Assembly (NCBI GenBank): GCA_903824665.1
Contig: CAIJXT010000034.1
Location: 1 to 64,000 of the forward strand
Source of the DNA: an uncultured Bacteroidota bacterium
GTDB lineage: Bacteria > Bacteroidota > Bacteroidia > Chitinophagales > Chitinophagaceae
DNA length: 64,000 bases
Reading direction: 5' to 3'
Below the pieces are notes generated by a model, which ran no database searches, had not been told where the DNA came from, and saw nothing but the letters and a program-made list of their open reading frames with translations. Made by a program: the position numbers and the translations under genes. Positions 1-64,000 of the stretch are shown here, piece after piece (positions within the stretch are counted from its first letter, which is position 1; every line of letters begins with the position of its first letter).

Positions 1-1061
1 GTACCACCAACACATATCGCACCACCATTGGTAGCACCTGTAGACGATGGAACAGGATTAACTGTTACTGTAGTTGTATATACTGTTGCCGGATTACAAC
101 CTGATCCTGTGCTGCTCAGTGTGAGTGAGTAGGTACCGGTAGCTGTTGGTGTAGCCGTTGGGTTCTGCACTGATGAGGTAAAGCCATCAGGACCACTCCA
201 TGACCATGCGGTAGCTGCTGTTGAGTTGGCAGACAGTGTCGCTGTACCACCTACACATATTGCACCACCATTGGTAGCACCCGTAGACGATGGAACAGGG
301 TTAACTGTTACTGTTGTTGTATAAACTGTTGCAGGGTTACAACCTGATCCTGTGCTGCTCAATGTGAGTGAGTAAGTACCGGTTGCTGTTGGCGTAGCCG
401 TTGGGTTCTGTACTGATGAGGTAAATCCATCAGGACCACTCCATGACCATGCGGTAGCTGCTGTAGAGTTAGCTGACAGTGTTGCCGTACCACCTATACA
501 AATAGCACCGTCGTTGGTTGCACCTGTAGAGGATGGTGCCGGGTTGACTGTTACCGTTGTTGTATAAACTGTAGCCGGGTTACAACCTGATCCAGTAGTG
601 CTTACAGTGAGTGAATATGTACCTGTTGCAGTTGGTGTAAATGATGGATTCTGCAAAGTAGAACTGGCTCCTGATGGGCCAGACCAGGACCATGCTGTAG
701 CTCCTGTTGAATTGGCTGAAAGATTCACTGTACCACCAACGCAAATCGGGCCATCGTTGGCAGGCCCCGAGGATGTCGGCACTGCATTAACATTGATAGT
801 AGATGTGTAAACGATAGCCGACGAACAACCTGTCACGGTATTATTTACAGTAAGCGAATAAGTTCCAGTTATTGTTGGTGTCGCAGTAGGATTCTGCAAC
901 GACGAAGTGAATCCATCAGGACCAGTCCACGTCCATTGATTTGTATTGGTTGAATTGGCAAAAAATGTCACTGTACCACCTAAACATATAGGACCATTGT
1001 TAGTAGCTCCCGTTGATGCTGGTGTTGGATTCACCGTAACAGAAGTCGTGTATACTGCACT
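1..1061 (-). repeat. Tandem 243-bp in-frame repeats inside the left-edge gene
   Basis: Units at 90-332, 333-575, 576-818 and about 819-1061 are spaced exactly or nearly 243 bp apart (81 codons); the sequence before 90 continues the array beyond the left edge. Units 90-332 and 333-575 are roughly 88% identical by eye, and most differences are synonymous. Older, more diverged copies lie at about 2050-2800. Each unit encodes one Ig-like module. Confidence 0.9.
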
Positions 1062-4000
1062 GCAACCACTACCATTACCAACCGTCACTGTGTAAGTACC
1101 GGTAGCTGCTACCGTGGCCAGATTGATACTTGGATTCTGTTCCGTTGATGTGAAAGAATTTGGTCCCGCCCAGGAGTAGCTGGCAACGTTCTGTGGCGCA
1201 TTCGCAAAGAGGTTCACAGTACCGCCTGCACAAATAGTACCCCCGTTGGTAGCACCTGACAAAGAAGGCGATGGATTAACTGAATAAGTTACGGCAATAT
1301 CATCCAATCGCCAGTTGATAGTGGATGATCCGGGTGAACCGGCACCACTGTGCCCATAAATCCTCAGATTGATAGCCGTCCCCGGAGCTCCTGTAAAACT
1401 CGTAATAGTCGGTGTCTTCAGAGACCATGTGCTATTGTTTGCAATCGCACCAGAACCAACTGAAGAACCAAAACCGGCAACATCAGATGAAACAGTGAAT
1501 GCCTGAGGTGCCGTACCTGTACTGCGTGTACCAAACGACAGGCCGGAAATAGAAAGGCAATACCCTGCGTTAGGGGTAAGCAATAAATTGATGTAAGGAG
1601 AACTTGATGAGTTAAACGCCCCGATTTGTGCAGCATTACCGATATTGTTGCCGCCAGTGGAACCGGTATAACCTGAACTTGCAGATGTGCCATTTATCGG
1701 TGACGCAACTGTACCTAGTGTATTGCCGATAGACGCAACACATCCTGAAGCAGGCAAATTGACATTCGTTGAAGCGGATGCAGTTCCCGTACCAGCTGTA
1801 AAATTCCAGGTAGCTGAGCCGCCCGGGAAATTCACCGTAACTGTAGTTGTGCCAATACAACCCGTAGTTGTGCCGGACACAGTATACGTTGTGGTGACTG
1901 TTGGTGTTGCTGTGACTGTTGCACCGGTTGATGCACTAAGCCCGCTCGCAGGCAGCCATGTATAAGTTGTTGCTCCGGAAGCAGTCATTGAAACACCTGA
2001 AGTACCGCCGGCAGGTGTAACAACAACAGTTGGTGTAGTATTTACGGTAACAGTTGTTGTATAAATTGTCGCCGGACTGCATCCCGAACCCGACCTGCTC
2101 ACTGTAAGCGAATAGGTTGTTGTCGCCGTTGGGCTGGTAACCGGATTCTGCAAACTTGATGTGAAACCATCAGATCCCGTCCACGTCCATGAGGTCGCAC
2201 TGGTTGAGTTCGCGTTCAGCGTCACACTATTCCCGGTACATATTGGTCCGCTATTGGTAGCGCCGGTAGAAGACGGAACGGCAAAAACAGTTACAGATGT
2301 AGTGTAAACTGTTGCCGGACTGCAACCCGGTCCTGCGCTGCTCAGAGTAAGTGAATAAATTCCTGCTGCTGCAGAAGTAGCAACCGGATTTTCCAAAGTC
2401 GATGTAAACCCACCAGGACCAGACCATGACCAACCTGTTGCATTTGTTGAATTCGCAGAAAGCGCAACCGATCCACCTGTACACAGCGGACCATCATTTG
2501 TTGGTCCCGAGGATGCCGGTGCAGGGTTTACACTTACTGTTGTTGTATAAACAGTCGCTGGATCACATCCGTCACCTACACTGGCAACAGTAAGAGAGTA
2601 AGTGCCTGTCACAGTCGGACTGGCTGTTGGATGCTCTAATGATGAGGTGAACCCACCAGGTCCCTGCCATGCCCATGCTGTAGCGTTCAATGAGTTGGCC
2701 GAAAGTGTCGCGGTACCACCTACACAAATAGCGCCATCATTGGTAGCACCTGTAGAAGACGGCACAGGGTTTATTGACACCGTACCGACCGAAGAAATTG
2801 AAGAAAGAGATGAAGTGCTACAGGTGGTTGTACACCAATAATATGTAGTAGAAGCTACGGTGCCGGTAGTGTATACACTGTTGGTTGCACCGGAAATATT
2901 CGTTCCCGGAGGCGTATTAGTAATGTTCGAAGACCACTGATAAGTGAGCCCAGAACCAGCTGCCCCTCCTGACAATGTAATCACCGATGTACCACTGCCA
3001 CAAATTACAGCCGGAACTGCATCCGCTGCTCCACCTGTGGGTGTACCTGTACATGGCGCAGCAGTAATGGTTTGCGAATTGGCTGCAGCAATCGGATCTG
3101 TACCAGACAGGTTTGCACCACAAATGCTAAAACCAGAAAATGGAGTGCTCGCGATATTTATTGTATTACCTCCTGTTGCTACTCCTGCAATATCACCTGT
3201 AATAAATATGTGCCCGGTTGTAGCCGCAGGTATCGTTTGCGATACGAAAGCCGGAAAAACCTTGCTGCCAGCTGCTCCGGGGGTGGTAAAAGTGGAGAGC
3301 AATGTTGCCGTTCCTGCATCAAAGGTTGAAGATGTGGAATACCAGCATTTCAAATTAATCAAGTCTGACGTAGTGTAAGAACCAGCTGTTGTTACCGTAA
3401 GATCGGTTAAAACTGCTTCCGATGCCGTTACCGCAAGGTTATATACCTGCAATACATGATTAGTTGTACCCTGAGGTACCGACCCGATTGCGGGGCTTGT
3501 AGCCGTCATAGCAATCGCAGGTGGTGTTACCGTTACAGTTGTAGCACCTACACATCCTACGCCATCTGTCCCTGTTATTGTATATACTGTTGTTACCGTT
3601 GGGGTCGCTGTTACGGTAGCGCCTGTTGTGGCAGAAAGTCCTGTTGCCGGAGACCATATATATGTTGATGCCCCTGATGCAGTCATGCTTACACAGGATG
3701 AACCTCCGGACGGCGTTACAACAACCGATGGGAGCGGATTAACTGAAACCGAGGCACTACCCGTCATACTTTGGGCACATGCTGTAACTGTATTTGTTCC
3801 CACAACCGTATATGTTGCTGCCGTCGTTTGACTGCCAAAACTTATTGCAGAACCGGTGCCCGGTACGGGGCTTCCCACTGCCGACGCGCCATTATACAAT
3901 TGATAGTGAACACCTGATTGTGAACCTGCCAGGCCTACCAAAACACCTGTTCCCCCGGCACAATACGCACCTCCACCATTTACGGTCTGCGCGATAGGCA

Positions 4001-4868
4001 AGGAATTGATCGTTACAACAGCACTACCCGACATATTCGCTGTACACCCGCCTGTTGTTCGGGTAGCTACCACAGTATAGGTTGCTGCAGTTGTCTGCGA
4101 TCCGAATGAGATGGGAGACCCTGTACTACCCGACACTGCACTTCCTACAGTTGCTGCTCCGTTATACAATTGATAAGTAACTCCAGTTTGTGAGTTACTC
4201 AACCCTACTGCAACACCCGAACCTCCGGAACAATAACTACCAGTTCCGGTCACAGAATAAGTCGTTGGTGTAACGCAGGATGTCATCGAAAAATTATCAA
4301 CAGCAATCGGGTTATCTGAGCCCGACGCATCTGTAACGGTCCAGCGCATTGTAAAATTCGTTCCATTGGCAATCGAAAGACCTGTAATGTTTGTGCTCAG
4401 GTTGGTTACAGCCGGAGTACCAGTAGTAATACCACTTGCTACGCCGGCTACACTCAAAGCCGCATTCGATGTACCGTTAAATAAAACAGCCCATCCCGAT
4501 GTATTCGCGGACCTGTATTGTTCGAAGTCGTAAGAGACGGTAACAGATGTCAGCGTGCTGCCAGTGTTGTTCGTAAATGTCACTTCATAGTACCCTGTAG
4601 CCGACCCGGACCTGAGCGCACCCAGAGAACGCTCTGAAGTACTTGCCGTCGGATTGAACGAATAGAATCCACCGGTTGTGGCCGACCCCGTTCCCGTACC
4701 TTGAAAAGACCCTGTTCCGCCGCTTGCCCAACCCGAAGGCAAAGTCGCAAGACTAACATAGGAGTCGAAATTTTGAGTGTAGGAACCAGTAAAGCTGATC
4801 TGGGCGATAGCAATGTTTTGCAAACTCAGCCCCCCCAATAACACCACAACAAAGAACAACGCCTTCAT
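1..4868 (-). CDS. Giant secreted Ig-like repeat protein (3' end outside window)
   Basis: The frame opens at an ATG at 4868 and stays open to the left edge, about 1,620 codons, so the C-terminus is missing; a T9SS sorting domain is expected there but not seen. It starts with a signal peptide (MKALFFVVVLLGG... ending AIAQ). Next comes a jelly-roll-like domain of about 200 residues (YTQNFDSY ... DNFSM), then Ig/PKD-like modules with a Cys near each end, and a second jelly-roll-like insert at about 1290-1850. The part nearest the left edge is made of nearly identical 81-residue modules (core WSWSGPDGFTSS). Probably a surface adhesin or matrix protein exported by the T9SS. No catalytic motif is visible. 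Several modules resemble those of the 10021-16821 protein. Confident about the class, not about the ligand. Confidence 0.85.
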   Translation of the reverse strand, partial: MKALFFVVVLLGGLSLQNIAIAQISFTGSYTQNFDSYVSLATLPSGWASGGTGSFQGTGTGSATTGGFYSFNPTASTSERSLGALRSGSATGYYEVTFTNNTGSTLTSVTVSYDFEQYRSANTSGWAVLFNGTSNAALSVAGVASGITTGTPAVTNLSTNITGLSIANGTNFTMRWTVTDASGSDNPIAVDNFSMTSCVTPTTYSVTGTGSYCSGGSGVAVGLSNSQTGVTYQLYNGAATVGSAVSGSTGSPISFGSQTTAATYTVVATRTTGGCTANMSGSAVVTINSLPIAQTVNGGGAYCAGGTGVLVGLAGSQSGVHYQLYNGASAVGSPVPGTGSAISFGSQTTAATYTVVGTNTVTACAQSMTGSASVSVNPLPSVVVTPSGGSSCVSMTASGASTYIWSPATGLSATTGATVTATPTVTTVYTITGTDGVGCVGATTVTVTPPAIAMTATSPAIGSVPQGTTNHVLQVYNLAVTASEAVLTDLTVTTAGSYTTSDLINLKCWYSTSSTFDAGTATLLSTFTTPGAAGSKVFPAFVSQTIPAATTGHIFITGDIAGVATGGNTINIASTPFSGFSICGANLSGTDPIAAANSQTITAAPCTGTPTGGAADAVPAVICGSGTSVITLSGGAAGSGLTYQWSSNITNTPPGTNISGATNSVYTTGTVASTTYYWCTTTCSTSSLSSISSVGTVSINPVPSSTGATNDGAICVGGTATLSANSLNATAWAWQGPGGFTSSLEHPTASPTVTGTYSLTVASVGDGCDPATVYTTTVSVNPAPASSGPTNDGPLCTGGSVALSANSTNATGWSWSGPGGFTSTLENPVATSAAAGIYSLTLSSAGPGCSPATVYTTSVTVFAVPSSTGATNSGPICTGNSVTLNANSTSATSWTWTGSDGFTSSLQNPVTSPTATTTYSLTVSRSGSGCSPATIYTTTVTVNTTPTVVVTPAGGTSGVSMTASGATTYTWLPASGLSASTGATVTATPTVTTTYTVSGTTTGCIGTTTVTVNFPGGSATWNFTAGTGTASASTNVNLPASGCVASIGNTLGTVASPINGTSASSGYTGSTGGNNIGNAAQIGAFNSSSSPYINLLLTPNAGYCLSISGLSFGTRSTGTAPQAFTVSSDVAGFGSSVGSGAIANNSTWSLKTPTITSFTGAPGTAINLRIYGHSGAGSPGSSTINWRLDDIAVTYSVNPSPSLSGATNGGTICAGGTVNLFANAPQNVASYSWAGPNSFTSTEQNPSINLATVAATGTYTVTVGNGSGCSAVYTTSVTVNPTPASTGATNNGPICLGGTVTFFANSTNTNQWTWTGPDGFTSSLQNPTATPTITGTYSLTVNNTVTGCSSAIVYTSTINVNAVPTSSGPANDGPICVGGTVNLSANSTGATAWSWSGPSGASSTLQNPSFTPTATGTYSLTVSTTGSGCNPATVYTTTVTVNPAPSSTGATNDGAICIGGTATLSANSTAATAWSWSGPDGFTSSVQNPTATPTATGTYSLTLSSTGSGCNPATVYTTTVTVNPVPSSTGATNGGAICVGGTATLSANSTAATAWSWSGPDGFTSSVQNPTATPTATGTYSLTLSSTGSGCNPATVYTTTVTVNPVPSSTGATNGGAICVGG

Positions 4869-5213
4869 TTGTTTCTGCAAAAAATAAACGAACATACAAG
4901 GAGATTTAGTTGGCAAAAGTGCCATTCTCATGTTACCGAAAGCCTATTGCAGTGTTACCTAAAAGGAAAGAAATTGTTACACAAGCTCATTCTCAGGTAT
5001 CGATACCAAAAAAGCCGGCTTCACCTTCATACCAAATCCGTACCACATCGTCGTTTAGAATAAAATAACACAAACGTAATTGAGAACATGCCGAAGTACC
5101 TTTTGGCAAACATACTTTTGAACCTTCTTCCTATTCCCTGCAAACTAACAGATCTGTTTTTGTTGGTGCTTTGCCGGATATCGTGTTTACTTGTTTCAAC
5201 AAAAAGTTTGTCT
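4869..5213. other. Divergent intergenic region
   Basis: About 345 bp separate the divergent starts of the Ig-like repeat gene (4868, minus) and the secreted nuclease (5214, plus). It must hold both promoters. A minus-strand TACGTTTG box (5071-5078) fits the Bacteroidota -7 consensus, but no matching -33 TTTG was found. The nuclease frame can be extended upstream to 5088, but that gives a non-conserved hydrophobic leader before the obvious signal peptide. Confidence 0.4.
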
Positions 5214-6581
5214 ATGAAAAATGGCCGGAAACTGATCTTACTGCTTATTCTGGCTGTAACAACAAATTCTTGTTTTGTTTCTTCTGCTTGGGCAAGAATA
5301 CCAATGCCTTTCGCCCCGATAGCTGTCTATCCCAATTTCCCCGAAACATTCGAATCGGGTGTAAAGCCTGCATATGCTTTTGATACGGTAACACTCTCAT
5401 CCGGAGATTGGACTTTTGACAATGCACTGATCGGCAATTCGGCATCAGACAAAAAGGACGGCAGTTGGTCCGTCAGAATACAGAATACCGGTAAAATCAC
5501 AATGCTGTTTGACATTGCCAGCGGCAGTAGCAAAATTTCCGTTCAGCATGCTATATATGGCTCTGATGCACCAAGCAGCTGGGGGCTTTGGTATTCTATT
5601 GATGGCGGTTCTTCATGGATTCAGGCCGGTAGCGACATCGTTACAACTTCGGCTTCCCTGCAACAGACAACCTTTGCAGTAAGTCTTTATGGAAACATGC
5701 GTTTTGAGATTCGCAAAAACGGTGGTGGCCGACTGAATATTGACAATATCTCTATCACTGACAATACCGGAACCTGCTGTTGCGGATGCGCCGGCGGCTT
5801 GTCTGATACAATACCTACCCAGGACGATAATATGGCCATGGGAAATCCAAGTATCGCCACATCGAATCCAACAGATTCCAACAACTACCTGATGGTGAAA
5901 CATCAATTTGCGCTGTCTTACAACAACTCAAAAGGAATGGCAAATTGGGTGAGTTGGCACCTGAGCCTTGCCTGGAAAGGCAGTGCCGATCGCTGCGATT
6001 GCTTCTCTCAGGATGCTGCATTACCAACCGGATACTACAAAGCAGCAACAGGCCATTACACAGGCTCTGGGTTCGATCGTGGACATTTCTGCCCTTCCGA
6101 CGATCGCGATTTAAGCGATTCAGACAATGCAGCAACATTCAAGATGACCAATATTAGTCCTCAGGCACCTTTTATGAATCAGGATACCTGGGGCGATCTG
6201 GAGGACTATTGCCGGTCACTTATCACCGAGGGCAACGAACTCTACATTATCGCTGGTGCCTACGGATCAGGTGGCTCAGGATCATTGGGAGGAATCACGT
6301 TCAACATCAACTCCGGAACCATAAAAGTCCCCTCCAATTATTGGAAGGTGGTGGTTGTGCTGCCGGTAGGAGCCAGTGATGTAAGCAGGGTTACTTCAGG
6401 CACCAGGGTCATAGCGGTAAACATGCCGAACACTCAATCTGTAAATGCACAGCCATGGGGCTTCTACCGCACAACAACTGATGCGATCGAATCACTGACA
6501 GGATACAACCTGCTTTCAAATGTCCCGGATATCATACAAACAGCAATTGAATCTACAGTAGATACCGGACCCACATTCTAA
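5214..6581 (+). CDS. Secreted DNA/RNA non-specific endonuclease (NUC1 family)
   Basis: A 455-residue protein if started at the ATG at 5214, which places a signal peptide (MKNGRKLILLLILAV..., Ala-x-Ala cleavage near residue 27) at the N-terminus; an in-frame start at 5088 only adds a leader. Residues ~35-185 form a beta-rich jelly-roll-like accessory domain, followed by a cysteine cluster (TCCCGCAG). The C-terminal half is the NUC1 nuclease: D288-R289-G290-H291 is the family's metal-site DRGH motif, and the downstream N in TNISPQ is the Mg-binding position. It should cut extracellular DNA and RNA for nutrient recovery or biofilm turnover. No T9SS sorting domain is apparent, so it may stop in the periplasm or leave by another route. 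It stands alone on the plus strand. Confidence 0.88.
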   Translation: MKNGRKLILLLILAVTTNSCFVSSAWARIPMPFAPIAVYPNFPETFESGVKPAYAFDTVTLSSGDWTFDNALIGNSASDKKDGSWSVRIQNTGKITMLFDIASGSSKISVQHAIYGSDAPSSWGLWYSIDGGSSWIQAGSDIVTTSASLQQTTFAVSLYGNMRFEIRKNGGGRLNIDNISITDNTGTCCCGCAGGLSDTIPTQDDNMAMGNPSIATSNPTDSNNYLMVKHQFALSYNNSKGMANWVSWHLSLAWKGSADRCDCFSQDAALPTGYYKAATGHYTGSGFDRGHFCPSDDRDLSDSDNAATFKMTNISPQAPFMNQDTWGDLEDYCRSLITEGNELYIIAGAYGSGGSGSLGGITFNINSGTIKVPSNYWKVVVVLPVGASDVSRVTSGTRVIAVNMPNTQSVNAQPWGFYRTTTDAIESLTGYNLLSNVPDIIQTAIESTVDTGPTF

Positions 6582-6719
6582 AGATTTGCTGTATTTCTTT
6601 TTAGTGCTACAGCACGCGTATAAATCAAAATATTTTACGGTAGCTTAATACTGAGATAACATCAGTTCCTGTAATTTGGCGAACACTTTTTGAACACAAT
6701 AAAAAAAACAAACTTGCAC

Positions 6720-7664
6720 ATGAATATCCCTGTAGTAGACCTCGCCGACTTCTTAAACGAAGATGAAAACCAAAAGTCAGAATTTGTTCAGAAGCTGGGC
6801 AAGGCATACGAAGAGGTTGGATTCGTAGCTGTAAAAAATCACGGCATATCAGATGAGCAAATTGCTGATCTGTATGATCAGGTAAAAACATTCTTCGAAC
6901 TTGACGAACCCGTAAAAAGAAACTACGAAATAGCCGGCCTTGCGGGTCAGCGCGGTTATACTTCCTTCGGACAGGAACATGCCAAGGGTTTTGACGCCCC
7001 CGACCTGAAAGAGTTCTTTCAGTTTGGTCAGGAGGTAACTGATGGCGACCCCATAAAAGCAGAATACCCCGACAACATACTTGTAAACGAAGTCCCCGGG
7101 TTTAGTCCTGCATTGTTACAGGCATACAGAAGTTTCGAACGGGCAGGGAAATCCCTGCTCGAAGCCACAGCCATATACCTTGATCTGGACCAGGACTTCT
7201 TCAATAAAGAAATACACAACGGAAATTCAATCCTTAGAGCGATATACTATCCACCAATAACGAGTGAACCAAAATCGGCCATCCGTGCCGAACAGCACGA
7301 AGATATTAACCTCATCACATTATTAGTGGGTGCTTCCGCCGACGGCCTGGAGATACTTAATATGCAGGGCGAATGGATTCCTGTTACGTCGCTTCCTGAA
7401 CAAATAGTCGTAAACGTTGGCGATATGCTACAACGCCTTACCAACAACCGCCTCAAATCCACCACGCACCGTGTTGTAAACCCACCTGTCGAAAAATGGG
7501 GAACACCACGTTATTCCATACCTTTCTTCCTGCATCCCAAGATGAGCATGAGTCTTGCATGCCTGGAAAGCTGTGTTGATGACGCCCATCCAAAAGCATA
7601 CGAAGACTTCACTGCTGGCCAGTATCTCGATGAAAGGCTCAGAGAAATAGGCTTAAAAAAGTAA
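6720..7664 (+). CDS. 2-oxoglutarate/Fe(II)-dependent dioxygenase (isopenicillin-N-synthase-like)
   Basis: A 314-residue protein from the ATG at 6720 (MNIPVVDLADF), the usual N-terminus for this family; an upstream TTG at 6690 is less likely. The iron ligands are H193-x-D195 (QHEDIN) and H250, and R264-x-S266 (RYS) binds 2-oxoglutarate. The N-terminal part carries the DIOX_N domain (GFVAVKNHGIS). Such enzymes oxidise a small organic substrate with decarboxylation of 2-oxoglutarate; the substrate cannot be told from sequence. It is a cytoplasmic single-gene unit, convergent with the TPR protein pair that ends at 7716. Confidence 0.92.
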   Translation: MNIPVVDLADFLNEDENQKSEFVQKLGKAYEEVGFVAVKNHGISDEQIADLYDQVKTFFELDEPVKRNYEIAGLAGQRGYTSFGQEHAKGFDAPDLKEFFQFGQEVTDGDPIKAEYPDNILVNEVPGFSPALLQAYRSFERAGKSLLEATAIYLDLDQDFFNKEIHNGNSILRAIYYPPITSEPKSAIRAEQHEDINLITLLVGASADGLEILNMQGEWIPVTSLPEQIVVNVGDMLQRLTNNRLKSTTHRVVNPPVEKWGTPRYSIPFFLHPKMSMSLACLESCVDDAHPKAYEDFTAGQYLDERLREIGLKK

Positions 7665-7715
7665 ATGCCGGTTTACAATCACGACCTACAGCACAATTCA
7701 AAAAGTGATCACTTA

Positions 7716-8831
7716 TCATCGCTTCTTTACTACGAGCGCATTAAATCCATCCACGATCGTATCGAACTGAGATCCAAAAACCACTTTGGCATTTTCAATA
7801 GTCTGCTGCTGCACAATCGCCCGGTATTGTGCAGCAGTACTGTTTTTGTACACGTAGTGCATAAAAGCGCCAGCAACCGGATAAAGCAGTTCAGCATCAC
7901 ATTTGTTCTCTGTCAGCCAAACATCCATTACATTCTTAAACCCGTATTGCTTCATCGCTTTCCGGGCAACAACGTACTTATCGGTTGATGTAAGATCAAA
8001 ACAAACCGCTATCCCTTCGTTGACAAACTTTGAAGTTACCATTGGCCTTTTCCCCCACGCCCAGTGAGCCATAGTGTGCGTCATCTCATGCCCTATTGTC
8101 TGGTTGAAATGAGCATGCGTCAGACACTCCACTGGCCGGGTAAACCCTAGAGGGCTACCCAGAATCTTCTCTGCCTTATCACCATCGTCCCACACGTAAA
8201 AGACAGGCTTCCTCGGCAGCACAGGCTCAAATATCCGCTCCAGATATTCATAGCCTGTTTCGTGCTTTTGTATATAATCGGTGATCGCTGATGTTCTCCC
8301 TGCGGTGTCCTCGAAATTGTAAGTAATATGACTACCTTCTATACGCACCCAACCCGCAGTTGGGGCAGATCCCCGATAATTTTCAACCATATTGATAACG
8401 CCACGTGCATAACGTACAGAATTATCTGTCGCCTTCAATTCTATGGCATTGTTCAATTCAGCTAAACCACCTACAGTATCCCCCATCGAAACAAGAGCCT
8501 TACCCAGATAGGCATGAGACCAACCGGAAATATAACTACGGTCTCTATCCAGCGAAATGGCCTTCCTTAAGTACAAAACCGCCGAATCAAAGTGCGAGTT
8601 ATCAACGTATACCCTGCCAATTACAGAATATCCGAATGGATGATCCGGGTTCGAAGCATTCAACACTCTGGCGGCAGCAATCGCTTCTTCCAATTTGCCC
8701 GCATTATACAACGCACCAACAGCCTTCAGATTCGCTTCCTGGCTAAAACAAAAAGATGGCAGTACCAGCAACACGAACAGTGTTATACTACCCCTTCTCC
8801 AAAAGTCATATGGCGTCCTGAATCTGATCAT
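7716..8831 (-). CDS. TPR protein with HExxH metalloprotease-like domain
   Basis: A 371-residue protein with an N-terminal signal peptide (SITLFVLLVLPSFCFS) and TPR-like helices over residues ~35-150. The C-terminal domain has H248-E249-x-x-H252 and a downstream N-E272-G, the ligand set of gluzincin (peptidase-MA-like) zinc proteases. A secreted or periplasmic peptidase is therefore plausible. Its start overlaps the stop of the upstream paralogue by four bases (ATGA, 8828-8831), which implies translational coupling and a paired function. Substrate unknown. The preceding genes on the strand encode T9SS-exported giant proteins, but a link to them is speculation. Confidence 0.75.
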   Translation of the reverse strand: MIRFRTPYDFWRRGSITLFVLLVLPSFCFSQEANLKAVGALYNAGKLEEAIAAARVLNASNPDHPFGYSVIGRVYVDNSHFDSAVLYLRKAISLDRDRSYISGWSHAYLGKALVSMGDTVGGLAELNNAIELKATDNSVRYARGVINMVENYRGSAPTAGWVRIEGSHITYNFEDTAGRTSAITDYIQKHETGYEYLERIFEPVLPRKPVFYVWDDGDKAEKILGSPLGFTRPVECLTHAHFNQTIGHEMTHTMAHWAWGKRPMVTSKFVNEGIAVCFDLTSTDKYVVARKAMKQYGFKNVMDVWLTENKCDAELLYPVAGAFMHYVYKNSTAAQYRAIVQQQTIENAKVVFGSQFDTIVDGFNALVVKKR

Positions 8832-9919
8832 CTCATAAGACGGTTGAATCCGGAAATTAAAGAATCAAAACCCGCACCGTAAACAATCTTAGCATTGTCC
8901 ACGGTTTGGTTTTTCACAATTGCCCTGAACTGCTCCGGACTACTTTTTTCGTAAAGGTATTTTACAAATGCGCCCCCGATGGCTGTGAGCTTGCGCCGCT
9001 TTTCTTCGCGTTTAGGATACTTTTTGTTATCCCAAACCTCCAGTACATCTGTCAGGTTATTCTCTAGCATCATTTTACGTGCCCACTCATACAAATTGAA
9101 TGAACGAGCATCAAATGCCACGGATACGCCATAGTGTATCAACACACGTGCCTTTTTAGACTCAACACCCCATGACCAGAATGACAATATCTGAATCGTT
9201 TGGTGACGGCCATTATTTGGTCTGAAAACATGTGCAAAACAACGGCGGTGAAAGACATAGTCAAATTCACGAAACCGGGTATTCGTCGGCTGCTCATCAT
9301 TCCACACATAGAGACTCAACTTCTCTGGCAAAACAGCCTGAAATACGCGATTGGCATACTCATACGCCTCCTCCTGCTCCTCCATATATTTCCAAACCAC
9401 ATTAGTGATACCAATAGTATCCTGAAAATAGAATCTGATGTTCTTGCGCTCTATTTTTACCCAATCAGGAATATAGCTCTTAGGGCGCACAACCTCTGGC
9501 CGGCTCTGCCCTATGGAATCAAGAATATTATTGGCAAATTTCCTTACCCAAATTGTTGGACTTAACACCACTGCTCTGTTCAGTTCAGCAACGCCTTCTT
9601 TCTTTTTTCTGGTTTGCAAATAACAAACACCCAGATACGCATGCGCCCAGGCTGAAGCATACGAACTGTCATTATCTGCCAGCAATGCCAGCTTCAGATA
9701 AAACAAAGCAGAATCGTACGCCTTTTCTTTCAAATACAACTCGCCGATAACCTGATACGAGTATGCCTCAGTAGGTTCTTTCCCACTCCATGCTAATGCG
9801 CGTTTTAGTGCCTCACTGTATTTCGGGTGATTACGAAAAACAGAAGCGGGTATATCGCCGGCAAAAACAGCATTCACAATACCAATTACCAATATCAGAC
9901 ACATCACCGGATACTTCAT
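8828..9919 (-). CDS. TPR protein, inactive-looking paralogue of the HExxH protein
   Basis: A 363-residue protein if started at the ATG at 9919, just before a signal peptide (MKYPVMCLILVIGIVNAVFA); an upstream in-frame start at 9964 is possible. It matches the downstream protein along its length: TPR repeats, then a domain ending in near-identical pieces (EQFRAIVKNQTVDNAKIV here, AQYRAIVQQQTIENAKVV there). The zinc site is lost: the HExxH region reads NGRHQTIQILSFWSWG and the NEG position reads HYGVS. It is probably a pseudoprotease partner or chaperone for its active paralogue, with which it shares an ATGA overlap. It follows the giant 10021-16821 gene by about 100 bp. Confidence 0.75.
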   Translation of the reverse strand: MKYPVMCLILVIGIVNAVFAGDIPASVFRNHPKYSEALKRALAWSGKEPTEAYSYQVIGELYLKEKAYDSALFYLKLALLADNDSSYASAWAHAYLGVCYLQTRKKKEGVAELNRAVVLSPTIWVRKFANNILDSIGQSRPEVVRPKSYIPDWVKIERKNIRFYFQDTIGITNVVWKYMEEQEEAYEYANRVFQAVLPEKLSLYVWNDEQPTNTRFREFDYVFHRRCFAHVFRPNNGRHQTIQILSFWSWGVESKKARVLIHYGVSVAFDARSFNLYEWARKMMLENNLTDVLEVWDNKKYPKREEKRRKLTAIGGAFVKYLYEKSSPEQFRAIVKNQTVDNAKIVYGAGFDSLISGFNRLMR

Positions 9920-10020
9920 GAAAATGTAACTTGTTCTCACAACAAAATACAAATAATCCCTCATTCTTGTATCTCAATGCTGGAACAAACGATAAATCCA
10001 CCACTATACGAATATTGTAA

Positions 10021-13000
10021 TTACTTCGCGATTATAAACGACCTCACCCAACTACCTCGCTCCGGGCTGATTTTCAAAAAGTACATTCCATTCACAATAT
10101 TCTCTCCCATTTCAATCGCAGAATTGACCTTGCCATTTTCCACCCTTGCCTCCGATGAGTATATCACCTTACCTACAACGTCTGTCACCACTATCGAAAC
10201 AGTTTCATTGAAAGTGGAACCCAAAAATCCGGATACTGAAAATCTACCATTGTTCGGATTTGGGTACAATTGAATGTCTGCAATCGCAGCTGTGGCTTGT
10301 ATACCGGCAGTTGGCTTCACGGACATGTATAAAATGTTAAAGCTGGTAAGCCCGCCACAGATGCCGCTGCTGGTTACCTCGCAGGTCACTGCATCTAGAT
10401 CAGCAAACGTACTACTCACATAAGTTGTATCCGTGGCACCTGCAATCGGCACATTGTTCAGATACCATTGATAGGTCGGTGATGCACCTGCATTGGCTAC
10501 AGTTGCAGTGAGCGTAGCAGTCTGCCCCGGCACTATTGATACCGATGGGTTTGCCGAAATAGCAACAACCGGCACCAGGAAAGGGAGTACAGTCATCGTA
10601 ACCGCCGGGCTGTTTGCAGTATCAGTAAGACGACACTGATAATTGCTTATCATCCTGCATGAAACCAGATCACCATCTGCCGGCACAAAAGTCAGTGTAG
10701 TTCCGGTACCGGCTACGGTACCATTGCGCAGCCATGTATAAGATGGCAAACTACCGCCGAAACCAGAAACAGCCGTGAGTGTAGCTGTACCATGCTCACA
10801 TACTGTATCATTGGGTGATGCTGACAATGTCACTGATGGTGCTGCAACTGGCAACACCGTTAGTGTACAGCTGCTCAGTGCAGAATCTGTAGCCAGACAA
10901 GCTGCGTTGCTGGTAAGTTTCACCGAAACAACATCGCCGCTGGCAGGTATAAACGCATACGAAACACCCGTTCCAACAACCACTCCATTTACTTTCCATA
11001 CAAAAGTAGGGGCAGCACCCGCATTAAGCAATACAGTATTGCATACAACAGTAGTACCATTGCACGATGTATCAGTTCCGGTTCCGGATGTAGCGATACT
11101 GACCATCGGTGTCACAAGCGGATTAACAACCACTACAGCTGTACCCGACATACCCCGTTGGCACCCTGTAAGTGCGTCAGTTGCAATCACTGAATACGTA
11201 CCGGGTACTGTCTGCAAACCAAATGTGATCGCAGTACCAGTGCCCGGAATAAAACCGGCAACACCCGTACCGAGGTGCAATGTGTAGCTGATGCCAGCAT
11301 CTGTCGACGCCAGACCAATCGACACACCCACACCACCTGCACAATAATTACCACCACCAGAAACGCTTTGCACTGCTGGCAATGGATTGATCGTAACAAT
11401 AACACTTGCCAAACATCCTGTTACAGGCAATGTGTAGGAGACTACAGATGTACCCAATGCAATACCAGACACATATCCTGTGCTTCCAATTGTGGCTACG
11501 GCCGTATTGCTGCTGCTCCATATACCACCTGCAAATGTGTTCGTCAGTGCCGATCCAGACCCTATACAAATCGTACTATCTCCCAATACAACTGCCGGCG
11601 ACGGATTAATAGTAACTATTCGTGTCACATAACAATTTGTAGGAAGTGCGTATGTAATATTTGCCGTGCCTGCCAATATACCCGTAACAATACCCGTTGC
11701 CATAGCTACTGATGCAGTTGCAATGCTTCCGCTCGACCATACCCCTCCCGGCGAAGCAGAGGACAATGTTATGGTACTGCCTTCACAAACTGTTTCTACA
11801 CCTGTGATAGCCGCCGGCAAAGGATTTACCGTCACCTCCCTTATATTAAAACAACCGTTGGAAATGGTATAGGAAACGGTAGCCATACCGGCTGACAATC
11901 CTGCTACAACACCCGTCACCGGATTAACAGTTGCCACTGCAACACTACCTCCTGACCATACCCCACCCGGAATCGCGTTTGCCAATGTCGTGCTGGCACC
12001 GGCACATACATTCGCCGCTCCTGTTATTACCGGCGGAAGTGGATTAACAGTAACCTCTGCCAACACAATGCAACCCGTTGGCAAACCATATGTGACCATT
12101 GTGGTACCTGTCGTGATCGCAGTAACAACCCCGGTTCCGGAGTTGATTGTCGCCACACCAGGGCTTCCAGATGCCCAGGTACCACCACTTGTTGCATTCG
12201 ATAAGTTGGATGCAAAACCGGCACATACTTCCAGACTACCCGTGATTGGTCCGGGCAATGGATTTATCGTTACCGCAAGCACCGCAGCACATCCGTTCGG
12301 CAAAGTATAGATGATATTCGTGACACCATCATCAACCCCAAACGCGTTTCCTACTATGTCAATAGTAGCAACAGCCAGGTTCGAACTACTCCACGTGCCA
12401 CCACCCGTGCCATTGGTAAACAAAACTGTTGCACCCTCGCAAATCAGCACCGGACCCGCGATTGCTGCCGGTATAGGCAACACGGTAACTTCACCAGTCA
12501 CCACACACCCGTTCCCAAGTGTATAGCTGATATCGGCCGTACCGGGAGACACACCTGTCACAAGCCCTGTAGCATCAATTACTGCTGTACCTGTCGAACC
12601 ACTGCTCCATGTACCACCCGTTGTCGCATTTGAAAGTGTAGTCATTGATGCCTCACAAACCTCCAGAATTCCTGCAATTGCGCCGGGGGCCAGGTTAATC
12701 GTAACCGTTGCAGTTCTATAGCATCCGCTGGGCAAAGTATAGGTGATATTTGATGTTCCCACAGATACCCCTGAAACAACGCCTGTGCTCAATGCCGCTG
12801 TAGCGTTTGCGTTGCTACTGCTCCATGTGCCTCCTGAAGGTAAGCTGCTGAGTGTGGTTGTCAAACCCGTACAAATTCCGGTACTGCCCGTTATTACAGA
12901 GGGCAACGGATTCACCGTGATCAGGTAGGTAGTATAACATCCAGTTGCTATTTGGTAAGTAACAACAGCTGTCCCTGCAGAAACTCCTGTTACAACACCT

Positions 13001-16000
13001 GTCGAAAAACCAACGTTTACAGTTGTATTTGTTGAAGTCCAGGTACCGGGAGTTGTTGTACTATTCAGTGTTATACCTGCCGCAACACATACTTCTGTCG
13101 GTCCCGTGATAGCTGCCGGCAACGCATTTACTGTTGCATTTGTAGTTCGGTAGCAACCGGTACCAAGTGCGTAGGTAATGGTTGCGGTACCTGCAGCGGC
13201 ACCCATCGCAACACCGGTTGCAGGGTCTATCGTTATGTTGCCATTGCTACTGCTCCATGTACCACCAGTGGTAACATTAAGCAGTGTTATGGTGTACGAC
13301 TGGCAAACAACTGACGGACCAGATATAAATGAAGGCAATGGATCAACAGTTACCGTGTTCAGCACAAAGCAACCGTTGGCTATAGTGTAAGTTACGACCG
13401 ACGTACCTGCAGTAACTCCAGCCACCAGGCCGGTTGCCGATCCTATCGTGATATTTCCGTTACTGCAACTCCAGCTGCCACCTGTTGTTGTGCTGCCAAG
13501 TGCCAGCGCGGCACCATCGCACACTCGCGAACCACCGGTTATTGCTGCCGGCACCATGTTCACGGTAAAGTTCAATGTACTTTGACATCCGTTAGCGAGT
13601 GTATACACAATATCCGCCGTGCCAGCCGACACACCAGTAACCACTCCGGTCACACCATCTACATTGGCATTAGCATTGCTGCTTGTCCAGCTGCCACCGG
13701 TTATAGAATTGCCCAACGGGGTAGAATAACCTTCACAAACAAACGGCAATCCGGAAATACTCGCCGGCTGCACGTTTACTGTTATTGTCATCGTGTTGTA
13801 GCAGCTTGTAAGCAATGTATAGGTTATTACAGCGGTTCCTGCCACAATACCAGTCACTACACCAGATGTTGAACCAACACTGACGTTGGTATTAGTGGTA
13901 CTCCAGGTACCACCGGCTCCTGAATTAGTTAGTGTTATGCTAGCGCCTTCACATACAGTACCAGCTCCTGCAATGGCTGGCGGCAGGCTGTTTACAGTAA
14001 CATTGTGGGTTACGAAACAACTAAAAGTATTGGTGTAAGATATTACGGACGTACCACCGGTTACTCCGGTCACCAATCCGGTTAACGCATCAACCGTCGA
14101 GTTTGCATTGCTGCTGGCCCATGTTCCGCCGGAAACCGGATTAGTCAAATTAATCCCCGATCCTTCGCAGACTTCAGATAGTCCACCGATCGCTCCGGGT
14201 ATTGGATTGATTGTAACTGTATAGGTGCTGTAGCATCCTGTAGACAGTGTGTATGTAATAACAGATGTACCACTCGTAACACCGTTGATCAAACCGGAAG
14301 ACAGGTCTGCTGTAGCATTACTATTTCCCGAAACCCATGTACCACCGGCAACGGTATTGTAGAGTGTTGCAGTGTCAAGCATACAAATGGTGCCGGCACC
14401 TGTTATTGCAGGTGGTAGTGCATTTACTGTTACCACAGCGGTGCTGTAGCATCCTGTTGGCAGTATGTACGAAATTACCGCCGTTCCGGCTGTTACCCCG
14501 GTCACTATTCCGGTCGCGGCATCTATATTGGCATTGGCACTTCCTGTAGCCCATGTTCCGCCAGTTGTTGCGCAGTTTAGTGTTGTGGTCGCTCCTGCGC
14601 ATACGCTCAACACACCGCCTATCGGGTCTGGTAATGGATTCACGGTTACAGCAACAGTTGCATTTGCGGTACATGAAATGTTGGTAGCGGTAGCTGTATA
14701 GACGACAGTGGTTGCAACAGCAGGATCTGCATAAACATCATTAGTTGCAGTTCCGGTATAGGGAATGGTTCCTGCAGCATCTGTGTACAAATTGGTTACT
14801 GGCGACCATATTACCGGCGACTGGTAGGAATACTCCAGTGTTACAGACCACTGTGCGCTGGTCACAACTGTATTGATAAATCCGGTATTGTTAAAAATAG
14901 ACAGCGTCCATGTACCGTTGGGTATGCTGTACAGACTCGCCCAGTTGGTCACATTAGAAGTAAATGGCGCACTACCTACTGCGTTTACCGCGTCTGCCCG
15001 CCAAGTACCGGTAAATGTACCGGCACCCGACGATAACGGGCTGATACCCGATGAGCTGATATTCGTGTTGGAAAACAATGTTGTCACCGTACTGGTATGC
15101 GATCCCACCTGCTTTATAAGGTTCAGAATATTACCATTGGGTGCCCGTACGTTTATGATATAGTCATCCTGATACTGCGATCCGAAACTGATCACATTCA
15201 CAGAAGCTCCTGTTATGGTTGCGCCGGCAGGTATCCCGGCAACCAGCAAACCGGTCGAAATGGTACCGAATGCTGCAATAGAACCTGGTATTGTAATTGT
15301 ACCAGAAAGCACTGTTGTAGGCCCCACAAGCCCACCGGCAGCTGTTAAAAACTGTGGCGCTGCTCCTGCACACACTGATAGAGATGCAGGCGTAATAGAA
15401 ATAGGTCCTGGATTCAGATTATACGAAACAGAAACTGTATTCGTTCCTGTACAACCCATGGCGTCCGTACCGGACACCGTATACGTTGTAGTGCTGGTAG
15501 GGTTTGCCACAACTGTAATACCGGTAGTTGCAGAAAGCCCTGCAGCCGGAGCCCAGGTATACGTCGCGGCTGCAGAAGCGGTCATGCTTAATCCACCGCC
15601 ACCGGCGCACACACCGCCACCGGCAGGAGATACTGCAACTGAGGGCAATGGATTAATGGTCACGGTAGCTACTGTTGACGTATCTGAAAGCGAAGATGAG
15701 GTACACGACACCACACAGCGATAGTAGGTTGTGGCAGCCAGCACTGGTGTATTGTACAAGGCAGTTGTTGCCGCTGCAATATCAGTGAAACTACCCACTG
15801 CACCGGTAGGTGAATCTTGCCATTGGTAAGTAATACCTGATGCAGTGGTGGTGCCACTGAGTGTGATCACAGATGTGCCCGAACCGCAAATCGCTGCCGG
15901 TGTGGCAGCACCAGTACCGCTTGTTGGCGCACCAGAACACGCTGTGGCGGTAGTTACAGTCACTGAAGTTGTTGCTGTTGCTGCACAACCCCATGTATCC

Positions 16001-16821
16001 GTAACGACGAGCGAATAAGTACCGCTTGCACCTGTGGTAGGCGCCGCAATTACAGGCGCTGCCGCCGTACTCGTGAATGTCAGCGGACCCGACCAGCTAT
16101 AAGTATAAGGAGATACTCCACCTGTTACTGAAGAAGAAAAGGTAAGTGGAGTCCCTGCTGAAACCGGAGAAGTACTGCCAGCTGAAACAGCAACAGCCGT
16201 TATATACTGTGCTGTAATAGACGCATTGTTATTGATGCTCCAGGTTCCTGCAGGATTTGAACCACCCCAACCACACAAATAAAAGGTCATTGTTTGCCCG
16301 GCACACAAATAGATAGGCGACCCGGTAAAGGATGGCGATGGACCGGGAGAACTGGCATCAAAAGTGAGCACGCTGCCAGAGCCTATTCTGTAAAGCAATC
16401 CGAATGTATTTGGGCCTGTAGTACTGGCCTGGCCTGCCCCAATCGCAACTGCTGTGATCTGAAGTTGCGTTGTACTGTTATTTGTAACTGTAAATGTCAG
16501 GTAGTCATTGTTTCCAAATACTGTGGCTACAGTAGAAGCACCAACTGTCCAGCTGGTACTGTTATACCTGTTTGTACCGGCGTTGTAGTTGATACCCGGT
16601 CCGCGGTTCCATTGGGACACAGACACTGCTGCCGACCCCGGCGATGCAGACGCGGGTAGAGGGGTATATGCACTCGGTCCCGCCGCAAGATTGGGCGTAG
16701 TGCCGCCCCAGGTAGTTGGCGAGATTGGAGTTTGAGCAATACTGGCAAAAGAGAAAAAGGCGATGAGAGCCGTCAGGAATGCAGACCACCGGCTTCCGGA
16801 TGGCACAGAAAAATTGCGCAT
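10021..16821 (-). CDS. Giant T9SS-exported Ig-like repeat protein (2266 aa)
   Basis: Signal peptide (SAFLTALIAFFSFASIAQ), then a ~200-residue N-terminal domain also found in the 21586-25467 protein (GPSAYTPLP ... VSQWNR). Next come Ig/PKD-like modules, a proprotein-convertase-P-like beta domain (about 14820-15300), then fifteen consecutive Big_2-like modules of 72-73 residues (about 11385-14640; core GGTWSSSN...GVVTGVSAGT), each with two Cys. Four Ig-like (Y-x-W) modules follow. The last ~85 residues are a T9SS type A sorting domain (IQLYPNPNNGRFSV ... NGMYFLKI). It should be secreted and anchored at the cell surface, probably as an adhesin. Regulation is not evident. Confidence 0.93.
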   Translation of the reverse strand: MRNFSVPSGSRWSAFLTALIAFFSFASIAQTPISPTTWGGTTPNLAAGPSAYTPLPASASPGSAAVSVSQWNRGPGINYNAGTNRYNSTSWTVGASTVATVFGNNDYLTFTVTNNSTTQLQITAVAIGAGQASTTGPNTFGLLYRIGSGSVLTFDASSPGPSPSFTGSPIYLCAGQTMTFYLCGWGGSNPAGTWSINNNASITAQYITAVAVSAGSTSPVSAGTPLTFSSSVTGGVSPYTYSWSGPLTFTSTAAAPVIAAPTTGASGTYSLVVTDTWGCAATATTSVTVTTATACSGAPTSGTGAATPAAICGSGTSVITLSGTTTASGITYQWQDSPTGAVGSFTDIAAATTALYNTPVLAATTYYRCVVSCTSSSLSDTSTVATVTINPLPSVAVSPAGGGVCAGGGGLSMTASAAATYTWAPAAGLSATTGITVVANPTSTTTYTVSGTDAMGCTGTNTVSVSYNLNPGPISITPASLSVCAGAAPQFLTAAGGLVGPTTVLSGTITIPGSIAAFGTISTGLLVAGIPAGATITGASVNVISFGSQYQDDYIINVRAPNGNILNLIKQVGSHTSTVTTLFSNTNISSSGISPLSSGAGTFTGTWRADAVNAVGSAPFTSNVTNWASLYSIPNGTWTLSIFNNTGFINTVVTSAQWSVTLEYSYQSPVIWSPVTNLYTDAAGTIPYTGTATNDVYADPAVATTVVYTATATNISCTANATVAVTVNPLPDPIGGVLSVCAGATTTLNCATTGGTWATGSANANIDAATGIVTGVTAGTAVISYILPTGCYSTAVVTVNALPPAITGAGTICMLDTATLYNTVAGGTWVSGNSNATADLSSGLINGVTSGTSVITYTLSTGCYSTYTVTINPIPGAIGGLSEVCEGSGINLTNPVSGGTWASSNANSTVDALTGLVTGVTGGTSVISYTNTFSCFVTHNVTVNSLPPAIAGAGTVCEGASITLTNSGAGGTWSTTNTNVSVGSTSGVVTGIVAGTAVITYTLLTSCYNTMTITVNVQPASISGLPFVCEGYSTPLGNSITGGSWTSSNANANVDGVTGVVTGVSAGTADIVYTLANGCQSTLNFTVNMVPAAITGGSRVCDGAALALGSTTTGGSWSCSNGNITIGSATGLVAGVTAGTSVVTYTIANGCFVLNTVTVDPLPSFISGPSVVCQSYTITLLNVTTGGTWSSSNGNITIDPATGVAMGAAAGTATITYALGTGCYRTTNATVNALPAAITGPTEVCVAAGITLNSTTTPGTWTSTNTTVNVGFSTGVVTGVSAGTAVVTYQIATGCYTTYLITVNPLPSVITGSTGICTGLTTTLSSLPSGGTWSSSNANATAALSTGVVSGVSVGTSNITYTLPSGCYRTATVTINLAPGAIAGILEVCEASMTTLSNATTGGTWSSGSTGTAVIDATGLVTGVSPGTADISYTLGNGCVVTGEVTVLPIPAAIAGPVLICEGATVLFTNGTGGGTWSSSNLAVATIDIVGNAFGVDDGVTNIIYTLPNGCAAVLAVTINPLPGPITGSLEVCAGFASNLSNATSGGTWASGSPGVATINSGTGVVTAITTGTTMVTYGLPTGCIVLAEVTVNPLPPVITGAANVCAGASTTLANAIPGGVWSGGSVAVATVNPVTGVVAGLSAGMATVSYTISNGCFNIREVTVNPLPAAITGVETVCEGSTITLSSASPGGVWSSGSIATASVAMATGIVTGILAGTANITYALPTNCYVTRIVTINPSPAVVLGDSTICIGSGSALTNTFAGGIWSSSNTAVATIGSTGYVSGIALGTSVVSYTLPVTGCLASVIVTINPLPAVQSVSGGGNYCAGGVGVSIGLASTDAGISYTLHLGTGVAGFIPGTGTAITFGLQTVPGTYSVIATDALTGCQRGMSGTAVVVVNPLVTPMVSIATSGTGTDTSCNGTTVVCNTVLLNAGAAPTFVWKVNGVVVGTGVSYAFIPASGDVVSVKLTSNAACLATDSALSSCTLTVLPVAAPSVTLSASPNDTVCEHGTATLTAVSGFGGSLPSYTWLRNGTVAGTGTTLTFVPADGDLVSCRMISNYQCRLTDTANSPAVTMTVLPFLVPVVAISANPSVSIVPGQTATLTATVANAGASPTYQWYLNNVPIAGATDTTYVSSTFADLDAVTCEVTSSGICGGLTSFNILYMSVKPTAGIQATAAIADIQLYPNPNNGRFSVSGFLGSTFNETVSIVVTDVVGKVIYSSEARVENGKVNSAIEMGENIVNGMYFLKISPERGSWVRSFIIAK
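11385..14640 (-). repeat. Fifteen Big_2-like coding repeats (~219 bp each)
   Basis: Fifteen successive modules of 72-73 codons with conserved positions: PLPxxITG, VC, GGTWSSSN, TGVVTGV, GT..ITY, GC, TVN. Repeat boundaries are recognisable on the plus strand by a recurring 'ggcaatggatt' type sequence about every 219 bp. Identity between units is moderate, so the array is older than the 243-bp array at the left edge. Confidence 0.9.
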
Positions 16822-17146
16822 AGCACATTGGTTTATTGAACTGCAAATTTCCTCAACCTATATTGCCTCACCTGCCAACAACCGTTAACTCTGTCTGAAC
16901 AAATTGTTATGGAAAACCGTGTTTATCGCTTTTCGAAGGAATATATTAACCTCTGGCTAAAATCAGACCAAGAAGTCTTTTCAGCCGCATCACATTTGCC
17001 CTGTACTGCAAAAAAACTCAAAACTACTTGACGCGAACAATCTGCAAAAAATAATTGAAAAAGTGTTCACGAACGCCTGGTCAAAATCATCTTCCCAATT
17101 TTCGATCCCTGATAAAAAAAGACCCCCCAAACCCGCTATCCAGTCT
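16822..17146. other. Intergenic region, no recognisable feature
   Basis: 325 bp between the stop of the choice-of-anchor-L gene (17147, minus) and the start of the giant repeat gene (16821, minus). It must contain the promoter of the latter. I see no clear -7/-33 pair, no strong terminator hairpin and no RNA gene. Confidence 0.5.
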
Positions 17147-19786
17147 CTATCGGATCAGCGTTACTGTCCCTTTGTAACTCTGCTGCACCCCTTCTGCTTT
17201 GCTGATGATGATATGGTAGCTGTAAGTGCCCATATCGGTTTTCATACCATTAAAATCGCCATCCCAACCACTGTTGTCTCCACCTTCTGAGTGGTAAACC
17301 AGTTGGCCCCATCTGTTGAAAACGCTCATGTCTACAAATTTGAAATACCGGTGTCCGGAAACACGGAACACATCGTTGATGCCATCGCCATTGGGTGTAA
17401 AACCAGAAGGCACAAAAATGTCGTCCTCAAAAGACACATCAATGGTTACGCTATCAACATCCAGGCATCCGTTCTTACCTACACCATACACTATATAGGT
17501 AGTGCGTGTCTTGGGCGTAGCCACAGGGTTATTAATATTAGGGTTATCCAGCGACCCGTCATTGGGTGTCCATGTATACAGCACTGCGTTTGCGGCATTG
17601 AGTTGTATGCTCGACCCAAATGGTATCGTCTGATCAGGTGTGATATCCATCAAAGCCAGTGAGTCATTACCCACTTTTACAAAGCTGGTGTCAGAACCCT
17701 TGCATCCTGTGGTAAGGTCTGTTACAGTTACGGTATACACACCCTCATTTGCAGGCATAGCATACCTTATGAATGGCGAAGCCAAAACCGAATTGAATCC
17801 CGAAGGACCAGCCCATTGATAGCCGTAGTTACTGCCCTGAGGATCCACATTAAGTTCAATTGATTGTTTAAGGCAAACAGAAATTCCTTTGCTGGAATGT
17901 GCAATAATCTCCGGAAGCAATGAAATCGTTACCGAGGCTTTCACCGTACATCCAAGCACCGGAACAGTTGCCGTTACAGTATACGTAGTGCGTTCATTGG
18001 GGGTTGCAATCGGATCTTTAATAGTAGCATCACTGAGACCAGCAGCCGGTGTCCATGAGTACGTGTAACCCGGGTCGCCATTCACCAGTATATTCAGCGG
18101 AACACCCAGACATACCGACGTATTGGGAGTGAGGATATTGATAACCGGATTGACAACAGTAATTGTTACCTGTTGTGGCACTGCGGGGCAACCACCGGTA
18201 GCCGAAACGCCTGAAACAGTGTAGATAGTTGTTACCATTGGGCTGGCAACGGGATTCTGGATATTAGGATTGCTCAGTGTCGATCCGGGCGTCCACGAAT
18301 AACTCAATCCCGCCGTGCCACTCACCTGCAGTTGCACATTTTCACCTATGCAAACAGTTGTATCGGGTGTTATAACAATCAATGAAGCCGTATTTACAAC
18401 TACAGATACATCCTTTATTATCGGCGGACAACCCGACAATGGAAGTGTAGCTGTCATGGTGTAGGTTGTATTCACCAAAGGTGCTGCAATTGGTTCCATT
18501 GCGGTAACACTGCTTAGCGATCCGGCAGGTGTCCAGCTATAAAACAGTCCCATAGAACCCGCAACCCTGATCTGGAACGATGATCCCAGACATATCGAAG
18601 TGTCTGGCGTTACAATGTCGGCAAGGGGGCCGTCAAGTATATTCAAAGCAAGTGTGTCTATAGTACCACAACTAAACGGAGAAGAAAGGTAAATGAAAAG
18701 TGTTTTGATACCACCTGGTGTCGTTGGAATGCCCGCCAGGCTGATAATAACACTTGTATCGCCGGGAGCTATCGTTGCGCTATCGGGACCTGTAAAGTCA
18801 ACACCTTGAATTGCGGTACCGCCGTATGTGAAATACACCTTTTGCGGCGTTCCTGTCGCTCTGCTGTTCAATACGGTTATCGGTGCCGGGGTACAGCCCT
18901 TTACAAAGGCGTTTGGTATCCCTGCTATCGTGTGCCCAATAGAATCTGACCTTTTAAACATGTACGAATTCGTTTTCAGACTACCAGCCTCAATAAAAAC
19001 ACCGGAATCATACAATGAGTTGGCAGCATCGGCTACGGTCATTTTCAAATGGTAAGTGCTGCAGGGTGTTACCCGATGAAAAGCGGTAAGTTTCTGGGTA
19101 TACCCTCTGTAAGTGACCAGAGTGCCACCTGTGTTGTTTACAAAGTAGGTCGTAAATGGCGAGCCGGGGCCCATCGAAGTACAATTGGCAATATTGCAAA
19201 AACCCGGCCATCCCGGAGGACCCGGCACTCCACTGTTTATTGTGTTAACGGTCACAGGAATGTTTGTACCCGGTACCAGCGCCATATTCTGTGTTCCGGT
19301 GATTCCTGGTCCTGAAATGAAAAATGCAAACGCATCGTTGTATTGGCCACAGGTAGAGTTGATATATTCTTCAGATCCAAACTGATAGTTAAAACTTACA
19401 GTATCGCCCTTTGGCACAAAATCGAATTCCAATATGCATGCGTCAAAAGTTGTTGTACCTGCGAGCGCTGCCAATGCAGGGTCTCCCGGTGTTCCGTTAT
19501 TAAAACTTGCCAGAAATGCCTCTGTACCCGTTGTATTGATAGACCGGCCAGATGTCAGGATGATACCACTGTCAATAACAATAGGCGTAGCAACCGCCGT
19601 AAATGTACCATTTGCAGCTGCAGCACAGGTAAGAACCGGCGAGGTAACGGTAATGCCCGGTCCGGCAAGCTTTGTGGCCAGTACTGTAGCAGTATGGTTG
19701 GGTACAACAGTGAGCTGTGCATTTGCAGATAGGGCAATTATACAAAATACTACAGTAATAGGAATAAGGCGGAAAAAATGTTTCAT
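17147..19786 (-). CDS. Choice-of-anchor L protein with gliding-type T9SS C-terminal domain
   Basis: An 879-residue protein with a signal peptide (MKHFFRLIPITVVFCIIALSANA). Residues ~25-260 form the choice-of-anchor-L domain (GIILTSGR, FVPKGDTVSFNYQFGSEEY). Four or five Ig/PKD-like modules follow (pattern SYSWTP...NPVATP...TYTV). The end is the gliding-motility-associated type B sorting domain (FVPSGFTPNGDGINDVF, FNRWGQLVY, GTYSYHI), typical of SprB-like T9SS cargo. Probably a surface-exposed adhesin. Type B cargo normally needs PorP/SprF-like partners, and none is encoded in the window. Confidence 0.92.
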   Translation of the reverse strand: MKHFFRLIPITVVFCIIALSANAQLTVVPNHTATVLATKLAGPGITVTSPVLTCAAAANGTFTAVATPIVIDSGIILTSGRSINTTGTEAFLASFNNGTPGDPALAALAGTTTFDACILEFDFVPKGDTVSFNYQFGSEEYINSTCGQYNDAFAFFISGPGITGTQNMALVPGTNIPVTVNTINSGVPGPPGWPGFCNIANCTSMGPGSPFTTYFVNNTGGTLVTYRGYTQKLTAFHRVTPCSTYHLKMTVADAANSLYDSGVFIEAGSLKTNSYMFKRSDSIGHTIAGIPNAFVKGCTPAPITVLNSRATGTPQKVYFTYGGTAIQGVDFTGPDSATIAPGDTSVIISLAGIPTTPGGIKTLFIYLSSPFSCGTIDTLALNILDGPLADIVTPDTSICLGSSFQIRVAGSMGLFYSWTPAGSLSSVTAMEPIAAPLVNTTYTMTATLPLSGCPPIIKDVSVVVNTASLIVITPDTTVCIGENVQLQVSGTAGLSYSWTPGSTLSNPNIQNPVASPMVTTIYTVSGVSATGGCPAVPQQVTITVVNPVINILTPNTSVCLGVPLNILVNGDPGYTYSWTPAAGLSDATIKDPIATPNERTTYTVTATVPVLGCTVKASVTISLLPEIIAHSSKGISVCLKQSIELNVDPQGSNYGYQWAGPSGFNSVLASPFIRYAMPANEGVYTVTVTDLTTGCKGSDTSFVKVGNDSLALMDITPDQTIPFGSSIQLNAANAVLYTWTPNDGSLDNPNINNPVATPKTRTTYIVYGVGKNGCLDVDSVTIDVSFEDDIFVPSGFTPNGDGINDVFRVSGHRYFKFVDMSVFNRWGQLVYHSEGGDNSGWDGDFNGMKTDMGTYSYHIIISKAEGVQQSYKGTVTLIR

Positions 19787-19882
19787 AAACTAAGCAGACT
19801 ATCAGTCTTTTAAGCAAAGTTCATGTCCGGAGGTTACCACATTATTACGCCAATATGAAATTTCACTTTGAATCATTTGTCT

Positions 19883-21316
19883 CTACTGGTTCAATACCGT
19901 TACCAGACTATTCCACACCCCTGCATCGTTTACAATTTTAATCATATATACTCCGGCTTTCAGATTGCTCACCTTCAGTGTGTGGTCACCCATTAAATCA
20001 TTGAGTGTGATGACCGCATCCGCCACTCGACGCCCATTCAGATCGTACACCTGCACATCTGCAAATTGGGGTGACTGCCCCTGAAACTTTAGAAAAAACG
20101 AGCCTACAGCGGGATTCGGGTAAACTGCCATATCAAAGGAAGCCTGTTCTAAAAGACTTCCTCCTGTGGTACAATCCGGAATGGACATTAAAGTGCCCCC
20201 CAACGCAGTGAAATCGGCGTGAAACGCCTGATAATAAATGTTAGCCGCAGTATCATCATGAATGATCAATGTATTTTCGTCATTCTTCGTGTCAGCACTG
20301 AAAGTCCAGTTGTGAGAGCCGGTGAGTACCAATGGGTCTGAGCACTTATTGGACGCATCTGCGATCAGGAACTTATGATGGTATAAACCCGACCCGGTAT
20401 GAACCTTAAAATTGCTACCAAGCCCTGAAGTGAGTATCGTATAAGGTGAGGCGGAAGTGATGGAGGGATCATTGACACCGGCAACATAAACCCCTGAAGT
20501 GGACTTTGATATCAGTAGCGTCGCATTCGAATTTGAGGTGAATGTGGACATCGAAAAATACAAATCAGAATTGGCAGAGTTCATCGCAGCCTGAATCTTG
20601 GTGTTGGTGCCATCAGCGGGACTGAAATAAAGTTCAACCAGCTTGCCTTCAATAAGGAAACTGTGTGCCCCAAGGTCTGTCTTAAACTGACCAAATTTGG
20701 AAGCTGATAGATTTGGTGCAATGCCGGTATCGCCCCACATCATGTTGAAATGGGCTCGGTAAGCCTTTGCCAATGCCTGATCCTGGATAGCCACTGCATT
20801 ATTATAGTCATCATTAAACTGCTGGCTGTTCCAGTTCGAAGACCCGGTCCATACTACTGCGTCTGCGGCATTGCCAGAATTGGCATCGATGACCATAAAT
20901 TTGTTGTGCATTATCGAGTAATCTCCACCATCCGCAGGGCTTACAAGGCGCCTTACGCCACTTACCAAAAGTGGTATTCCGGTATTAGATGAACTGCTAT
21001 CATATATCCAACGCACCCGCACACCACGATTGAATGCACTATTTACAGCTGCTGCGATACCCGGGAATGTAGAAGTGTAATTATACACAGCTATGTCCAG
21101 TGTGTATTTCGACCGATTGATGTAGGCAACAATAGTATCTCCCATGCAGTTGTTCAGGTACTGCGCCTGTACGCCTTTCGACACTGCTGTATTAACCGGT
21201 TGGGTAAAAAAGCACCTGATCTTTCCGATAGCCGTTGCTTCAATGTTGAACGCAACCATAACCAAAAGCGTCAGAGAGTAGGTATATAGTGATTTGAATT
21301 TTGGCAATCGCGACAT
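19883..21316 (-). CDS. Secreted phospholipase-D-like protein with T9SS type A sorting domain
   Basis: A 477-residue protein from the ATG at 21316, preceded by an A-rich stretch and followed by a signal peptide (SLTLLVMVAFNIEATA); an upstream start at 21355 is possible. It has two complete HKD motifs, HNKFMVID (H at residue 137) and HHKFLIAD (H at 313), each followed by a TGS-x-N-W segment, so the enzyme fold and active site look intact. Such proteins are phospholipases or nucleases of the PLD superfamily, and the Nuc-like arrangement makes a nuclease plausible. The last ~75 residues are a T9SS sorting domain (MAVYPNPAVGSFFL ... GVYMIKIV). It lies between two Ig-repeat cargo genes. Confidence 0.88.
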   Translation of the reverse strand: MSRLPKFKSLYTYSLTLLVMVAFNIEATAIGKIRCFFTQPVNTAVSKGVQAQYLNNCMGDTIVAYINRSKYTLDIAVYNYTSTFPGIAAAVNSAFNRGVRVRWIYDSSSSNTGIPLLVSGVRRLVSPADGGDYSIMHNKFMVIDANSGNAADAVVWTGSSNWNSQQFNDDYNNAVAIQDQALAKAYRAHFNMMWGDTGIAPNLSASKFGQFKTDLGAHSFLIEGKLVELYFSPADGTNTKIQAAMNSANSDLYFSMSTFTSNSNATLLISKSTSGVYVAGVNDPSITSASPYTILTSGLGSNFKVHTGSGLYHHKFLIADASNKCSDPLVLTGSHNWTFSADTKNDENTLIIHDDTAANIYYQAFHADFTALGGTLMSIPDCTTGGSLLEQASFDMAVYPNPAVGSFFLKFQGQSPQFADVQVYDLNGRRVADAVITLNDLMGDHTLKVSNLKAGVYMIKIVNDAGVWNSLVTVLNQ

Positions 21317-21585
21317 GTTTTCGTTTTTGAAATCAGGGGTGCAAGGTATCGGCAAAAACTACCCATAACCTGCACACTGAATTACCTTTTTGTTAAGGTT
21401 GCATTAGTAACGACAGACAAATAGTCTTCTGATAACAAAATGGTAAAGAATACTTAATCAATCCATCTTATTCACGTTACATACCGCACCTAATTTTATT
21501 CGCTCAAAGCTTACGTATTTAACCGCGCTGCTACAGGTCTTTCGGTGGTCTGTAACAGTTTGTTTTATTATAAACAACTGATCTT

Positions 21586-24500
21586 ATGACATTCTTCAGC
21601 TTTTTCCCTACAGGCAGACTCTTCACAATACTAGTTGGCATGGTGGCACTTGTGTTTTCAAGTGCACCTCTTATTGCTCAAACACCCATAGCCCCTACTA
21701 CCTGGACCGGCAGCCCTGCATCGGCAGCCGGACCAAGTGCATTTACAACACTCCCTGCAACTGTAACACCGGGCGCCGCTGTAGTGAATATCTCACAGTG
21801 GGACCGTGCAGCAGTAGTCTTCAATGCGGCTGGTGCTTGTTACAATAGCCGCGACTGGCAAGTCGGCGGTTCTTTGGCGCTCGCACAGGCAGCGAATAAG
21901 AATATCTTCTTCACCGTCACCAACAATGCCACTACACAGTTACAGATCACCAGTTTGTTCATCAGGTCGCAGGTTAGCGCAACTGGCCCGCAGAAAGTAC
22001 AGGTAATGTACTCTGTCGGAGCATCGACTGTTCCGTTCGGACCTGAAATTGCCACCATACACACAGCAAGTCCTGAAGACTGGAACCTTCCCGGCAACGT
22101 TTGTCTGGGACCCGGCCAAACTGCAACTTTCAGATTGTATGGCTGGGGTGGCACAGGCGCTGCCGGCACACTCCGCATAAACGATGGGACAGCGATAGTT
22201 GCTGGCTTTGCTACTCCGGTCACTGCCGTTGCTTCCAACACATCTCCGGTTTGTGCTGGTACACCACTGGGTTTCAGTGGTGTCGTATCGGGCGGCATCC
22301 CGGGCTATACCTACAGCTGGTCTGGCCCCGGAGGGTTTAGCAGCACATTGCTCAACCCTGTAATCACATCTCCTCTACCTGCCGCTTCGGGTGTGTACAC
22401 ACTTACTGTTACAGACCTACTCGGTTGTACCACATCTACAACTCCGGCAACCACAACTGCTACTGTCAACTCTTCTCCCGCACCTATTACAGGTACTTTG
22501 CTGGTATGCCCCGGTCTCACAACCACGCTCAGCAGTGCCACCGCTTCAGGTACCTGGAGCAGCAGCGACCTGGCAATAGCAACCGTTAATGCTACATCAG
22601 GTGTCGTTACCGGCATAGCCACTGGCACCGCCACAATAACCTACATGCTCGGATCACTGTGTGTTGCCACCGCCACTCTGACGGTAGACATACCACCCGC
22701 AGCTTTGACCGGCAGCATGTCGCTGTGTCAGGGTACCACTACAACCCTTAGCAGCACTACTGCCGGCGGAACATGGATGAGTGGAACACCCGCAGTAGCA
22801 ACAGTGAGTACAACAGGCATTGTCAACGGTATAACAACCGGAACAGCTACTATTACCTATACCGTACCGGGAGGATGTATCGCTATAAGTGTTGTCACTG
22901 TCTATCCGTTCCCTGCACCAATTACCGGCACAGCCACGATGTGCGTGGGAAGCACAACCACGCTAAGCAACACATCGGCTGGAGGTACATGGTCCAGCAG
23001 CAATGCCACCATTGCAACTGTTACCGCCAGCAGCGGAATTGTCACCGGAATTTTTGCGGGCACTGCCAACATCACCTACATGCTGGGCGGTGGCTGCGCT
23101 TCGATTCAAATGGTCACCGTCAATCCATTACCGGGAACTATCACTGGTCCGGGCAGTGTATGTGTAAATGCCAACATTTCACTTTTCAACCCCACTCCGG
23201 GCGGTACCTGGAGCAGCAGCAACATAGTAGTAGCTACTGTTGGTTCATTATCAGGCTCCGTACGCGGTATGTCTGTCGGCACTGCAAACATCACCTTTAC
23301 CATCAATGGCACAGGTTGCTATACTACATTTACGGTTACAACAAACGCCATACCGAATCCGATAACCGGCCCCGCAGGCGTCTGTATAGGCAATACAGTA
23401 GCATTGAACACCACCAGCAGCGGTGGTACATGGAGCAGCAGCAACACACCCATCGCAACCATCAATTCCGCTACAGGCACAGTAGGTGGTCAGGCTGCCG
23501 GCACAGCAGTGATCAGCTATATATTCAATAGCACCGGCTGCTTTATTACCCGTGTTCAAACCGTACATCCGCTTCCTACTGCAATCACGGGCCCTTCCGT
23601 GGTTTGCCCGGGGCTTACCATAACTCTAGGCAGTACTCCTGCCGGTGGCGCATGGACAAGCAGCGACCCTACGCTGGCATCGGTAGTGGCAGGCTCCGGT
23701 GTAGTTACAGGTATTATCACTGGTACGGTAAACATCACCTATACACTGCCTACCGGTTGTATCACTACACGCGTTACAACTATCAATCCCGCCCCGCCTG
23801 CTACCATTACTCCTATTGGCGACACCATCATTTGTCCCGGTAGTTTCTCTGTACTTACAGCCAATACGGGCACTTCCCTCACTTATCAGTGGTTCGAGTC
23901 TTTGACACCACTGCCCGGCGAAACCACGGCTACACTCGTTACCGGCACATCAGGCATGTATACTGTACGGGTTACAAATACGCTGGGTTGCCCGCGCATG
24001 TCGGCACCTATGTCTGTGTTGGTCAATGCAGTCACTGCAACGATTACCATACCCGGCGGCTCCACCACCGACTGTGCTGCCACACCCGTAGTACTGAATG
24101 CAGTTACTGCTGCCGGCCTCAGCTACCAGTGGATACTGGATGGCATCGCCATTCCCGGCGCAACCGGCACTACCCATACCGCAGTACTAAGTGGCAACTA
24201 TACCTTGTTTGTAACCAACAGCACCGGTTGTTCCGATCTGTCGGCTCCGGTAGCTATTACCATACTACCCTCCCCCTCAGACCTTGTAACCGTGTCGGGT
24301 TCGCTGATCTTCTGCCTGGGCAGCAATGTCGTAATCAGTGCAGAAACCGGCACCGGTTACACCTACCAGTGGCATGATGCCAGTGGTCCAATAGCCGGCG
24401 CCACAGGCAGCTCGTACACTGCCGCTACAGCCGGAAGCTATTATTGTACAATCATCAATAGCTATGGTTGCCCGCGCACCACTGTTACCAGTGTGGTGGG

Positions 24501-25467
24501 CGCTAATCCCGTGCCTGATGTGTCTATAACTCCGGGTGGCCCCAAAGCATTCTGTGCCGGTGGTTTTGTCAACCTCGACGCAGCACCGGGAGCAGGGTAT
24601 GGCTACCAATGGTTCCGGAATGGCATTGCAATACCCGGCGCTACTAACATGACCTATGTAGCCAACTTAACCGGTGGGTATCGTGTAGCTGTCACTGATC
24701 TTATAGGCGGATGCGGTGATACCACCCATGCCGACACAGTAGTAACACTGGTCCCCTTTCCGGTAACACTACCACTCACCCCTTCCAAGTTCTGCTGGGG
24801 CGGCAGCGCATTACTGTCCACCAATGTGTCAGCACTGGGCTCGCAACTACAGTACCAGTGGTTTCTGAATGGTGCAGCCATACCGGGCGCTACAGGCAAT
24901 ACCTACAGTGCTGTGGTATCCGGCAACTACAACTGCAGGGTTACCGTACCGGGCTGGTGTGTCAATCTCAGTGCAGTGCTGCCTGTAACGGAAATGCCCC
25001 TGCCTAATCCAGTTATCACATTCAATGGTACCATACTGAGGACCAATACGTTCTATACTGCTTACCAGTGGTACAAGAATCTCGTGCCCATACCCGGTGC
25101 TACTGCGTATAGCACGGTGCATACCGGTGCCGGTAACTACAAGGTACGCGTTACAGATACCAATGGCTGCCAGACCGTATCTGACACCTATGTGGTTACC
25201 GTTGCAAACAACCCTACGGGCGTTGCAGATGCCGGAATGAAGGAGATCAGCATCTATCCCAACCCTGCACAGGGTATCGTTCATATCGATGGGAATGGTG
25301 AATACACTGTTGTTGTCAGCAGTATGGATGGGCGTATTGTGATGAGGGGAAGCAATTGCAGGGCCATAGATGTGAGCCACCTTGCCGATGGCGTATACCT
25401 AATGAGCCTCAGCAACAGCGACAATGTACCGCTCAGAACCATAAAGCTGATCAAGACTAACCAATAA
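21586..25467 (+). CDS. Large T9SS-exported Ig-like repeat protein (1293 aa)
   Basis: Signal peptide (LVGMVALVFSSAPLIAQ), then an N-terminal domain homologous to that of the 10021-16821 protein (TPIAPTTWTG ... ISQWDR). One PKD-like module (YTYSWSGPGGFSS) and six Big_2-like modules of about 73 residues follow (22460-23790), then about six Ig-like modules with the YQW core. It ends with a T9SS type A sorting domain (ISIYPNPAQGIVHI ... GVYLMSLS). It is thus a shorter paralogue of the minus-strand giant protein, with 6 rather than 15 Big_2 units. Expected to be a surface adhesin or matrix component. A strong hairpin terminator follows at 25492. Confidence 0.92.
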   Translation: MTFFSFFPTGRLFTILVGMVALVFSSAPLIAQTPIAPTTWTGSPASAAGPSAFTTLPATVTPGAAVVNISQWDRAAVVFNAAGACYNSRDWQVGGSLALAQAANKNIFFTVTNNATTQLQITSLFIRSQVSATGPQKVQVMYSVGASTVPFGPEIATIHTASPEDWNLPGNVCLGPGQTATFRLYGWGGTGAAGTLRINDGTAIVAGFATPVTAVASNTSPVCAGTPLGFSGVVSGGIPGYTYSWSGPGGFSSTLLNPVITSPLPAASGVYTLTVTDLLGCTTSTTPATTTATVNSSPAPITGTLLVCPGLTTTLSSATASGTWSSSDLAIATVNATSGVVTGIATGTATITYMLGSLCVATATLTVDIPPAALTGSMSLCQGTTTTLSSTTAGGTWMSGTPAVATVSTTGIVNGITTGTATITYTVPGGCIAISVVTVYPFPAPITGTATMCVGSTTTLSNTSAGGTWSSSNATIATVTASSGIVTGIFAGTANITYMLGGGCASIQMVTVNPLPGTITGPGSVCVNANISLFNPTPGGTWSSSNIVVATVGSLSGSVRGMSVGTANITFTINGTGCYTTFTVTTNAIPNPITGPAGVCIGNTVALNTTSSGGTWSSSNTPIATINSATGTVGGQAAGTAVISYIFNSTGCFITRVQTVHPLPTAITGPSVVCPGLTITLGSTPAGGAWTSSDPTLASVVAGSGVVTGIITGTVNITYTLPTGCITTRVTTINPAPPATITPIGDTIICPGSFSVLTANTGTSLTYQWFESLTPLPGETTATLVTGTSGMYTVRVTNTLGCPRMSAPMSVLVNAVTATITIPGGSTTDCAATPVVLNAVTAAGLSYQWILDGIAIPGATGTTHTAVLSGNYTLFVTNSTGCSDLSAPVAITILPSPSDLVTVSGSLIFCLGSNVVISAETGTGYTYQWHDASGPIAGATGSSYTAATAGSYYCTIINSYGCPRTTVTSVVGANPVPDVSITPGGPKAFCAGGFVNLDAAPGAGYGYQWFRNGIAIPGATNMTYVANLTGGYRVAVTDLIGGCGDTTHADTVVTLVPFPVTLPLTPSKFCWGGSALLSTNVSALGSQLQYQWFLNGAAIPGATGNTYSAVVSGNYNCRVTVPGWCVNLSAVLPVTEMPLPNPVITFNGTILRTNTFYTAYQWYKNLVPIPGATAYSTVHTGAGNYKVRVTDTNGCQTVSDTYVVTVANNPTGVADAGMKEISIYPNPAQGIVHIDGNGEYTVVVSSMDGRIVMRGSNCRAIDVSHLADGVYLMSLSNSDNVPLRTIKLIKTNQ

Positions 25468-25491
25468 GGCGCGAGCGCCGGACATAAAAAA

Positions 25492-25524
25492 AAAGCGTTA
25501 CAATCGATTGATTTGTAACGCTTT
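25492..25524. terminator. Bidirectional intrinsic terminator
   Basis: A perfect 12-bp stem (AAAGCGTTACAA / TTGTAACGCTTT) with a 9-base loop, preceded by an A-run and followed by a T-rich stretch. It separates the convergent Ig-repeat gene and tRNA-Cys. Confidence 0.85.
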
Positions 25525-25536
25525 ATCATTTTTAAG

Positions 25537-25607
25537 AGGTCGAAAGCGGATTCGAACCGCTGTAGCAGCTTTTGCAGAGCTGTGCCTAGCCACTCGGCCA
25601 TCCGACC
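25537..25607 (-). tRNA. tRNA-Cys (GCA)
   Basis: A 71-nt cloverleaf on the minus strand. The acceptor GGTCGGA pairs with TTCGACC (one G-T wobble), the anticodon stem CAGCT/AGCTG encloses loop CTGCAAA with anticodon GCA at 25573-25575, and the T-arm is GCGG-TTCGAAT-CCGC. The discriminator base is T, which is the identity base for tRNA-Cys. CCA is not encoded. Confidence 0.95.
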
Positions 25608-25666
25608 ATGGGGTGCAAATTTAGTGAAAAAACCTTTCACTACAAAGCACCTTTCAAAGGATTTAT

Positions 25667-26671
25667 TTATGCCTTGCTGCCGTCGTAGGCCCAGCGAATG
25701 TAGGTAGAGCCCCATGTGAACCCACCCCCAAATGCTGCCAGGATGATATTGTCGCCCTTGCGCAGTTTGTCTTCCCACTCCCACAGGCACAGCGGCAATG
25801 TACCATTTGTAGTATTACCAAATTTCTCTATGTTCATCATCACCTTCTCAGCGGGCAGTTTCATGCGCTCTGCAGTGGCGGTAATGATGCGCTTATTGGC
25901 CTGGTGGGGCACCAGCCAATGTACGTCATCGGCAGTCAGGTTGTTGCGCTCCATGATCTCTGCAGCTACATCGGCCATGTTTTTCACCGCAAACTTAAAC
26001 ACCGCCTGACCTTCCTGGTACACATAGTGCTCTTTATTCATTACTGTTTCTATGCTGGCGGGCTTTACTGATCCGCCCGCCTTCTGGTGCAGGTGCACAC
26101 GGCCGCTGCCGTCTGTACGCAATACCGAGTCTATGATGCCGTCACCATCTTCAGAGGGCTCCAGCAGTACCGCACCACCGCCATCGCCAAAGATGATCGA
26201 TGTTTTGCGGTCTTCGTAATTCATTATAGAGCTCATTTTGTCTACCCCTACCACTATTACCCGCTTGTGGCGGCCGGTCTCTATAAACTGAGCACCTATG
26301 GTAAGCGCGAATATAAACCCGCTGCAGGCAGCATTTACATCATATCCCCAGGCATTGGTCATGCCGGTTTTGTCGCATATTACATTGGCCGTAGCCGGAA
26401 ACTGCATGTCCGGAGTAGTAGTGGCACATATCACCATTTCTATGTCCTTCGGGTCCAGTCCTTTTTTTGCCAGCAGCACGTTTACCGCCGCCACAGCCAT
26501 ATCGCTGCTTCCCTTTCCTTCGCCCTTCAGTATGCGGCGCTCACGAATACCTGTACGGGTCTGAATCCATTCGTCGGTGGTATCCATCATTGTTTCCAGC
26601 TCTGCGTTGTTGAGTATATACTCCGGAACATAGCCGCCTACTGCGGTAATAGCTGCGCGAATTTTCTGCAT
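25667..26671 (-). CDS. fabH: Beta-ketoacyl-ACP synthase III
   Basis: A 334-residue cytoplasmic enzyme that condenses acetyl-CoA (or a branched acyl-CoA) with malonyl-ACP to start fatty-acid synthesis. The catalytic triad is visible: C116 in NAACSGF, H256 in VPHQANKR and N286 in FGNTTNG. The N-terminal DEWIQTRTGIRERR is characteristic of FabH. Length is normal. A TAATTTTG box (26692-26699, minus) sits 20 bases before the start. The usual neighbours rpmF/plsX are absent here, and Bacteroidota often carry several FabH copies, so this may be one of several. Confidence 0.95.
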   Translation of the reverse strand: MQKIRAAITAVGGYVPEYILNNAELETMMDTTDEWIQTRTGIRERRILKGEGKGSSDMAVAAVNVLLAKKGLDPKDIEMVICATTTPDMQFPATANVICDKTGMTNAWGYDVNAACSGFIFALTIGAQFIETGRHKRVIVVGVDKMSSIMNYEDRKTSIIFGDGGGAVLLEPSEDGDGIIDSVLRTDGSGRVHLHQKAGGSVKPASIETVMNKEHYVYQEGQAVFKFAVKNMADVAAEIMERNNLTADDVHWLVPHQANKRIITATAERMKLPAEKVMMNIEKFGNTTNGTLPLCLWEWEDKLRKGDNIILAAFGGGFTWGSTYIRWAYDGSKA

Positions 26672-26691
26672 TTAGTTAATTTGTTAGAGCG

Positions 26692-26699
26692 CAAAATTA
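26692..26699 (-). promoter_or_regulatory. Candidate -7 box for fabH
   Basis: TAATTTTG on the minus strand matches TAnnTTTG and ends 20 bases upstream of the fabH ATG. No -33 TTTG is seen at the standard spacing. Confidence 0.4.
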
Positions 26700-26820
26700 A
26701 TCCAATTTTCAGTACGTAGTAGCCTGCCACTCAAAATGAAAAACAATTTAACCGGGAGCCTGCCCGCCCTTTCCCGCCACATGCACAACCGGGCTTGCGC
26801 CCGCCCGGCGGCGGCCATTG

Positions 26821-27963
26821 TCAGCGGCGCAGCACTATGCGGAAGGTGGTACCCTTGCCTACCTCGCTGTGCCGCACAAAGATAGACCCATGATGATATT
26901 TCTCTATAATGCGCCGTGCCAGCGATAATCCCAGCCCCCAGCCCCGCTTCTTGGTGGTGAATCCCGGTGTGAACACCCGCTTCACCTGGTGCGAGGGTAT
27001 GCCCTTACCACTGTCCTGCACATCTACCAGCACCTGCTGCGGCGTATTGGTCACCGTTATGTCTATGCGCCCCTCGCCCCCCATGGCATCCAGCGCATTG
27101 CGTATCAGGTTTTCCATCACCCAGTCGAAGAGGGGACCACTCATATTCACCGGAATATCGTCTTCTTTATGATGCAGCTTGATGTTTACCTTTTGGGGGC
27201 TGCGTTTCTGCATATATTCTACCATACTGTGCAGCCGTAGTACAATATTCTCCTCCTCCAGCTGCGGTGCACTGCCTACTTTGCCAAAACGGTCTGCCAC
27301 CAGCTTCAGGCGGTCCAGGTCTTTTTGCATCTCGCTGCCGGCTTCGCTGCCCGGCATCTCGTCCCTCAGCAGCTCCAGCCAGGCCTCTATAGAGCTGAGC
27401 GGGGTGCCCAACTGATGGGCTGTTTCTTTAGACAGGCCCACCCATACCTGATTTTGCAGGCTGCGGTGGGCCGCATTGAGCGCTATAAGCACTACCACCA
27501 GAAATATGACAATAATAGCCAGCTGCACATACGGAAAGTAGCGTAGCTGCCGTAGCAATGCCGACTCGCCATAATACACATAGTCTTTGCCGGTACCATA
27601 ATCTACAATGATGGGCTTGTGCTGGGCCTTGTACCTGGCCAACTGCTGCTGCACAAACCCCGACCCGGCCAGCGCGCCGCTGCTGTCCAGGTTTATCTTG
27701 TCTTTTATACGGTCATGGTCATCGGCTATGATCAGCGGAATGGTTTTGTTCTGTATCAGCGAGTTGTTGGCTACGGCCGTCTCCAGCTCATTGGTGTTCT
27801 CCGGATTGCTCAGTATCTTCAGCGCATCGGCTATTTCCTCCACCTTTTTCTTCTCCTCTACCGCCAGCTCGGCAGCCAGCTGATTGGTGTAATACAGGGA
27901 GGCACTTACGATGATCAGCGCAACAAGGGCAAGATATGTTTTCCAATTGAGGTACTGACGCAT
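26821..27963 (-). CDS. Membrane sensor histidine kinase
   Basis: A 380-residue protein with two TM segments (residues ~9-30 and ~145-163) that bracket an extracytoplasmic sensing loop of about 110 residues. The cytoplasmic part has a HisKA-type dimerisation box with phospho-acceptor H183 (SKETAHQLGTPLSS) and an ATPase domain with N box (ENLIRNALDAM), G1 (DSGKGI) and G2 (GWGLGLSLARRI) motifs. No HAMP or PAS domain is evident, and no response regulator lies next to it, so it is an orphan kinase here. The signal is unknown. Confidence 0.9.
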   Translation of the reverse strand: MRQYLNWKTYLALVALIIVSASLYYTNQLAAELAVEEKKKVEEIADALKILSNPENTNELETAVANNSLIQNKTIPLIIADDHDRIKDKINLDSSGALAGSGFVQQQLARYKAQHKPIIVDYGTGKDYVYYGESALLRQLRYFPYVQLAIIVIFLVVVLIALNAAHRSLQNQVWVGLSKETAHQLGTPLSSIEAWLELLRDEMPGSEAGSEMQKDLDRLKLVADRFGKVGSAPQLEEENIVLRLHSMVEYMQKRSPQKVNIKLHHKEDDIPVNMSGPLFDWVMENLIRNALDAMGGEGRIDITVTNTPQQVLVDVQDSGKGIPSHQVKRVFTPGFTTKKRGWGLGLSLARRIIEKYHHGSIFVRHSEVGKGTTFRIVLRR

Positions 27964-28025
27964 AATATATACCGGCTGATAACGAAAGGAACGTAAAAAT
28001 ATTATGATTTTGAAGGAATTACCAT

Positions 28026-28033
28026 TATTTTTG
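28026..28033 (+). promoter_or_regulatory. Candidate -7 box for the small membrane protein
   Basis: TATTTTTG matches TAnnTTTG and lies 19 bases before the ATG at 28053. The nearest TTTG (28009-28012) is only 13 bases upstream, shorter than the usual -33 spacing. Confidence 0.35.
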
Positions 28034-28052
28034 CGAAGGAAATTAACAATTC

Positions 28053-28271
28053 ATGGATACGCAACACTACAATCACGGCACTGAAATAGATAACCCGAAT
28101 GATATAGAGGTAAGTAAAACCTCGAAATCCCGTTTTTTATTCCTTTTGTCATTTTTTGGCTTTTTCATATTTGCATGGTCTGGTTGTTACAACCTGTGGG
28201 AGCATAAGTATCAGTCGAACGATAGTGTGAAGGTACCGGACAATACCAAGTACGATCCGACTTATAAATAA
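28053..28271 (+). CDS. Small single-pass membrane protein, unknown
   Basis: A 72-residue protein: acidic N-terminus, one TM helix at residues ~27-45 (FLFLLSFFGFFIFAW) with a Cys at its end, and a polar C-terminus. The ATG follows a Bacteroidota-like -7 box. It is divergent from the sensor kinase (start 27963), so the two may share regulation. I recognise no family. It is kept as a gene because of start context, composition and lack of overlap with anything better. Confidence 0.6.
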   Translation: MDTQHYNHGTEIDNPNDIEVSKTSKSRFLFLLSFFGFFIFAWSGCYNLWEHKYQSNDSVKVPDNTKYDPTYK

Positions 28272-28457
28272 TACCGCGTCCCGTCCGTTAGCTATCGCTC
28301 CCTCCGCAGCTGCTTGTACAGCCAGCAGGAGGGTGGGTGTTTGCGGCAATTTTGTTCAGCGTACAGAAGATGGTGATGGCCACAATGCTGTTTCACTGCG
28401 CCCCCAGATCACTTTTTAACGCCTATATTGCAACCACTTTCAGAACAGTAACCCGTT

Positions 28458-29504
28458 ATGATCCATTGCCAGCAGGACACAGCCGTTGTAATACTCAGCT
28501 ACAACGGTACCAAATGGCACGAACTGTTCTTACCCCTTATCGTGGCCGAGGCCCCATCGGGCTATGATGTAATAGTGGCCGACAACGCCTCTACCGACAA
28601 TACCCTCCAATACGTTCAGACCAATTTCCCCTCAGTAAAAACACTGCGAATCGACGAAAACCATGGCTTTGCCAATGGCTACTACGAGGCGCTGCGCCAG
28701 ATAAAGGCTAAGTACTATGTGCTGCTCAGTGCCGACTTCGAGGTCACACAGGGGTGGTTTGCCCCGCTGCACGCCGCTATGGAGCGCGATGCACAGCTTG
28801 CTGCCTGCCAACCCAAAATACGCTACTACCGCGAGCGCGAAAAATTTGAGTATGCCGGTGCCGGCGGCGGCTTTATGGACAAGTATGGCTACCTGTTTTG
28901 CAGGGGCCGCATCTTCTTCGATATAGAGACCGACCACGGCCAGTACGACGACGATATAGAGGTCTTCTGGGCATCGGGCGGCTGCTTTATGGTGCGTGCC
29001 GACCTCTACCACAAGGCAGGTGGCCTGGACAGCGATCTGTTTGCACATATGGAAGAGGTAGACCTCTGCTGGCGGCTCAAGAATGCCGGCTACCGCATAG
29101 GCTATGTGGGCTCCTCTACCGTATACCATGTGGGCGGCAGCGTTATCAGCTATGGCAGCCCGCAGAAACTGTATTACAACTTCCGCAACAACCTGATACT
29201 GCTTATCAAAAACGAGAAAAGCAGCAAGCTCTTCTGGCTGTTTCCGCTGCGGCTGGTACTCGATGGGGTGGCCGGTCTGCGCCTGCTGCTCACCGGCAAG
29301 TATAAGGATACACTGGTGATACTGAAGGCACACTTTCACTGCTACCGCGATATGGGCAAGTGGCTGGCGCGCCGCCGTGCCAACAAGGCCATGATCACCA
29401 CCCGCAACGAGGCCGGCATCTACCGCCGGAGCATTGTGTGGGACTACTTCCTTATGGGCCGCAAACTATTCTCTGCCCTGGGCTGGAAACCCCGGGGGCT
29501 ATAA
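28458..29504 (+). CDS. GT2-family glycosyltransferase (rhamnosyltransferase-like)
   Basis: A 348-residue cytoplasmic or membrane-associated enzyme with a GT-A fold. The N-terminus has VVILSYNG and VIVADNASTDNT, the nucleotide-sugar binding core; the DxD-like site is SADFE; and the acceptor-side region ends in HMEEVDLCWRLKNAGY, typical of GT2 rhamnosyl- or glucosyl-transferases of surface polysaccharides. It stands alone, so its glycan product is unknown. The polysaccharide genes at the right end of the window are 32 kb away. Confidence 0.9.
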   Translation: MIHCQQDTAVVILSYNGTKWHELFLPLIVAEAPSGYDVIVADNASTDNTLQYVQTNFPSVKTLRIDENHGFANGYYEALRQIKAKYYVLLSADFEVTQGWFAPLHAAMERDAQLAACQPKIRYYREREKFEYAGAGGGFMDKYGYLFCRGRIFFDIETDHGQYDDDIEVFWASGGCFMVRADLYHKAGGLDSDLFAHMEEVDLCWRLKNAGYRIGYVGSSTVYHVGGSVISYGSPQKLYYNFRNNLILLIKNEKSSKLFWLFPLRLVLDGVAGLRLLLTGKYKDTLVILKAHFHCYRDMGKWLARRRANKAMITTRNEAGIYRRSIVWDYFLMGRKLFSALGWKPRGL

Positions 29505-29544
29505 GCCGCTATTCCTGATTTTACCTGCTTACCTGTGGTGGATG

Positions 29545-30399
29545 CTATGCCGCCGTTTTGTGTTTTTGCGCACTTTTTCGCGCAATTTCCTGTTTTCGTG
29601 CTTTTCTGCTTAATTTGTTGATAGTCTTGTTTTTACGAAACATGATATTTTTACTTTTTGCGCAGTTTTTGCGCACTTGCTTCTCACTGCCAAGGATTTC
29701 CGATTCGGTGGTTTGCTGTTCCTCTGTTTCGTTTGGGCAGTCGATATTTTCTTCGTCTACGGGTTGTTTAGGGGTACCGGGGAGGGTGCTTATCTCTTCT
29801 TCGGAGGGGAAGGGGATGCCACAGCGCTTGTAGGTTTCTACTGTTTCGGGATCAGAGAAGAAAGCTTCGCGATGGTCTATCAGCGTTTCGGTTCTGTCGG
29901 GGTCGGGGTATGGGATGGTGCCCGAGAGGCCGGTGAAATGGGCAGGGAGGAGTGTATCCCGGTTGATGTTGGCACGGGAGGTCATATACTCATCTAGGTA
30001 AGGCATGACAGCCTGTGCAAGCTCGGGGTTCTTTGCATGGAGCATATCCATAAAGTGGCCGCACAGCTCGATGGACTCGTTGAGGGCAGCACGGCTTTTG
30101 AGGTTCTTGATGGTGCGGGTGAGCTTGTAGAGTGCGTCGATCTCTACGGGCTTGACGGGGTCTGTGACGCGTCGCTCTGACAGGTACCGCTCGGTAAGGT
30201 TGCCAAAGATGTGGTAACAGTTCTCTACGAGTATAGCGGGCATGTGCTCGGCTGATTTTTTGAGGCGGTCCCAGTCGCCCTCTCTGACCCAGTAGGATAG
30301 GCTGCGCCGGCTGATTTCGAGCATGGCGGCAATCTGGGTTTTGTTGAGGCCGGTCTGGAAGTAGAGATTGCGGGCTTGTTGCTTTTTTTCTGTATTCAT
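29545..30399 (-). CDS. HTH protein resembling terminase gpP-like small subunit
   Basis: A 284-residue protein from the ATG at 30399 (MNTEKKQQARNLYF). The frame stays open further upstream to 30792, but that part is repeat sequence and unlikely to be translated. Residues ~8-45 form a helix-turn-helix (LNKTQIAAMLEISRRSLSYW) like that of gpP-type terminase DNA-binding domains. The middle is helical and the C-terminal ~35 residues are very Lys/Arg-rich. It could be a phage or mobile-element remnant, or a domesticated DNA-binding protein. No portal, capsid or large terminase gene is near. It lies directly beside the 30584-31330 repeat array, and its relation to that array is open. Confidence 0.65.
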   Translation of the reverse strand: MNTEKKQQARNLYFQTGLNKTQIAAMLEISRRSLSYWVREGDWDRLKKSAEHMPAILVENCYHIFGNLTERYLSERRVTDPVKPVEIDALYKLTRTIKNLKSRAALNESIELCGHFMDMLHAKNPELAQAVMPYLDEYMTSRANINRDTLLPAHFTGLSGTIPYPDPDRTETLIDHREAFFSDPETVETYKRCGIPFPSEEEISTLPGTPKQPVDEENIDCPNETEEQQTTESEILGSEKQVRKNCAKSKNIMFRKNKTINKLSRKARKQEIARKSAQKHKTAA

Positions 30400-30583
30400 G
30401 GTGCTGATTTTAGGTATTTGGGTGTGAAGGTCGGGAGGGTTTTGGTCGTGGGCAAACGGGGTGTATATGATATGCAGCCAGCTGCATATCATAAGACGTA
30501 TACGCGATATGATAAAAAGTTCTTTCGGCTGTGGGCGCGGGTTTTGGGGTGAATTTATGTTTGGCAAACAAGCGGTACTATCT

Positions 30584-30625
30584 GCCCATCCGCTCGTACC
30601 TTTTTCTGCAGCGAAAAAAAGTACC
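30584..30625. repeat. Partial copy (A) of the hairpin repeat
   Basis: It carries only the leading part of the longer repeats: the shared GCCCATCCGCTC start and an imperfect GTACC(T)n-CTGCAGC-G(A)nGTAC hairpin. The body of the repeat is missing. Confidence 0.75.
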
Positions 30626-30710
30626 GGTGGAATGTAAAGATGTTTCTCTGCGCGGCTGCCCACGGGGCTATGCGCTTGATCAACATGACAAACCCAAGTA
30701 TTAATACTTT

Positions 30711-30980
30711 GCCCATCCGCTCGTACTTTTTTTCTGCAGCGAAAAAAAGTACCAAAAAAACGCCGCCCTTTGCCCAATCGCTCCGCGGGCAAAGGGTTAG
30801 CTCTACGCTGTTATCCTTCGGCGCTATGGGGCTGCATGGCACTGGTTTGCTGACTATGCAGTGCTGCTATTAAGCGGCTGTGCATGGCTTGTGATTTGTT
30901 GGTTTTTTTAAACGTCCAGATCCACATCTACGACATCAAAAGGTGCCATCATGGGCTGGGCTTCTTTTCTACTTTCAGCA
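30711..30980. repeat. 270-bp intergenic direct repeat, copy B
   Basis: It starts GCCCATCCGCTC. Hairpin 1 is GTACTTTTTTTC/GAAAAAAAGTAC (30723-30752); hairpin 2 is CCCTTTGCCC/GGGCAAAGGG (30766-30796). A 164-bp body (30798-30961) is about 95% identical to copy C with no gaps, followed by a weaker shared tail up to TTTCAGCA. No good reading frame runs through it. It is likely a non-autonomous mobile or structured element. Confidence 0.85.
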
Positions 30981-31053
30981 TGATGTTTTGTTGTTCCTGT
31001 TTTTTAGTTTGTTGCAGCCAGTCGGGAAACTAGCGCCCAGCAAAGTGATATCA

Positions 31054-31330
31054 GCCCATCCGCTCCTACTTTTCTTTTTTTTCGCAAAAAAGAAAAGTAG
31101 CAAAAGAAAAAGGCGATTTTTTGCCAAAGGCTCCGCCGGCAAAAAAATAGCTCTACGCTGTTTTCCTTCGGCGCTATGGGGCTGCATGGCACTGGTTTGC
31201 TGCCTATGCAGTGCTGCTATTAAGCGGCTGTGCATGGCTTGTGATTTGTTGGTTTTTTGGAACGACCGGATCCACATCTACGACATCAAAAGGTGCCATC
31301 AAGAGCTGGGCAGGGACTCTACTATCAGCA
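31054..31330. repeat. 277-bp intergenic direct repeat, copy C
   Basis: Same layout as copy B. Hairpin 1 is CTACTTTTCTTTTTT/AAAAAAGAAAAGTAG (31066-31100, 15 bp); hairpin 2 is TTTTTTGCC/GGCAAAAAA (31117-31146). The body is 31148-31311. The hairpin arms differ from those of copy B on both sides so that pairing is kept. It ends about 25 bp from the stop of the membrane protein gene at 31355. Confidence 0.85.
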
Positions 31331-31354
31331 AAGCTCCTTTATTTAATTTTCTTT

Positions 31355-31846
31355 TTATGATTCCGGCAAGTCGTCTGGTACGGCTATATGGCGTGGATAG
31401 GAAAGGTATACCCCTGCCCATGAGAAAACGAAATGTGGGAGAAGGTAACCTGCCATAATTATTTGTATAACCTCTGCAGTGGTGTCCGAAAAATACCGGA
31501 TTGTACAGTAAACAGCAATAGCCGACAGCAACGATAAAATAATCGCTGCTACATACCTGGGCAAACCTGCACGTGCCAGCAGCGTAAAAAGAATAATGTA
31601 GACCGCAGCAGCAGGGATGGAAAACAGACCAGCGAAAAGACAAAAAAAGGAAAAGAGCTCTAAATAGTCTTCATTATAGGGCCCCGTATTGCTTAGCAGC
31701 GGCTTACCGCTATCTACGGCTATGATTATAATCAGCAGGAACGCACCTGCCAATATAGTAAGGATCCAGATGAAAAACGCTGCAAGTACAGGACGTATTT
31801 TACCGGGTTTGTGCTGTAACATTGGTATAAAAATGTTTCCATGCAA
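31355..31846 (-). CDS. Multi-pass membrane protein, unknown
   Basis: A 163-residue protein with four hydrophobic segments (residues ~20-43, ~64-88, ~92-113 and ~128-147) separated by short loops. The N-terminus is short and basic, the C-terminus short and polar. I recognise no family or catalytic motif. Its stop lies just beyond repeat copy C, and a palindrome-rich gap separates its start from the next membrane protein on the same strand. Base composition is nearer to the main chromosome than to the AT-rich block to its right. Confidence 0.6.
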   Translation of the reverse strand: MHGNIFIPMLQHKPGKIRPVLAAFFIWILTILAGAFLLIIIIAVDSGKPLLSNTGPYNEDYLELFSFFCLFAGLFSIPAAAVYIILFTLLARAGLPRYVAAIILSLLSAIAVYCTIRYFSDTTAEVIQIIMAGYLLPHFVFSWAGVYLSYPRHIAVPDDLPES

Positions 31847-31872
31847 TGTAGGAGTTTATTTTCCTGCGCAAG

Positions 31873-31930
31873 GCTGTTGGTCAGAAAATAAGACCAACAG
31901 CGGAGAAAAGTCGTCAATCTGGAGATTGAC
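31873..31930. repeat. Two adjacent palindromes
   Basis: GCTGTTGGTC/GACCAACAGC (31873-31882 and 31892-31901, 9-base loop) is followed by GTCAATCT/AGATTGAC (31913-31920 and 31923-31930). They lie between two minus-strand genes and may end transcription from the right-hand one, though neither has a clear T-run. They sit at the left edge of the AT-rich island. Confidence 0.55.
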
Positions 31931-31984
31931 TACCGCTGTGACGAAGTCGGGAGACTACGCCAAGCTAATATTTGCAGCAAATTC

Positions 31985-32602
31985 TTATTTGTTATTGTTG
32001 CCATTTTTCGTCTGTACTTTTTCAGGTACGATCATTTGTATAATTGGTCTTAGTGAAGGGGTTGTCAGTTTGAGAATAAGTCCTGATAAAACGATAGCAA
32101 TTAATATCAAAACAAAAATTGAACTTTCTTGTTTCTTGTCCTTTAGCTTTGACAGTGTTGGCAGAAATATTTTGGTAAGTACTTTGGTCAGCAAGAAAAC
32201 AAGCAAAAAGAATATTCCAAAAAATACTAATAGTATTAATAACCCAGCAAACTCTACAACAAAGTACCAAACCAGTCCAATTTCAACTGAACAGAGCAGA
32301 AAGAAGAATAACTCGTACCTCCATGTCCCGTCATTTGAATTAAGCGTAAATAAAATCAGTTCAAGCCAAACTAATATTGAAAGAATAAAAAATGTTGGGA
32401 GCAGAAATTCAGCAGCACCTTCGCCTTTGAGAGTGGTTGAATAAATAAAAAGTGCATTAAACACTCCGAAAAGTGTCACCAAATTTGTTGTCCTATCTAA
32501 GAAGTCCTTGAAAGGAACTCCTTTTTCTTTTGAATCTTTCTCCATAAGTAGCATCGTCAAACTAATTACCACTAAACATCTGGATTGACGCATTGCTATC
32601 AA
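31985..32602 (-). CDS. Multi-pass membrane protein of the AT-rich island, unknown
   Basis: Up to 205 residues; starting at the internal Met at 32545 (MEKDSKEKGV) gives 186 and may be the real start. It has about five hydrophobic segments, two of them merging into a long Leu/Phe-rich stretch, and a Lys-rich C-terminus. It is AT-rich like the RloAB genes to its right, but a terminator at 32738-32764 separates it from them, so co-transcription is unlikely. No family recognised. Small multi-TM proteins are common membrane effectors in defence islands, but nothing specific shows that here. Confidence 0.6.
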   Translation of the reverse strand: MIAMRQSRCLVVISLTMLLMEKDSKEKGVPFKDFLDRTTNLVTLFGVFNALFIYSTTLKGEGAAEFLLPTFFILSILVWLELILFTLNSNDGTWRYELFFFLLCSVEIGLVWYFVVEFAGLLILLVFFGIFFLLVFLLTKVLTKIFLPTLSKLKDKKQESSIFVLILIAIVLSGLILKLTTPSLRPIIQMIVPEKVQTKNGNNNK

Positions 32603-32737
32603 TCCACTTGGATTAGTAGGTGTTGTTTAGTAAATATATAGAAAATGCCAAGCGAGGTCAAGATGATTCGACTATGTAGGCACTCCATTTGTGATATTTT
32701 TAAAATAAAAAATCGAAGTTCTTGTGAAATATAAAAA

Positions 32738-32764
32738 CAAAACCCTTGCTTCGCATGGGTTTTG
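32738..32764 (-). terminator. Intrinsic terminator of the RloAB operon
   Basis: Read on the minus strand: CAAAACCC-A-TGC-GAA-GCA-A-GGGTTTTG, an 11-bp stem with one symmetric mismatch, followed by TTTTTATA. It lies about 100 bases past the rloB-like stop. Confidence 0.75.
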
Positions 32765-32867
32765 TGAAGTGTTGGCTTAACAGGCGAAATGTTGAAACAG
32801 ATATGGGATGATTTATTGAAGATATATGAAGTAGCCAAAAGATTGTTTATATGACGTATTGTTGTAG

Positions 32868-33572
32868 CTATTGAGCATTATTGTATTTCTCAGTTATCTC
32901 ATCATTAAACACTTGGGATTTTCCCATAAGTTCTTCAACAAGTTTAAACACTTGAGTTGCTGGATTATAATTTGCAAATGCTTCTCCAATCATTTCATTA
33001 TTGAGTTCTTTTGCCCAGCGAATAGCCATTTCTTGATTTCCTACTTTGTTCAACAGAGAATACATATTAGTATCATTTTTTTTGTAGGAAAACCTCTTGC
33101 CTTTCAATAGTTTTGAATTTATTGCAGCTTCTATAGCCTTTTTGTATTCTTCTCTATCCATTGCAGTTATGCGATTGTGAAAATGCAAAAGATACCAAAG
33201 TTCAAACGCTTGATTACTCCATGCGCATTCAATATTATTAGCTTTTGCTTTTAAAATTGCATTATTGAAGGCCGTGGATTTAAAACTGTCTTTATCGAAC
33301 ACTGCCCAAACTCTATCATATTTTTGCTTGGTGGTGTCACGCAATTCAATTGCTTTTTCAACTACCTTTAGTGTACTAATTCCGCCCCCTTCAAATTGAA
33401 TATCATACACAAGTTTACCCACTTGCTTAGGGAATGCTTTAAAGTAGTTAGGTTCAGTTTTTTCACCCTCACATACAATCAAGAAATATGCTACAAGCTC
33501 TTTGGATTTTTTTTCCTTTTTAAATTGAAAACGTTTTTTTAAAGCATTGTCAATTTTTATTGTTCTCGCCAT
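32868..33572 (-). CDS. rloB: RloB-like protein (predicted TOPRIM-like effector)
   Basis: A 234-residue protein with the RloB family pattern: basic N-terminus, LIVCEGEKTEPNYF (residues 31-44), a second acidic motif VFDKD (91-95), and the SNQAFELWYLLHFHN signature (119-133). The first Glu and the later DxD are spaced as in TOPRIM-type nucleases; that reading is my inference. RloB genes are found beside ATPase genes in restriction and phage-defence loci. Here it follows the ATPase gene by 10 bases on the same strand and is markedly AT-rich. Likely role: effector of a two-gene abortive-infection-type system controlled by the ATPase. Confidence 0.85.
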   Translation of the reverse strand: MARTIKIDNALKKRFQFKKEKKSKELVAYFLIVCEGEKTEPNYFKAFPKQVGKLVYDIQFEGGGISTLKVVEKAIELRDTTKQKYDRVWAVFDKDSFKSTAFNNAILKAKANNIECAWSNQAFELWYLLHFHNRITAMDREEYKKAIEAAINSKLLKGKRFSYKKNDTNMYSLLNKVGNQEMAIRWAKELNNEMIGEAFANYNPATQVFKLVEELMGKSQVFNDEITEKYNNAQ

Positions 33573-33582
33573 GTTAAAAGTT

Positions 33583-34848
33583 TCAATTAGTTATAAAAGG
33601 AATGGCTCCATATCTCCCTCTTATGTAGTTTTTCTCAAAATTACCATCATTTCTGACTTTTGTCCCATCCGGTAAATTAACAGAATATAATGAGTACAAG
33701 TCAGTCTGTTCTAGACTATCTTTTTCGGTAAACCAAATCTGATCCCTTCTAAACAGTTCAGCACTCAATAAGTTAGTATCATGTGTTGCAAATAATAATT
33801 GTGCGTTATTGGGGTTAGTATCGGGACTATTAAAAAGGCTGACAATATTCATCGTTATCAGTGGATGAAGTTTTGCATCTAGTTCATCGATAACTAATAG
33901 TTTGCCTAGATTTAGAGTATCAAAAATTGGTCCTGATAAATCAATTATTTTATTGGTACCCTCTGATTCATTCTCATCTCTATCCCAAGAAACAGTATCA
34001 ATGATTTTTCCCTTTTTATCAAACTTATTATGTGAAGCCAATAAAACCACTTGCTTTTTACCTGTGAATTCTTTAATCAATTTTGACTTTAAATTTTTAG
34101 GTATTTCTCCCGGTAAATCTGTCGGATTAAATTCAATTTCACTTGGTATAAGATCACTAAATCCAAGTTTTAGTTTTTTAAAAAGAGACAATGATTCGTT
34201 ACATCCAGTTGTCTTCTTGTGCATCATCATTGTCGTGTAACCTTTATAGTCCTTGTGATCTACACCCGACAAAACGTTATAACCATCAAACCATTCAAGG
34301 ATTTGTTTTGAAATATTTCCGCCTAATTGAGCAACTAGCGATATGAACAGTCTGTTGTCATTTGTAGATACTTCCTTTCCGTTTCCTTCATCAAACTTTT
34401 CAGTTACGCCAATTCCGTCTTTGGTCCTTAAAAACAACGGCCTTTGATTTTTCACGCTTTTTCCTTCAAAAAGCCACTCGTTGATTATATTTTTTTGGTT
34501 GTATTCAAAACCATACCTGTATTTTTGCGTTTTATCCAAAAATACGACTTCAAAAAAAGTTGGAGCATTTTCACCTGTGGCTGACAATAAAAATGGACTA
34601 TAATCTAGTTCATCTATATCATTAAGTTTTACAGATGAAAGAACTACTTCTTTCATCCTGTAAAGAGCTTTTATAAGGTTACTTTTACCACTCGAGTTAG
34701 CACCGTACACTACTACTGAACGCAGCAATTTATTTTTATTGTAATTAAATACGTTGCCCTTTAATTCGGATATTCCTTCCGCCTCAAAACTCAATGTTCG
34801 TTTTTGGTTGAATGACAAAAAATTTCCGACTGTGAATTCCACTATCAT
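33583..34848 (-). CDS. rloA: RloA-like AAA/ABC-type ATPase
   Basis: A 421-residue ATPase of the AAA_15/AAA_21 group (SMC/ABC-like head). Walker A is GANSSGKSN (residues 49-57), Walker B with the catalytic Glu is LLVIDELDAKLHP (~317-329), and the switch His is FATHD (~352-356). The N-terminus IVEFTVGNFLSFNQKRTLSF is the family's typical beta-strand opening. The paired downstream gene is RloB-like. Such ATPases act as sensors that hold or release a toxic partner, as in PARIS and OLD/Gabija-type systems. Composition is AT-rich compared with both flanks, consistent with acquisition. Start: ATG at 34848, preceded by an AT-rich leader. Confidence 0.88.
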   Translation of the reverse strand: MIVEFTVGNFLSFNQKRTLSFEAEGISELKGNVFNYNKNKLLRSVVVYGANSSGKSNLIKALYRMKEVVLSSVKLNDIDELDYSPFLLSATGENAPTFFEVVFLDKTQKYRYGFEYNQKNIINEWLFEGKSVKNQRPLFLRTKDGIGVTEKFDEGNGKEVSTNDNRLFISLVAQLGGNISKQILEWFDGYNVLSGVDHKDYKGYTTMMMHKKTTGCNESLSLFKKLKLGFSDLIPSEIEFNPTDLPGEIPKNLKSKLIKEFTGKKQVVLLASHNKFDKKGKIIDTVSWDRDENESEGTNKIIDLSGPIFDTLNLGKLLVIDELDAKLHPLITMNIVSLFNSPDTNPNNAQLLFATHDTNLLSAELFRRDQIWFTEKDSLEQTDLYSLYSVNLPDGTKVRNDGNFEKNYIRGRYGAIPFITN

Positions 34849-35016
34849 TTGATTGATATTTTTTCACAATTTTAATGTATTATTTTGAAAAAATGTCTCT
34901 AATGGCAACTCAAAATGAGAATTTTTCTCAAAAAGGTGTTTTTTTAACTTTACTGTTGCAACAAAATTTCAGCTGCGTTGTAGGATGGTTCGAATTTGCA
35001 ATATGACCGGAAAAAC

Positions 35017-35130
35017 AAAGAGGATGTCTCAAAAGGTTTTTAACCCGCCTGAGAATCACATATACGAAAAATATCTCCATCTGGTACCCGAATAAAAGAG
35101 GCTGTCTCGGACTTTTGAGACAGCCTCTTT
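35017..35130. mobile_element. 114-bp IS-end / MITE-like element
   Basis: The ends are 19-bp inverted repeats with one mismatch: AAAGAGGATGTCTCAAAAG at 35017-35035 and, inverted, AAAGAGGCTGTCTCAAAAG at 35112-35130. A further direct copy of the first 14 bases (35095-35108) pairs with the right end to form a 14-bp hairpin with an 8-base loop. Ends of this AAAGAGGCTGTCTC type are, to my knowledge, common at insertion sequences. No transposase is present and no target-site duplication is obvious. The hairpin could also serve as a terminator. Confidence 0.7.
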
Positions 35131-35138
35131 GTGAAATC

Positions 35139-35195
35139 TAGCCCGAACAGGAATCGAACCTGCTCTAACTTGCGGTAAGCAGAATTTGAGTCTGA
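35139..35195 (-). pseudogene. 3' half of a tRNA-Leu(CAA)-like gene
   Basis: Read on the minus strand: a 4-bp anticodon stem CAGA/TCTG with loop CTCAAAT (anticodon CAA at 35186-35188), a variable arm CTTAC-CGCAA-GTTAG, a T-arm GCAGG-TTCGATT-CCTGT, the acceptor 3' strand TCGGGCT and discriminator A. The matching 5' acceptor (AGCCCGA) and a normal D-arm are missing; the sequence where they should be pairs at only three acceptor positions. It therefore looks like a tRNA 3' fragment or decayed tRNA at the border of the AT-rich island. Confidence 0.6.
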
Positions 35196-35286
35196 TTCAA
35201 TCTTAGTAAACCAGGAAAGCCGCTATCCCCCACCCCTTTCCCAACCCGTGCACAAGAGTATAGCCGCTGTTCACGGGAGTATTCGC

Positions 35287-35294
35287 TAAATTTG
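35287..35294 (+). promoter_or_regulatory. Candidate -7 box, MauE/thioredoxin-like gene
   Basis: TAAATTTG matches TAnnTTTG and ends nine bases before the ATG at 35304, implying a very short leader. No -33 TTTG at standard spacing. Confidence 0.45.
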
Positions 35295-35303
35295 CAGCCA
35301 CTG

Positions 35304-36263
35304 ATGCGGATACTACGTAACATATTGCTGATACTGGCGTCGGTAGCCACCGGTGCCACATTTCTGTACTCGGCATGGACAAAGGTGCTGCCGATACAGC
35401 CGTTTGAATACACGATGGTGGAGTACCTGCACGTGCCCTGGGTGCTGGCCACTGTAGCGGCACGGCTGCTGGTGGGGCTGGAGGCCGCGCTGGGCGGGCT
35501 TATGGTGCTGCACCTTTTTGGCCCGGGCAAGGCTGTGCTGAAGGGGGCCTTCGGGCTGCTGGTGGTACTGAGCGTGTACCTGGTGTGGCTGTGGGCCACT
35601 GCGGGCAACGAGGTAAACTGTGGCTGCTTTGGCGATGAGATATGGATGAGCCCGGCGGCATCGCTGGCCAAAAACGGGGTACTGCTACTGGTAACGGGCC
35701 TGCTGATACGGTATCACAAGGGGCTATCGTTCAGGTGGGGGCATACCCTGGCTATGGTGCTGCTGGCGGTAGGTACTGCACTGCCGTTTTTGCTGTATCC
35801 CATAACCATGGGCAAGCCGGGCTGGCTGAAAAAAGACGGCTATACGCTGGATATGGCCCCGCTATACGCCCCCATAAAGGACGATACCGCCGCGCTGCGG
35901 GTACCCTACCCCGATATGCCTGCCACAGATATGCGCAAGGGCAAGTACATCATAGCCTTTGTGAGCCCCTCGTGCGAGCACTGCCGCATAGCAGCCCGCA
36001 AAATGGCGCTGATGAAAAAAGACAATCCGTCGCTGCCGTTCTTCATGATAGTAGGCGGCATAGCCAGCGACCTGACGGACTTCTGGAAACAGACGCGATC
36101 GCAAAACCTGCCATGGATGCGGTTGCACCGCGACCCGTTTCTGTACTATACGGGTGGTATGTTTCCGCTGATCGTGTGGGTGAACGATGGCCGGGTAGAG
36201 GCAAAGTCGACCTACAATACGCTGACGCAGAGCGAGATAGAGGAGTGGGTGGCCCGGAAGTAG
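35304..36263 (+). CDS. MauE/DoxX-type membrane protein with C-terminal thioredoxin-like domain
   Basis: A 319-residue protein from the ATG at 35304; a TTG at 35292 falls inside the -7 box and is rejected. The N-terminal half has four TM helices with the CGCFG motif (106-110) seen in MauE-like proteins; a fifth TM follows at ~147-166. The C-terminal half is a periplasmic thioredoxin-like domain with a CxxC site (SPSCEHC, C224/C227). It probably moves reducing or oxidising equivalents across the membrane for folding of exported Cys-containing proteins. That would suit the disulfide-rich T9SS cargo here, but the link is inferred. Confidence 0.85.
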   Translation: MRILRNILLILASVATGATFLYSAWTKVLPIQPFEYTMVEYLHVPWVLATVAARLLVGLEAALGGLMVLHLFGPGKAVLKGAFGLLVVLSVYLVWLWATAGNEVNCGCFGDEIWMSPAASLAKNGVLLLVTGLLIRYHKGLSFRWGHTLAMVLLAVGTALPFLLYPITMGKPGWLKKDGYTLDMAPLYAPIKDDTAALRVPYPDMPATDMRKGKYIIAFVSPSCEHCRIAARKMALMKKDNPSLPFFMIVGGIASDLTDFWKQTRSQNLPWMRLHRDPFLYYTGGMFPLIVWVNDGRVEAKSTYNTLTQSEIEEWVARK

Positions 36264-36362
36264 CGGGCACCGGCATGCGTCACCATGGCAGTGGGAGCAC
36301 CAGACATATTACCGACAGGCATAAATTATGAGTGACTGCTTCGGATTTCGGGAAAATGGCGT

Positions 36363-36370
36363 TAAATTTG
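36363..36370 (+). promoter_or_regulatory. Candidate -7 box, small lipoprotein
   Basis: TAAATTTG, 25 bases before the ATG at 36396. A TTCG at 36340-36343, 19 bases upstream, is a 3/4 match to -33 TTTG. Confidence 0.45.
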
Positions 36371-36395
36371 TTGGCATCAAGAATATACAATAATC

Positions 36396-36644
36396 ATGAA
36401 GTTACTTACCCCCGCTGTTGTTGCTATTGCAATACTCTTTACACTGGCCTCGTGTGGCAAGATGGAATATACCTGCCAGTGCAAGATATCGAACGGATCT
36501 ACTACCCCACTTACGGAAGAGCTGGATATGGGTAAGATAACCAATAATGCCGCCCAGAAGCGCTGCAACAATCACCAACTGAACCGCGCCAACGAACTGA
36601 AATCGAGTGGCCAGGTGATACAGTGCAAGGTGGTGAACTTATAA
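36396..36644 (+). CDS. Small lipoprotein, unknown
   Basis: An 82-residue protein with a lipoprotein signal (lipobox TLASC, Cys at residue 20). The mature part is about 60 residues with three further Cys (YTCQC, KRCNN, IQCKV), suggesting disulfides. It follows the membrane thioredoxin-like gene on the same strand and is closed by a strong terminator. Family not recognised. Confidence 0.75.
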   Translation: MKLLTPAVVAIAILFTLASCGKMEYTCQCKISNGSTTPLTEELDMGKITNNAAQKRCNNHQLNRANELKSSGQVIQCKVVNL

Positions 36645-36661
36645 CTGAACCTGACGCATAT

Positions 36662-36697
36662 AAAAAGCCCGCATTGCAACAGCAGTGCGGGCTTTTT
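36662..36697. terminator. Bidirectional intrinsic terminator
   Basis: AAAAAGCCCGCA / TGCGGGCTTTTT, a 12-bp stem with a 12-base loop, between the convergent lipoprotein genes at 36396 and 36752. Confidence 0.9.
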
Positions 36698-36751
36698 GTA
36701 TGGTATCTGTAACCAATGCGGTGCAGGCAAGTGTGGTGCGCCGCGGTGGCA

Positions 36752-37606
36752 TTACTTCATAGGTTCCTGAGCGGCGAGGTTGAATTCGCGGGTAGCAGAT
36801 GTGCATGGCCCTTCTACTGCCTTTCCGTCTTTGTCTATCAGGGTTAGAGTGATCTTGCTCTTGCCGGTAGCGAGGTTGTTGATAAAACGTGGCTCCCACT
36901 TGTCGAGCGTGAACGACACCTGCTCTACAGGCACACCACCAGCAGGGTATACATCTGCCTTTACCTTGTAGCCATCGGGGGCGAGGTTGCAGTTCCAAAC
37001 ATAGAAGTCGAGGAGGAGATTTGCGGTGTCGTTGCCGAGGTAGTCACCCTTTGGACGGCTGTAGAACACCATGGGTGTTTTGGGGTCGTCCATCTTCTGC
37101 ACCCTGCCCTTCTCGTCTATACGAAAATGGTATACCACTGCGGCACCCTGGCTCTTGACCGACTCGTGATACGAGCGGGAGAGGAATGCCATGAGGTAAT
37201 GCTCGGTGCCATTGGCAAGGGTGATCTCGTTCTTGGGTTCGTAGAGTGCCTTGTAGGGCATGGCATCCATGATGAAGTGTATGTGCTGGCCCTGGGCTGA
37301 GTTGTTGCACTGCTTGGTGCCGTTGTCGGCGGTCTGCATCTTGAGGTCGTAATTCTTCACATTGAAGTTGAAGCTGACTTTGGCAGAGTCTTTGCCTACC
37401 GGCTCTGCCTTTACAGCACCGATGGTGATGGCGGCACCGGGAAACTCTGGCGAAGAAGACACAGCTGACAGCGCTGGCTGCGGACGGGGCGCGGGGGCTA
37501 CGGTGTCGGTTTTGGCGGTATCGCCGGCAGGTGGGGTGCTGTCGCCGCAAGACGACAATGTACCTGTGAGCACGGCAGCTGCCAGTGCGAAATAATGCAT
37601 TTTCAT
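36752..37606 (-). CDS. Lipoprotein, unknown (284 aa)
   Basis: A lipoprotein signal with lipobox TLSSC at residues 16-20, then a Pro/Ala/Thr-rich tether (~22-55) and a beta-rich domain of about 220 residues. A segment GQHIHFIMDAMPY resembles His-rich motifs seen in small periplasmic beta-domain proteins, but no family is assigned with confidence. A TAATTTTG box (37623-37630, minus) lies 16 bases before the start. It is divergent from uvrA. Exposed on the periplasmic side or at the cell surface. Confidence 0.75.
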   Translation of the reverse strand: MKMHYFALAAAVLTGTLSSCGDSTPPAGDTAKTDTVAPAPRPQPALSAVSSSPEFPGAAITIGAVKAEPVGKDSAKVSFNFNVKNYDLKMQTADNGTKQCNNSAQGQHIHFIMDAMPYKALYEPKNEITLANGTEHYLMAFLSRSYHESVKSQGAAVVYHFRIDEKGRVQKMDDPKTPMVFYSRPKGDYLGNDTANLLLDFYVWNCNLAPDGYKVKADVYPAGGVPVEQVSFTLDKWEPRFINNLATGKSKITLTLIDKDGKAVEGPCTSATREFNLAAQEPMK

Positions 37607-37622
37607 ATAGTGGAATTTACAC

Positions 37623-37630
37623 CAAAATTA
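37623..37630 (-). promoter_or_regulatory. Candidate -7 box, 284-aa lipoprotein
   Basis: TAATTTTG on the minus strand, 16 bases before the ATG at 37606; no clear -33 element. Confidence 0.4.
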
Positions 37631-37701
37631 GCGTATTTGGGTGAGACGGCAGGGATATGATTTGTTTGGGAAGTGAGGGGAGGCTTATCAACTAATCGCC
37701 G

Positions 37702-37709
37702 TAAATTTG
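37702..37709 (+). promoter_or_regulatory. Candidate -7 box, uvrA
   Basis: TAAATTTG, 11 bases before the preferred uvrA ATG at 37721. It supports that start over an in-frame GTG at 37673, which lies upstream of the box. Confidence 0.45.
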
Positions 37710-37720
37710 TTGCAGCAGCT

Positions 37721-40615
37721 ATGGCAGAGAAGAAACAAAAAGGTGCCGGTGGCACAAAAACCGGTAAGACGGCAGTGAAGGCGCAACCAGCAGAAAACAC
37801 AGCAGAAACAACAGTAATGGCAGCAGATGCCGTGAGGGAATACATACACCATCCGGGTGATGCTATATTCATAAAGGGTGCAAGGATGCACAACCTGAAG
37901 AATGTGGATGTAGCGATACCGCGCAACCAACTGGTAGTGGTGACGGGCGTGAGCGGCAGCGGCAAGTCGTCGCTGACGATGGATACGCTGTTTGCAGAGG
38001 GGCAGCGCCGTTATGCAGAGAGCCTGAGCGCATATGCACGCCAGTTTCTGATGCGTATGGACAAGCCGGATGTAGACTACATACGCGGCATATGCCCGGC
38101 AATAGCCATAGAGCAAAAGGTAACGACCCGCACACCCCGCAGCACTGTAGGCAGCATGACGGAGATCTATGACTATCTGCGGCTGCTGTTTGCCCGGGTG
38201 GGCAAGACCTACTCGCCGGTGAGCGGCAGAGAGGTGAAGAAAGATACGGTGACGGATGTGGTGGAGTTTGTGCAGACGCTGCCCACGGGAGCGCGTGTGC
38301 AGTTTATAGTGCCGCTGGTGCTGCGTTACCAGCGGTCGCTGGCTGAGGAACTGAACATACTGATGCAAAAGGGTTTCAGCAGGGTGTATGTGCCCGATGC
38401 CGATGAAAAACCCATACGCATAGAAGACATACTGGAAGGCAATGTAGATACCGGCGACGCCATAGTGAACCTGCTGATAGACCGCATAGCGGTGAAGGCA
38501 ACGTTTGACGAAGATGATCTGCACCGGCTGGCTGATAGTATACAGACAGCATTCTACGAAAGTGAGGGATCGTGCCTGGTGGAGGTAGACGGGAAAAAGA
38601 CACACACCTTCAACAACCGGTTTGAGGCAGACGGGATGCAGTTTGACGAGCCGACGCCGAATATGTTCTCGTTCAACAATCCGTATGGGGCATGCCCCAA
38701 GTGCGAGGGGTTCGGGCAGGTACTGGGCATAGACGACGCACTGGTGATACCAGACCGTACACAGAGTGTATACGGCGGCGCTGTGGCATGCTGGCGAGGC
38801 GAAAAGATGAGCGAGTGGCAGCAGGCGTTTATCCGTGCGGCATCGAAATATGACTTCCCGATACACAAGCCGATAGCCGACCTGAGTGACAAGGAATACA
38901 CACTGCTGTGGGAAGGCAACAAGGATGTGAACGGCATCAATGACTTCTTCGGGATGGTAGAGCAAAACCTGTACAAGGTGCAATACCGGGTGATGCAGGC
39001 ACGGTATCGCGGGCGCACGAGTTGCCCAACGTGCAAGGGCACACGCTTGCGCAAGGAAGCCCTGTATGTGAAGGTAAACGGGGCAACGATAGCTGATCTG
39101 ATGTTTCAGCCGACGGATAAGCTGGCGGAGTGGCTGGCAGGCATAAAGCTGAGCGAACATGATGCGACCATAGCCAAACGCATACTGATAGAGGTAAACC
39201 AAAGAATGAAGACCCTGCTGGATGTGGGGCTGGGCTACCTGACGCTGAGCAGGCTGGCCAATACACTGTCTGGCGGGGAGAGCCAGCGCATACAGCTGAC
39301 GAAGTTTCTGGGGAGTAATCTTACCGACTCGTTGTACATACTTGATGAACCCAGCATAGGGCTGCACAGCCGGGATACGGAGCGCCTGATAGGTGTGCTG
39401 AAATCGCTGCGCGACCTGGGCAATACGGTAGTGGTGGTGGAGCATGATGATATGATGATGCGTGAGGCAGACTACATCATAGATATGGGACCGCTGGCCA
39501 GCCACCTGGGTGGTGAGGTGGTGGCAGCAGGCACCTACACGGAACTGATAAAGAACAAAGCCAGCCTGACGGGCAAGTACCTGAGCGGTGCCATGAGCAT
39601 AGAACCACCCTCAATACGGCGCAAGCCAACAGGCAGTATACGCATAGAGGGCTGCCGGCAAAACAATCTGAAGAACGTAAGTGTAGATATACCGCTGAAT
39701 GTGCTGTGTGTGGTGACGGGTGTGAGCGGCAGCGGCAAGACGACGCTGATCAAGCAGACGCTGTACCCGGCGCTGCTGAAACACTATGGGGAGGCTGCAG
39801 ACAGGCCAGGATTATTCAAGAGCCTGACGGGGGATCTGAACAACATAACACTGGTAGAGCAAGTGGACCAGAACCCGATAGGCAAATCGTCGCGGAGCAA
39901 TCCTGTGACGTATATAAAGGCGTATGACGAGATACGCAAGCTGTATGCCAAGCAGCAACTGGCGAAGATGCGCGGCTTTGAGGAGAAGCACTTTTCGTTT
40001 AACACCGATGGTGGCCGCTGTGATACCTGTAAGGGTGAGGGTGAAGTGATTGTGGAGATGCAGTTTCTGGCGGATGTGCACCTGCTGTGCGAATCGTGCA
40101 AGGGGAAGCGGTTTAAGGATGAGGTGCTGGAAGTGACCTACCATACCAAGAGCGTGTATGATGTACTGGAAATGAGTGTGGATGAGGCTATAGCGTTCTT
40201 TGCCGACGAAAAGAAACTGGCGGCAGCTTTGCAGCCACTGAGCGATGTGGGATTGGGCTATGTGAAGCTGGGACAGAGCAGCAACACACTAAGCGGCGGC
40301 GAGGCACAACGTGTGAAACTGGCATCGTTTCTGGGCAGGGGACGGCTGAAGGAAAAGGTATTGTTCATCTTTGACGAGCCCACAACGGGGCTGCATGTGC
40401 ACGACATCAAGAAGCTACTGCAGTCGTTTGATGCGCTGATAGATCAGGGGCACTCTGTGCTGGTGGTGGAACACAATACCGATGTGATAAAGTGCGCGGA
40501 TCATGTAATAGACCTGGGACCGGAAGGTGGTGCCGAGGGTGGCTACCTGCTGTACGAAGGCCCACCTGAAGGGTTGAAGAAAGTGAAAAAGAGCTATACG
40601 GGCAGGTATCTATAA
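37721..40615 (+). CDS. uvrA: Excinuclease ABC subunit A
   Basis: A 964-residue DNA-damage recognition ATPase of nucleotide excision repair. Two ABC cassettes are seen: Walker A GVSGSGKSSL and GVSGSGKTTL, signatures NTLSGGESQR and NTLSGGEAQR. Zinc-finger Cys pairs are present (CPKCEGFG with CPTCKGTR; CDTCKGEG with CESCKGKR), as is the DNA-binding DQNPIGKSSRSNP segment. It differs from most UvrA proteins by an N-terminal Lys/Ala/Thr-rich extension of about 50 residues before IFIKGARMHNLKNV. Start set at the ATG at 37721, downstream of a -7 box. Single gene; SOS boxes were not identified. Confidence 0.96.
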   Translation: MAEKKQKGAGGTKTGKTAVKAQPAENTAETTVMAADAVREYIHHPGDAIFIKGARMHNLKNVDVAIPRNQLVVVTGVSGSGKSSLTMDTLFAEGQRRYAESLSAYARQFLMRMDKPDVDYIRGICPAIAIEQKVTTRTPRSTVGSMTEIYDYLRLLFARVGKTYSPVSGREVKKDTVTDVVEFVQTLPTGARVQFIVPLVLRYQRSLAEELNILMQKGFSRVYVPDADEKPIRIEDILEGNVDTGDAIVNLLIDRIAVKATFDEDDLHRLADSIQTAFYESEGSCLVEVDGKKTHTFNNRFEADGMQFDEPTPNMFSFNNPYGACPKCEGFGQVLGIDDALVIPDRTQSVYGGAVACWRGEKMSEWQQAFIRAASKYDFPIHKPIADLSDKEYTLLWEGNKDVNGINDFFGMVEQNLYKVQYRVMQARYRGRTSCPTCKGTRLRKEALYVKVNGATIADLMFQPTDKLAEWLAGIKLSEHDATIAKRILIEVNQRMKTLLDVGLGYLTLSRLANTLSGGESQRIQLTKFLGSNLTDSLYILDEPSIGLHSRDTERLIGVLKSLRDLGNTVVVVEHDDMMMREADYIIDMGPLASHLGGEVVAAGTYTELIKNKASLTGKYLSGAMSIEPPSIRRKPTGSIRIEGCRQNNLKNVSVDIPLNVLCVVTGVSGSGKTTLIKQTLYPALLKHYGEAADRPGLFKSLTGDLNNITLVEQVDQNPIGKSSRSNPVTYIKAYDEIRKLYAKQQLAKMRGFEEKHFSFNTDGGRCDTCKGEGEVIVEMQFLADVHLLCESCKGKRFKDEVLEVTYHTKSVYDVLEMSVDEAIAFFADEKKLAAALQPLSDVGLGYVKLGQSSNTLSGGEAQRVKLASFLGRGRLKEKVLFIFDEPTTGLHVHDIKKLLQSFDALIDQGHSVLVVEHNTDVIKCADHVIDLGPEGGAEGGYLLYEGPPEGLKKVKKSYTGRYL

Positions 40616-40705
40616 GGTATCTACACGCATAATCTGTAGCAAACGGTGGCAGTGAAGTGAATATCAACCCTTTTTATACTACTTTAGGGTTATATATACG
40701 GCACA

Positions 40706-43696
40706 ATGCACCGCAAAGCTCACCTATACATATTGTGTTTGCTACTGGTAATGTGCAGTTTTACAACCACTGCACAGCTACAGGTATGGCGTCATGTCAA
40801 TACGGCCGACATGACCAACACAAATATCATGTGCATGACTGAGGACGCAAGCGGTCTGTTATACCTGGGGACACAAGGGGGTGTAGAAATTTTTGATGGC
40901 AGGCGGTTTGTGCCATTGGTGATCCCTGACCATATCAAGCGCGGCATTAACCCATTTGTGAATTCCTTCAGGTGGGGGCGGGGCGGCGTGCTATGGGTGA
41001 ATACGAGAACACATATATTCACTTACAAGCCAGCAACAGGTGAGGTAACAGTAGTATACGGAGCTGGTAACGAAGCCGCACTGAATATCACCTCTATACA
41101 ACTGGACACGGTACGCCAACAACTGTATATAGCACGGAATGATGGCGTTACTATTTGCAAGTTAACCGAGGCGGGGATTGAAGAAGTAAAAAAAATACAG
41201 CTGGCCGTATTGCGCGAGACAACCCTTGATAATGCCGGAAACCTGTATGTGATAACCGACAGCAATCGAAGAGTGGTGCGGATCAATGTAGGATTAGCAG
41301 AAACCGTGTATTCATCAGCCTTTGTGCGGGATGCAGACTACCTGCCAAAGCAAAATTCGCTGCTACTGCTTACGGCTGAGGGATTGGTGACCATAGCGCT
41401 TGCGAACGGCAAAGCTGATACGCTGGCAGTGAAGCCGCCGGGCAATGTCCATGCAGCAAAGTCGATGATCACGGTGATGTGGGACGGCGAAATAATGCTA
41501 CACCATGCAGACGGGATAAGCCTGCTAAAAAGTGCGACAGATACTGCTGCGATACACTTTGCGGCAGACCCAAAGAACCCCTGCGCGATACAAACCGACT
41601 TCGTGATCTACTCGTTTAAAGACCGGCGCGGGAACCTGTGGATATCAGAGGATGGAATCAGTATCAGCGTATTGCCGGCCAATGCACGGCATGTGCGTTT
41701 CTTATCGGCAAAAATGACGGGTGCCGCGCGGTTGTGGCTGTCGTGGCACGACACAGTAAACCACCAGATACTATCGTCGTCAGAAAAAGGGTTTTGTGCA
41801 TTGTACTACAACTCGAATAAGGCGGACTACCGGCCTGAGATAAGACCTGCTGAAAACATGAAGTTCTTTCAGCCGATGTTTTATATGCCGTGGGCAAAGG
41901 ATGAACTGCTTGTAGTAACAAATGGTCAGGGCTGCTGGCTGTTTGATACGAAAACATACAAAGGGCGAGGATTTGATGCGATCAATAAAAAAATAAGTGT
42001 TACCAATTATTGGGGTGGTCAACAGATAGACAAAGACAAGGTGATGCTGCATGAGTTTTTCGGTTCCTATATTTTTGACCGCAAAACGGCAACAGTGAGT
42101 GCGATACTCCGGGACAGCTCCGCGCAACAATTCAACCAAACGAATCCGGGCAAGCTGGAGTTGCTATCATCGTACAAAGACAGCAAAAAGCGATACTGGT
42201 TTGGCAGCGGATACGGCATACTTGTAACAGACAGCAATCTGCAACGGCTGCGGATATACGGGCAAAATCAAAAGACAAGAAATGATGGGTTGGGCAATAC
42301 TGTGATCATGAACACACATGAAGCCGCAAACGGAGCTATTTATACTGCCACAATGGGTGGTGGTGTGTTCCGGCTAACGGCTGCCGACACCTTTGAATCG
42401 GTGCCACTTGCTGGCAATGTGACCAACATCTATTGCATCGGAACTACCGACAAAGACCACCTATGCATCACGACCGGAAATGGGATATGCAGGTACAATA
42501 CAACATCGGGCATTTCGCAGCTTATTAATGCCAATTACGGCATGCCAATTGGAGACTTTAACCAATATGCCCTCAGTATTGACCAGCAATTTGTGGTGGC
42601 GTCCGGGTCGAATGGAATAACCGTGATAGACCGGAATGGGTTTGATAAAAGCTTTTATGACACAGCTCAACTACTGGTACTAAAGAATATGTCGCCGGTA
42701 AGCCGCTTTGTGCTTGAAAAAGGAAAACAACTGCTGGAATTTGATATTGCGATTACAGGATATGCTGCCGGAGCAAACTGGAAAATACGGTACAAACTAG
42801 ACGGCGTAGATGATACATGGCGAGAGATGGAAAAAGGGGAATGGCATATCAGGTACAACTCGATACCACCCGGTGAATATACACTACGTGTAGTGGCTAC
42901 AGACCGCCACAATGTAGTCTATACTGCACCGGCAACCGTGCTCATTACTGCCCTGCCCTACTTCTGGCAGACCCTGTGGTTCAGGCTACTGGTGCTGGCG
43001 TTGTGCATCAGTGTGCTGGTCGTTACTGTCCGGTTCTTCTCTCAACTGCAATTGAAATGGAGACTCAAGAAGATGGAGGATGAGCAGAAAATGAGCAGGG
43101 AACGCCTGCGCATATCGCGCGAGCTGCATGATAATGTAGGCAGCAATCTTACCTACCTGATTTCGGGACTGGAGTCGTCAAATATGCTGCTGAAGAAACA
43201 CGAAACGGTGATACTGGAAAAGAAAATAGAAAAAATGCAATCATCGGCGAGGGAAAGTATGCAACAACTGCGGGACTCGATATGGGCACTCAACAACGAA
43301 ACTGTTGCTCTGACTATGCTGGTCACACGTTTTGGCACGTGGCTGGAGCACATCATGGAGGCTGCACCAGCTACGATGTATAGTGTAAGCAATGAACTTG
43401 CAGCCGACCCGGAACTGGATCCGATAAAGAGCCTGAACCTGTTCCGTATCCTGCAGGAAGCCGTACATAATGTAGTAAAACATGCATCAGCGACTGTACT
43501 GACCGTGTCATTTTCTTATTCGGGAAACAAGCTGGTAATCATCATAACAGACAATGGCCGCGGATTCGACATAAAGGAAAGAGCAGGTAATGGCCGCCAA
43601 ACGATGGCATCTCGGGCAGAAGAAATGGGTGCACATTTCAAACTGAGCTCTGCACCGGGGACGGGAACAACCATAGCACTAGAGCTAATGGCGTGA
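40706..43696 (+). CDS. Two-component-propeller sensor histidine kinase
   Basis: A 996-residue membrane sensor. A signal peptide (LYILCLLLVMCSFTTTAQ) is followed by a large periplasmic beta-propeller (DASGLLYLGTQGGVEIF, DRRGNLWISEDGI repeats) and a Y_Y_Y domain (WKIRYKLDGVDDTWREME). One TM helix (~750-775) leads to a HisKA_3 box with phospho-acceptor H808 (ISRELHDNVGSN) and an HATPase domain (DNGRGFD). Its partner is the NarL-type regulator 108 bp downstream. No polysaccharide-utilisation genes adjoin it, so the signal is unknown. Confidence 0.94.
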   Translation: MHRKAHLYILCLLLVMCSFTTTAQLQVWRHVNTADMTNTNIMCMTEDASGLLYLGTQGGVEIFDGRRFVPLVIPDHIKRGINPFVNSFRWGRGGVLWVNTRTHIFTYKPATGEVTVVYGAGNEAALNITSIQLDTVRQQLYIARNDGVTICKLTEAGIEEVKKIQLAVLRETTLDNAGNLYVITDSNRRVVRINVGLAETVYSSAFVRDADYLPKQNSLLLLTAEGLVTIALANGKADTLAVKPPGNVHAAKSMITVMWDGEIMLHHADGISLLKSATDTAAIHFAADPKNPCAIQTDFVIYSFKDRRGNLWISEDGISISVLPANARHVRFLSAKMTGAARLWLSWHDTVNHQILSSSEKGFCALYYNSNKADYRPEIRPAENMKFFQPMFYMPWAKDELLVVTNGQGCWLFDTKTYKGRGFDAINKKISVTNYWGGQQIDKDKVMLHEFFGSYIFDRKTATVSAILRDSSAQQFNQTNPGKLELLSSYKDSKKRYWFGSGYGILVTDSNLQRLRIYGQNQKTRNDGLGNTVIMNTHEAANGAIYTATMGGGVFRLTAADTFESVPLAGNVTNIYCIGTTDKDHLCITTGNGICRYNTTSGISQLINANYGMPIGDFNQYALSIDQQFVVASGSNGITVIDRNGFDKSFYDTAQLLVLKNMSPVSRFVLEKGKQLLEFDIAITGYAAGANWKIRYKLDGVDDTWREMEKGEWHIRYNSIPPGEYTLRVVATDRHNVVYTAPATVLITALPYFWQTLWFRLLVLALCISVLVVTVRFFSQLQLKWRLKKMEDEQKMSRERLRISRELHDNVGSNLTYLISGLESSNMLLKKHETVILEKKIEKMQSSARESMQQLRDSIWALNNETVALTMLVTRFGTWLEHIMEAAPATMYSVSNELAADPELDPIKSLNLFRILQEAVHNVVKHASATVLTVSFSYSGNKLVIIITDNGRGFDIKERAGNGRQTMASRAEEMGAHFKLSSAPGTGTTIALELMA

Positions 43697-43804
43697 CCAC
43701 AGACCAGCAAAAAATACGCTAAAAAGCGCATTGCCGGGGCGAGTAAAAAAAGTGAAAATTGCAGTAGAATTGAAACATAACAATCCAATACAAACCTCAG
43801 GTGT

Positions 43805-44455
43805 ATGAAATACCAAGTAGCTATTGTAGATGATAACGACCGCATTTCGGCGCAAATTGCGGAGAATCTGCTGATGACAGATGAGGTGGACATATTGTTT
43901 ATTGCAGACAGAGGAAAGGAAGCACTGGAGTGGCTAAAACGAAGCCGGACACACCCTCAGATCATACTGATGGATATTGAAATGCCTGGCATGAACGGGA
44001 TCGAAACCACGTTTAAAATCAAAGACCTGTACAGCAATATCCGGATCATCATGCTGACGGTATTTGACAATGAAGTTAATATATTCAATGCTATCAAATC
44101 GGGGGCTTCGGGTTACCTGCTGAAGGACGAAACACTACCACGAATGATGGATGCACTAAAAGATGTGATGGATGGCGGCATACCTATGTCGCCGCCTATA
44201 GCGAGAAAAGCTATGGAAATGATGGTGACGGGCTACAAACCAGAAAGGCAGATAATGTATACAGAAAAGCAGGAAGAGCTGACAAAACGCGAACTGGAGA
44301 TACTGGAAATGATGGCGGAAGGTCAAAATCTTCAGCAGATTGCCGGTGTGCTGTTTATCAGTCCTTTTACTGTAAAAAAGCACATAGAGAACATCTACAG
44401 TAAGCTGCATATCAAGTCGCGTGTGGAATTGCTGCTCTGGTATCAGCAAGCGTGA
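43805..44455 (+). CDS. NarL/LuxR-family response regulator
   Basis: A 216-residue cytoplasmic regulator. The receiver domain has acidic pocket VDDND, phospho-acceptor D57 (ILMDIEMPG) and the conserved Lys in LLKDE. The C-terminal LuxR-type HTH (LTKRELEILEMMAEG ... SPFTVKKHIENIYSKL) binds DNA. It lies 108 bp downstream of the HisKA_3 sensor kinase on the same strand, and HisKA_3 kinases pair with NarL-type regulators, so the two form one system. Targets unknown. Confidence 0.95.
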   Translation: MKYQVAIVDDNDRISAQIAENLLMTDEVDILFIADRGKEALEWLKRSRTHPQIILMDIEMPGMNGIETTFKIKDLYSNIRIIMLTVFDNEVNIFNAIKSGASGYLLKDETLPRMMDALKDVMDGGIPMSPPIARKAMEMMVTGYKPERQIMYTEKQEELTKRELEILEMMAEGQNLQQIAGVLFISPFTVKKHIENIYSKLHIKSRVELLLWYQQA

Positions 44456-44474
44456 CGGGCTTACGCTCCAGCAT

Positions 44475-45212
44475 CTATTTAAAGAAAGCATTGGCAGACA
44501 GGGTGCGCTGCTTGATAAACAGCCGCTTGTAGCTGTTTATCATAATATAGCGATGGCTGAAAACACTGACTGAGACACGGATGTTCTTACCGGTCAGCGA
44601 TTCTACAACCGACTCCGGTATGGCAATGCTGCCAGTTGGTTTTGTGTAATACCGCAAATAGGACCCTGCACTGTCTTTGGTAGACGGGATTGGAATCTCA
44701 AGCATTATGGTATCGCCATTGGCATTGTTGGATGCACTGAAATAGAAAGTGTTGCTTACACCTGCCGTAACCGTATCGGGGAAAACGAATAGTAACGAAG
44801 GGAAGGTATCATTGTTGGTATAGGAAAAATTGAATACTCCATTCCCTGTCATGACCCAGGCTACTGGATAGTTGGCCGTAAGCGTATCCAAAACATAAGT
44901 TTCTGTTACCTGGAGCGAAGTGCCTTTGCGCAGCAGCTCTCTGGCATTTGCATTCAACCTGATCGTTTCAGTGTACAAAGGTAATGAGGCTGCAAATGTG
45001 ACTCTGGAACTACCACCTGCTGTAGTAGAGTCTGTGATGATGTGTGCGGAGAAAACACCGGACAACCCTGTGGTGTCGTACGGAATGCTTTGCCTCTCGA
45101 CATAGGGAATGGCACAGCACACCGGATCTGCCACCTTGGTATCTTTCTTTTTGCAGCCCGATATGGCTGCAACGCAAAACAGCAAAACCGCCAAGAATAT
45201 TTTATAACACAT
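44475..45212 (-). CDS. Lipoprotein, unknown (245 aa)
   Basis: A lipoprotein signal with lipobox AISGC (Cys at residue 20) followed by KKKD and a beta-rich domain. Asn/Thr-rich strands and the DTTGLSG region suggest a surface or outer-membrane Ig-like lipoprotein, but I recognise no family. It is convergent with the response regulator, 19 bp apart, and divergent from the GNAT gene. Confidence 0.75.
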   Translation of the reverse strand: MCYKIFLAVLLFCVAAISGCKKKDTKVADPVCCAIPYVERQSIPYDTTGLSGVFSAHIITDSTTAGGSSRVTFAASLPLYTETIRLNANARELLRKGTSLQVTETYVLDTLTANYPVAWVMTGNGVFNFSYTNNDTFPSLLFVFPDTVTAGVSNTFYFSASNNANGDTIMLEIPIPSTKDSAGSYLRYYTKPTGSIAIPESVVESLTGKNIRVSVSVFSHRYIMINSYKRLFIKQRTLSANAFFK

Positions 45213-45266
45213 AGGGTTGTGATTTTGGGAAGATGGCTATAAAGGTAATGAGAATAGAGAATTAAT

Positions 45267-45274
45267 TATCTTTG
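45267..45274 (+). promoter_or_regulatory. Candidate -7 box, GNAT gene
   Basis: TATCTTTG ends seven bases before the ATG at 45282, again implying a minimal leader. Confidence 0.4.
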
Positions 45275-45281
45275 AAAGATC

Positions 45282-45845
45282 ATGCTATCTATCAATCTGA
45301 CACCGTTTCCAACACTGTACACCGAACGCCTGATATTGCGACGGACGACTATGGCAGATGTTGGTGAAATCTTTTTTCTGCGCAGTGACCCACGGGTGCT
45401 GCAGTACATCAATAGGCACCCCTGCCAGTCGGAGGAGGAAGCGGCAACGTTTATAAGGCTGCTGGAAGGCAATATTGATAGCAATGAGGGTGTGCCGTGG
45501 GCGATAAGCCTGAAAGACAGCTCCAAACTGATAGGGAGCATTGGCATTTGGCGTTTTACAAAAGAACACTACAGGGCTGAGATAGGTTATGTAATGGATC
45601 CGGAGTACCAGGGACAGGGCTTGATGCAGGAAGCGCTGCAGGCAGCGGTAGATTATGGTTTTGGCACTCTGGGACTGCATAGCATTGAGGCCAACACAGA
45701 TCCGGAGAATATTGCATCGCAGCGGGTACTGGAGCGAACCGGGTTTGTGCGGGAGGGTCATGTACGGGAGAATCATTTTTTTGAAGGGCGGTTTTATGAT
45801 ACCGTGATCTACTCCATGCTGGCACCGGCTAAGAACGGACAATAA
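45282..45845 (+). CDS. GNAT N-acetyltransferase (RimJ/RimL-type)
   Basis: A 187-residue cytoplasmic enzyme that transfers acetyl from acetyl-CoA to an amine. The family's opening (TERLILRRTTMAD), the central IGSIGIWRF strand, the acetyl-CoA loop with YQGQGLMQEAL and the C-terminal NIASQRVLERTGF are all present. The pattern is that of RimJ/RimL ribosomal-protein acetyltransferases and related aminoglycoside or small-molecule acetylases; the substrate is not determined. Single gene. Confidence 0.92.
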   Translation: MLSINLTPFPTLYTERLILRRTTMADVGEIFFLRSDPRVLQYINRHPCQSEEEAATFIRLLEGNIDSNEGVPWAISLKDSSKLIGSIGIWRFTKEHYRAEIGYVMDPEYQGQGLMQEALQAAVDYGFGTLGLHSIEANTDPENIASQRVLERTGFVREGHVRENHFFEGRFYDTVIYSMLAPAKNGQ

Positions 45846-46147
45846 TACAGATTAAAATACGCGTACATAATGCCACCCATAAATGGCTGAAGACAGCAGG
45901 GTATGGCTATCAAGATCAGCAGGGTTGAACGCTAAATCCGGTGGGTGCTGTGTGGCCTTGTTGGCAATGCCAATCTGCCGGGCAAAAAAAACGACAAAAA
46001 ACAGGTCATTCAATTCGGAATTATTGCCAGTAGTTGTCTTGGTAAATGGTTAAAAATCAGGCGATACAGATTTGCCAAAGCCATTCCAAATGCCAAATAT
46101 ATTTCCTATTTTGCAGTCTGTATATTTTAACAAAAAAATACCTGAAT
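45846..46147. other. Intergenic region, no clear feature
   Basis: 302 bp between the GNAT gene and the SBBP-propeller gene. It contains AT-rich stretches near 46090-46145 that likely include the promoter of the latter, but no full -7/-33 match, hairpin terminator or RNA gene that I can support. The downstream frame is open from 46046, but that leader lacks signal-peptide logic. Confidence 0.4.
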
Positions 46148-49100
46148 ATGTATTTGAATGGTACAAAGTGCATGTCGCTTGCTTTAACCTGTTTTTTGTC
46201 GCTGTCTGTAATGGCAAAGAATGCAGTTCCGAAGGTGGGCCAGGGTGTGCAAAAACCCTTATGTTTTATTGAGAACAACGGCCAGATAGCTGGTTACGAC
46301 GGTGCGCCAATGCAGGATGTACAATTTAAAATGTCGACCCCTGGTATGAACCTGTTTGTAGGGAATGGCAAGCTGCATTACCAGTTCAGAAAACTGGAAG
46401 ATGGCAGCAGCATGGCACCTAAAATGCGTACCTACGAAATGGACGTAACACTACTGGGTGCGAATCCTGCTGCAAAAGTGAGTGCAACAGAAAAGCAAAC
46501 TTACTACGAAAACTACTATACCAACCATACAGGACATAACGGTATAACAGCCTTTGCCTACAACAAAATCACCTACCGCGAAGTGTACCCGGGTATAGAC
46601 TGGGTACTGTATGTGAAGGGTGATAATGTGGAGTATGATTTTGTGGTGCACCCGGGAGGCGACGCCAGCCAGATAAAGCTGCAATATGGTGGTGCAACAG
46701 CGCTGGGTATCAACCAGGAAGGGGGCATATCGGCAGAAACCCCAATGGGCAGGATACAAGAGAAGAAACCTTATGCCTACGAGAATGCAACAGGAAAGGA
46801 AGTTGCAGCCCATTTCAAACTGGATAATAACATTGTAAGTTTTGAAACAGGCAAGCACAGCGGAACCTATACGATAGACCCATACATTCTATGGAGTACT
46901 TATTTTGGTGGTACGAATGAAGATGTGGCAACTTGTGTGAAAGTAAGTGGCGGCGGCAATATCTATGTTGGCGGCCGTACTTCATCGGCAGCGATAGGCC
47001 TGGGTACACCTCCGAATCCGTATTCAGTAACACTGGCAGGCGGGTTTGACGCATTTGTGACGCGTTACGACGCCGCTGGTGTAAGGACCTTTACATGCTA
47101 TATAGGTGGTGCAGGAAATGATTATGGTACCTGTATCGCGATTGATGCTGCGGGTACGTCGATCTATCTGGGTGGTGTGACCGCGTCGGCTGCAGGCGTA
47201 GCTTCCGGTGGCGCATATGATGGTACACTTACCGGACCGACGGATGGTTTTATCTTCAAACTGAGCAATACAGGTGCAAGGCAGTGGGCTACCTACTATG
47301 GTGGCGCTGCGAGCGTTCCACTGGGCCTTAGCGGTAATGACGAGATCAACGGTATTGCCGTAGACGCTGCAAACAATGTATACATAACCGGAAGAACCGA
47401 AGGTTCGGGTCTGGCCAATCCGGGAACGGTATTTAAGACTGCCATAGGCGGCAGTTCAGATGCATTTATTGGTAAGTTTACAGCGGCAGGTGCACTTACA
47501 TTCTCGACATATTATGGCGGAACTGGTGTTGATGAGGGCTTTGGAGTAAGCTTTGACGGCACAAACAACGTTGTGATCACAGGACAGACAAACAGCGTGA
47601 TCAACATGCATTCGGCTGGTGCGCCTGACTCCACGTTGGGCGGCGCAAATGATGCATTCATAGCAAAACTCAATAATACCGGCACAACACGTATCTGGGG
47701 TTCTCTGTTTGGCGGACCAGGCACAGAGCAAGGTTCAGAGATCATCTGCAATACTGTTACCGGTGCTGTAGCTATCATTGGTTATACTACCAGCACATCG
47801 GGCATAGCAAGTGCCAATGCTCACCAAACGGCTTATGGCGGTGGTGCACAAGATGCGTTTGTAGCCTATTTTGCATCAGCCGGCACGACAGTAACACAGA
47901 CATGGAGCACCTATTATGGTGGCAACGATCTGGATTTTGGTGAAAGCATTTGTTTTGATCCGGCACGTAATGTGGTTATTGCGGGTGGTACTTACAGCAC
48001 CAACGGCATAGCGAGTGCAGGAAGCCTTCAGCCGGCTCTTGCAGGCAACTATGACGCCTTTGTATCTAAATTCACCCCACTGGGGCAACGTATATGGGGT
48101 ACCTATTATGGCGGTGCACTGTATGACTATGCTTTTGGTGTTATCTGCGACAATGCAGGACAGATCATCATGGCAGGACACACCACGAGCACTGCCGGCA
48201 TATCGACCGTAGGGTCTTCGCAACCGGGTTTTGCCGGTGGCACCTATGATGCCTTTGTGACTAAATTCGCGCCAGATACATTTGCATTAATTGCCCAGCC
48301 CTTTGTTGATACATTGGTATGTGCAGGCGGACCTATCACAATACCTTATACGGTAAGCTTTTCCTACAGGGCGGGCAATGTATTTACAGCAGAATTATCG
48401 AGCGCAACAGGTAGCTTTATTTCACCACAGTTCATTGGTTCTGTGACTGCTTCAACAGGTGGCTCTATATCGGGAACGATACCGGCTGTAGTCCCAGGAA
48501 CGGGCTACCGTATTCGTATCAGAGCAAGCAACCCGACATACACTTCTCCAGATGATTTTAGAAATATCCGCATTGTGACGAGCATACCTGCAATTACAGT
48601 GGGTGCCAATACACCTGTTTGTCTGGGCAACACACTCAACCTTACATCAAGTGCTTCATGGACTGTAAATAGTTATAGCTGGAGCGGTCCGTCGGCATTT
48701 GCTTCGGCAGCAGCCAACCCAAGCATAGCTGGTGTAACTATAGGCGCTGAGGGTGTCTATACTTTATCGGCTGTACACAATGGCTGCCCTGCCAGCGTTG
48801 CTACTATTTTTGTGGATGTAAATGACGGACCACCTGCTGCTGCGCCAATTGCGGTATCGAGCGGTATCAACTGTGTTGGTGGTACTATATACCTGTTTGC
48901 AGATACAGCGGCCGGTTCTATAACAGGGTCTTATTCGTGGACAGGCCCAGGTGGTTTTACATCTACAGATCAGAACCCGGTTATCAGTCCGATCAGCGGT
49001 GCTGATGCCGGTGACTATGTAGTAGTAGATACACTTGATGGCTGTGCTTCGAACCCAGCGACTGTGCCGGTTACCGTTACAGCAACAGTACCTGTATCAA

Positions 49101-49918
49101 TCAGCATAGCGGTAAGCCCTAATGATACGGTATGCGGCGGTACGCTGGTAAGTTTTACGGCTTCGACGGTGAACGGTGGTATCTCCCCATCTTTCCAATG
49201 GATGAAGGGTTCGATGCCAATAGTAGGTGCATTGTCGAACAACTGGTCGTCGGCAACGCTGACTGATGGCGCAGCGATATCGTGTGTAATGAACAGCAAT
49301 GTGACGTGCCCGAGTCCGATAACGGCTACCAGCAATACGATAAACATGAACGTGATCACCAATGAACTGCTGGTAACCATCTTTGCGATACCCGGTGTAT
49401 CGGTGGCTCCCGGCGATAGTATCACCTTCACATCTGCCGTTTATAACGCGGGGATTGCCCCTACCTACCAGTGGCAGCTCAACAGCAATGATATACCAGG
49501 AGCAACCTCTACAACCTACAAGAAGTACAATGTAACCACTCTGGATACTGTAACACTGGTTGTAACGTCTACGATGGCTTGTGTGTCTCCGTCAATAGCC
49601 AAGAGTAATGCGCTGGTAATCCATACGAACACTGCAATAAACGGATTGACATCGCTGCCTGACAACATAGCACTCTACCCGAATCCAAACCCGGGTAGTT
49701 TCACAGTGAAGGGCAATCTTGCCGGAACCGGAATCGAAGAGGTAGCTGTAGTAGTGATGAATCCGCTGGGTCAGACAGTATACAGCGAAGTAGCAACACT
49801 GCATAACGAACAACTGAATGCCGGCATCCGCGTAGAAAATCTACCTTCCGGTATCTACCTGCTGCAACTTAGCGCCAACGGAATGAGCAAGACGATCCGT
49901 TTCTCTGTTCAGCATTAG
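46148..49918 (+). CDS. T9SS-exported SBBP beta-propeller / Ig-like protein
   Basis: A 1256-residue protein from the ATG at 46148, which gives a proper signal peptide (MSLALTCFLSLSVMA). Residues ~30-250 match the N-terminal domain common in SBBP proteins (CFIENNGQIAG, YEMDVTLLGANPAAKV, YPGIDWVLY). Six or seven SBBP propeller repeats follow (WSTYYGGND.DFGES type), then PKD/Ig-like modules. It ends in a T9SS type A sorting domain (IALYPNPNPGSFTV ... GIYLLQLS). Expected to be a surface protein; no enzyme motif. A strong terminator lies directly after it. Confidence 0.93.
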   Translation: MYLNGTKCMSLALTCFLSLSVMAKNAVPKVGQGVQKPLCFIENNGQIAGYDGAPMQDVQFKMSTPGMNLFVGNGKLHYQFRKLEDGSSMAPKMRTYEMDVTLLGANPAAKVSATEKQTYYENYYTNHTGHNGITAFAYNKITYREVYPGIDWVLYVKGDNVEYDFVVHPGGDASQIKLQYGGATALGINQEGGISAETPMGRIQEKKPYAYENATGKEVAAHFKLDNNIVSFETGKHSGTYTIDPYILWSTYFGGTNEDVATCVKVSGGGNIYVGGRTSSAAIGLGTPPNPYSVTLAGGFDAFVTRYDAAGVRTFTCYIGGAGNDYGTCIAIDAAGTSIYLGGVTASAAGVASGGAYDGTLTGPTDGFIFKLSNTGARQWATYYGGAASVPLGLSGNDEINGIAVDAANNVYITGRTEGSGLANPGTVFKTAIGGSSDAFIGKFTAAGALTFSTYYGGTGVDEGFGVSFDGTNNVVITGQTNSVINMHSAGAPDSTLGGANDAFIAKLNNTGTTRIWGSLFGGPGTEQGSEIICNTVTGAVAIIGYTTSTSGIASANAHQTAYGGGAQDAFVAYFASAGTTVTQTWSTYYGGNDLDFGESICFDPARNVVIAGGTYSTNGIASAGSLQPALAGNYDAFVSKFTPLGQRIWGTYYGGALYDYAFGVICDNAGQIIMAGHTTSTAGISTVGSSQPGFAGGTYDAFVTKFAPDTFALIAQPFVDTLVCAGGPITIPYTVSFSYRAGNVFTAELSSATGSFISPQFIGSVTASTGGSISGTIPAVVPGTGYRIRIRASNPTYTSPDDFRNIRIVTSIPAITVGANTPVCLGNTLNLTSSASWTVNSYSWSGPSAFASAAANPSIAGVTIGAEGVYTLSAVHNGCPASVATIFVDVNDGPPAAAPIAVSSGINCVGGTIYLFADTAAGSITGSYSWTGPGGFTSTDQNPVISPISGADAGDYVVVDTLDGCASNPATVPVTVTATVPVSISIAVSPNDTVCGGTLVSFTASTVNGGISPSFQWMKGSMPIVGALSNNWSSATLTDGAAISCVMNSNVTCPSPITATSNTINMNVITNELLVTIFAIPGVSVAPGDSITFTSAVYNAGIAPTYQWQLNSNDIPGATSTTYKKYNVTTLDTVTLVVTSTMACVSPSIAKSNALVIHTNTAINGLTSLPDNIALYPNPNPGSFTVKGNLAGTGIEEVAVVVMNPLGQTVYSEVATLHNEQLNAGIRVENLPSGIYLLQLSANGMSKTIRFSVQH

Positions 49919-49940
49919 TGCCTTTCCGAAATCAATTATT

Positions 49941-49971
49941 AAAAATCCCTGCCCTTGCGGCGGGGATTTTT
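49941..49971 (+). terminator. Intrinsic terminator
   Basis: AAAAATCCC-TGCC / GGCG-GGGATTTTT, a 13-bp stem including one G-T pair, with a 5-base loop, ending in a T-run, just past the SBBP gene. The rest of 49972-50218 shows no feature. Confidence 0.9.
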
Positions 49972-50218
49972 TTGTGTCATTCAGCAATACTACAGCAGTT
50001 ATTAGTTGCTACCGCATACCCGATCAGATCCTATTCTCTGCAACTCAGTCCGATTTGCAATGGAGATTGTGCGTCGGACAGGGCACAAACTAAAGGAGCG
50101 TATAAGCAGGCAGGCAGTCCTTGAACACACGTATGGTAACAGGTAAAACCAGACCAGCAGGCACAAAAAAATAGAGCCGCTTTTCAGCAGCCCTATTCTC
50201 ATTATTCACAACAAAATA

Positions 50219-51649
50219 TTATGGGAAGATACCAAGCTCTTCGTAAGAAATGCCCACCTTGTTGATAGCAACTGTAAATGCTGCGGTACGCATATCTACT
50301 GTATTATCGAGGCTAAGCAATGCTTCGCGAATCTCGTGGTAAGAACCGATCATTGTATCTTCAAGACCAGAATAAACCAGATCTACTTCGTCAGGACCGT
50401 GTAGCAACTGTGTGCGCTCTACATCAGAAACCCTTTTGCCTGTTAGGCTTTCAACGGTTTTGAGAATGCTTGTGTTCTGGTTTTCACTGAAGCGTTTGTC
50501 CATACGACCGAAACGAACGTGGCTCAGGTTTTTCAACCATTCGAAGTAAGAAACTGTAACACCACCTGCATTGAGGTACATGTCTGGCACAACAATCACA
50601 CCTTTTTTATTCAGTATTTCGTCGGCATCCGGAGTCAGTGGACCGTTTGCACCTTCACCGATGATCTTGGCCTGAATACGTGCAGCGTTGCTGCTGTTGA
50701 TCACGTTTTCGAGGGCTGCAGGTATCAGGATATCGCAAGGCTGCTCGAGTGTTTCTGCGCTGTTCTTGATATTGGTAGCACCAGGGAAGTTGAGGAGTGA
50801 ACCTGTAGCTTTTCTGTGTTCTACTACCTTGTATACGTCGAGCCCTTTCTCGTTGTAGATACCACCTTCGTACTCGGCGAGACCAACAATGATCGCTCCG
50901 TTATCGAAGAAGAATTTGGCAGCGTGGTAACCTACGTTACCAAGACCCTGAACGATGACACGCTTGCCTTCTATGCCAACGTTCAATCCGAGACGCTTCA
51001 TATCTTCGGCAGTATTACATACCTCACGTATACCATAGTATACGCCAAGACCTGTAGCCTCTGTGCGTCCACGCACACCACCCTGAGTAACCGGCTTACC
51101 AGTGATACAAGCGAGTGCATCTACTTCGCCTGGCTTCATAGAAGCGTAAGTGTCTACGATCCAGCTCATTTCGCGGCCACCTGTGCCGTAATCAGGAGCA
51201 GGGACGTCTATACCAGGTCCGATAAAGTTTTTCTTAACGAGCTCACTCGCATAACGACGAGTGATTTTCTCGAGTTCGAAAACGGAATAGTTTTTGGGGT
51301 TGATCTTGATACCACCTTTAGCACCACCAAATGGTACGTTAACGATAGCACATTTGTAGGTCATCAGGGCAGCAAGTGCCATAACCTCATCCTGATTAAC
51401 GTCCATGCTGTAACGGATACCACCCTTGCAAGGCAATTTGTGGTGAGAGTGCTGCACGCGGTACGCTTCAATAACCTCTACGCTATCGCCGATACGAACC
51501 GGGAATTTCATGCTATAAACCGAATTGCAAACCTTGATCTGCTGAAGTATGCCCGGTTCGAAACGGGTGTATTTTGCTGCCTTATCAAAGTTGCGTTCTA
51601 CACCCTGGAAAAAGCTGTAATGAGCGCCTTGCGCATTTGTGTTTTCCAC
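50219..51649 (-). CDS. gdhA: Glu/Leu/Phe/Val dehydrogenase (glutamate dehydrogenase)
   Basis: A 476-residue cytoplasmic enzyme that interconverts glutamate and 2-oxoglutarate plus ammonia using NAD(P). Substrate-site lysines lie in PCKGGIRY (K75) and VPFGGAKGG (K111); [14 protein letters not shown] and the Rossmann motif [12 protein letters not shown] are present. The start is a GTG at 51649, because no in-frame ATG lies upstream before a stop. It lies 44 bp behind ccmD on the same strand and could be co-transcribed with it, though a functional link is not expected. Confidence 0.95.
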
Positions 51650-51693
51650 CTTTTTGTATTTTTTTTAGTGAGTAATTAATAAAATATAAACAA

Positions 51694-51894
51694 TTATTCT
51701 TTTTCCATTTTAGAGATCTTACGATCGAGATAGACAAGGTAGGTAAAAATCCCCGCAAATATAGTAGCTAATACAACAACAACAACGTATATTTTACCAT
51801 TTGCCCGCATGACGTCCGCCATTTCGGTTTGTGCAAGTGCGGAAGAAGCTGTGGCAAGCACAAGAAACATCGTTGAAATAGCAATTTTCTTCAT
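51694..51894 (-). CDS. ccmD: CcmD-like small membrane protein
   Basis: A 66-residue protein with an N-terminal cleavable-looking segment (ISTMFLVLATASSALAQ) and one TM helix (IYVVVVVLATIFAGIFTYLV) followed by a basic LDRKISKMEKE tail. Size, topology and position 18 bp after the CcmC gene match CcmD-like subunits that help haem delivery in system I cytochrome c maturation. Confidence 0.85.
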   Translation of the reverse strand: MKKIAISTMFLVLATASSALAQTEMADVMRANGKIYVVVVVLATIFAGIFTYLVYLDRKISKMEKE

Positions 51895-51912
51895 AATGTA
51901 AGTATTTATAGT

Positions 51913-52578
51913 CTATAGAGCGTTTTCGCGTCTGTTACTAATAAAACCAATTCTTGCAAACAGTGTAGCGATCCAGATACCGAGGGTGATCCACCCGATA
52001 TTTGCCGGCCAGAACACGATACGCATATTACTATCGAGATCGTACTTGGCAAATGCCGGGTTACCACCATTACCGGGGTGCAGGGAATCGACCATACGAG
52101 GTAAAACAAAAATCAAGGGCACTACCATAGCAAAGGCAAAAACATTGTATACGGCACTGATGCGTGCACGTTTCTCTTCGTCGCGCATGCCACTGCGGAG
52201 AATGCCATATGCAAAGTAAATGAGCATGAGCATAGCGGTGCAGAGCTGCTTGGGGTCGTTGCTCCAGGCGGCGCCCCATGTATACTGCCCCCACTCCATA
52301 CCTGTGAGCATGCCCAAAACACTGAACATGATTCCGGTATTGGTAAACGAGACCGCCATAATATCGTGGTTCTGATCTTTGGAAGACAGGTACCTGATGG
52401 AATAAACAGTACCACAAAAAAACAGTACGATCATTGTAAACCACATGGGTACATGAAAATACAGATTGCGGATGGTCTCATTGAGAATGTCGAGACGTGG
52501 CACAGGAAGCAGGAAACCAGCTACGATGGTGTACGCCACAAAAATGCCACAAACTATTTTCCACCACCACTTACGCAT
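51913..52578 (-). CDS. ccmC: CcmC/CcsA-type haem handling protein
   Basis: A 221-residue inner-membrane protein with six TM helices. The tryptophan-rich haem-binding segment WGQYTWGAAWSND lies in the third periplasmic-loop region, with flanking His (YFHVPMWF and SLHPGNGG). The ATG at 52578 is preferred over an in-frame one at 52635, because a TACTTTTG -7 box (52599-52606, minus) lies between them. It precedes ccmD; the rest of the cytochrome c maturation genes are not in the window. Divergent from the ArsR gene. Confidence 0.92.
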   Translation of the reverse strand: MRKWWWKIVCGIFVAYTIVAGFLLPVPRLDILNETIRNLYFHVPMWFTMIVLFFCGTVYSIRYLSSKDQNHDIMAVSFTNTGIMFSVLGMLTGMEWGQYTWGAAWSNDPKQLCTAMLMLIYFAYGILRSGMRDEEKRARISAVYNVFAFAMVVPLIFVLPRMVDSLHPGNGGNPAFAKYDLDSNMRIVFWPANIGWITLGIWIATLFARIGFISNRRENAL

Positions 52579-52598
52579 CAGGCGTCGATAAATTTTTG

Positions 52599-52606
52599 CA
52601 AAAGTA
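52599..52606 (-). promoter_or_regulatory. Candidate -7 box, ccmC
   Basis: TACTTTTG on the minus strand, 20 bases before the preferred ccmC ATG; decides the start. No -33 at usual spacing. Confidence 0.45.
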
Positions 52607-52664
52607 GTGGTTTTTAATAAGTAATGTGACAGCAAAAAATGAGTGTTGTCATTTCATTTAACCG

Positions 52665-52695
52665 TTTGGTTAATTGAAAAGTATCATTAACTTTG
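52665..52695 (+). promoter_or_regulatory. Bacteroidota promoter of the ArsR operon
   Basis: TTTG at 52665-52668, a 19-base spacer and TAACTTTG at 52688-52695 fit the -33/-7 consensus of primary-sigma promoters in this phylum exactly. The GTG start codon at 52700 is only five bases past the -7 box, so the transcript would be leaderless or nearly so. Confidence 0.75.
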
Positions 52696-52699
52696 GATT

Positions 52700-53083
52700 G
52701 TGAGTAAGGGGAGCATAACAACCGAAGAAACAGAAAAGCTCAGTGCAGTATTTGGAGCACTGGCAGACCCTACAAGGCGGGGTATAATAGAAAGAGTGCG
52801 CGTTGAAAGCAAAACAGTGGCGGAACTGGCATCTGATTTTGCGATATCGCTGCCGGCAGTATCTAAACATCTGAAGGTGCTGGACAAAGCGGGTCTGGTG
52901 CACAGGGCGAAAAGTGGAAAATACATTTTGTGCAGTTACAATCCGGAACCCGGACGGGCTGCAATGAAATGGATCAACGAACAGCACCGGTTCTGGCAGG
53001 ATAGCTTTGCGGGGCTGGCTGAATTTCTGGATAAACGTAAAACGACAGAAAATGGAACCGACAACAACCCTGATTCAATGTAA
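52700..53083 (+). CDS. ArsR-family transcriptional regulator
   Basis: A 127-residue winged-helix protein with a GTG start at 52700. The HTH reads LADPTRRGIIERVR ... VAELASDFAISLPAVSKHLKVL, and the wing follows (GLVHRAKSGKYI). No metal-binding CxC motif is present, so it belongs to the group that pairs with AHSA1 proteins rather than metal sensors. The next gene overlaps it by 32 bases. It probably represses its own operon. Confidence 0.92.
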   Translation: MSKGSITTEETEKLSAVFGALADPTRRGIIERVRVESKTVAELASDFAISLPAVSKHLKVLDKAGLVHRAKSGKYILCSYNPEPGRAAMKWINEQHRFWQDSFAGLAEFLDKRKTTENGTDNNPDSM

Positions 53084-53495
53084 GCGGGTGTTTCCACACC
53101 CGGCAGAGCACGTGTATGCTGCATTTCTGGACCCGGGGCAAGTGCGGCAATGGTTTGGGCCACGTGAGTTTTCTATTGGCACTGTGGAGATTGATGCGGT
53201 GCCCGGTGGACAACTGGCGATAGAAATGATACCACCCAATGGTGACAGACTGTGGGTGAAGGGAGCCTACACTGCACTGGTGCATGGCGTCGTGATAGCT
53301 TACACGTTTGCATACGAGCCCGACCTGCCCGGACTTGGCAGTACACTGGTGACCATTAACTTCAATAGGGTAGAAAACGGCACTGAAGTAACACTGGTGC
53401 ATACCATATACAAGACAATAAACCCTACCGGCCGTGCAAAAGGATGGGAAGCGGGATTGGACAAAATGGAAACGCTACTGAATACGAAAGATTAA
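53052..53495 (+). CDS. SRPBCC/AHSA1-family protein
   Basis: A 147-residue cytoplasmic protein from the ATG at 53052, overlapping the ArsR gene by 32 bases. It has the START/Bet-v1-like opening RVFPHPAEHVYAAFLDP, then RQWFGP, and the C-terminal long helix (GWEAGLDKMETLL). Such proteins bind hydrophobic ligands or assist Hsp90-like proteins; the physiological role of ArsR-linked members is poorly defined. Confidence 0.92.
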   Translation: MEPTTTLIQCKRVFPHPAEHVYAAFLDPGQVRQWFGPREFSIGTVEIDAVPGGQLAIEMIPPNGDRLWVKGAYTALVHGVVIAYTFAYEPDLPGLGSTLVTINFNRVENGTEVTLVHTIYKTINPTGRAKGWEAGLDKMETLLNTKD

Positions 53496-53518
53496 TAACG
53501 AACTAAAAAAAACACAAA

Positions 53519-53920
53519 ATGGCAACAGGAAACGGAACAAAAGAAAGCCCCTGGCAACTGAAAACACCACCCGGCACAGCGGACTACACTATGCATATAG
53601 ACCAGGAAAAACAGGTGCTGGTGTGTACTGTGGGAAAGACAATACTGCACTATCAGTTGCGCTGTATAGACGATCTGTATGCTATGCTGAAAAAGCATGG
53701 AGACTGGATGGAACTGGGCAGCGCCGATGAGCAGAAGCCAGCCAAAGAAGGCACGGTGGAAGCATGGGGACGATCTGAACAGAACCCGGTGGGCGGCTGG
53801 TATGGCATGAAAAAAGGGCTGCGCGGCAGGTTTGGCATGTACCTGCCACCACTGATGGAGGCACTGGGCAAAGCTGAACTGGAACATAACCCGAAGAACA
53901 ACCGGATGCGGGCGATATAA
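53519..53920 (+). CDS. Conserved small protein of the ArsR operon, unknown
   Basis: A 133-residue soluble protein, 23 bp after the AHSA1 gene, so third in the operon. Strongly patterned sequence (WQLKTPPGTADYTMHID, HGDWMELGSADEQK, GWYGMKKGLRGRFGMYLPP, EHNPKNNRMRAI) suggests a well-conserved family that, as I recall, often travels with ArsR/AHSA1 pairs. No catalytic motif recognised, no signal peptide or TM. Confidence 0.8.
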   Translation: MATGNGTKESPWQLKTPPGTADYTMHIDQEKQVLVCTVGKTILHYQLRCIDDLYAMLKKHGDWMELGSADEQKPAKEGTVEAWGRSEQNPVGGWYGMKKGLRGRFGMYLPPLMEALGKAELEHNPKNNRMRAI

Positions 53921-54040
53921 GATTTGTTGCCGCCTGACAGCGGCAAAACAGCATATAGTGAGAAGGAAAAAACTATATGGTTGTTAAATAAAGAAGACAC
54001 CGTGTGTTGTTATGGCGATATTCGGTAATTTAGGGGCTTT

Positions 54041-55330
54041 ATGAGCCATAGAACAACCTTAAAGCTCCGGCCGATACTTTGTAGCCTGCTGCTTGCCGTG
54101 CTGCTGCAGGGTCAGGCATTTGGTGCCAAAATACTGATACCCATGGATGCAGAGGGGCAAACTGCCCACCTGAAAGCGTATGGGGTAGCCTATGCGGTAC
54201 TGAAGGGCGGACTATCGATAGACTGGCTGCTGAACTACAAGGGTGGCAGCTTTGGTATGGACCAGGTAGAGGGCATAGAACGAATGTGCAAGCTGCGTGG
54301 TGTGACCTACACTGTAATGAGCGATGCTGAGTATAGTGGCATACTTAATTCGGTGCTGGATCCGGACTTCAACGGTGATGTGATAAAACTGGAAAAGCCC
54401 CCGAAGGTGGCGGTATATACACCACCCAATAAAGAGCCGTGGGATGATGCAGTAACGCTGGTGCTGACCTATGCGGAGATCCCGTTTGACAAAGTATATG
54501 ACGATGAAGTGCTGAAGGGCGACCTATCAAAGTATGACTGGCTGCATCTGCACCATGAGGATTTTACCGGCCAGTACGGCAAATTCTGGGCGAGCTTTCA
54601 TCATGAAGCATGGTACCAGAATGACCAGAAATCTGCTGAAGCGTCGGCAGCAAAACATGGATTCAAGAAAGTATCGCAACTAAAGCTGGCCATAGCCAAG
54701 CAGATACGCGACTTTACGGCCGGAGGCGGTTACCTGTTTGCGATGTGCTCTGCCACAGACAGCTATGATATAGCGCTGGCGGCTGAGGGTGTGGATATCT
54801 GTGAGTCAATGTTTGACGGGGATGCTGCAGACCAGGGCGCACAGGAGAAACTGAACTTCAGCAAGTGCTTCGCGTTCAAGGATTTTACACTGGTGCGTAA
54901 TCCGATGCACTATGAGTATTCCAACATAGACAATACGGAGTACCGGACAGCGATTCCAATGAATATCGATTACTTCACGCTGTTTACCTTTTCGGCGAAA
55001 TTTGACCCTGTGCCGGCGATGTTGTGCCAGAACCATACTACAACCATCAAGGGATTTATGGGGCAGACGACATCCTTCCGCCGCGACGTGCTGAAATCGA
55101 GCGTACTTGTGATGGGCGATTTCAAACCGGCTAACGAAGCAAAGTATATACATGGAGAATACGGAAAAGGGACATGGACATTCTACGGAGGTCACGATCC
55201 TGAAGACTATCAGCATATGATACATGATCCGGTAACGGAGCTGAGTCTGCACCCTTCATCACCGGGATACCGGCTCATACTTAACAATGTCTTGTTTCCG
55301 GCGGCCAGAAAAAAGCCGAGAAAAACTTAA
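54041..55330 (+). CDS. Secreted protein often labelled 'asparagine synthetase B', function unknown
   Basis: A 429-residue protein with a signal peptide (PILCSLLLAVLLQGQAFGA). The mature part starts KILIPMDAEGQTAHLKAYG and contains a class-I-glutamine-amidotransferase-like core (DWLHLHHEDF, FTAGGGYLFAMCSATD, YIHGEYGKGTWTFYGGHDPED). Relatives are annotated asparagine synthetase B in Bacteroidota, but neither an N-terminal Ntn glutaminase Cys2 nor a PP-loop synthetase motif is seen, and the protein is exported. I treat that label as doubtful. Single gene. Confidence 0.7.
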   Translation: MSHRTTLKLRPILCSLLLAVLLQGQAFGAKILIPMDAEGQTAHLKAYGVAYAVLKGGLSIDWLLNYKGGSFGMDQVEGIERMCKLRGVTYTVMSDAEYSGILNSVLDPDFNGDVIKLEKPPKVAVYTPPNKEPWDDAVTLVLTYAEIPFDKVYDDEVLKGDLSKYDWLHLHHEDFTGQYGKFWASFHHEAWYQNDQKSAEASAAKHGFKKVSQLKLAIAKQIRDFTAGGGYLFAMCSATDSYDIALAAEGVDICESMFDGDAADQGAQEKLNFSKCFAFKDFTLVRNPMHYEYSNIDNTEYRTAIPMNIDYFTLFTFSAKFDPVPAMLCQNHTTTIKGFMGQTTSFRRDVLKSSVLVMGDFKPANEAKYIHGEYGKGTWTFYGGHDPEDYQHMIHDPVTELSLHPSSPGYRLILNNVLFPAARKKPRKT

Positions 55331-55471
55331 ATTTGCGAAAATGGACCGTGCCTGTCGGGCAAACACATATCGCTGATACCTATCATTAGCAATCGCATAA
55401 CCAAATAGTATCGTAGTTTAAAAAATAATACGAAATTCTACCCTAATTTCGGGTTTAAAGAGGCTCAGGTA

Positions 55472-57409
55472 ATGAATAATCAGATCGGATTTGGTGTTTT
55501 TGGAACTTTTGGTGATCCATATGGTTACCAACAGGTGTTTTACAACGGAGTCGATTTTAATGCAACACTGGACCTTGATGAAAGTGAAATAGAGTTTTAT
55601 CCGGGCACTGATTTATATGCTGTGCGCAGGGAGATGGTGGACGGCGTATATACGATATGCTTTTGTGTATATACTTACGAACGAGAACTAAATACTGAGC
55701 GTTTTGGAACTTTTCTGGGTTCGGCAGTTGTATTGCAAGACGGATTCACGGAACCCGAGTACATCTACCGGACGCTGCTATCATTTCACTGGGGGATGAT
55801 CGGTAATGAGGCGAATGTAAGTAATAACACGTTAAAGGTGCTACAGGCAAAGGACATGGTTGTAAAAGAACCATCGGAATTTGTGGCAGCCAAAGCGAAT
55901 TTCATACCCATCAGTAAAACACCTTTTTTCAGCTCGGGAGTCAATCAGGCGAAAAAGTTAATGATTCTGCCTGATCCAATGAGCACATCGGACAAAGAAC
56001 AACAGGTCATCGCTTTTTTTGAGGAGGCACTTAAACACTTTAGTGACTGCGGGTCGATGTACTTTTCATTTGACCGGAATGTACATGAATTTGCGATTAA
56101 GGAAGCTAAGGTGAGCATAATGGGTTGGGATGCGATGCAACTGCAAAAGTCGCTATCTGCACCGGCGACAGTAGTGCGCACAAAAAAGGGTATCACCAAA
56201 ATGGCAGCGCCGTCTGCGGCCACCCATGAACCAATACAAGCAGCAGTAATACATACACCGCCAGCACCACCACTGCACATACCTGCGGAAGATGAGCGGT
56301 TTGCTCCGCCACCACCACCACCTGCAAAGGTGATTACAGATGAAAAGGGCAGTATGTACCTTGTGGACGATGATGGCAAAGACGATGGGGGAAGAGAAGA
56401 CGATAAGTATACAGATGACGAGGGCAACTATGATGATGAATATGGGGATGATGACCGAAACAAACCATTTGACCTATGGGAAGAAACGGTGCCTGCCAAT
56501 GGATGGACAAAGGACGAAATAGAATACAGGGTAAAGGAATACAACAGGCTATTCAAGTACACTAACAGCCTGATGGAGCACCTGAATGTGACAGATGAAG
56601 AAACGGTGAAGCCTAAAAAAACAGGCAGCACAAAGAAGAAAAGGACCATGATGCTGCTGGCTGTGGTGGGCGGGATTATACTGGTTGCGGTTCTGGTGTC
56701 GGTGTTCTCTGATGATGGCGGACAGGAAAAACCCAGCGATGGTGTAGCGGCGATAACGATAACAGGCCCGGTGAATGCACCAACCGAAGCACCAGCCGCT
56801 GCGAAAACCAGCCCAAAAGAAAAGAAAACCACACCGAAAACCGCCACTACGAGCAAGCAACCAGCAATAGCCAAGGCACCAACAGGCCAACCTGCAGCGG
56901 CAAAAACAGCGCCTGCGAGCCAACCTAAGCCACAGCCTACGACGACTGTAGCAACGACAAAACCAGCACCAGTAAAACCAATAGGGCCACCGCCCGCTGA
57001 GGACCCTAAACCTGCTGCGGTGACAACTAATACGCTGGCGGCAGTATCGCTGGCGGCGGTGGCTGCCAAACAGTCGGCAGCAAAAGAAATGCCCCTGTAC
57101 CACAAAGCGAAAGAACTACACCCCAAGCCCAACTTAGAACTGACACAGAACGATATACCCGTGTTACGGCAGGTGAATATCAAGGACAAGACGCTGAGTG
57201 ACCTGACGAGGGTGCTTTTTGAAAGTGTACCATCAAATATAGGCAACATATACCGTGAGCAGGAATTGCAGTACGCTGCGGCACTGCTTAACAGCAACAG
57301 ACAGGCATTCAAGAAATCGGGTAATGACTATGTAGTAACTGCTGAATATCATGTATTGCACATACCCGCCTATAAGAGTCCGAGATTACCGGCAGTATTT
57401 CCGAAGTAG
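55472..57409 (+). CDS. Single-TM protein with cytosolic globular domain, unknown architecture
   Basis: A 645-residue protein without signal peptide. Residues 1-~240 form a soluble domain (IGFGVFGTFGDPYGYQQ, DLYAVRREMVDGVYTICFCV). A Pro-rich stretch (~268-290), a very acidic Asp-rich segment (~297-330) and a helical segment follow. A KKKR-flanked TM helix (~392-412) leads to a Pro/Ala/Thr/Lys-rich linker of ~120 residues and a C-terminal domain of ~90 residues. By the positive-inside rule the N-terminus is cytosolic and the C-terminus periplasmic. It resembles a signal-transducing or envelope-spanning scaffold. I recognise neither end domain, and there is no adjacent operon partner on its strand. 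Confidence 0.75.
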   Translation: MNNQIGFGVFGTFGDPYGYQQVFYNGVDFNATLDLDESEIEFYPGTDLYAVRREMVDGVYTICFCVYTYERELNTERFGTFLGSAVVLQDGFTEPEYIYRTLLSFHWGMIGNEANVSNNTLKVLQAKDMVVKEPSEFVAAKANFIPISKTPFFSSGVNQAKKLMILPDPMSTSDKEQQVIAFFEEALKHFSDCGSMYFSFDRNVHEFAIKEAKVSIMGWDAMQLQKSLSAPATVVRTKKGITKMAAPSAATHEPIQAAVIHTPPAPPLHIPAEDERFAPPPPPPAKVITDEKGSMYLVDDDGKDDGGREDDKYTDDEGNYDDEYGDDDRNKPFDLWEETVPANGWTKDEIEYRVKEYNRLFKYTNSLMEHLNVTDEETVKPKKTGSTKKKRTMMLLAVVGGIILVAVLVSVFSDDGGQEKPSDGVAAITITGPVNAPTEAPAAAKTSPKEKKTTPKTATTSKQPAIAKAPTGQPAAAKTAPASQPKPQPTTTVATTKPAPVKPIGPPPAEDPKPAAVTTNTLAAVSLAAVAAKQSAAKEMPLYHKAKELHPKPNLELTQNDIPVLRQVNIKDKTLSDLTRVLFESVPSNIGNIYREQELQYAAALLNSNRQAFKKSGNDYVVTAEYHVLHIPAYKSPRLPAVFPK

Positions 57410-57466
57410 CAGTTCCTGTGCGTGAATGACGTCTATTTTGTCCGGCAAACACTTATTCGCTACAAA

Positions 57467-59797
57467 CTATTGCAGACTGAAGTTGGAGTAATATTGTTTT
57501 GCAATGGCTTCATACTTTCTGGCCTCTGCCATGTTTCCCAGCCCCTGATAGGAAAGTGCGATGTAGGGGATGTCTTTGACATTGCCGGGATCGAGTGCCA
57601 GGGTTTTGTTGATGGCATCTATAGCAGCCTGATACTGCTTTGACTGGTAGTATGCGTGCCCCAGGTTTGAAAAGCCATTTACATAGTTGGGATTGGCAGC
57701 AACGAGTTGTTTGAAAATCTCAATGGCCTGGGGATATTTACCACTATTGAGGTAGGTTGCCCCGAGATTGTTGGCAGCATTGATATCTGATGGGTTCATT
57801 TCGACTACCTTCCTGAAATAGGGCTCGGCCTCGTTGTACTTATTGCTGAAGTAATAGGCAAGGCCGATCTGCATGTAGGCCTCGGTATAGTTGGGATCGA
57901 AAGCGAGTGCCTGATTGATGAACATAATTGCGGAATCGAACTGTTTGAGCTGTGAATAGCAGCTACCCAGATTGCAATATGCCTGAATGAAGTCACCCTT
58001 TATCTGAATGGCGAGCTTGTAATATTGAATAGCCTCTGTGAGCCGGCTTGTGCGCAGGTAAACTGTACCTAAATTATTGGCGGCAATAGATTGATAAGGG
58101 CTTTGCGCAATCGCTGTTTTGAAGTGCACCTCGGCAGAGTCGTACCGCATGATGTTGAGGTAAGCCGTACCCAGTTCGGTATGTGCATCAGTATATTTCG
58201 GGAAAATTTCGATGGCTTTATTAAGGCAGGCGATTCCTTCATTCACTATAGCCCTGCGTTTGGCGGTGTCCTGCTCGGTGGGCAGGACATTCTCAACCAG
58301 CTCATTGCCTACATAGTAGTTGAGCCTGCCATTTTCGGGCGACTTAGCGAGGTCTGCCTTGAACATAGTAGCATTGTCTTTCCACTCTGCATTGCGGGCA
58401 AAGGTGAGGTAAGAGAAAACAAGGCAAATGGGTACGAGTATGCCCAATGCAACTTTATTTGCGGTGAACGCGGGGAAACTATTGTTTTCTTTGAGCACCC
58501 ACTTATCTATAGCCAGCGCGAGCAACATACAAAAGCCCACCGAACAGAAAAACAGAAAACGCTCGCCCATTGCGGAGCCCATAAGGAAGAAAATATTGGA
58601 AAACAGGGCGATGGTAGCCATGTAAAACAATATGGCAAAAGCCCAATAGTCTTTGCGGAACTTAATGAACCGGAAAAGTCCATAGACACCAGCGCCGACA
58701 TAAGTGAGCACCGACAACAACACCCAAATATTACCGAAACCAACGTAAGGAACGCTATTGTAGCCGTAGTCGCTAATGAGTGGATGTGGTATGAAAAGCA
58801 GTTTGACATACATGCCCAGCGTAAAGAAAGCCGTAGCGAGGCGCATACCGAGGTCGGGCGCACCAACGAGCGCATTGTCTATAAACTCGACCGCATCGGT
58901 ACTGGCACCATAGTCACTGAGGATGATGTGCCTGATGGTAAGATAGATACCTGTAACGATGAGTGCTCCGACCATCATAAATACGGCCCTGTTGTTGGCT
59001 TTTAGGTAGTCGATGAACCGTCTGAACCGGGAGCGGTATTCGTCGGAAGGCATTGAATCTGGTTGCTCCTGTGTGATGTAGAAAAAGAAAACCAGCGGGA
59101 TGATACCCAGGAAAGTGACAACAGTCTCTTTGGAGAGGTAGGAAAGGAAGAGTGCAAAGACGCCGCCCAGCAGATGGAGTGCCTTACCTGATTTGACGTA
59201 GGACACGAAAATATTGAGCGAAAGAAATGCAAACATAAAGCAGAATATCTCATCGAGACTTTTTATGTTGGCAACGACCTCTGTATGAATGGGATGTACT
59301 GCAAATAACAATGATGCCATGAACGCGACAACGATTTTCTGCCGGTTGAATAACTTGTGCAGAAAGAGAAACAACAGGATTACGCACAAAGAAAAATACA
59401 ACACATTGAAAAAATGGGCAGCAGCGGGATTGAGCCCAAACAGCCCAACTTCTGTAGCAAACATAACGAGCGAAAGCGGGCGATAGTTTTCATTTTTGAG
59501 GTATCCGAAACCTTTGAGGCGGGGTGTTTTGAGCAGCTCGGGGATACCGTCGAAACCCTGATTGACGATCGTATTCTTCGCATACACCATGGTATCATCG
59601 AGCACAAAACCATTTTTTAGTGTATTGCCATACACCAGAAAAGTGATGATACCGAGCAACAGCGCAAGCTTGAGAGTAAGTGAAAACTTACCGGCTGAAG
59701 GTTGTTTGGTTTTTGAAACAGTATTCTCCTGCGTTGGAGCTACAGGCGAGGAAACGGATTGAGGTTTACGAACTTGTTGCTTTTTTGCCATATACAA
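57467..59797 (-). CDS. TMTC-like GT-C glycosyltransferase with C-terminal TPRs
   Basis: A 776-residue inner-membrane protein. A basic, Lys-rich N-terminus is followed by about 11-12 TM helices (residues ~42-470) with GT-C hallmarks: GFVLDDTMVY in the first loop, NYRPLSLVMF, HPIHTEVVANIKSLDE and YLSKETVVTF. Residues ~490-770 are seven or eight TPR units (AYMQIGLAYYFSNKYNEAEP type). The layout is that of TMTC-type protein O-mannosyltransferases, so it probably transfers a sugar from a polyprenyl donor to periplasmic proteins. Protein O-glycosylation is common in Bacteroidota, but a role for this gene in it is inferred. Confidence 0.85.
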   Translation of the reverse strand: MYMAKKQQVRKPQSVSSPVAPTQENTVSKTKQPSAGKFSLTLKLALLLGIITFLVYGNTLKNGFVLDDTMVYAKNTIVNQGFDGIPELLKTPRLKGFGYLKNENYRPLSLVMFATEVGLFGLNPAAAHFFNVLYFSLCVILLFLFLHKLFNRQKIVVAFMASLLFAVHPIHTEVVANIKSLDEIFCFMFAFLSLNIFVSYVKSGKALHLLGGVFALFLSYLSKETVVTFLGIIPLVFFFYITQEQPDSMPSDEYRSRFRRFIDYLKANNRAVFMMVGALIVTGIYLTIRHIILSDYGASTDAVEFIDNALVGAPDLGMRLATAFFTLGMYVKLLFIPHPLISDYGYNSVPYVGFGNIWVLLSVLTYVGAGVYGLFRFIKFRKDYWAFAILFYMATIALFSNIFFLMGSAMGERFLFFCSVGFCMLLALAIDKWVLKENNSFPAFTANKVALGILVPICLVFSYLTFARNAEWKDNATMFKADLAKSPENGRLNYYVGNELVENVLPTEQDTAKRRAIVNEGIACLNKAIEIFPKYTDAHTELGTAYLNIMRYDSAEVHFKTAIAQSPYQSIAANNLGTVYLRTSRLTEAIQYYKLAIQIKGDFIQAYCNLGSCYSQLKQFDSAIMFINQALAFDPNYTEAYMQIGLAYYFSNKYNEAEPYFRKVVEMNPSDINAANNLGATYLNSGKYPQAIEIFKQLVAANPNYVNGFSNLGHAYYQSKQYQAAIDAINKTLALDPGNVKDIPYIALSYQGLGNMAEARKYEAIAKQYYSNFSLQ

Positions 59798-59958
59798 AAC
59801 TACTACTGATAACAGGTTTGAAAGTAGTATTTTTTCGTGTTATTTTCACTGGTACCGTTGTTGTAGCGCATCTGGAGAGAGAGAGAAAGTGGCTAAACAG
59901 TGAATTATCCACTATTTTCGCAGGAGTAGAACTATCAGATTAGCTTAACAAAATAGAA

Positions 59959-60315
59959 TTGGATCAGCAAAATGCACACAGACCCGCAGGCTTCGGGTGG
60001 CATCTGGCATCAGGCGTTACCGTCTCTGGTATCGAAGAAAACAGACTTACCGAAATAGAAGTGAATTCGAAACGAGTGGGCATAGTGAAACGCGGTGGTA
60101 TAGTCTATGCATTTACGGCAAAGTGTCCGCATGCGGGTGTGCCGCTTTGTACAGGATGGGTAGACGGACTGGGAAGAATCGTGTGCCCCGAGCACAAGTA
60201 TCGATTTGACCCTACCAATGGCAGAAACACGAGCGGCGAAGGCTATAAGCTATTTACCTACCCGGTTGAGATCCGCAGCGATGAGATATGGATAGGATTG
60301 GTGTCGCTACCGTGA
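59959..60315 (+). CDS. Rieske [2Fe-2S] ferredoxin-like protein
   Basis: A 118-residue soluble protein with a TTG start at 59959. The cluster ligands are C56-x-H58 and C76-x-x-H79 (AKCPHAGVPL, IVCPEHKYRFD). It is a stand-alone Rieske protein of the kind that donates electrons to oxygenases or nitrite-reductase-like enzymes. No oxygenase adjoins it. Divergent from the TMTC-like gene; about 70 bp before the LD-carboxypeptidase gene on the same strand. Confidence 0.9.
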   Translation: MDQQNAHRPAGFGWHLASGVTVSGIEENRLTEIEVNSKRVGIVKRGGIVYAFTAKCPHAGVPLCTGWVDGLGRIVCPEHKYRFDPTNGRNTSGEGYKLFTYPVEIRSDEIWIGLVSLP

Positions 60316-60373
60316 TAAACTGTTGGATGAACGGAAGTTCGTTACAATCGGCGTATTTCTGAAGTACTATATC

Positions 60374-60381
60374 TATTTTTG
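60374..60381 (+). promoter_or_regulatory. Candidate -7 box, LD-carboxypeptidase gene
   Basis: TATTTTTG ends five bases before the ATG at 60387, so the gene likely has its own start with almost no leader, rather than depending on the Rieske gene. Confidence 0.45.
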
Positions 60382-60386
60382 GCACC

Positions 60387-61304
60387 ATGATCCATCCACA
60401 ATATTTGACTGCAGGCTCGGTTGTAGGTATTACCTGTCCGTCGGGCCATGTATCAGCAGAACGGGTAAACTATGCGGTGACGGTACTGGAGCGCTGGGGA
60501 TTCAGCGTGCTGCAAGGTAAGACCATAGGTACGGGGCAATACTATTTTTCGGGAACAGATGAGGAACGCCTTGCCGACCTGCAGTGCATGATGGATGACC
60601 TGACTATAGATGCCATACTGATGGGGCGTGGCGGCTACGGTATGAGCAGAATAATAGACCAGATAGACTTTACCGCATTTCTGAAGAAGCCCAAATGGAT
60701 ATGCGGATTCAGTGACATAACAGTACTACATAACCACCTGCAGGCACAATATAGCATAGCGTCGCTGCATAGCCCTATGTGTGGCGCGTTCAAGCCAGAA
60801 ACGGAGCACGAGCCCTACCTGCTGTCGTTAAGGCATGCGCTGACCGGTCAACCACTTCGATATACACTACCCTACAGTGCTCACAACCGCCCGGGCAGTG
60901 CAACGGGGCTATTGACAGGTGGGAATCTGGCAATGCTGGCGCACCTTACAGGGTCGGCGTCGGAAACGGACACCAAGGGTAAAATCCTGTTTATTGAAGA
61001 TATAGGGGAGTATATGTACCATGCCGACAGATTGCTGATGAACCTGAAACGTGCCGGAAAACTAGATGACCTGGCTGGGCTTGTAGTAGGCAGCTTTACA
61101 GAAATGCAAGATACCGATCGTCCTTTCGGACAAACGATAGAGCAGATCATAGCCGACAAAGTAAAGGAATATGACTATCCTGTTTGTTTTAATTTTCCCT
61201 GCGGTCATCAGGACATCAACTATACACTGATGCTGCATACACCGCACAGATTGACAGTGACAGCTGCAGCCACAACACTGGAAAACATAGGTGAACGCCA
61301 GTAG
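60387..61304 (+). CDS. S66-family LD-carboxypeptidase
   Basis: A 305-residue cytoplasmic enzyme that removes the terminal D-Ala from murein tetrapeptides during cell-wall recycling. Nucleophile S109 lies in ICGFSDITVL; the likely Glu is in LFIEDIGEYMYH (E204) and the His in PCGHQDINY (H274). The GRGGYG motif (80-85) is the family hallmark. Length is normal. Its stop faces the convergent O-antigen ligase gene 15 bp away. Confidence 0.94.
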   Translation: MIHPQYLTAGSVVGITCPSGHVSAERVNYAVTVLERWGFSVLQGKTIGTGQYYFSGTDEERLADLQCMMDDLTIDAILMGRGGYGMSRIIDQIDFTAFLKKPKWICGFSDITVLHNHLQAQYSIASLHSPMCGAFKPETEHEPYLLSLRHALTGQPLRYTLPYSAHNRPGSATGLLTGGNLAMLAHLTGSASETDTKGKILFIEDIGEYMYHADRLLMNLKRAGKLDDLAGLVVGSFTEMQDTDRPFGQTIEQIIADKVKEYDYPVCFNFPCGHQDINYTLMLHTPHRLTVTAAATTLENIGERQ

Positions 61305-61318
61305 CCGGGTATGATATA

Positions 61319-62545
61319 TCACTCTACTACCCCAGGGTTTTCGGGCTCGTGGGAATTTCTGAGTTCGCCCAGTTGCAGCAACAAAAAGAATAAATAAACA
61401 AAGACGCCGAACTGTACTTCCAATACCGGTTCAATCATCAATTGCAGCAACAATATTAGCCAAACGATGAAAAAGAAAAAGCTCTGCCTGTTTCTGCGCA
61501 GGCGTGCAAGCGGCGCTGCAACCCATGCGATGAACAGCAGCATAGCCGGAATACCACAACCAATAGCTACTATGAGGGCCTGATTGTGAGGCAGCAGCCT
61601 GCCATGTTCAGGGACCTGGGGATACCGGGCAGCGTAAAGTTTGTCAATTTCGTCCTTCATATCGCCAGCACCTACCCCTCCTACCGGATGCCCGGCTATG
61701 GCCACAAAAGCCAATTTGTAAGACATGATCCGCGCAATATCGCCTATGTTGCCTGAAGCATCGCCACGCTTGAGCATGAAGTAGGTAAAATCTATGAAGT
61801 GCATGCGTTCTCTGAAAGTAGGAATAGCCCGCATGGCAAGAAAACCAACAAAAGGGAGCGACACGATCATTATCAGCCCTGCTATTTTCCGACGTGCGAC
61901 AGTGATATAAAGACCATAGGCAACCATAAAAAAATACAGCGAAACCAAGCCACTTTTGGCAGCGAGAACGTGTAAATAAACAACCAAAATACCGACAGCT
62001 ATGCCAGCGGCTATGCGGGCCTTGCCGGGTGCAAGCCGAGGCCAGGCATATACACACCAGATGATGAACAATGCCATTGTAAGGCTGCTCCTGATATAAT
62101 CTTTACCGGGTAGTGTAGGCAGCATATGCGCGATATGGTATTCCTGTATATAGTATTCCGGATCCAGCAGAAAAAAAGATACGCTATACATTGCTGCTGC
62201 TACGAGCATTGCGCCGAGGCCAAGTGTAAGCACGGTTATCTGGCGATCTGAAAAGCGCGGCTGAAAGGCGAAAGCCAATGGTAACAACAGGAAGGGGAGT
62301 TTTGTTTGCAAATGCAGTCCCCATTCGTGCATATTCTCGCTCCAGAAACCAGACACAGCATAAAACGCTACCCAAGACAGGCCCAGCAACCACCATTTCT
62401 GCTTCAGCCACTCGCGCGGGGACACGTCGCGAATGGCGTTGATACCAAAAAGAAACATTGCCACTGACAAAGCTACGCGTGAAACCAGGAAACCGGCAAA
62501 CATGCCCAGAATGCAAATGAGGGCAATCCGGGATTTGTCTGGCAT
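61319..62545 (-). CDS. O-antigen ligase / Wzy-type polymerase family protein
   Basis: A 408-residue inner-membrane protein with about 11-12 TM helices, started at the ATG at 62545 (MPDKSRIALIC); the frame extends to 62683 but would overlap the divergent meaB start. The large periplasmic loop carries IAGHPVGGVGAGDMKDEI and HNQALIVAIGCGIP, which correspond to the conserved Wzy_C region of O-antigen ligases and polymerases. It either joins polysaccharide to lipid A core or polymerises repeat units; family alone does not decide. A WecA/MraY-type transferase begins nearby at 63565, consistent with a surface-polysaccharide theme. Confidence 0.85.
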   Translation of the reverse strand: MPDKSRIALICILGMFAGFLVSRVALSVAMFLFGINAIRDVSPREWLKQKWWLLGLSWVAFYAVSGFWSENMHEWGLHLQTKLPFLLLPLAFAFQPRFSDRQITVLTLGLGAMLVAAAMYSVSFFLLDPEYYIQEYHIAHMLPTLPGKDYIRSSLTMALFIIWCVYAWPRLAPGKARIAAGIAVGILVVYLHVLAAKSGLVSLYFFMVAYGLYITVARRKIAGLIMIVSLPFVGFLAMRAIPTFRERMHFIDFTYFMLKRGDASGNIGDIARIMSYKLAFVAIAGHPVGGVGAGDMKDEIDKLYAARYPQVPEHGRLLPHNQALIVAIGCGIPAMLLFIAWVAAPLARLRRNRQSFFFFIVWLILLLQLMIEPVLEVQFGVFVYLFFLLLQLGELRNSHEPENPGVVE

Positions 62546-62619
62546 CTTATCGATTAGAAAGTTACTTTTGCTCACAGGCAGATCACTAATACTATTAAAA
62601 CGCTGAAAAACAGATTTTA

Positions 62620-63537
62620 GTGCAAGGCGACATCGATACACTATACCAACAAGTGAGGGCAGGTAGTTTTCCGGCCATTGCACGAGCGATTACCATCGTT
62701 GAAAACGAGCTTGAAGGCTACGAAAAACTGTTGCTGCAACTGCACGAAAACCGCCATGCCCGGGTTGTAGGGGTTACCGGCCCACCGGGCGCGGGTAAAA
62801 GTACACTGGTAAATGCACTGTTGCAGCATTGGCTCAAAGAAAATAAAAAAATCGCTGTTATCGCTGTAGACCCCTCATCTCCTTTCAATTATGGGGCACT
62901 CCTGGGCGACCGTATACGCATGAGTGAGTTCTATACCCATCCGAACATATATATACGATCGCTGGCCACCCGTGGGGCGCTTGGCGGCCTTAATGCCAAG
63001 ATCATCGAAATCACTGATGTGGTGAAGGAAGCTCCTTTTGATATAGTGCTTGTTGAAACTGTAGGCGTAGGGCAAAGTGAAGTAGAGATAGCCGGTCTGG
63101 CAGACTGTACTGTAGTGACACTGGTACCAGAGGCCGGAGATGAGGTGCAAACACTTAAGGCCGGCATTATGGAAATAGCCAATATTTTTGTGGTGAATAA
63201 GGCTGACAGAGCGGGTGCCGAGGGGCTTTATCGCAACCTGCGGATACTGGCACATGAGAAAGCAGGTGACGAAGCAGAAATACCTGTATTGAAAACAATA
63301 GCCACAACGGGAGAAGGTGTTGGTGATCTGGCGGCACAAATTGACCAATACCTGATTTCACAAAACGCGTTGCCTGATAAACGAGTACATCTGCTGACAG
63401 AAAAATGCTGGCAACTGATACAAGCCAGGCGCATGCGCGGCATCAGCCATAGTGCTTTGCGCAGTGACGTAGCAGCAGCCATAAATAAGGGCGATTTCAA
63501 TTTGTACTCATTTTCGAAAAACTACTTGTCAAAATAA
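62620..63537 (+). CDS. meaB: Methylmalonyl-CoA mutase-associated GTPase MeaB
   Basis: A 305-residue G3E-type P-loop GTPase with a GTG start at 62620. Walker A is GPPGAGKST (54-62); further motifs are AVDPSSPFNYGALLGDRIRM, VETVGVGQSE and the base-specificity NKAD. It protects and reloads adenosylcobalamin in methylmalonyl-CoA mutase. The mutase genes are not in the window. Divergent from the O-antigen ligase family gene, 74 bp apart. Confidence 0.95.
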   Translation: MQGDIDTLYQQVRAGSFPAIARAITIVENELEGYEKLLLQLHENRHARVVGVTGPPGAGKSTLVNALLQHWLKENKKIAVIAVDPSSPFNYGALLGDRIRMSEFYTHPNIYIRSLATRGALGGLNAKIIEITDVVKEAPFDIVLVETVGVGQSEVEIAGLADCTVVTLVPEAGDEVQTLKAGIMEIANIFVVNKADRAGAEGLYRNLRILAHEKAGDEAEIPVLKTIATTGEGVGDLAAQIDQYLISQNALPDKRVHLLTEKCWQLIQARRMRGISHSALRSDVAAAINKGDFNLYSFSKNYLSK

Positions 63538-63564
63538 ATTAATCAGGGGTACGTTATTATACAG

Positions 63565-64000
63565 ATGTCCGGTTTTGTTCCTACATATATCCTATATACT
63601 GCTGCCTTACTGCTGTCTGCAATTATCAGCATGTATGCTGTTAAGAAACTAATCTTTATCACAAGCCAACGCCGGATATTTGATATCCCTGACAATATCC
63701 GCAAAATACATGGCGGGCAGATTCCCAGCCTGGGTGGGATAGGCATATTTGCTGGGTATCTAATAGGGGCTTCGTTCTTTATGTACCTGGAATGGTATTA
63801 TGTTATTGCTGCATCGGTAATTCTGTTCTTCACCGGTATCTACGATGACATTATGAACATGCGGCCATCGAAAAAGCTGGTTGCTCAAGTTATAGCTTCG
63901 TGTGTGGCTGTCTTTCTTGCTGATATCCGAATCACATCGCTTTATGGTATAGGTGGCATAGGTGAACTACCCTATGCGGTTAGCACCATCCTGTCTATAA
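63565..64000 (+). CDS. WecA/MraY-type polyprenyl-phosphate sugar-1-phosphate transferase (partial)
   Basis: The N-terminal 145 residues only; the gene runs off the right edge. After a first TM helix (ILYTAALLLSAIISMYAV) come the family motifs RKIHGGQIPSLGGIGI and, after two more TM segments, FFTGIYDDIMNMRPSKKL with the catalytic Asp pair. It starts polysaccharide assembly by moving a sugar-1-phosphate (often GlcNAc) to undecaprenyl phosphate at the inner membrane. It starts 27 bp after meaB; the sugar specificity cannot be read from this part. Confidence 0.9.
   Translation, partial: MSGFVPTYILYTAALLLSAIISMYAVKKLIFITSQRRIFDIPDNIRKIHGGQIPSLGGIGIFAGYLIGASFFMYLEWYYVIAASVILFFTGIYDDIMNMRPSKKLVAQVIASCVAVFLADIRITSLYGIGGIGELPYAVSTILSI

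Follow-up and report, generated by a model that had tools for sequence, protein, structure and literature searches.

The window analysed here, a 64,000-nucleotide stretch of contig CAIJXT010000034.1 from an uncultured bacterium of the Chitinophagaceae, carries the adjacent ORFs rloA and rloB on its minus strand. As originally predicted, they code for an ATPase and an RloB-family protein and are separated by 10 bp (Table 1). The pair lies within a composite insertion of ~5.8 kb, the right edge of which falls somewhere in 35193–35290; the site is empty in three congeners (G307, G298 and G303), where the two flanking genes are 57–142 bp apart. The AT-richness first noticed at the locus was borne out, with a GC content of 0.331 over 31990–34880 against a mean of 0.487 (SD 0.025, minimum 0.443) for 2.9-kb windows outside. 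The RloAB module reached this otherwise unremarkable part of the chromosome laterally, inside the composite insertion between two housekeeping genes. The span initially proposed took in the RloAB pair and omitted the left part of the insertion (29.5–31.85 kb), and its designation as a defence island was not confirmed, the supposed island containing no recognised defence gene besides the pair.

Table 1 Features of the RloAB locus and the surrounding insertion.
Feature	Position	Strand	Description
Composite insertion, whole	29505..35285		Between glycosyltransferase gene and MauE-domain gene
Dispersed repeat with 415-aa HTH (Terminase_5-like) ORF	29545..31330	-	Left part of composite insertion
Orphan membrane-protein ORF, 205 aa	31985..32602	-	In AT-rich block; outside RloAB module
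Intrinsic terminator 3' of rloB	32727..32765	-	Hairpin 32737-32765 and U tract
Dispersed repeat adjoining terminator	32764..32854	+	Holds 21-codon micro-ORF 32789-32854
rloB/abiLii	32868..33572	-	234-aa RloB-family protein, putative TOPRIM nuclease effector
rloA/abiLi	33583..34848	-	421-aa ATPase of ABC/SMC-head type, putatively sensing and restraining
Hairpin/inverted-repeat element upstream of rloA	35015..35132		Outer arms of 21 bp each; perfect 14-bp hairpin within, 35095-35130
tRNA-Leu(CAA) 3' remnant	35142..35193	-	Right border; 52 bases 90% identical to the intact gene of contig C31

RloA was matched by Pfam AAA_21 (1.2e-32) and by the PADLOC models AbiLi (6.3e-91) and AriA (4.2e-29). 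The Walker A (GANSSGKS), Walker B (LLVIDELD) and switch histidine (FATHD) motifs are intact, as had been claimed, and none of the key residues K55, S56, D321, E322 and H356 varies across 71 sequences. An AlphaFold2 (AF2) model (pLDDT 91.8) returned Rad50/SMC heads and the Septu ATPase PtuA as Foldseek matches (best E 2.5e-9). Searched against solved structures by sequence, RloA alone gave no match at E ≤ 0.01, and an RloA profile matched PtuA only (8.8e-4).

RloB was matched by the Pfam RloB family (2.4e-45) over the entire 195-position model; its sole PADLOC match was AbiLii (5.9e-29), covering only positions 19–101 of 170. The acidic motifs first read from the sequence were likewise upheld: E35, D93 and D95 are invariant in the 71 sequences, and E124 is intact. 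TOPRIM domains are defined by a glutamate after strand 1 and a DxD motif after strand 3 of a β–α–β–α–β–α–β core. The AF2 model of RloB (pLDDT 91.7) follows the order β–α–β–α–β(DxD)–α–β, with strands at residues 26–34, 54–62, 87–93 and 115–119, helices at 39–45, 67–80 and 99–111, and E35 and D93/D95 at the expected TOPRIM positions. The proposed likeness to TOPRIM domains was borne out in the order of the elements and not by Foldseek, which returned no match in the PDB at E ≤ 0.001; the TOPRIM proteins among its best 50 matches were DnaG (E 0.077) and JetD (E 0.087). Matches of the RloB sequence to solved structures were at chance level (best 0.066 and 0.074), and Pfam gave no match to OLD-like_TOPRIM (PF20469). 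Profile–profile comparison (hhalign) gave no significant similarity to the AriB or OLD-TOPRIM families; this result says nothing either way, because the positive control, AriB against OLD, also failed. The negative control, RloB against RloA, gave no match.

The remainder of the insertion is a patchwork. The repeat in its left part recurs at 10 further places in the same genome (~790–1240 bp, 83–92% identical), and its ORF matches Pfam Terminase_5 (1.8e-06). Beyond RloAB, only one ORF in the AT-rich block was judged plausible, the orphan membrane protein, which had no family match of note in family-profile searches. We considered it as a third gene of the module and rejected it: no homologue was found at E ≤ 1e-3 in 18 loci or in 80 loci, and among 147 family genomes only its own and one other were matched, the latter weakly (E 1e-4, 31% over 67 residues). 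A 15-mer common to the vicinity of this ORF and to the PARIS-type locus of the same genome was dismissed as a chance peptide resemblance; it is present in single copy in the genome.

A terminator had been noted after the pair, and folding supported it, with a hairpin of −14.8 kcal/mol (z = −4.08) and a U tract; a simple terminator scan with a loop limit of 8 did not list it, probably because of an internal stem mismatch and this limit. Of 26 genus genomes, own among them, 13 gave a match to the stretch of terminator and adjoining repeat (E ≤ 0.01, by count of match rows) and 8 to the micro-ORF part; a pattern fixing only the first codons yielded 11 distinct copies of the micro-ORF, 10 of which retain frame and stop. 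An array in congener G298 has this repeat between one ORF and the next. On the other side of the pair, the tRNA-Leu remnant was confirmed, and the element described as IS-end/MITE-like was confirmed in part: it has an inverted repeat (35015–35035/35112–35132, 21 bp, 95%), but its reading as an IS or MITE border was not accepted. The right arm of this repeat forms one side of the perfect 14-bp hairpin, whose fold resembles that of a bidirectional terminator. Among 22 genus genomes, 9 (own included) contain the motif, for the most part as short hairpins resembling terminators; versions of ~110–130 bp with both arms occur in two other genus genomes. The element is too short to code for a transposase.

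With a terminator and an ~80-bp repeat holding the micro-ORF on one side, and the hairpin and the tRNA-Leu remnant on the other, RloAB could be read as a bare two-gene cassette that has no recombinase of its own and is swapped by recombination between hairpin terminators or repeats, a reading linked to the idea that RloB would be a second, independent lineage of TOPRIM tRNases. We regard this as quite improbable; if true, it would provide a route for the exchange of defence genes in Bacteroidota.

The two genes are nearly inseparable. An ATPase gene lies directly upstream of rloB in all 12 family loci and in 76 of 80 public loci, the remaining 4 being cut by contig ends; at least 4 of the 80 appear identical to records among the 12. 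Spacing between rloA and rloB ranges from −34 to +37 bp (71 pairs), and RloA and RloB co-evolve, as evident from the correlation of their distances over these pairs (Mantel r = 0.88, reached by none of 999 permutations). The locus alignment and the 71-sequence analysis exclude loci with incomplete ORFs as well as L129, in which rloB is broken into two frames; of the sequences available, 58 entered alignment A2 and 50 alignment A3. RloAB is patchy and not part of the core genome (25 of 294 family genomes), is 72–75% identical across orders, and is AT-richer than its flanks at 57 of 64 loci; among the 11 aligned loci of Bacteroidota relatives, RloB is 60–75% identical. That the cassette is a decayed or silent passenger, acquired and no longer working in this genome, appears very unlikely. 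The surrounding patchwork of repeats and tRNA remnant would suit such a history, as would the early stop in the closest family relative (G285), which leaves it an RloB of 199 aa, but both ORFs in the window are full length, every invariant residue is kept and the pair is followed by a terminator.

Relatives of the pair adjoin defence genes far more often than control proteins do, in line with the association first proposed. RloAB lies near Avs3, SIR2-HerA, Wadjet, AbiE and Kiwa genes in these genomes; at 1e-8, PADLOC models numbered 222 among 101 neighbour proteins against 11 among 111 controls, a comparison that shows enrichment and not a count of genes, because many models match each gene. 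Avs3a, pAgo, SIR2, HerA, JetA and AbiEi were among the best 25 of the 222 matches. The neighbour set (A6) holds 101 of 201 neighbours. It was built from the 51 loci that, after removal of four apparent duplicates, had at least 3 kb to the left and to the right, by taking the nearest protein from either side; two very long neighbours (L121 right, L145 left) were left out, and JetA of L054, a second neighbour, was added by hand. The control set (A7) holds 111 of 121 control ORFs, ten short, overlapping or edge ORFs having been dropped; it was drawn from 12 genomes of the window's family only, while the neighbour set spans many Bacteroidota and also a few other phyla. One relative carries RloAB on a conjugative plasmid that also has Kiwa some 5 kb from the pair, and another in a P2-like phage, adjoining the portal gene; at that position P2 phages have a defence hotspot, as reportedly described by Rousset et al. 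in 2022.

These neighbourhoods bear on whether RloAB is a selfish toxin–antitoxin pair, RloB being the toxin and RloA the antitoxin, that stabilises its own locus and defends against phages only incidentally. Such an arrangement would fit the loci at which RloAB stands alone between housekeeping genes, for example gltB and gltD. The strong defence-gene enrichment and the position in the P2-like phage speak against it, as does the discovery of AbiL as a system of phage resistance, reportedly by Deng in 1999 (as cited in PMC10440598). The literature points both ways: in Clostridium, an RloB-type toxin was reported to be neutralised by the partner ATPase (PMC10440598), but Fusobacterium AbiLii is toxic to E. 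coli and was not neutralised by its AbiLi, and the Lactococcus AbiL genes are non-toxic in E. coli (PMC3985639). The latter two results argue against a simple toxin–antitoxin reading, which we hold to be unlikely.

By its sequence matches, the RloAB pair belongs to the AbiL abortive-infection family (AbiLi/AbiLii); the original prediction identified RloA and RloB correctly and left this described family unnamed. Like AbiL of Lactococcus lactis, the locus is a two-gene operon with the AAA_21 ATPase followed by the RloB-family protein; unlike plasmid-borne AbiL, it sits between housekeeping genes of a Bacteroidota genome, and its RloB covers only part of the PADLOC AbiLii model. PARIS likewise pairs a separate ATPase with a TOPRIM effector, as is putatively the case here, and six AriB-family (DUF4435) proteins show an invariant E..DxD..E pattern of a similar kind; however, RloB showed neither DUF4435 in Pfam nor AriB in PADLOC at E ≤ 1. 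The OLD and Gabija (GajA) systems resemble RloAB in that an ABC-type ATPase works with a TOPRIM nuclease (putative for RloB), but GajA joins the two in one polypeptide and is accompanied by the helicase GajB, and Pfam matched no helicase among the five insertion ORFs scanned. Septu shares the RloA fold and differs in the partner, which is the HNH nuclease PtuB in place of RloB. The Pfam description of AAA_21 mentions AbiEii, the nucleotidyltransferase of the type IV toxin–antitoxin system AbiE; no AbiEi or AbiEii model was among the best 25 of 58 PADLOC matches of RloA, and the single PADLOC match of RloB was to neither.

A laterally acquired, two-gene ATPase and TOPRIM-like abortive-infection module is well supported. 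The family matches, the near-obligate linkage, the patchiness, the empty site in congeners and the defence and mobile neighbourhoods of relatives sustain this part of the original prediction, in which the island and the IS/MITE border were overstated. We consider it quite probable that the locus is a complete AbiL module of lateral entry in which RloA restrains a putative TOPRIM nuclease, RloB, that is released on infection to cut essential nucleic acid. RloA would most likely oligomerise and keep RloB inactive until it senses an infection cue, presumably of phage origin, whereupon RloB would be released as in PARIS; RloB, most likely a metal-dependent TOPRIM nuclease, would then cut its target, for which tRNA or another RNA is the first choice by analogy with AriB, and the cell would be stopped before phage production. 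The published toxicity of Fusobacterium AbiLii and the neutralisation of the Clostridium RloB-type toxin also speak for this explanation. Counted against it were the lack of a significant TOPRIM fold match, the partial AbiLii model, the failure of Fusobacterium AbiLi to neutralise AbiLii together with the non-toxic Lactococcus genes, and the solitary state of the pair in several close relatives.

In a limited literature survey, no RloB was found to have a reported substrate, whether RNA or DNA. RloB might instead be a DNA nuclease of the OLD/Gabija kind, loaded or licensed by its ATPase on phage DNA, with invading DNA and not host RNA being degraded or nicked. The closest folds to RloA are the DNA-binding Rad50/SMC heads, the OLD and GajA TOPRIMs cut DNA (PMC12409363), and relatives adjoin restriction–modification genes such as hsdM (L073) and, elsewhere, a DNA methyltransferase/helicase pair. 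Yet the genes are separate as in PARIS and not fused, and the published toxicity of an AbiLii alone in E. coli (PMC3985639) is more easily explained by a host target; a DNA nuclease is possible, if on balance doubtful.

The finding is ordinary in kind: the locus is a good new example of a known, poorly studied system, AbiL, and does not represent a new type. For this classical abortive-infection system, which has received little study, our limited literature survey found no report of trigger or target, and the locus with its Bacteroidota relatives offers a set that is compact and well conserved and in which the active-site residues are named. The same genome encodes a separate PARIS-type pair on contig C26 (AriA 4.9e-29, AriB 1e-27), which places two separate ATPase–TOPRIM systems, putatively, in one cell. 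Together, the conserved set and the coexisting pair make it directly testable whether all split ATPase–TOPRIM systems cut tRNA after release of the nuclease.

The locus is a real, intact AbiL module that was laterally acquired. The motifs of the ATPase RloA include GANSSGKS (Walker A), LLVIDELD (Walker B) and FATHD, and those of RloB are CEGEKTEPNYF and FDKDSF. Among 71 homologous pairs, the window's included, K55, S56, D321, E322 and H356 of RloA and E35, D93, D95, E124, H130 and R140 of RloB are invariant. Pfam assigned the 421-aa protein to AAA_21 (1.2e-32) and the 234-aa protein to RloB (2.4e-45, full model covered); PADLOC assigned them to AbiLi (6.3e-91) and AbiLii (5.9e-29, covering only positions 19–101 of a 170-position model), and an NCBIfam search of both returned no specific match. 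RloA/RloB and AbiLi/AbiLii are one family with two names, since PMC10440598 ties its RloB node to AbiLii.

The two genes form a conserved arrangement. Directly upstream of rloB lies rloA at 12/12 loci examined in the window's own family and at 76 of 80 public loci, two sets that probably share at least four records; at the remaining four public loci the match begins ≤157 bases from a contig end. Spacing ranges from −34 to +37 bp (71 pairs), and the pairwise distances of RloA and RloB correlate with r = 0.88, a value reached by 0/999 permutations. The membrane protein encoded at 31985–32602 was rejected as part of this unit, a homologue being found at 0/18 and 0/80 loci compared.

The GC content across 31990–34880 is 0.331; 2.9-kb windows outside it average 0.487 (SD 0.025, minimum 0.443). 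A hairpin with a U tract sits 3′ of rloB, and at the right edge 35142–35193 is a 52-bp, 90% copy of the 3′ part of the intact tRNA-Leu(CAA) gene on contig C31. The flanking glycosyltransferase and MauE-domain genes are adjacent, 57–142 bp apart, in three of six congeners fetched (G307, G298 and G303); for the remaining three, the stretch fetched does not include the MauE gene. An insertion of 5.8 kb, reaching from 29505 to about 35285, therefore separates them here. The left-part repeat differs in kind from the rest of the insertion. Among the matches listed, it recurs at 10 other places in its own genome (~790–1240 bp, 83–92% identical), and of 20 congeners searched, at least 14 have a match to its tail, 31064–31330.

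Several smaller repeats were also observed. Apart from the intact tRNA-Leu(CAA) gene, three places in the genome have stretches like its 3′ part: one in the window, one ~0.7 kb away from that gene and one on contig C32 (78%). This pattern suggests that the gene may often serve as an attachment site. A dispersed repeat of ~80 bp (window 32764–32854), often beside a hairpin terminator, is present in 8/26 genus genomes, or 13/26 counting the hairpin part alone. It reads as a 21-codon ORF with frame and stop kept in 10 of 11 distinct copies, found by a pattern fixing only the first codons; the window copy reads MLKQIWDDLLKIYEVAKRLFI, others resemble MSNQIWDDLVKIYKVAKKLGL, and the only Pfam match is weak (STALD, E 0.11). 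Three or four copies in congener G298, one just 68% alike, lie 0.7–1.5 kb apart between successive ORFs and resemble a cassette array. Hairpins of the GAGGCTGTCTCAAAAG type, found in 9/22 genus genomes, are mostly terminator-like; some are two-armed elements of 110–130 bp.

Coordinates of the gene pair, repeats and compared loci
Feature	Location	Strand	Remarks
rloA (RloA ATPase)	33583-34848	minus	421-aa ORF
rloB (RloB)	32868-33572	minus	234-aa ORF, 10 bp past rloA
Dispersed repeat, left part of insertion	29545-31330		carries 415-aa HTH (Terminase_5-like) ORF
~80-bp repeat copies	L213 6839, 7514, 9027, 10334; G000 (own genome) C8:27387, C13:1833
GAGGCTGTCTCAAAAG hairpin sites	window 35015-35132; G171:C1:74168-74296; G303:C85:8309-8417
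tRNA-Leu(CAA) sites outside window	G000:C31 58354-58438, 59103-59152; C32:20253-20311
RloAB in L077	5487-7403		between gltB and gltD
RloAB in L078	7729-9714		4 bp ahead of next gene, presumably hisF-like
RloAB in L074	7723-9714		between two housekeeping genes, presumably recN-like and fabI-like

RloB is present in 25/294 family genomes, its own included, across 21/101 genera, and in 0/4 congeners of that survey; congener G301, outside those four, holds a distant pair (39/38% identity, AbiLi 6e-106). The best public matches, 72–75% identical, come from Arcicella, Haliscomenobacteraceae, Albibacterium, a Bacteroidales and a Sphingobacteriales genome, and a Myroides match is 68% identical. Within the window's own family, 11 other aligned members are just 35–47% identical, and G285 is 72% identical. 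The pair is richer in AT than its flanks at 57/64 loci. In G285, the closest family relative (L052 10293–11003), an in-frame stop cuts RloB to 199 aa, and at L129 6462–7165 rloB is broken across two frames; rloA is open at both, and these lesions may be draft-assembly errors.

PADLOC at 1e-8 yielded 222 models among 101 immediate neighbors of the pair (51 loci) versus 11 among 111 control proteins, which were taken from 12 arbitrarily chosen stretches in the window's family, redundant counts that measure enrichment. The neighbor models include Avs3a (E = 0), pAgo, SIR2, HerA, JetA, AbiEi and type I specificity; single-locus checks placed Avs3a in L053, JetA in L054, AbiEi/AbiEii in L055, SIR2-HerA in L072, HsdM in L073, and a relaxase with an integrase N-terminal piece in L075. 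The Emticicia pair lies on a conjugative plasmid with KwaAB ~5 kb off, the Fibrella pair adjoins methyltransferase and helicase genes, and the tblastn matches to RloB include 22 plasmid and 4 phage records. In a Peduoviridae (P2-like) Klebsiella phage (L210, MK422453.1), the pair adjoins the portal gene, and four small genes separate it from the replication endonuclease; this position is a defence hotspot in P2-like phages. Several RloAB copies of the window's close clade stand alone, co-directional, within or beside housekeeping runs, an unusual placement for a toxic module.

The AlphaFold2 model of RloB (58 aligned sequences; pLDDT 91.7, pTM 0.85) alternates strands (26–34, 54–62, 87–93, 115–119) with helices (39–45, 67–80, 99–111), with E35 right behind strand 1 and the D93/D95 pair where strand 3 ends. 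The predicted fold follows the TOPRIM order of elements, in which a glutamate lies past strand 1 and an acidic pair at strand 3. Foldseek returned 0 PDB matches at E ≤ 0.001, the weak matches including the TOPRIM proteins DnaG (0.077) and JetD (0.087); in a viral structure library, the sole match at E ≤ 0.001 was another RloB-like protein. Profile comparisons of RloB with AriB-family (DUF4435) and OLD-TOPRIM alignments were not significant, and neither was the AriB versus OLD control. According to PMC10440598, HHpred relates its RloB node to OLD-type TOPRIM. The RloA model (pLDDT 91.8) matches Rad50, SMC and PtuA heads.

In the PARIS system, as described in PMC12409363, the TOPRIM tRNase AriB is held by a hexameric ATPase until contact with a phage protein sets it free. 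By analogy, the window's AbiL module probably works likewise: RloA would be the restraint and, responding to a trigger, the sensor, and RloB would be a metal-dependent nuclease with RNA as its first and DNA as its second candidate target. The most variable RloA stretches are residues 201–220 and 241–260, which, as a guess, could form the sensing surface. The portions of the AbiL/RloB literature examined report no RloB substrate. PMC10440598 describes a Clostridium algidicarnis RloB-type toxin neutralized by its ATPase, and PMC3985639 describes a Fusobacterium AbiLii toxic to E. coli, which its AbiLi did not rescue, and Lactococcus AbiL genes without toxicity in E. coli. Unlike PARIS, the window's pair is negative in the AriB test; we rejected a PARIS assignment because of this result and because a PARIS-type pair is encoded elsewhere in the genome, on contig C26 (L186, ~64212–64895; AriA 4.9e-29, AriB 1e-27). 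Two split ATPase-TOPRIM systems thus coexist in this genome, and the window's pair is a further member of the already known AbiL family.
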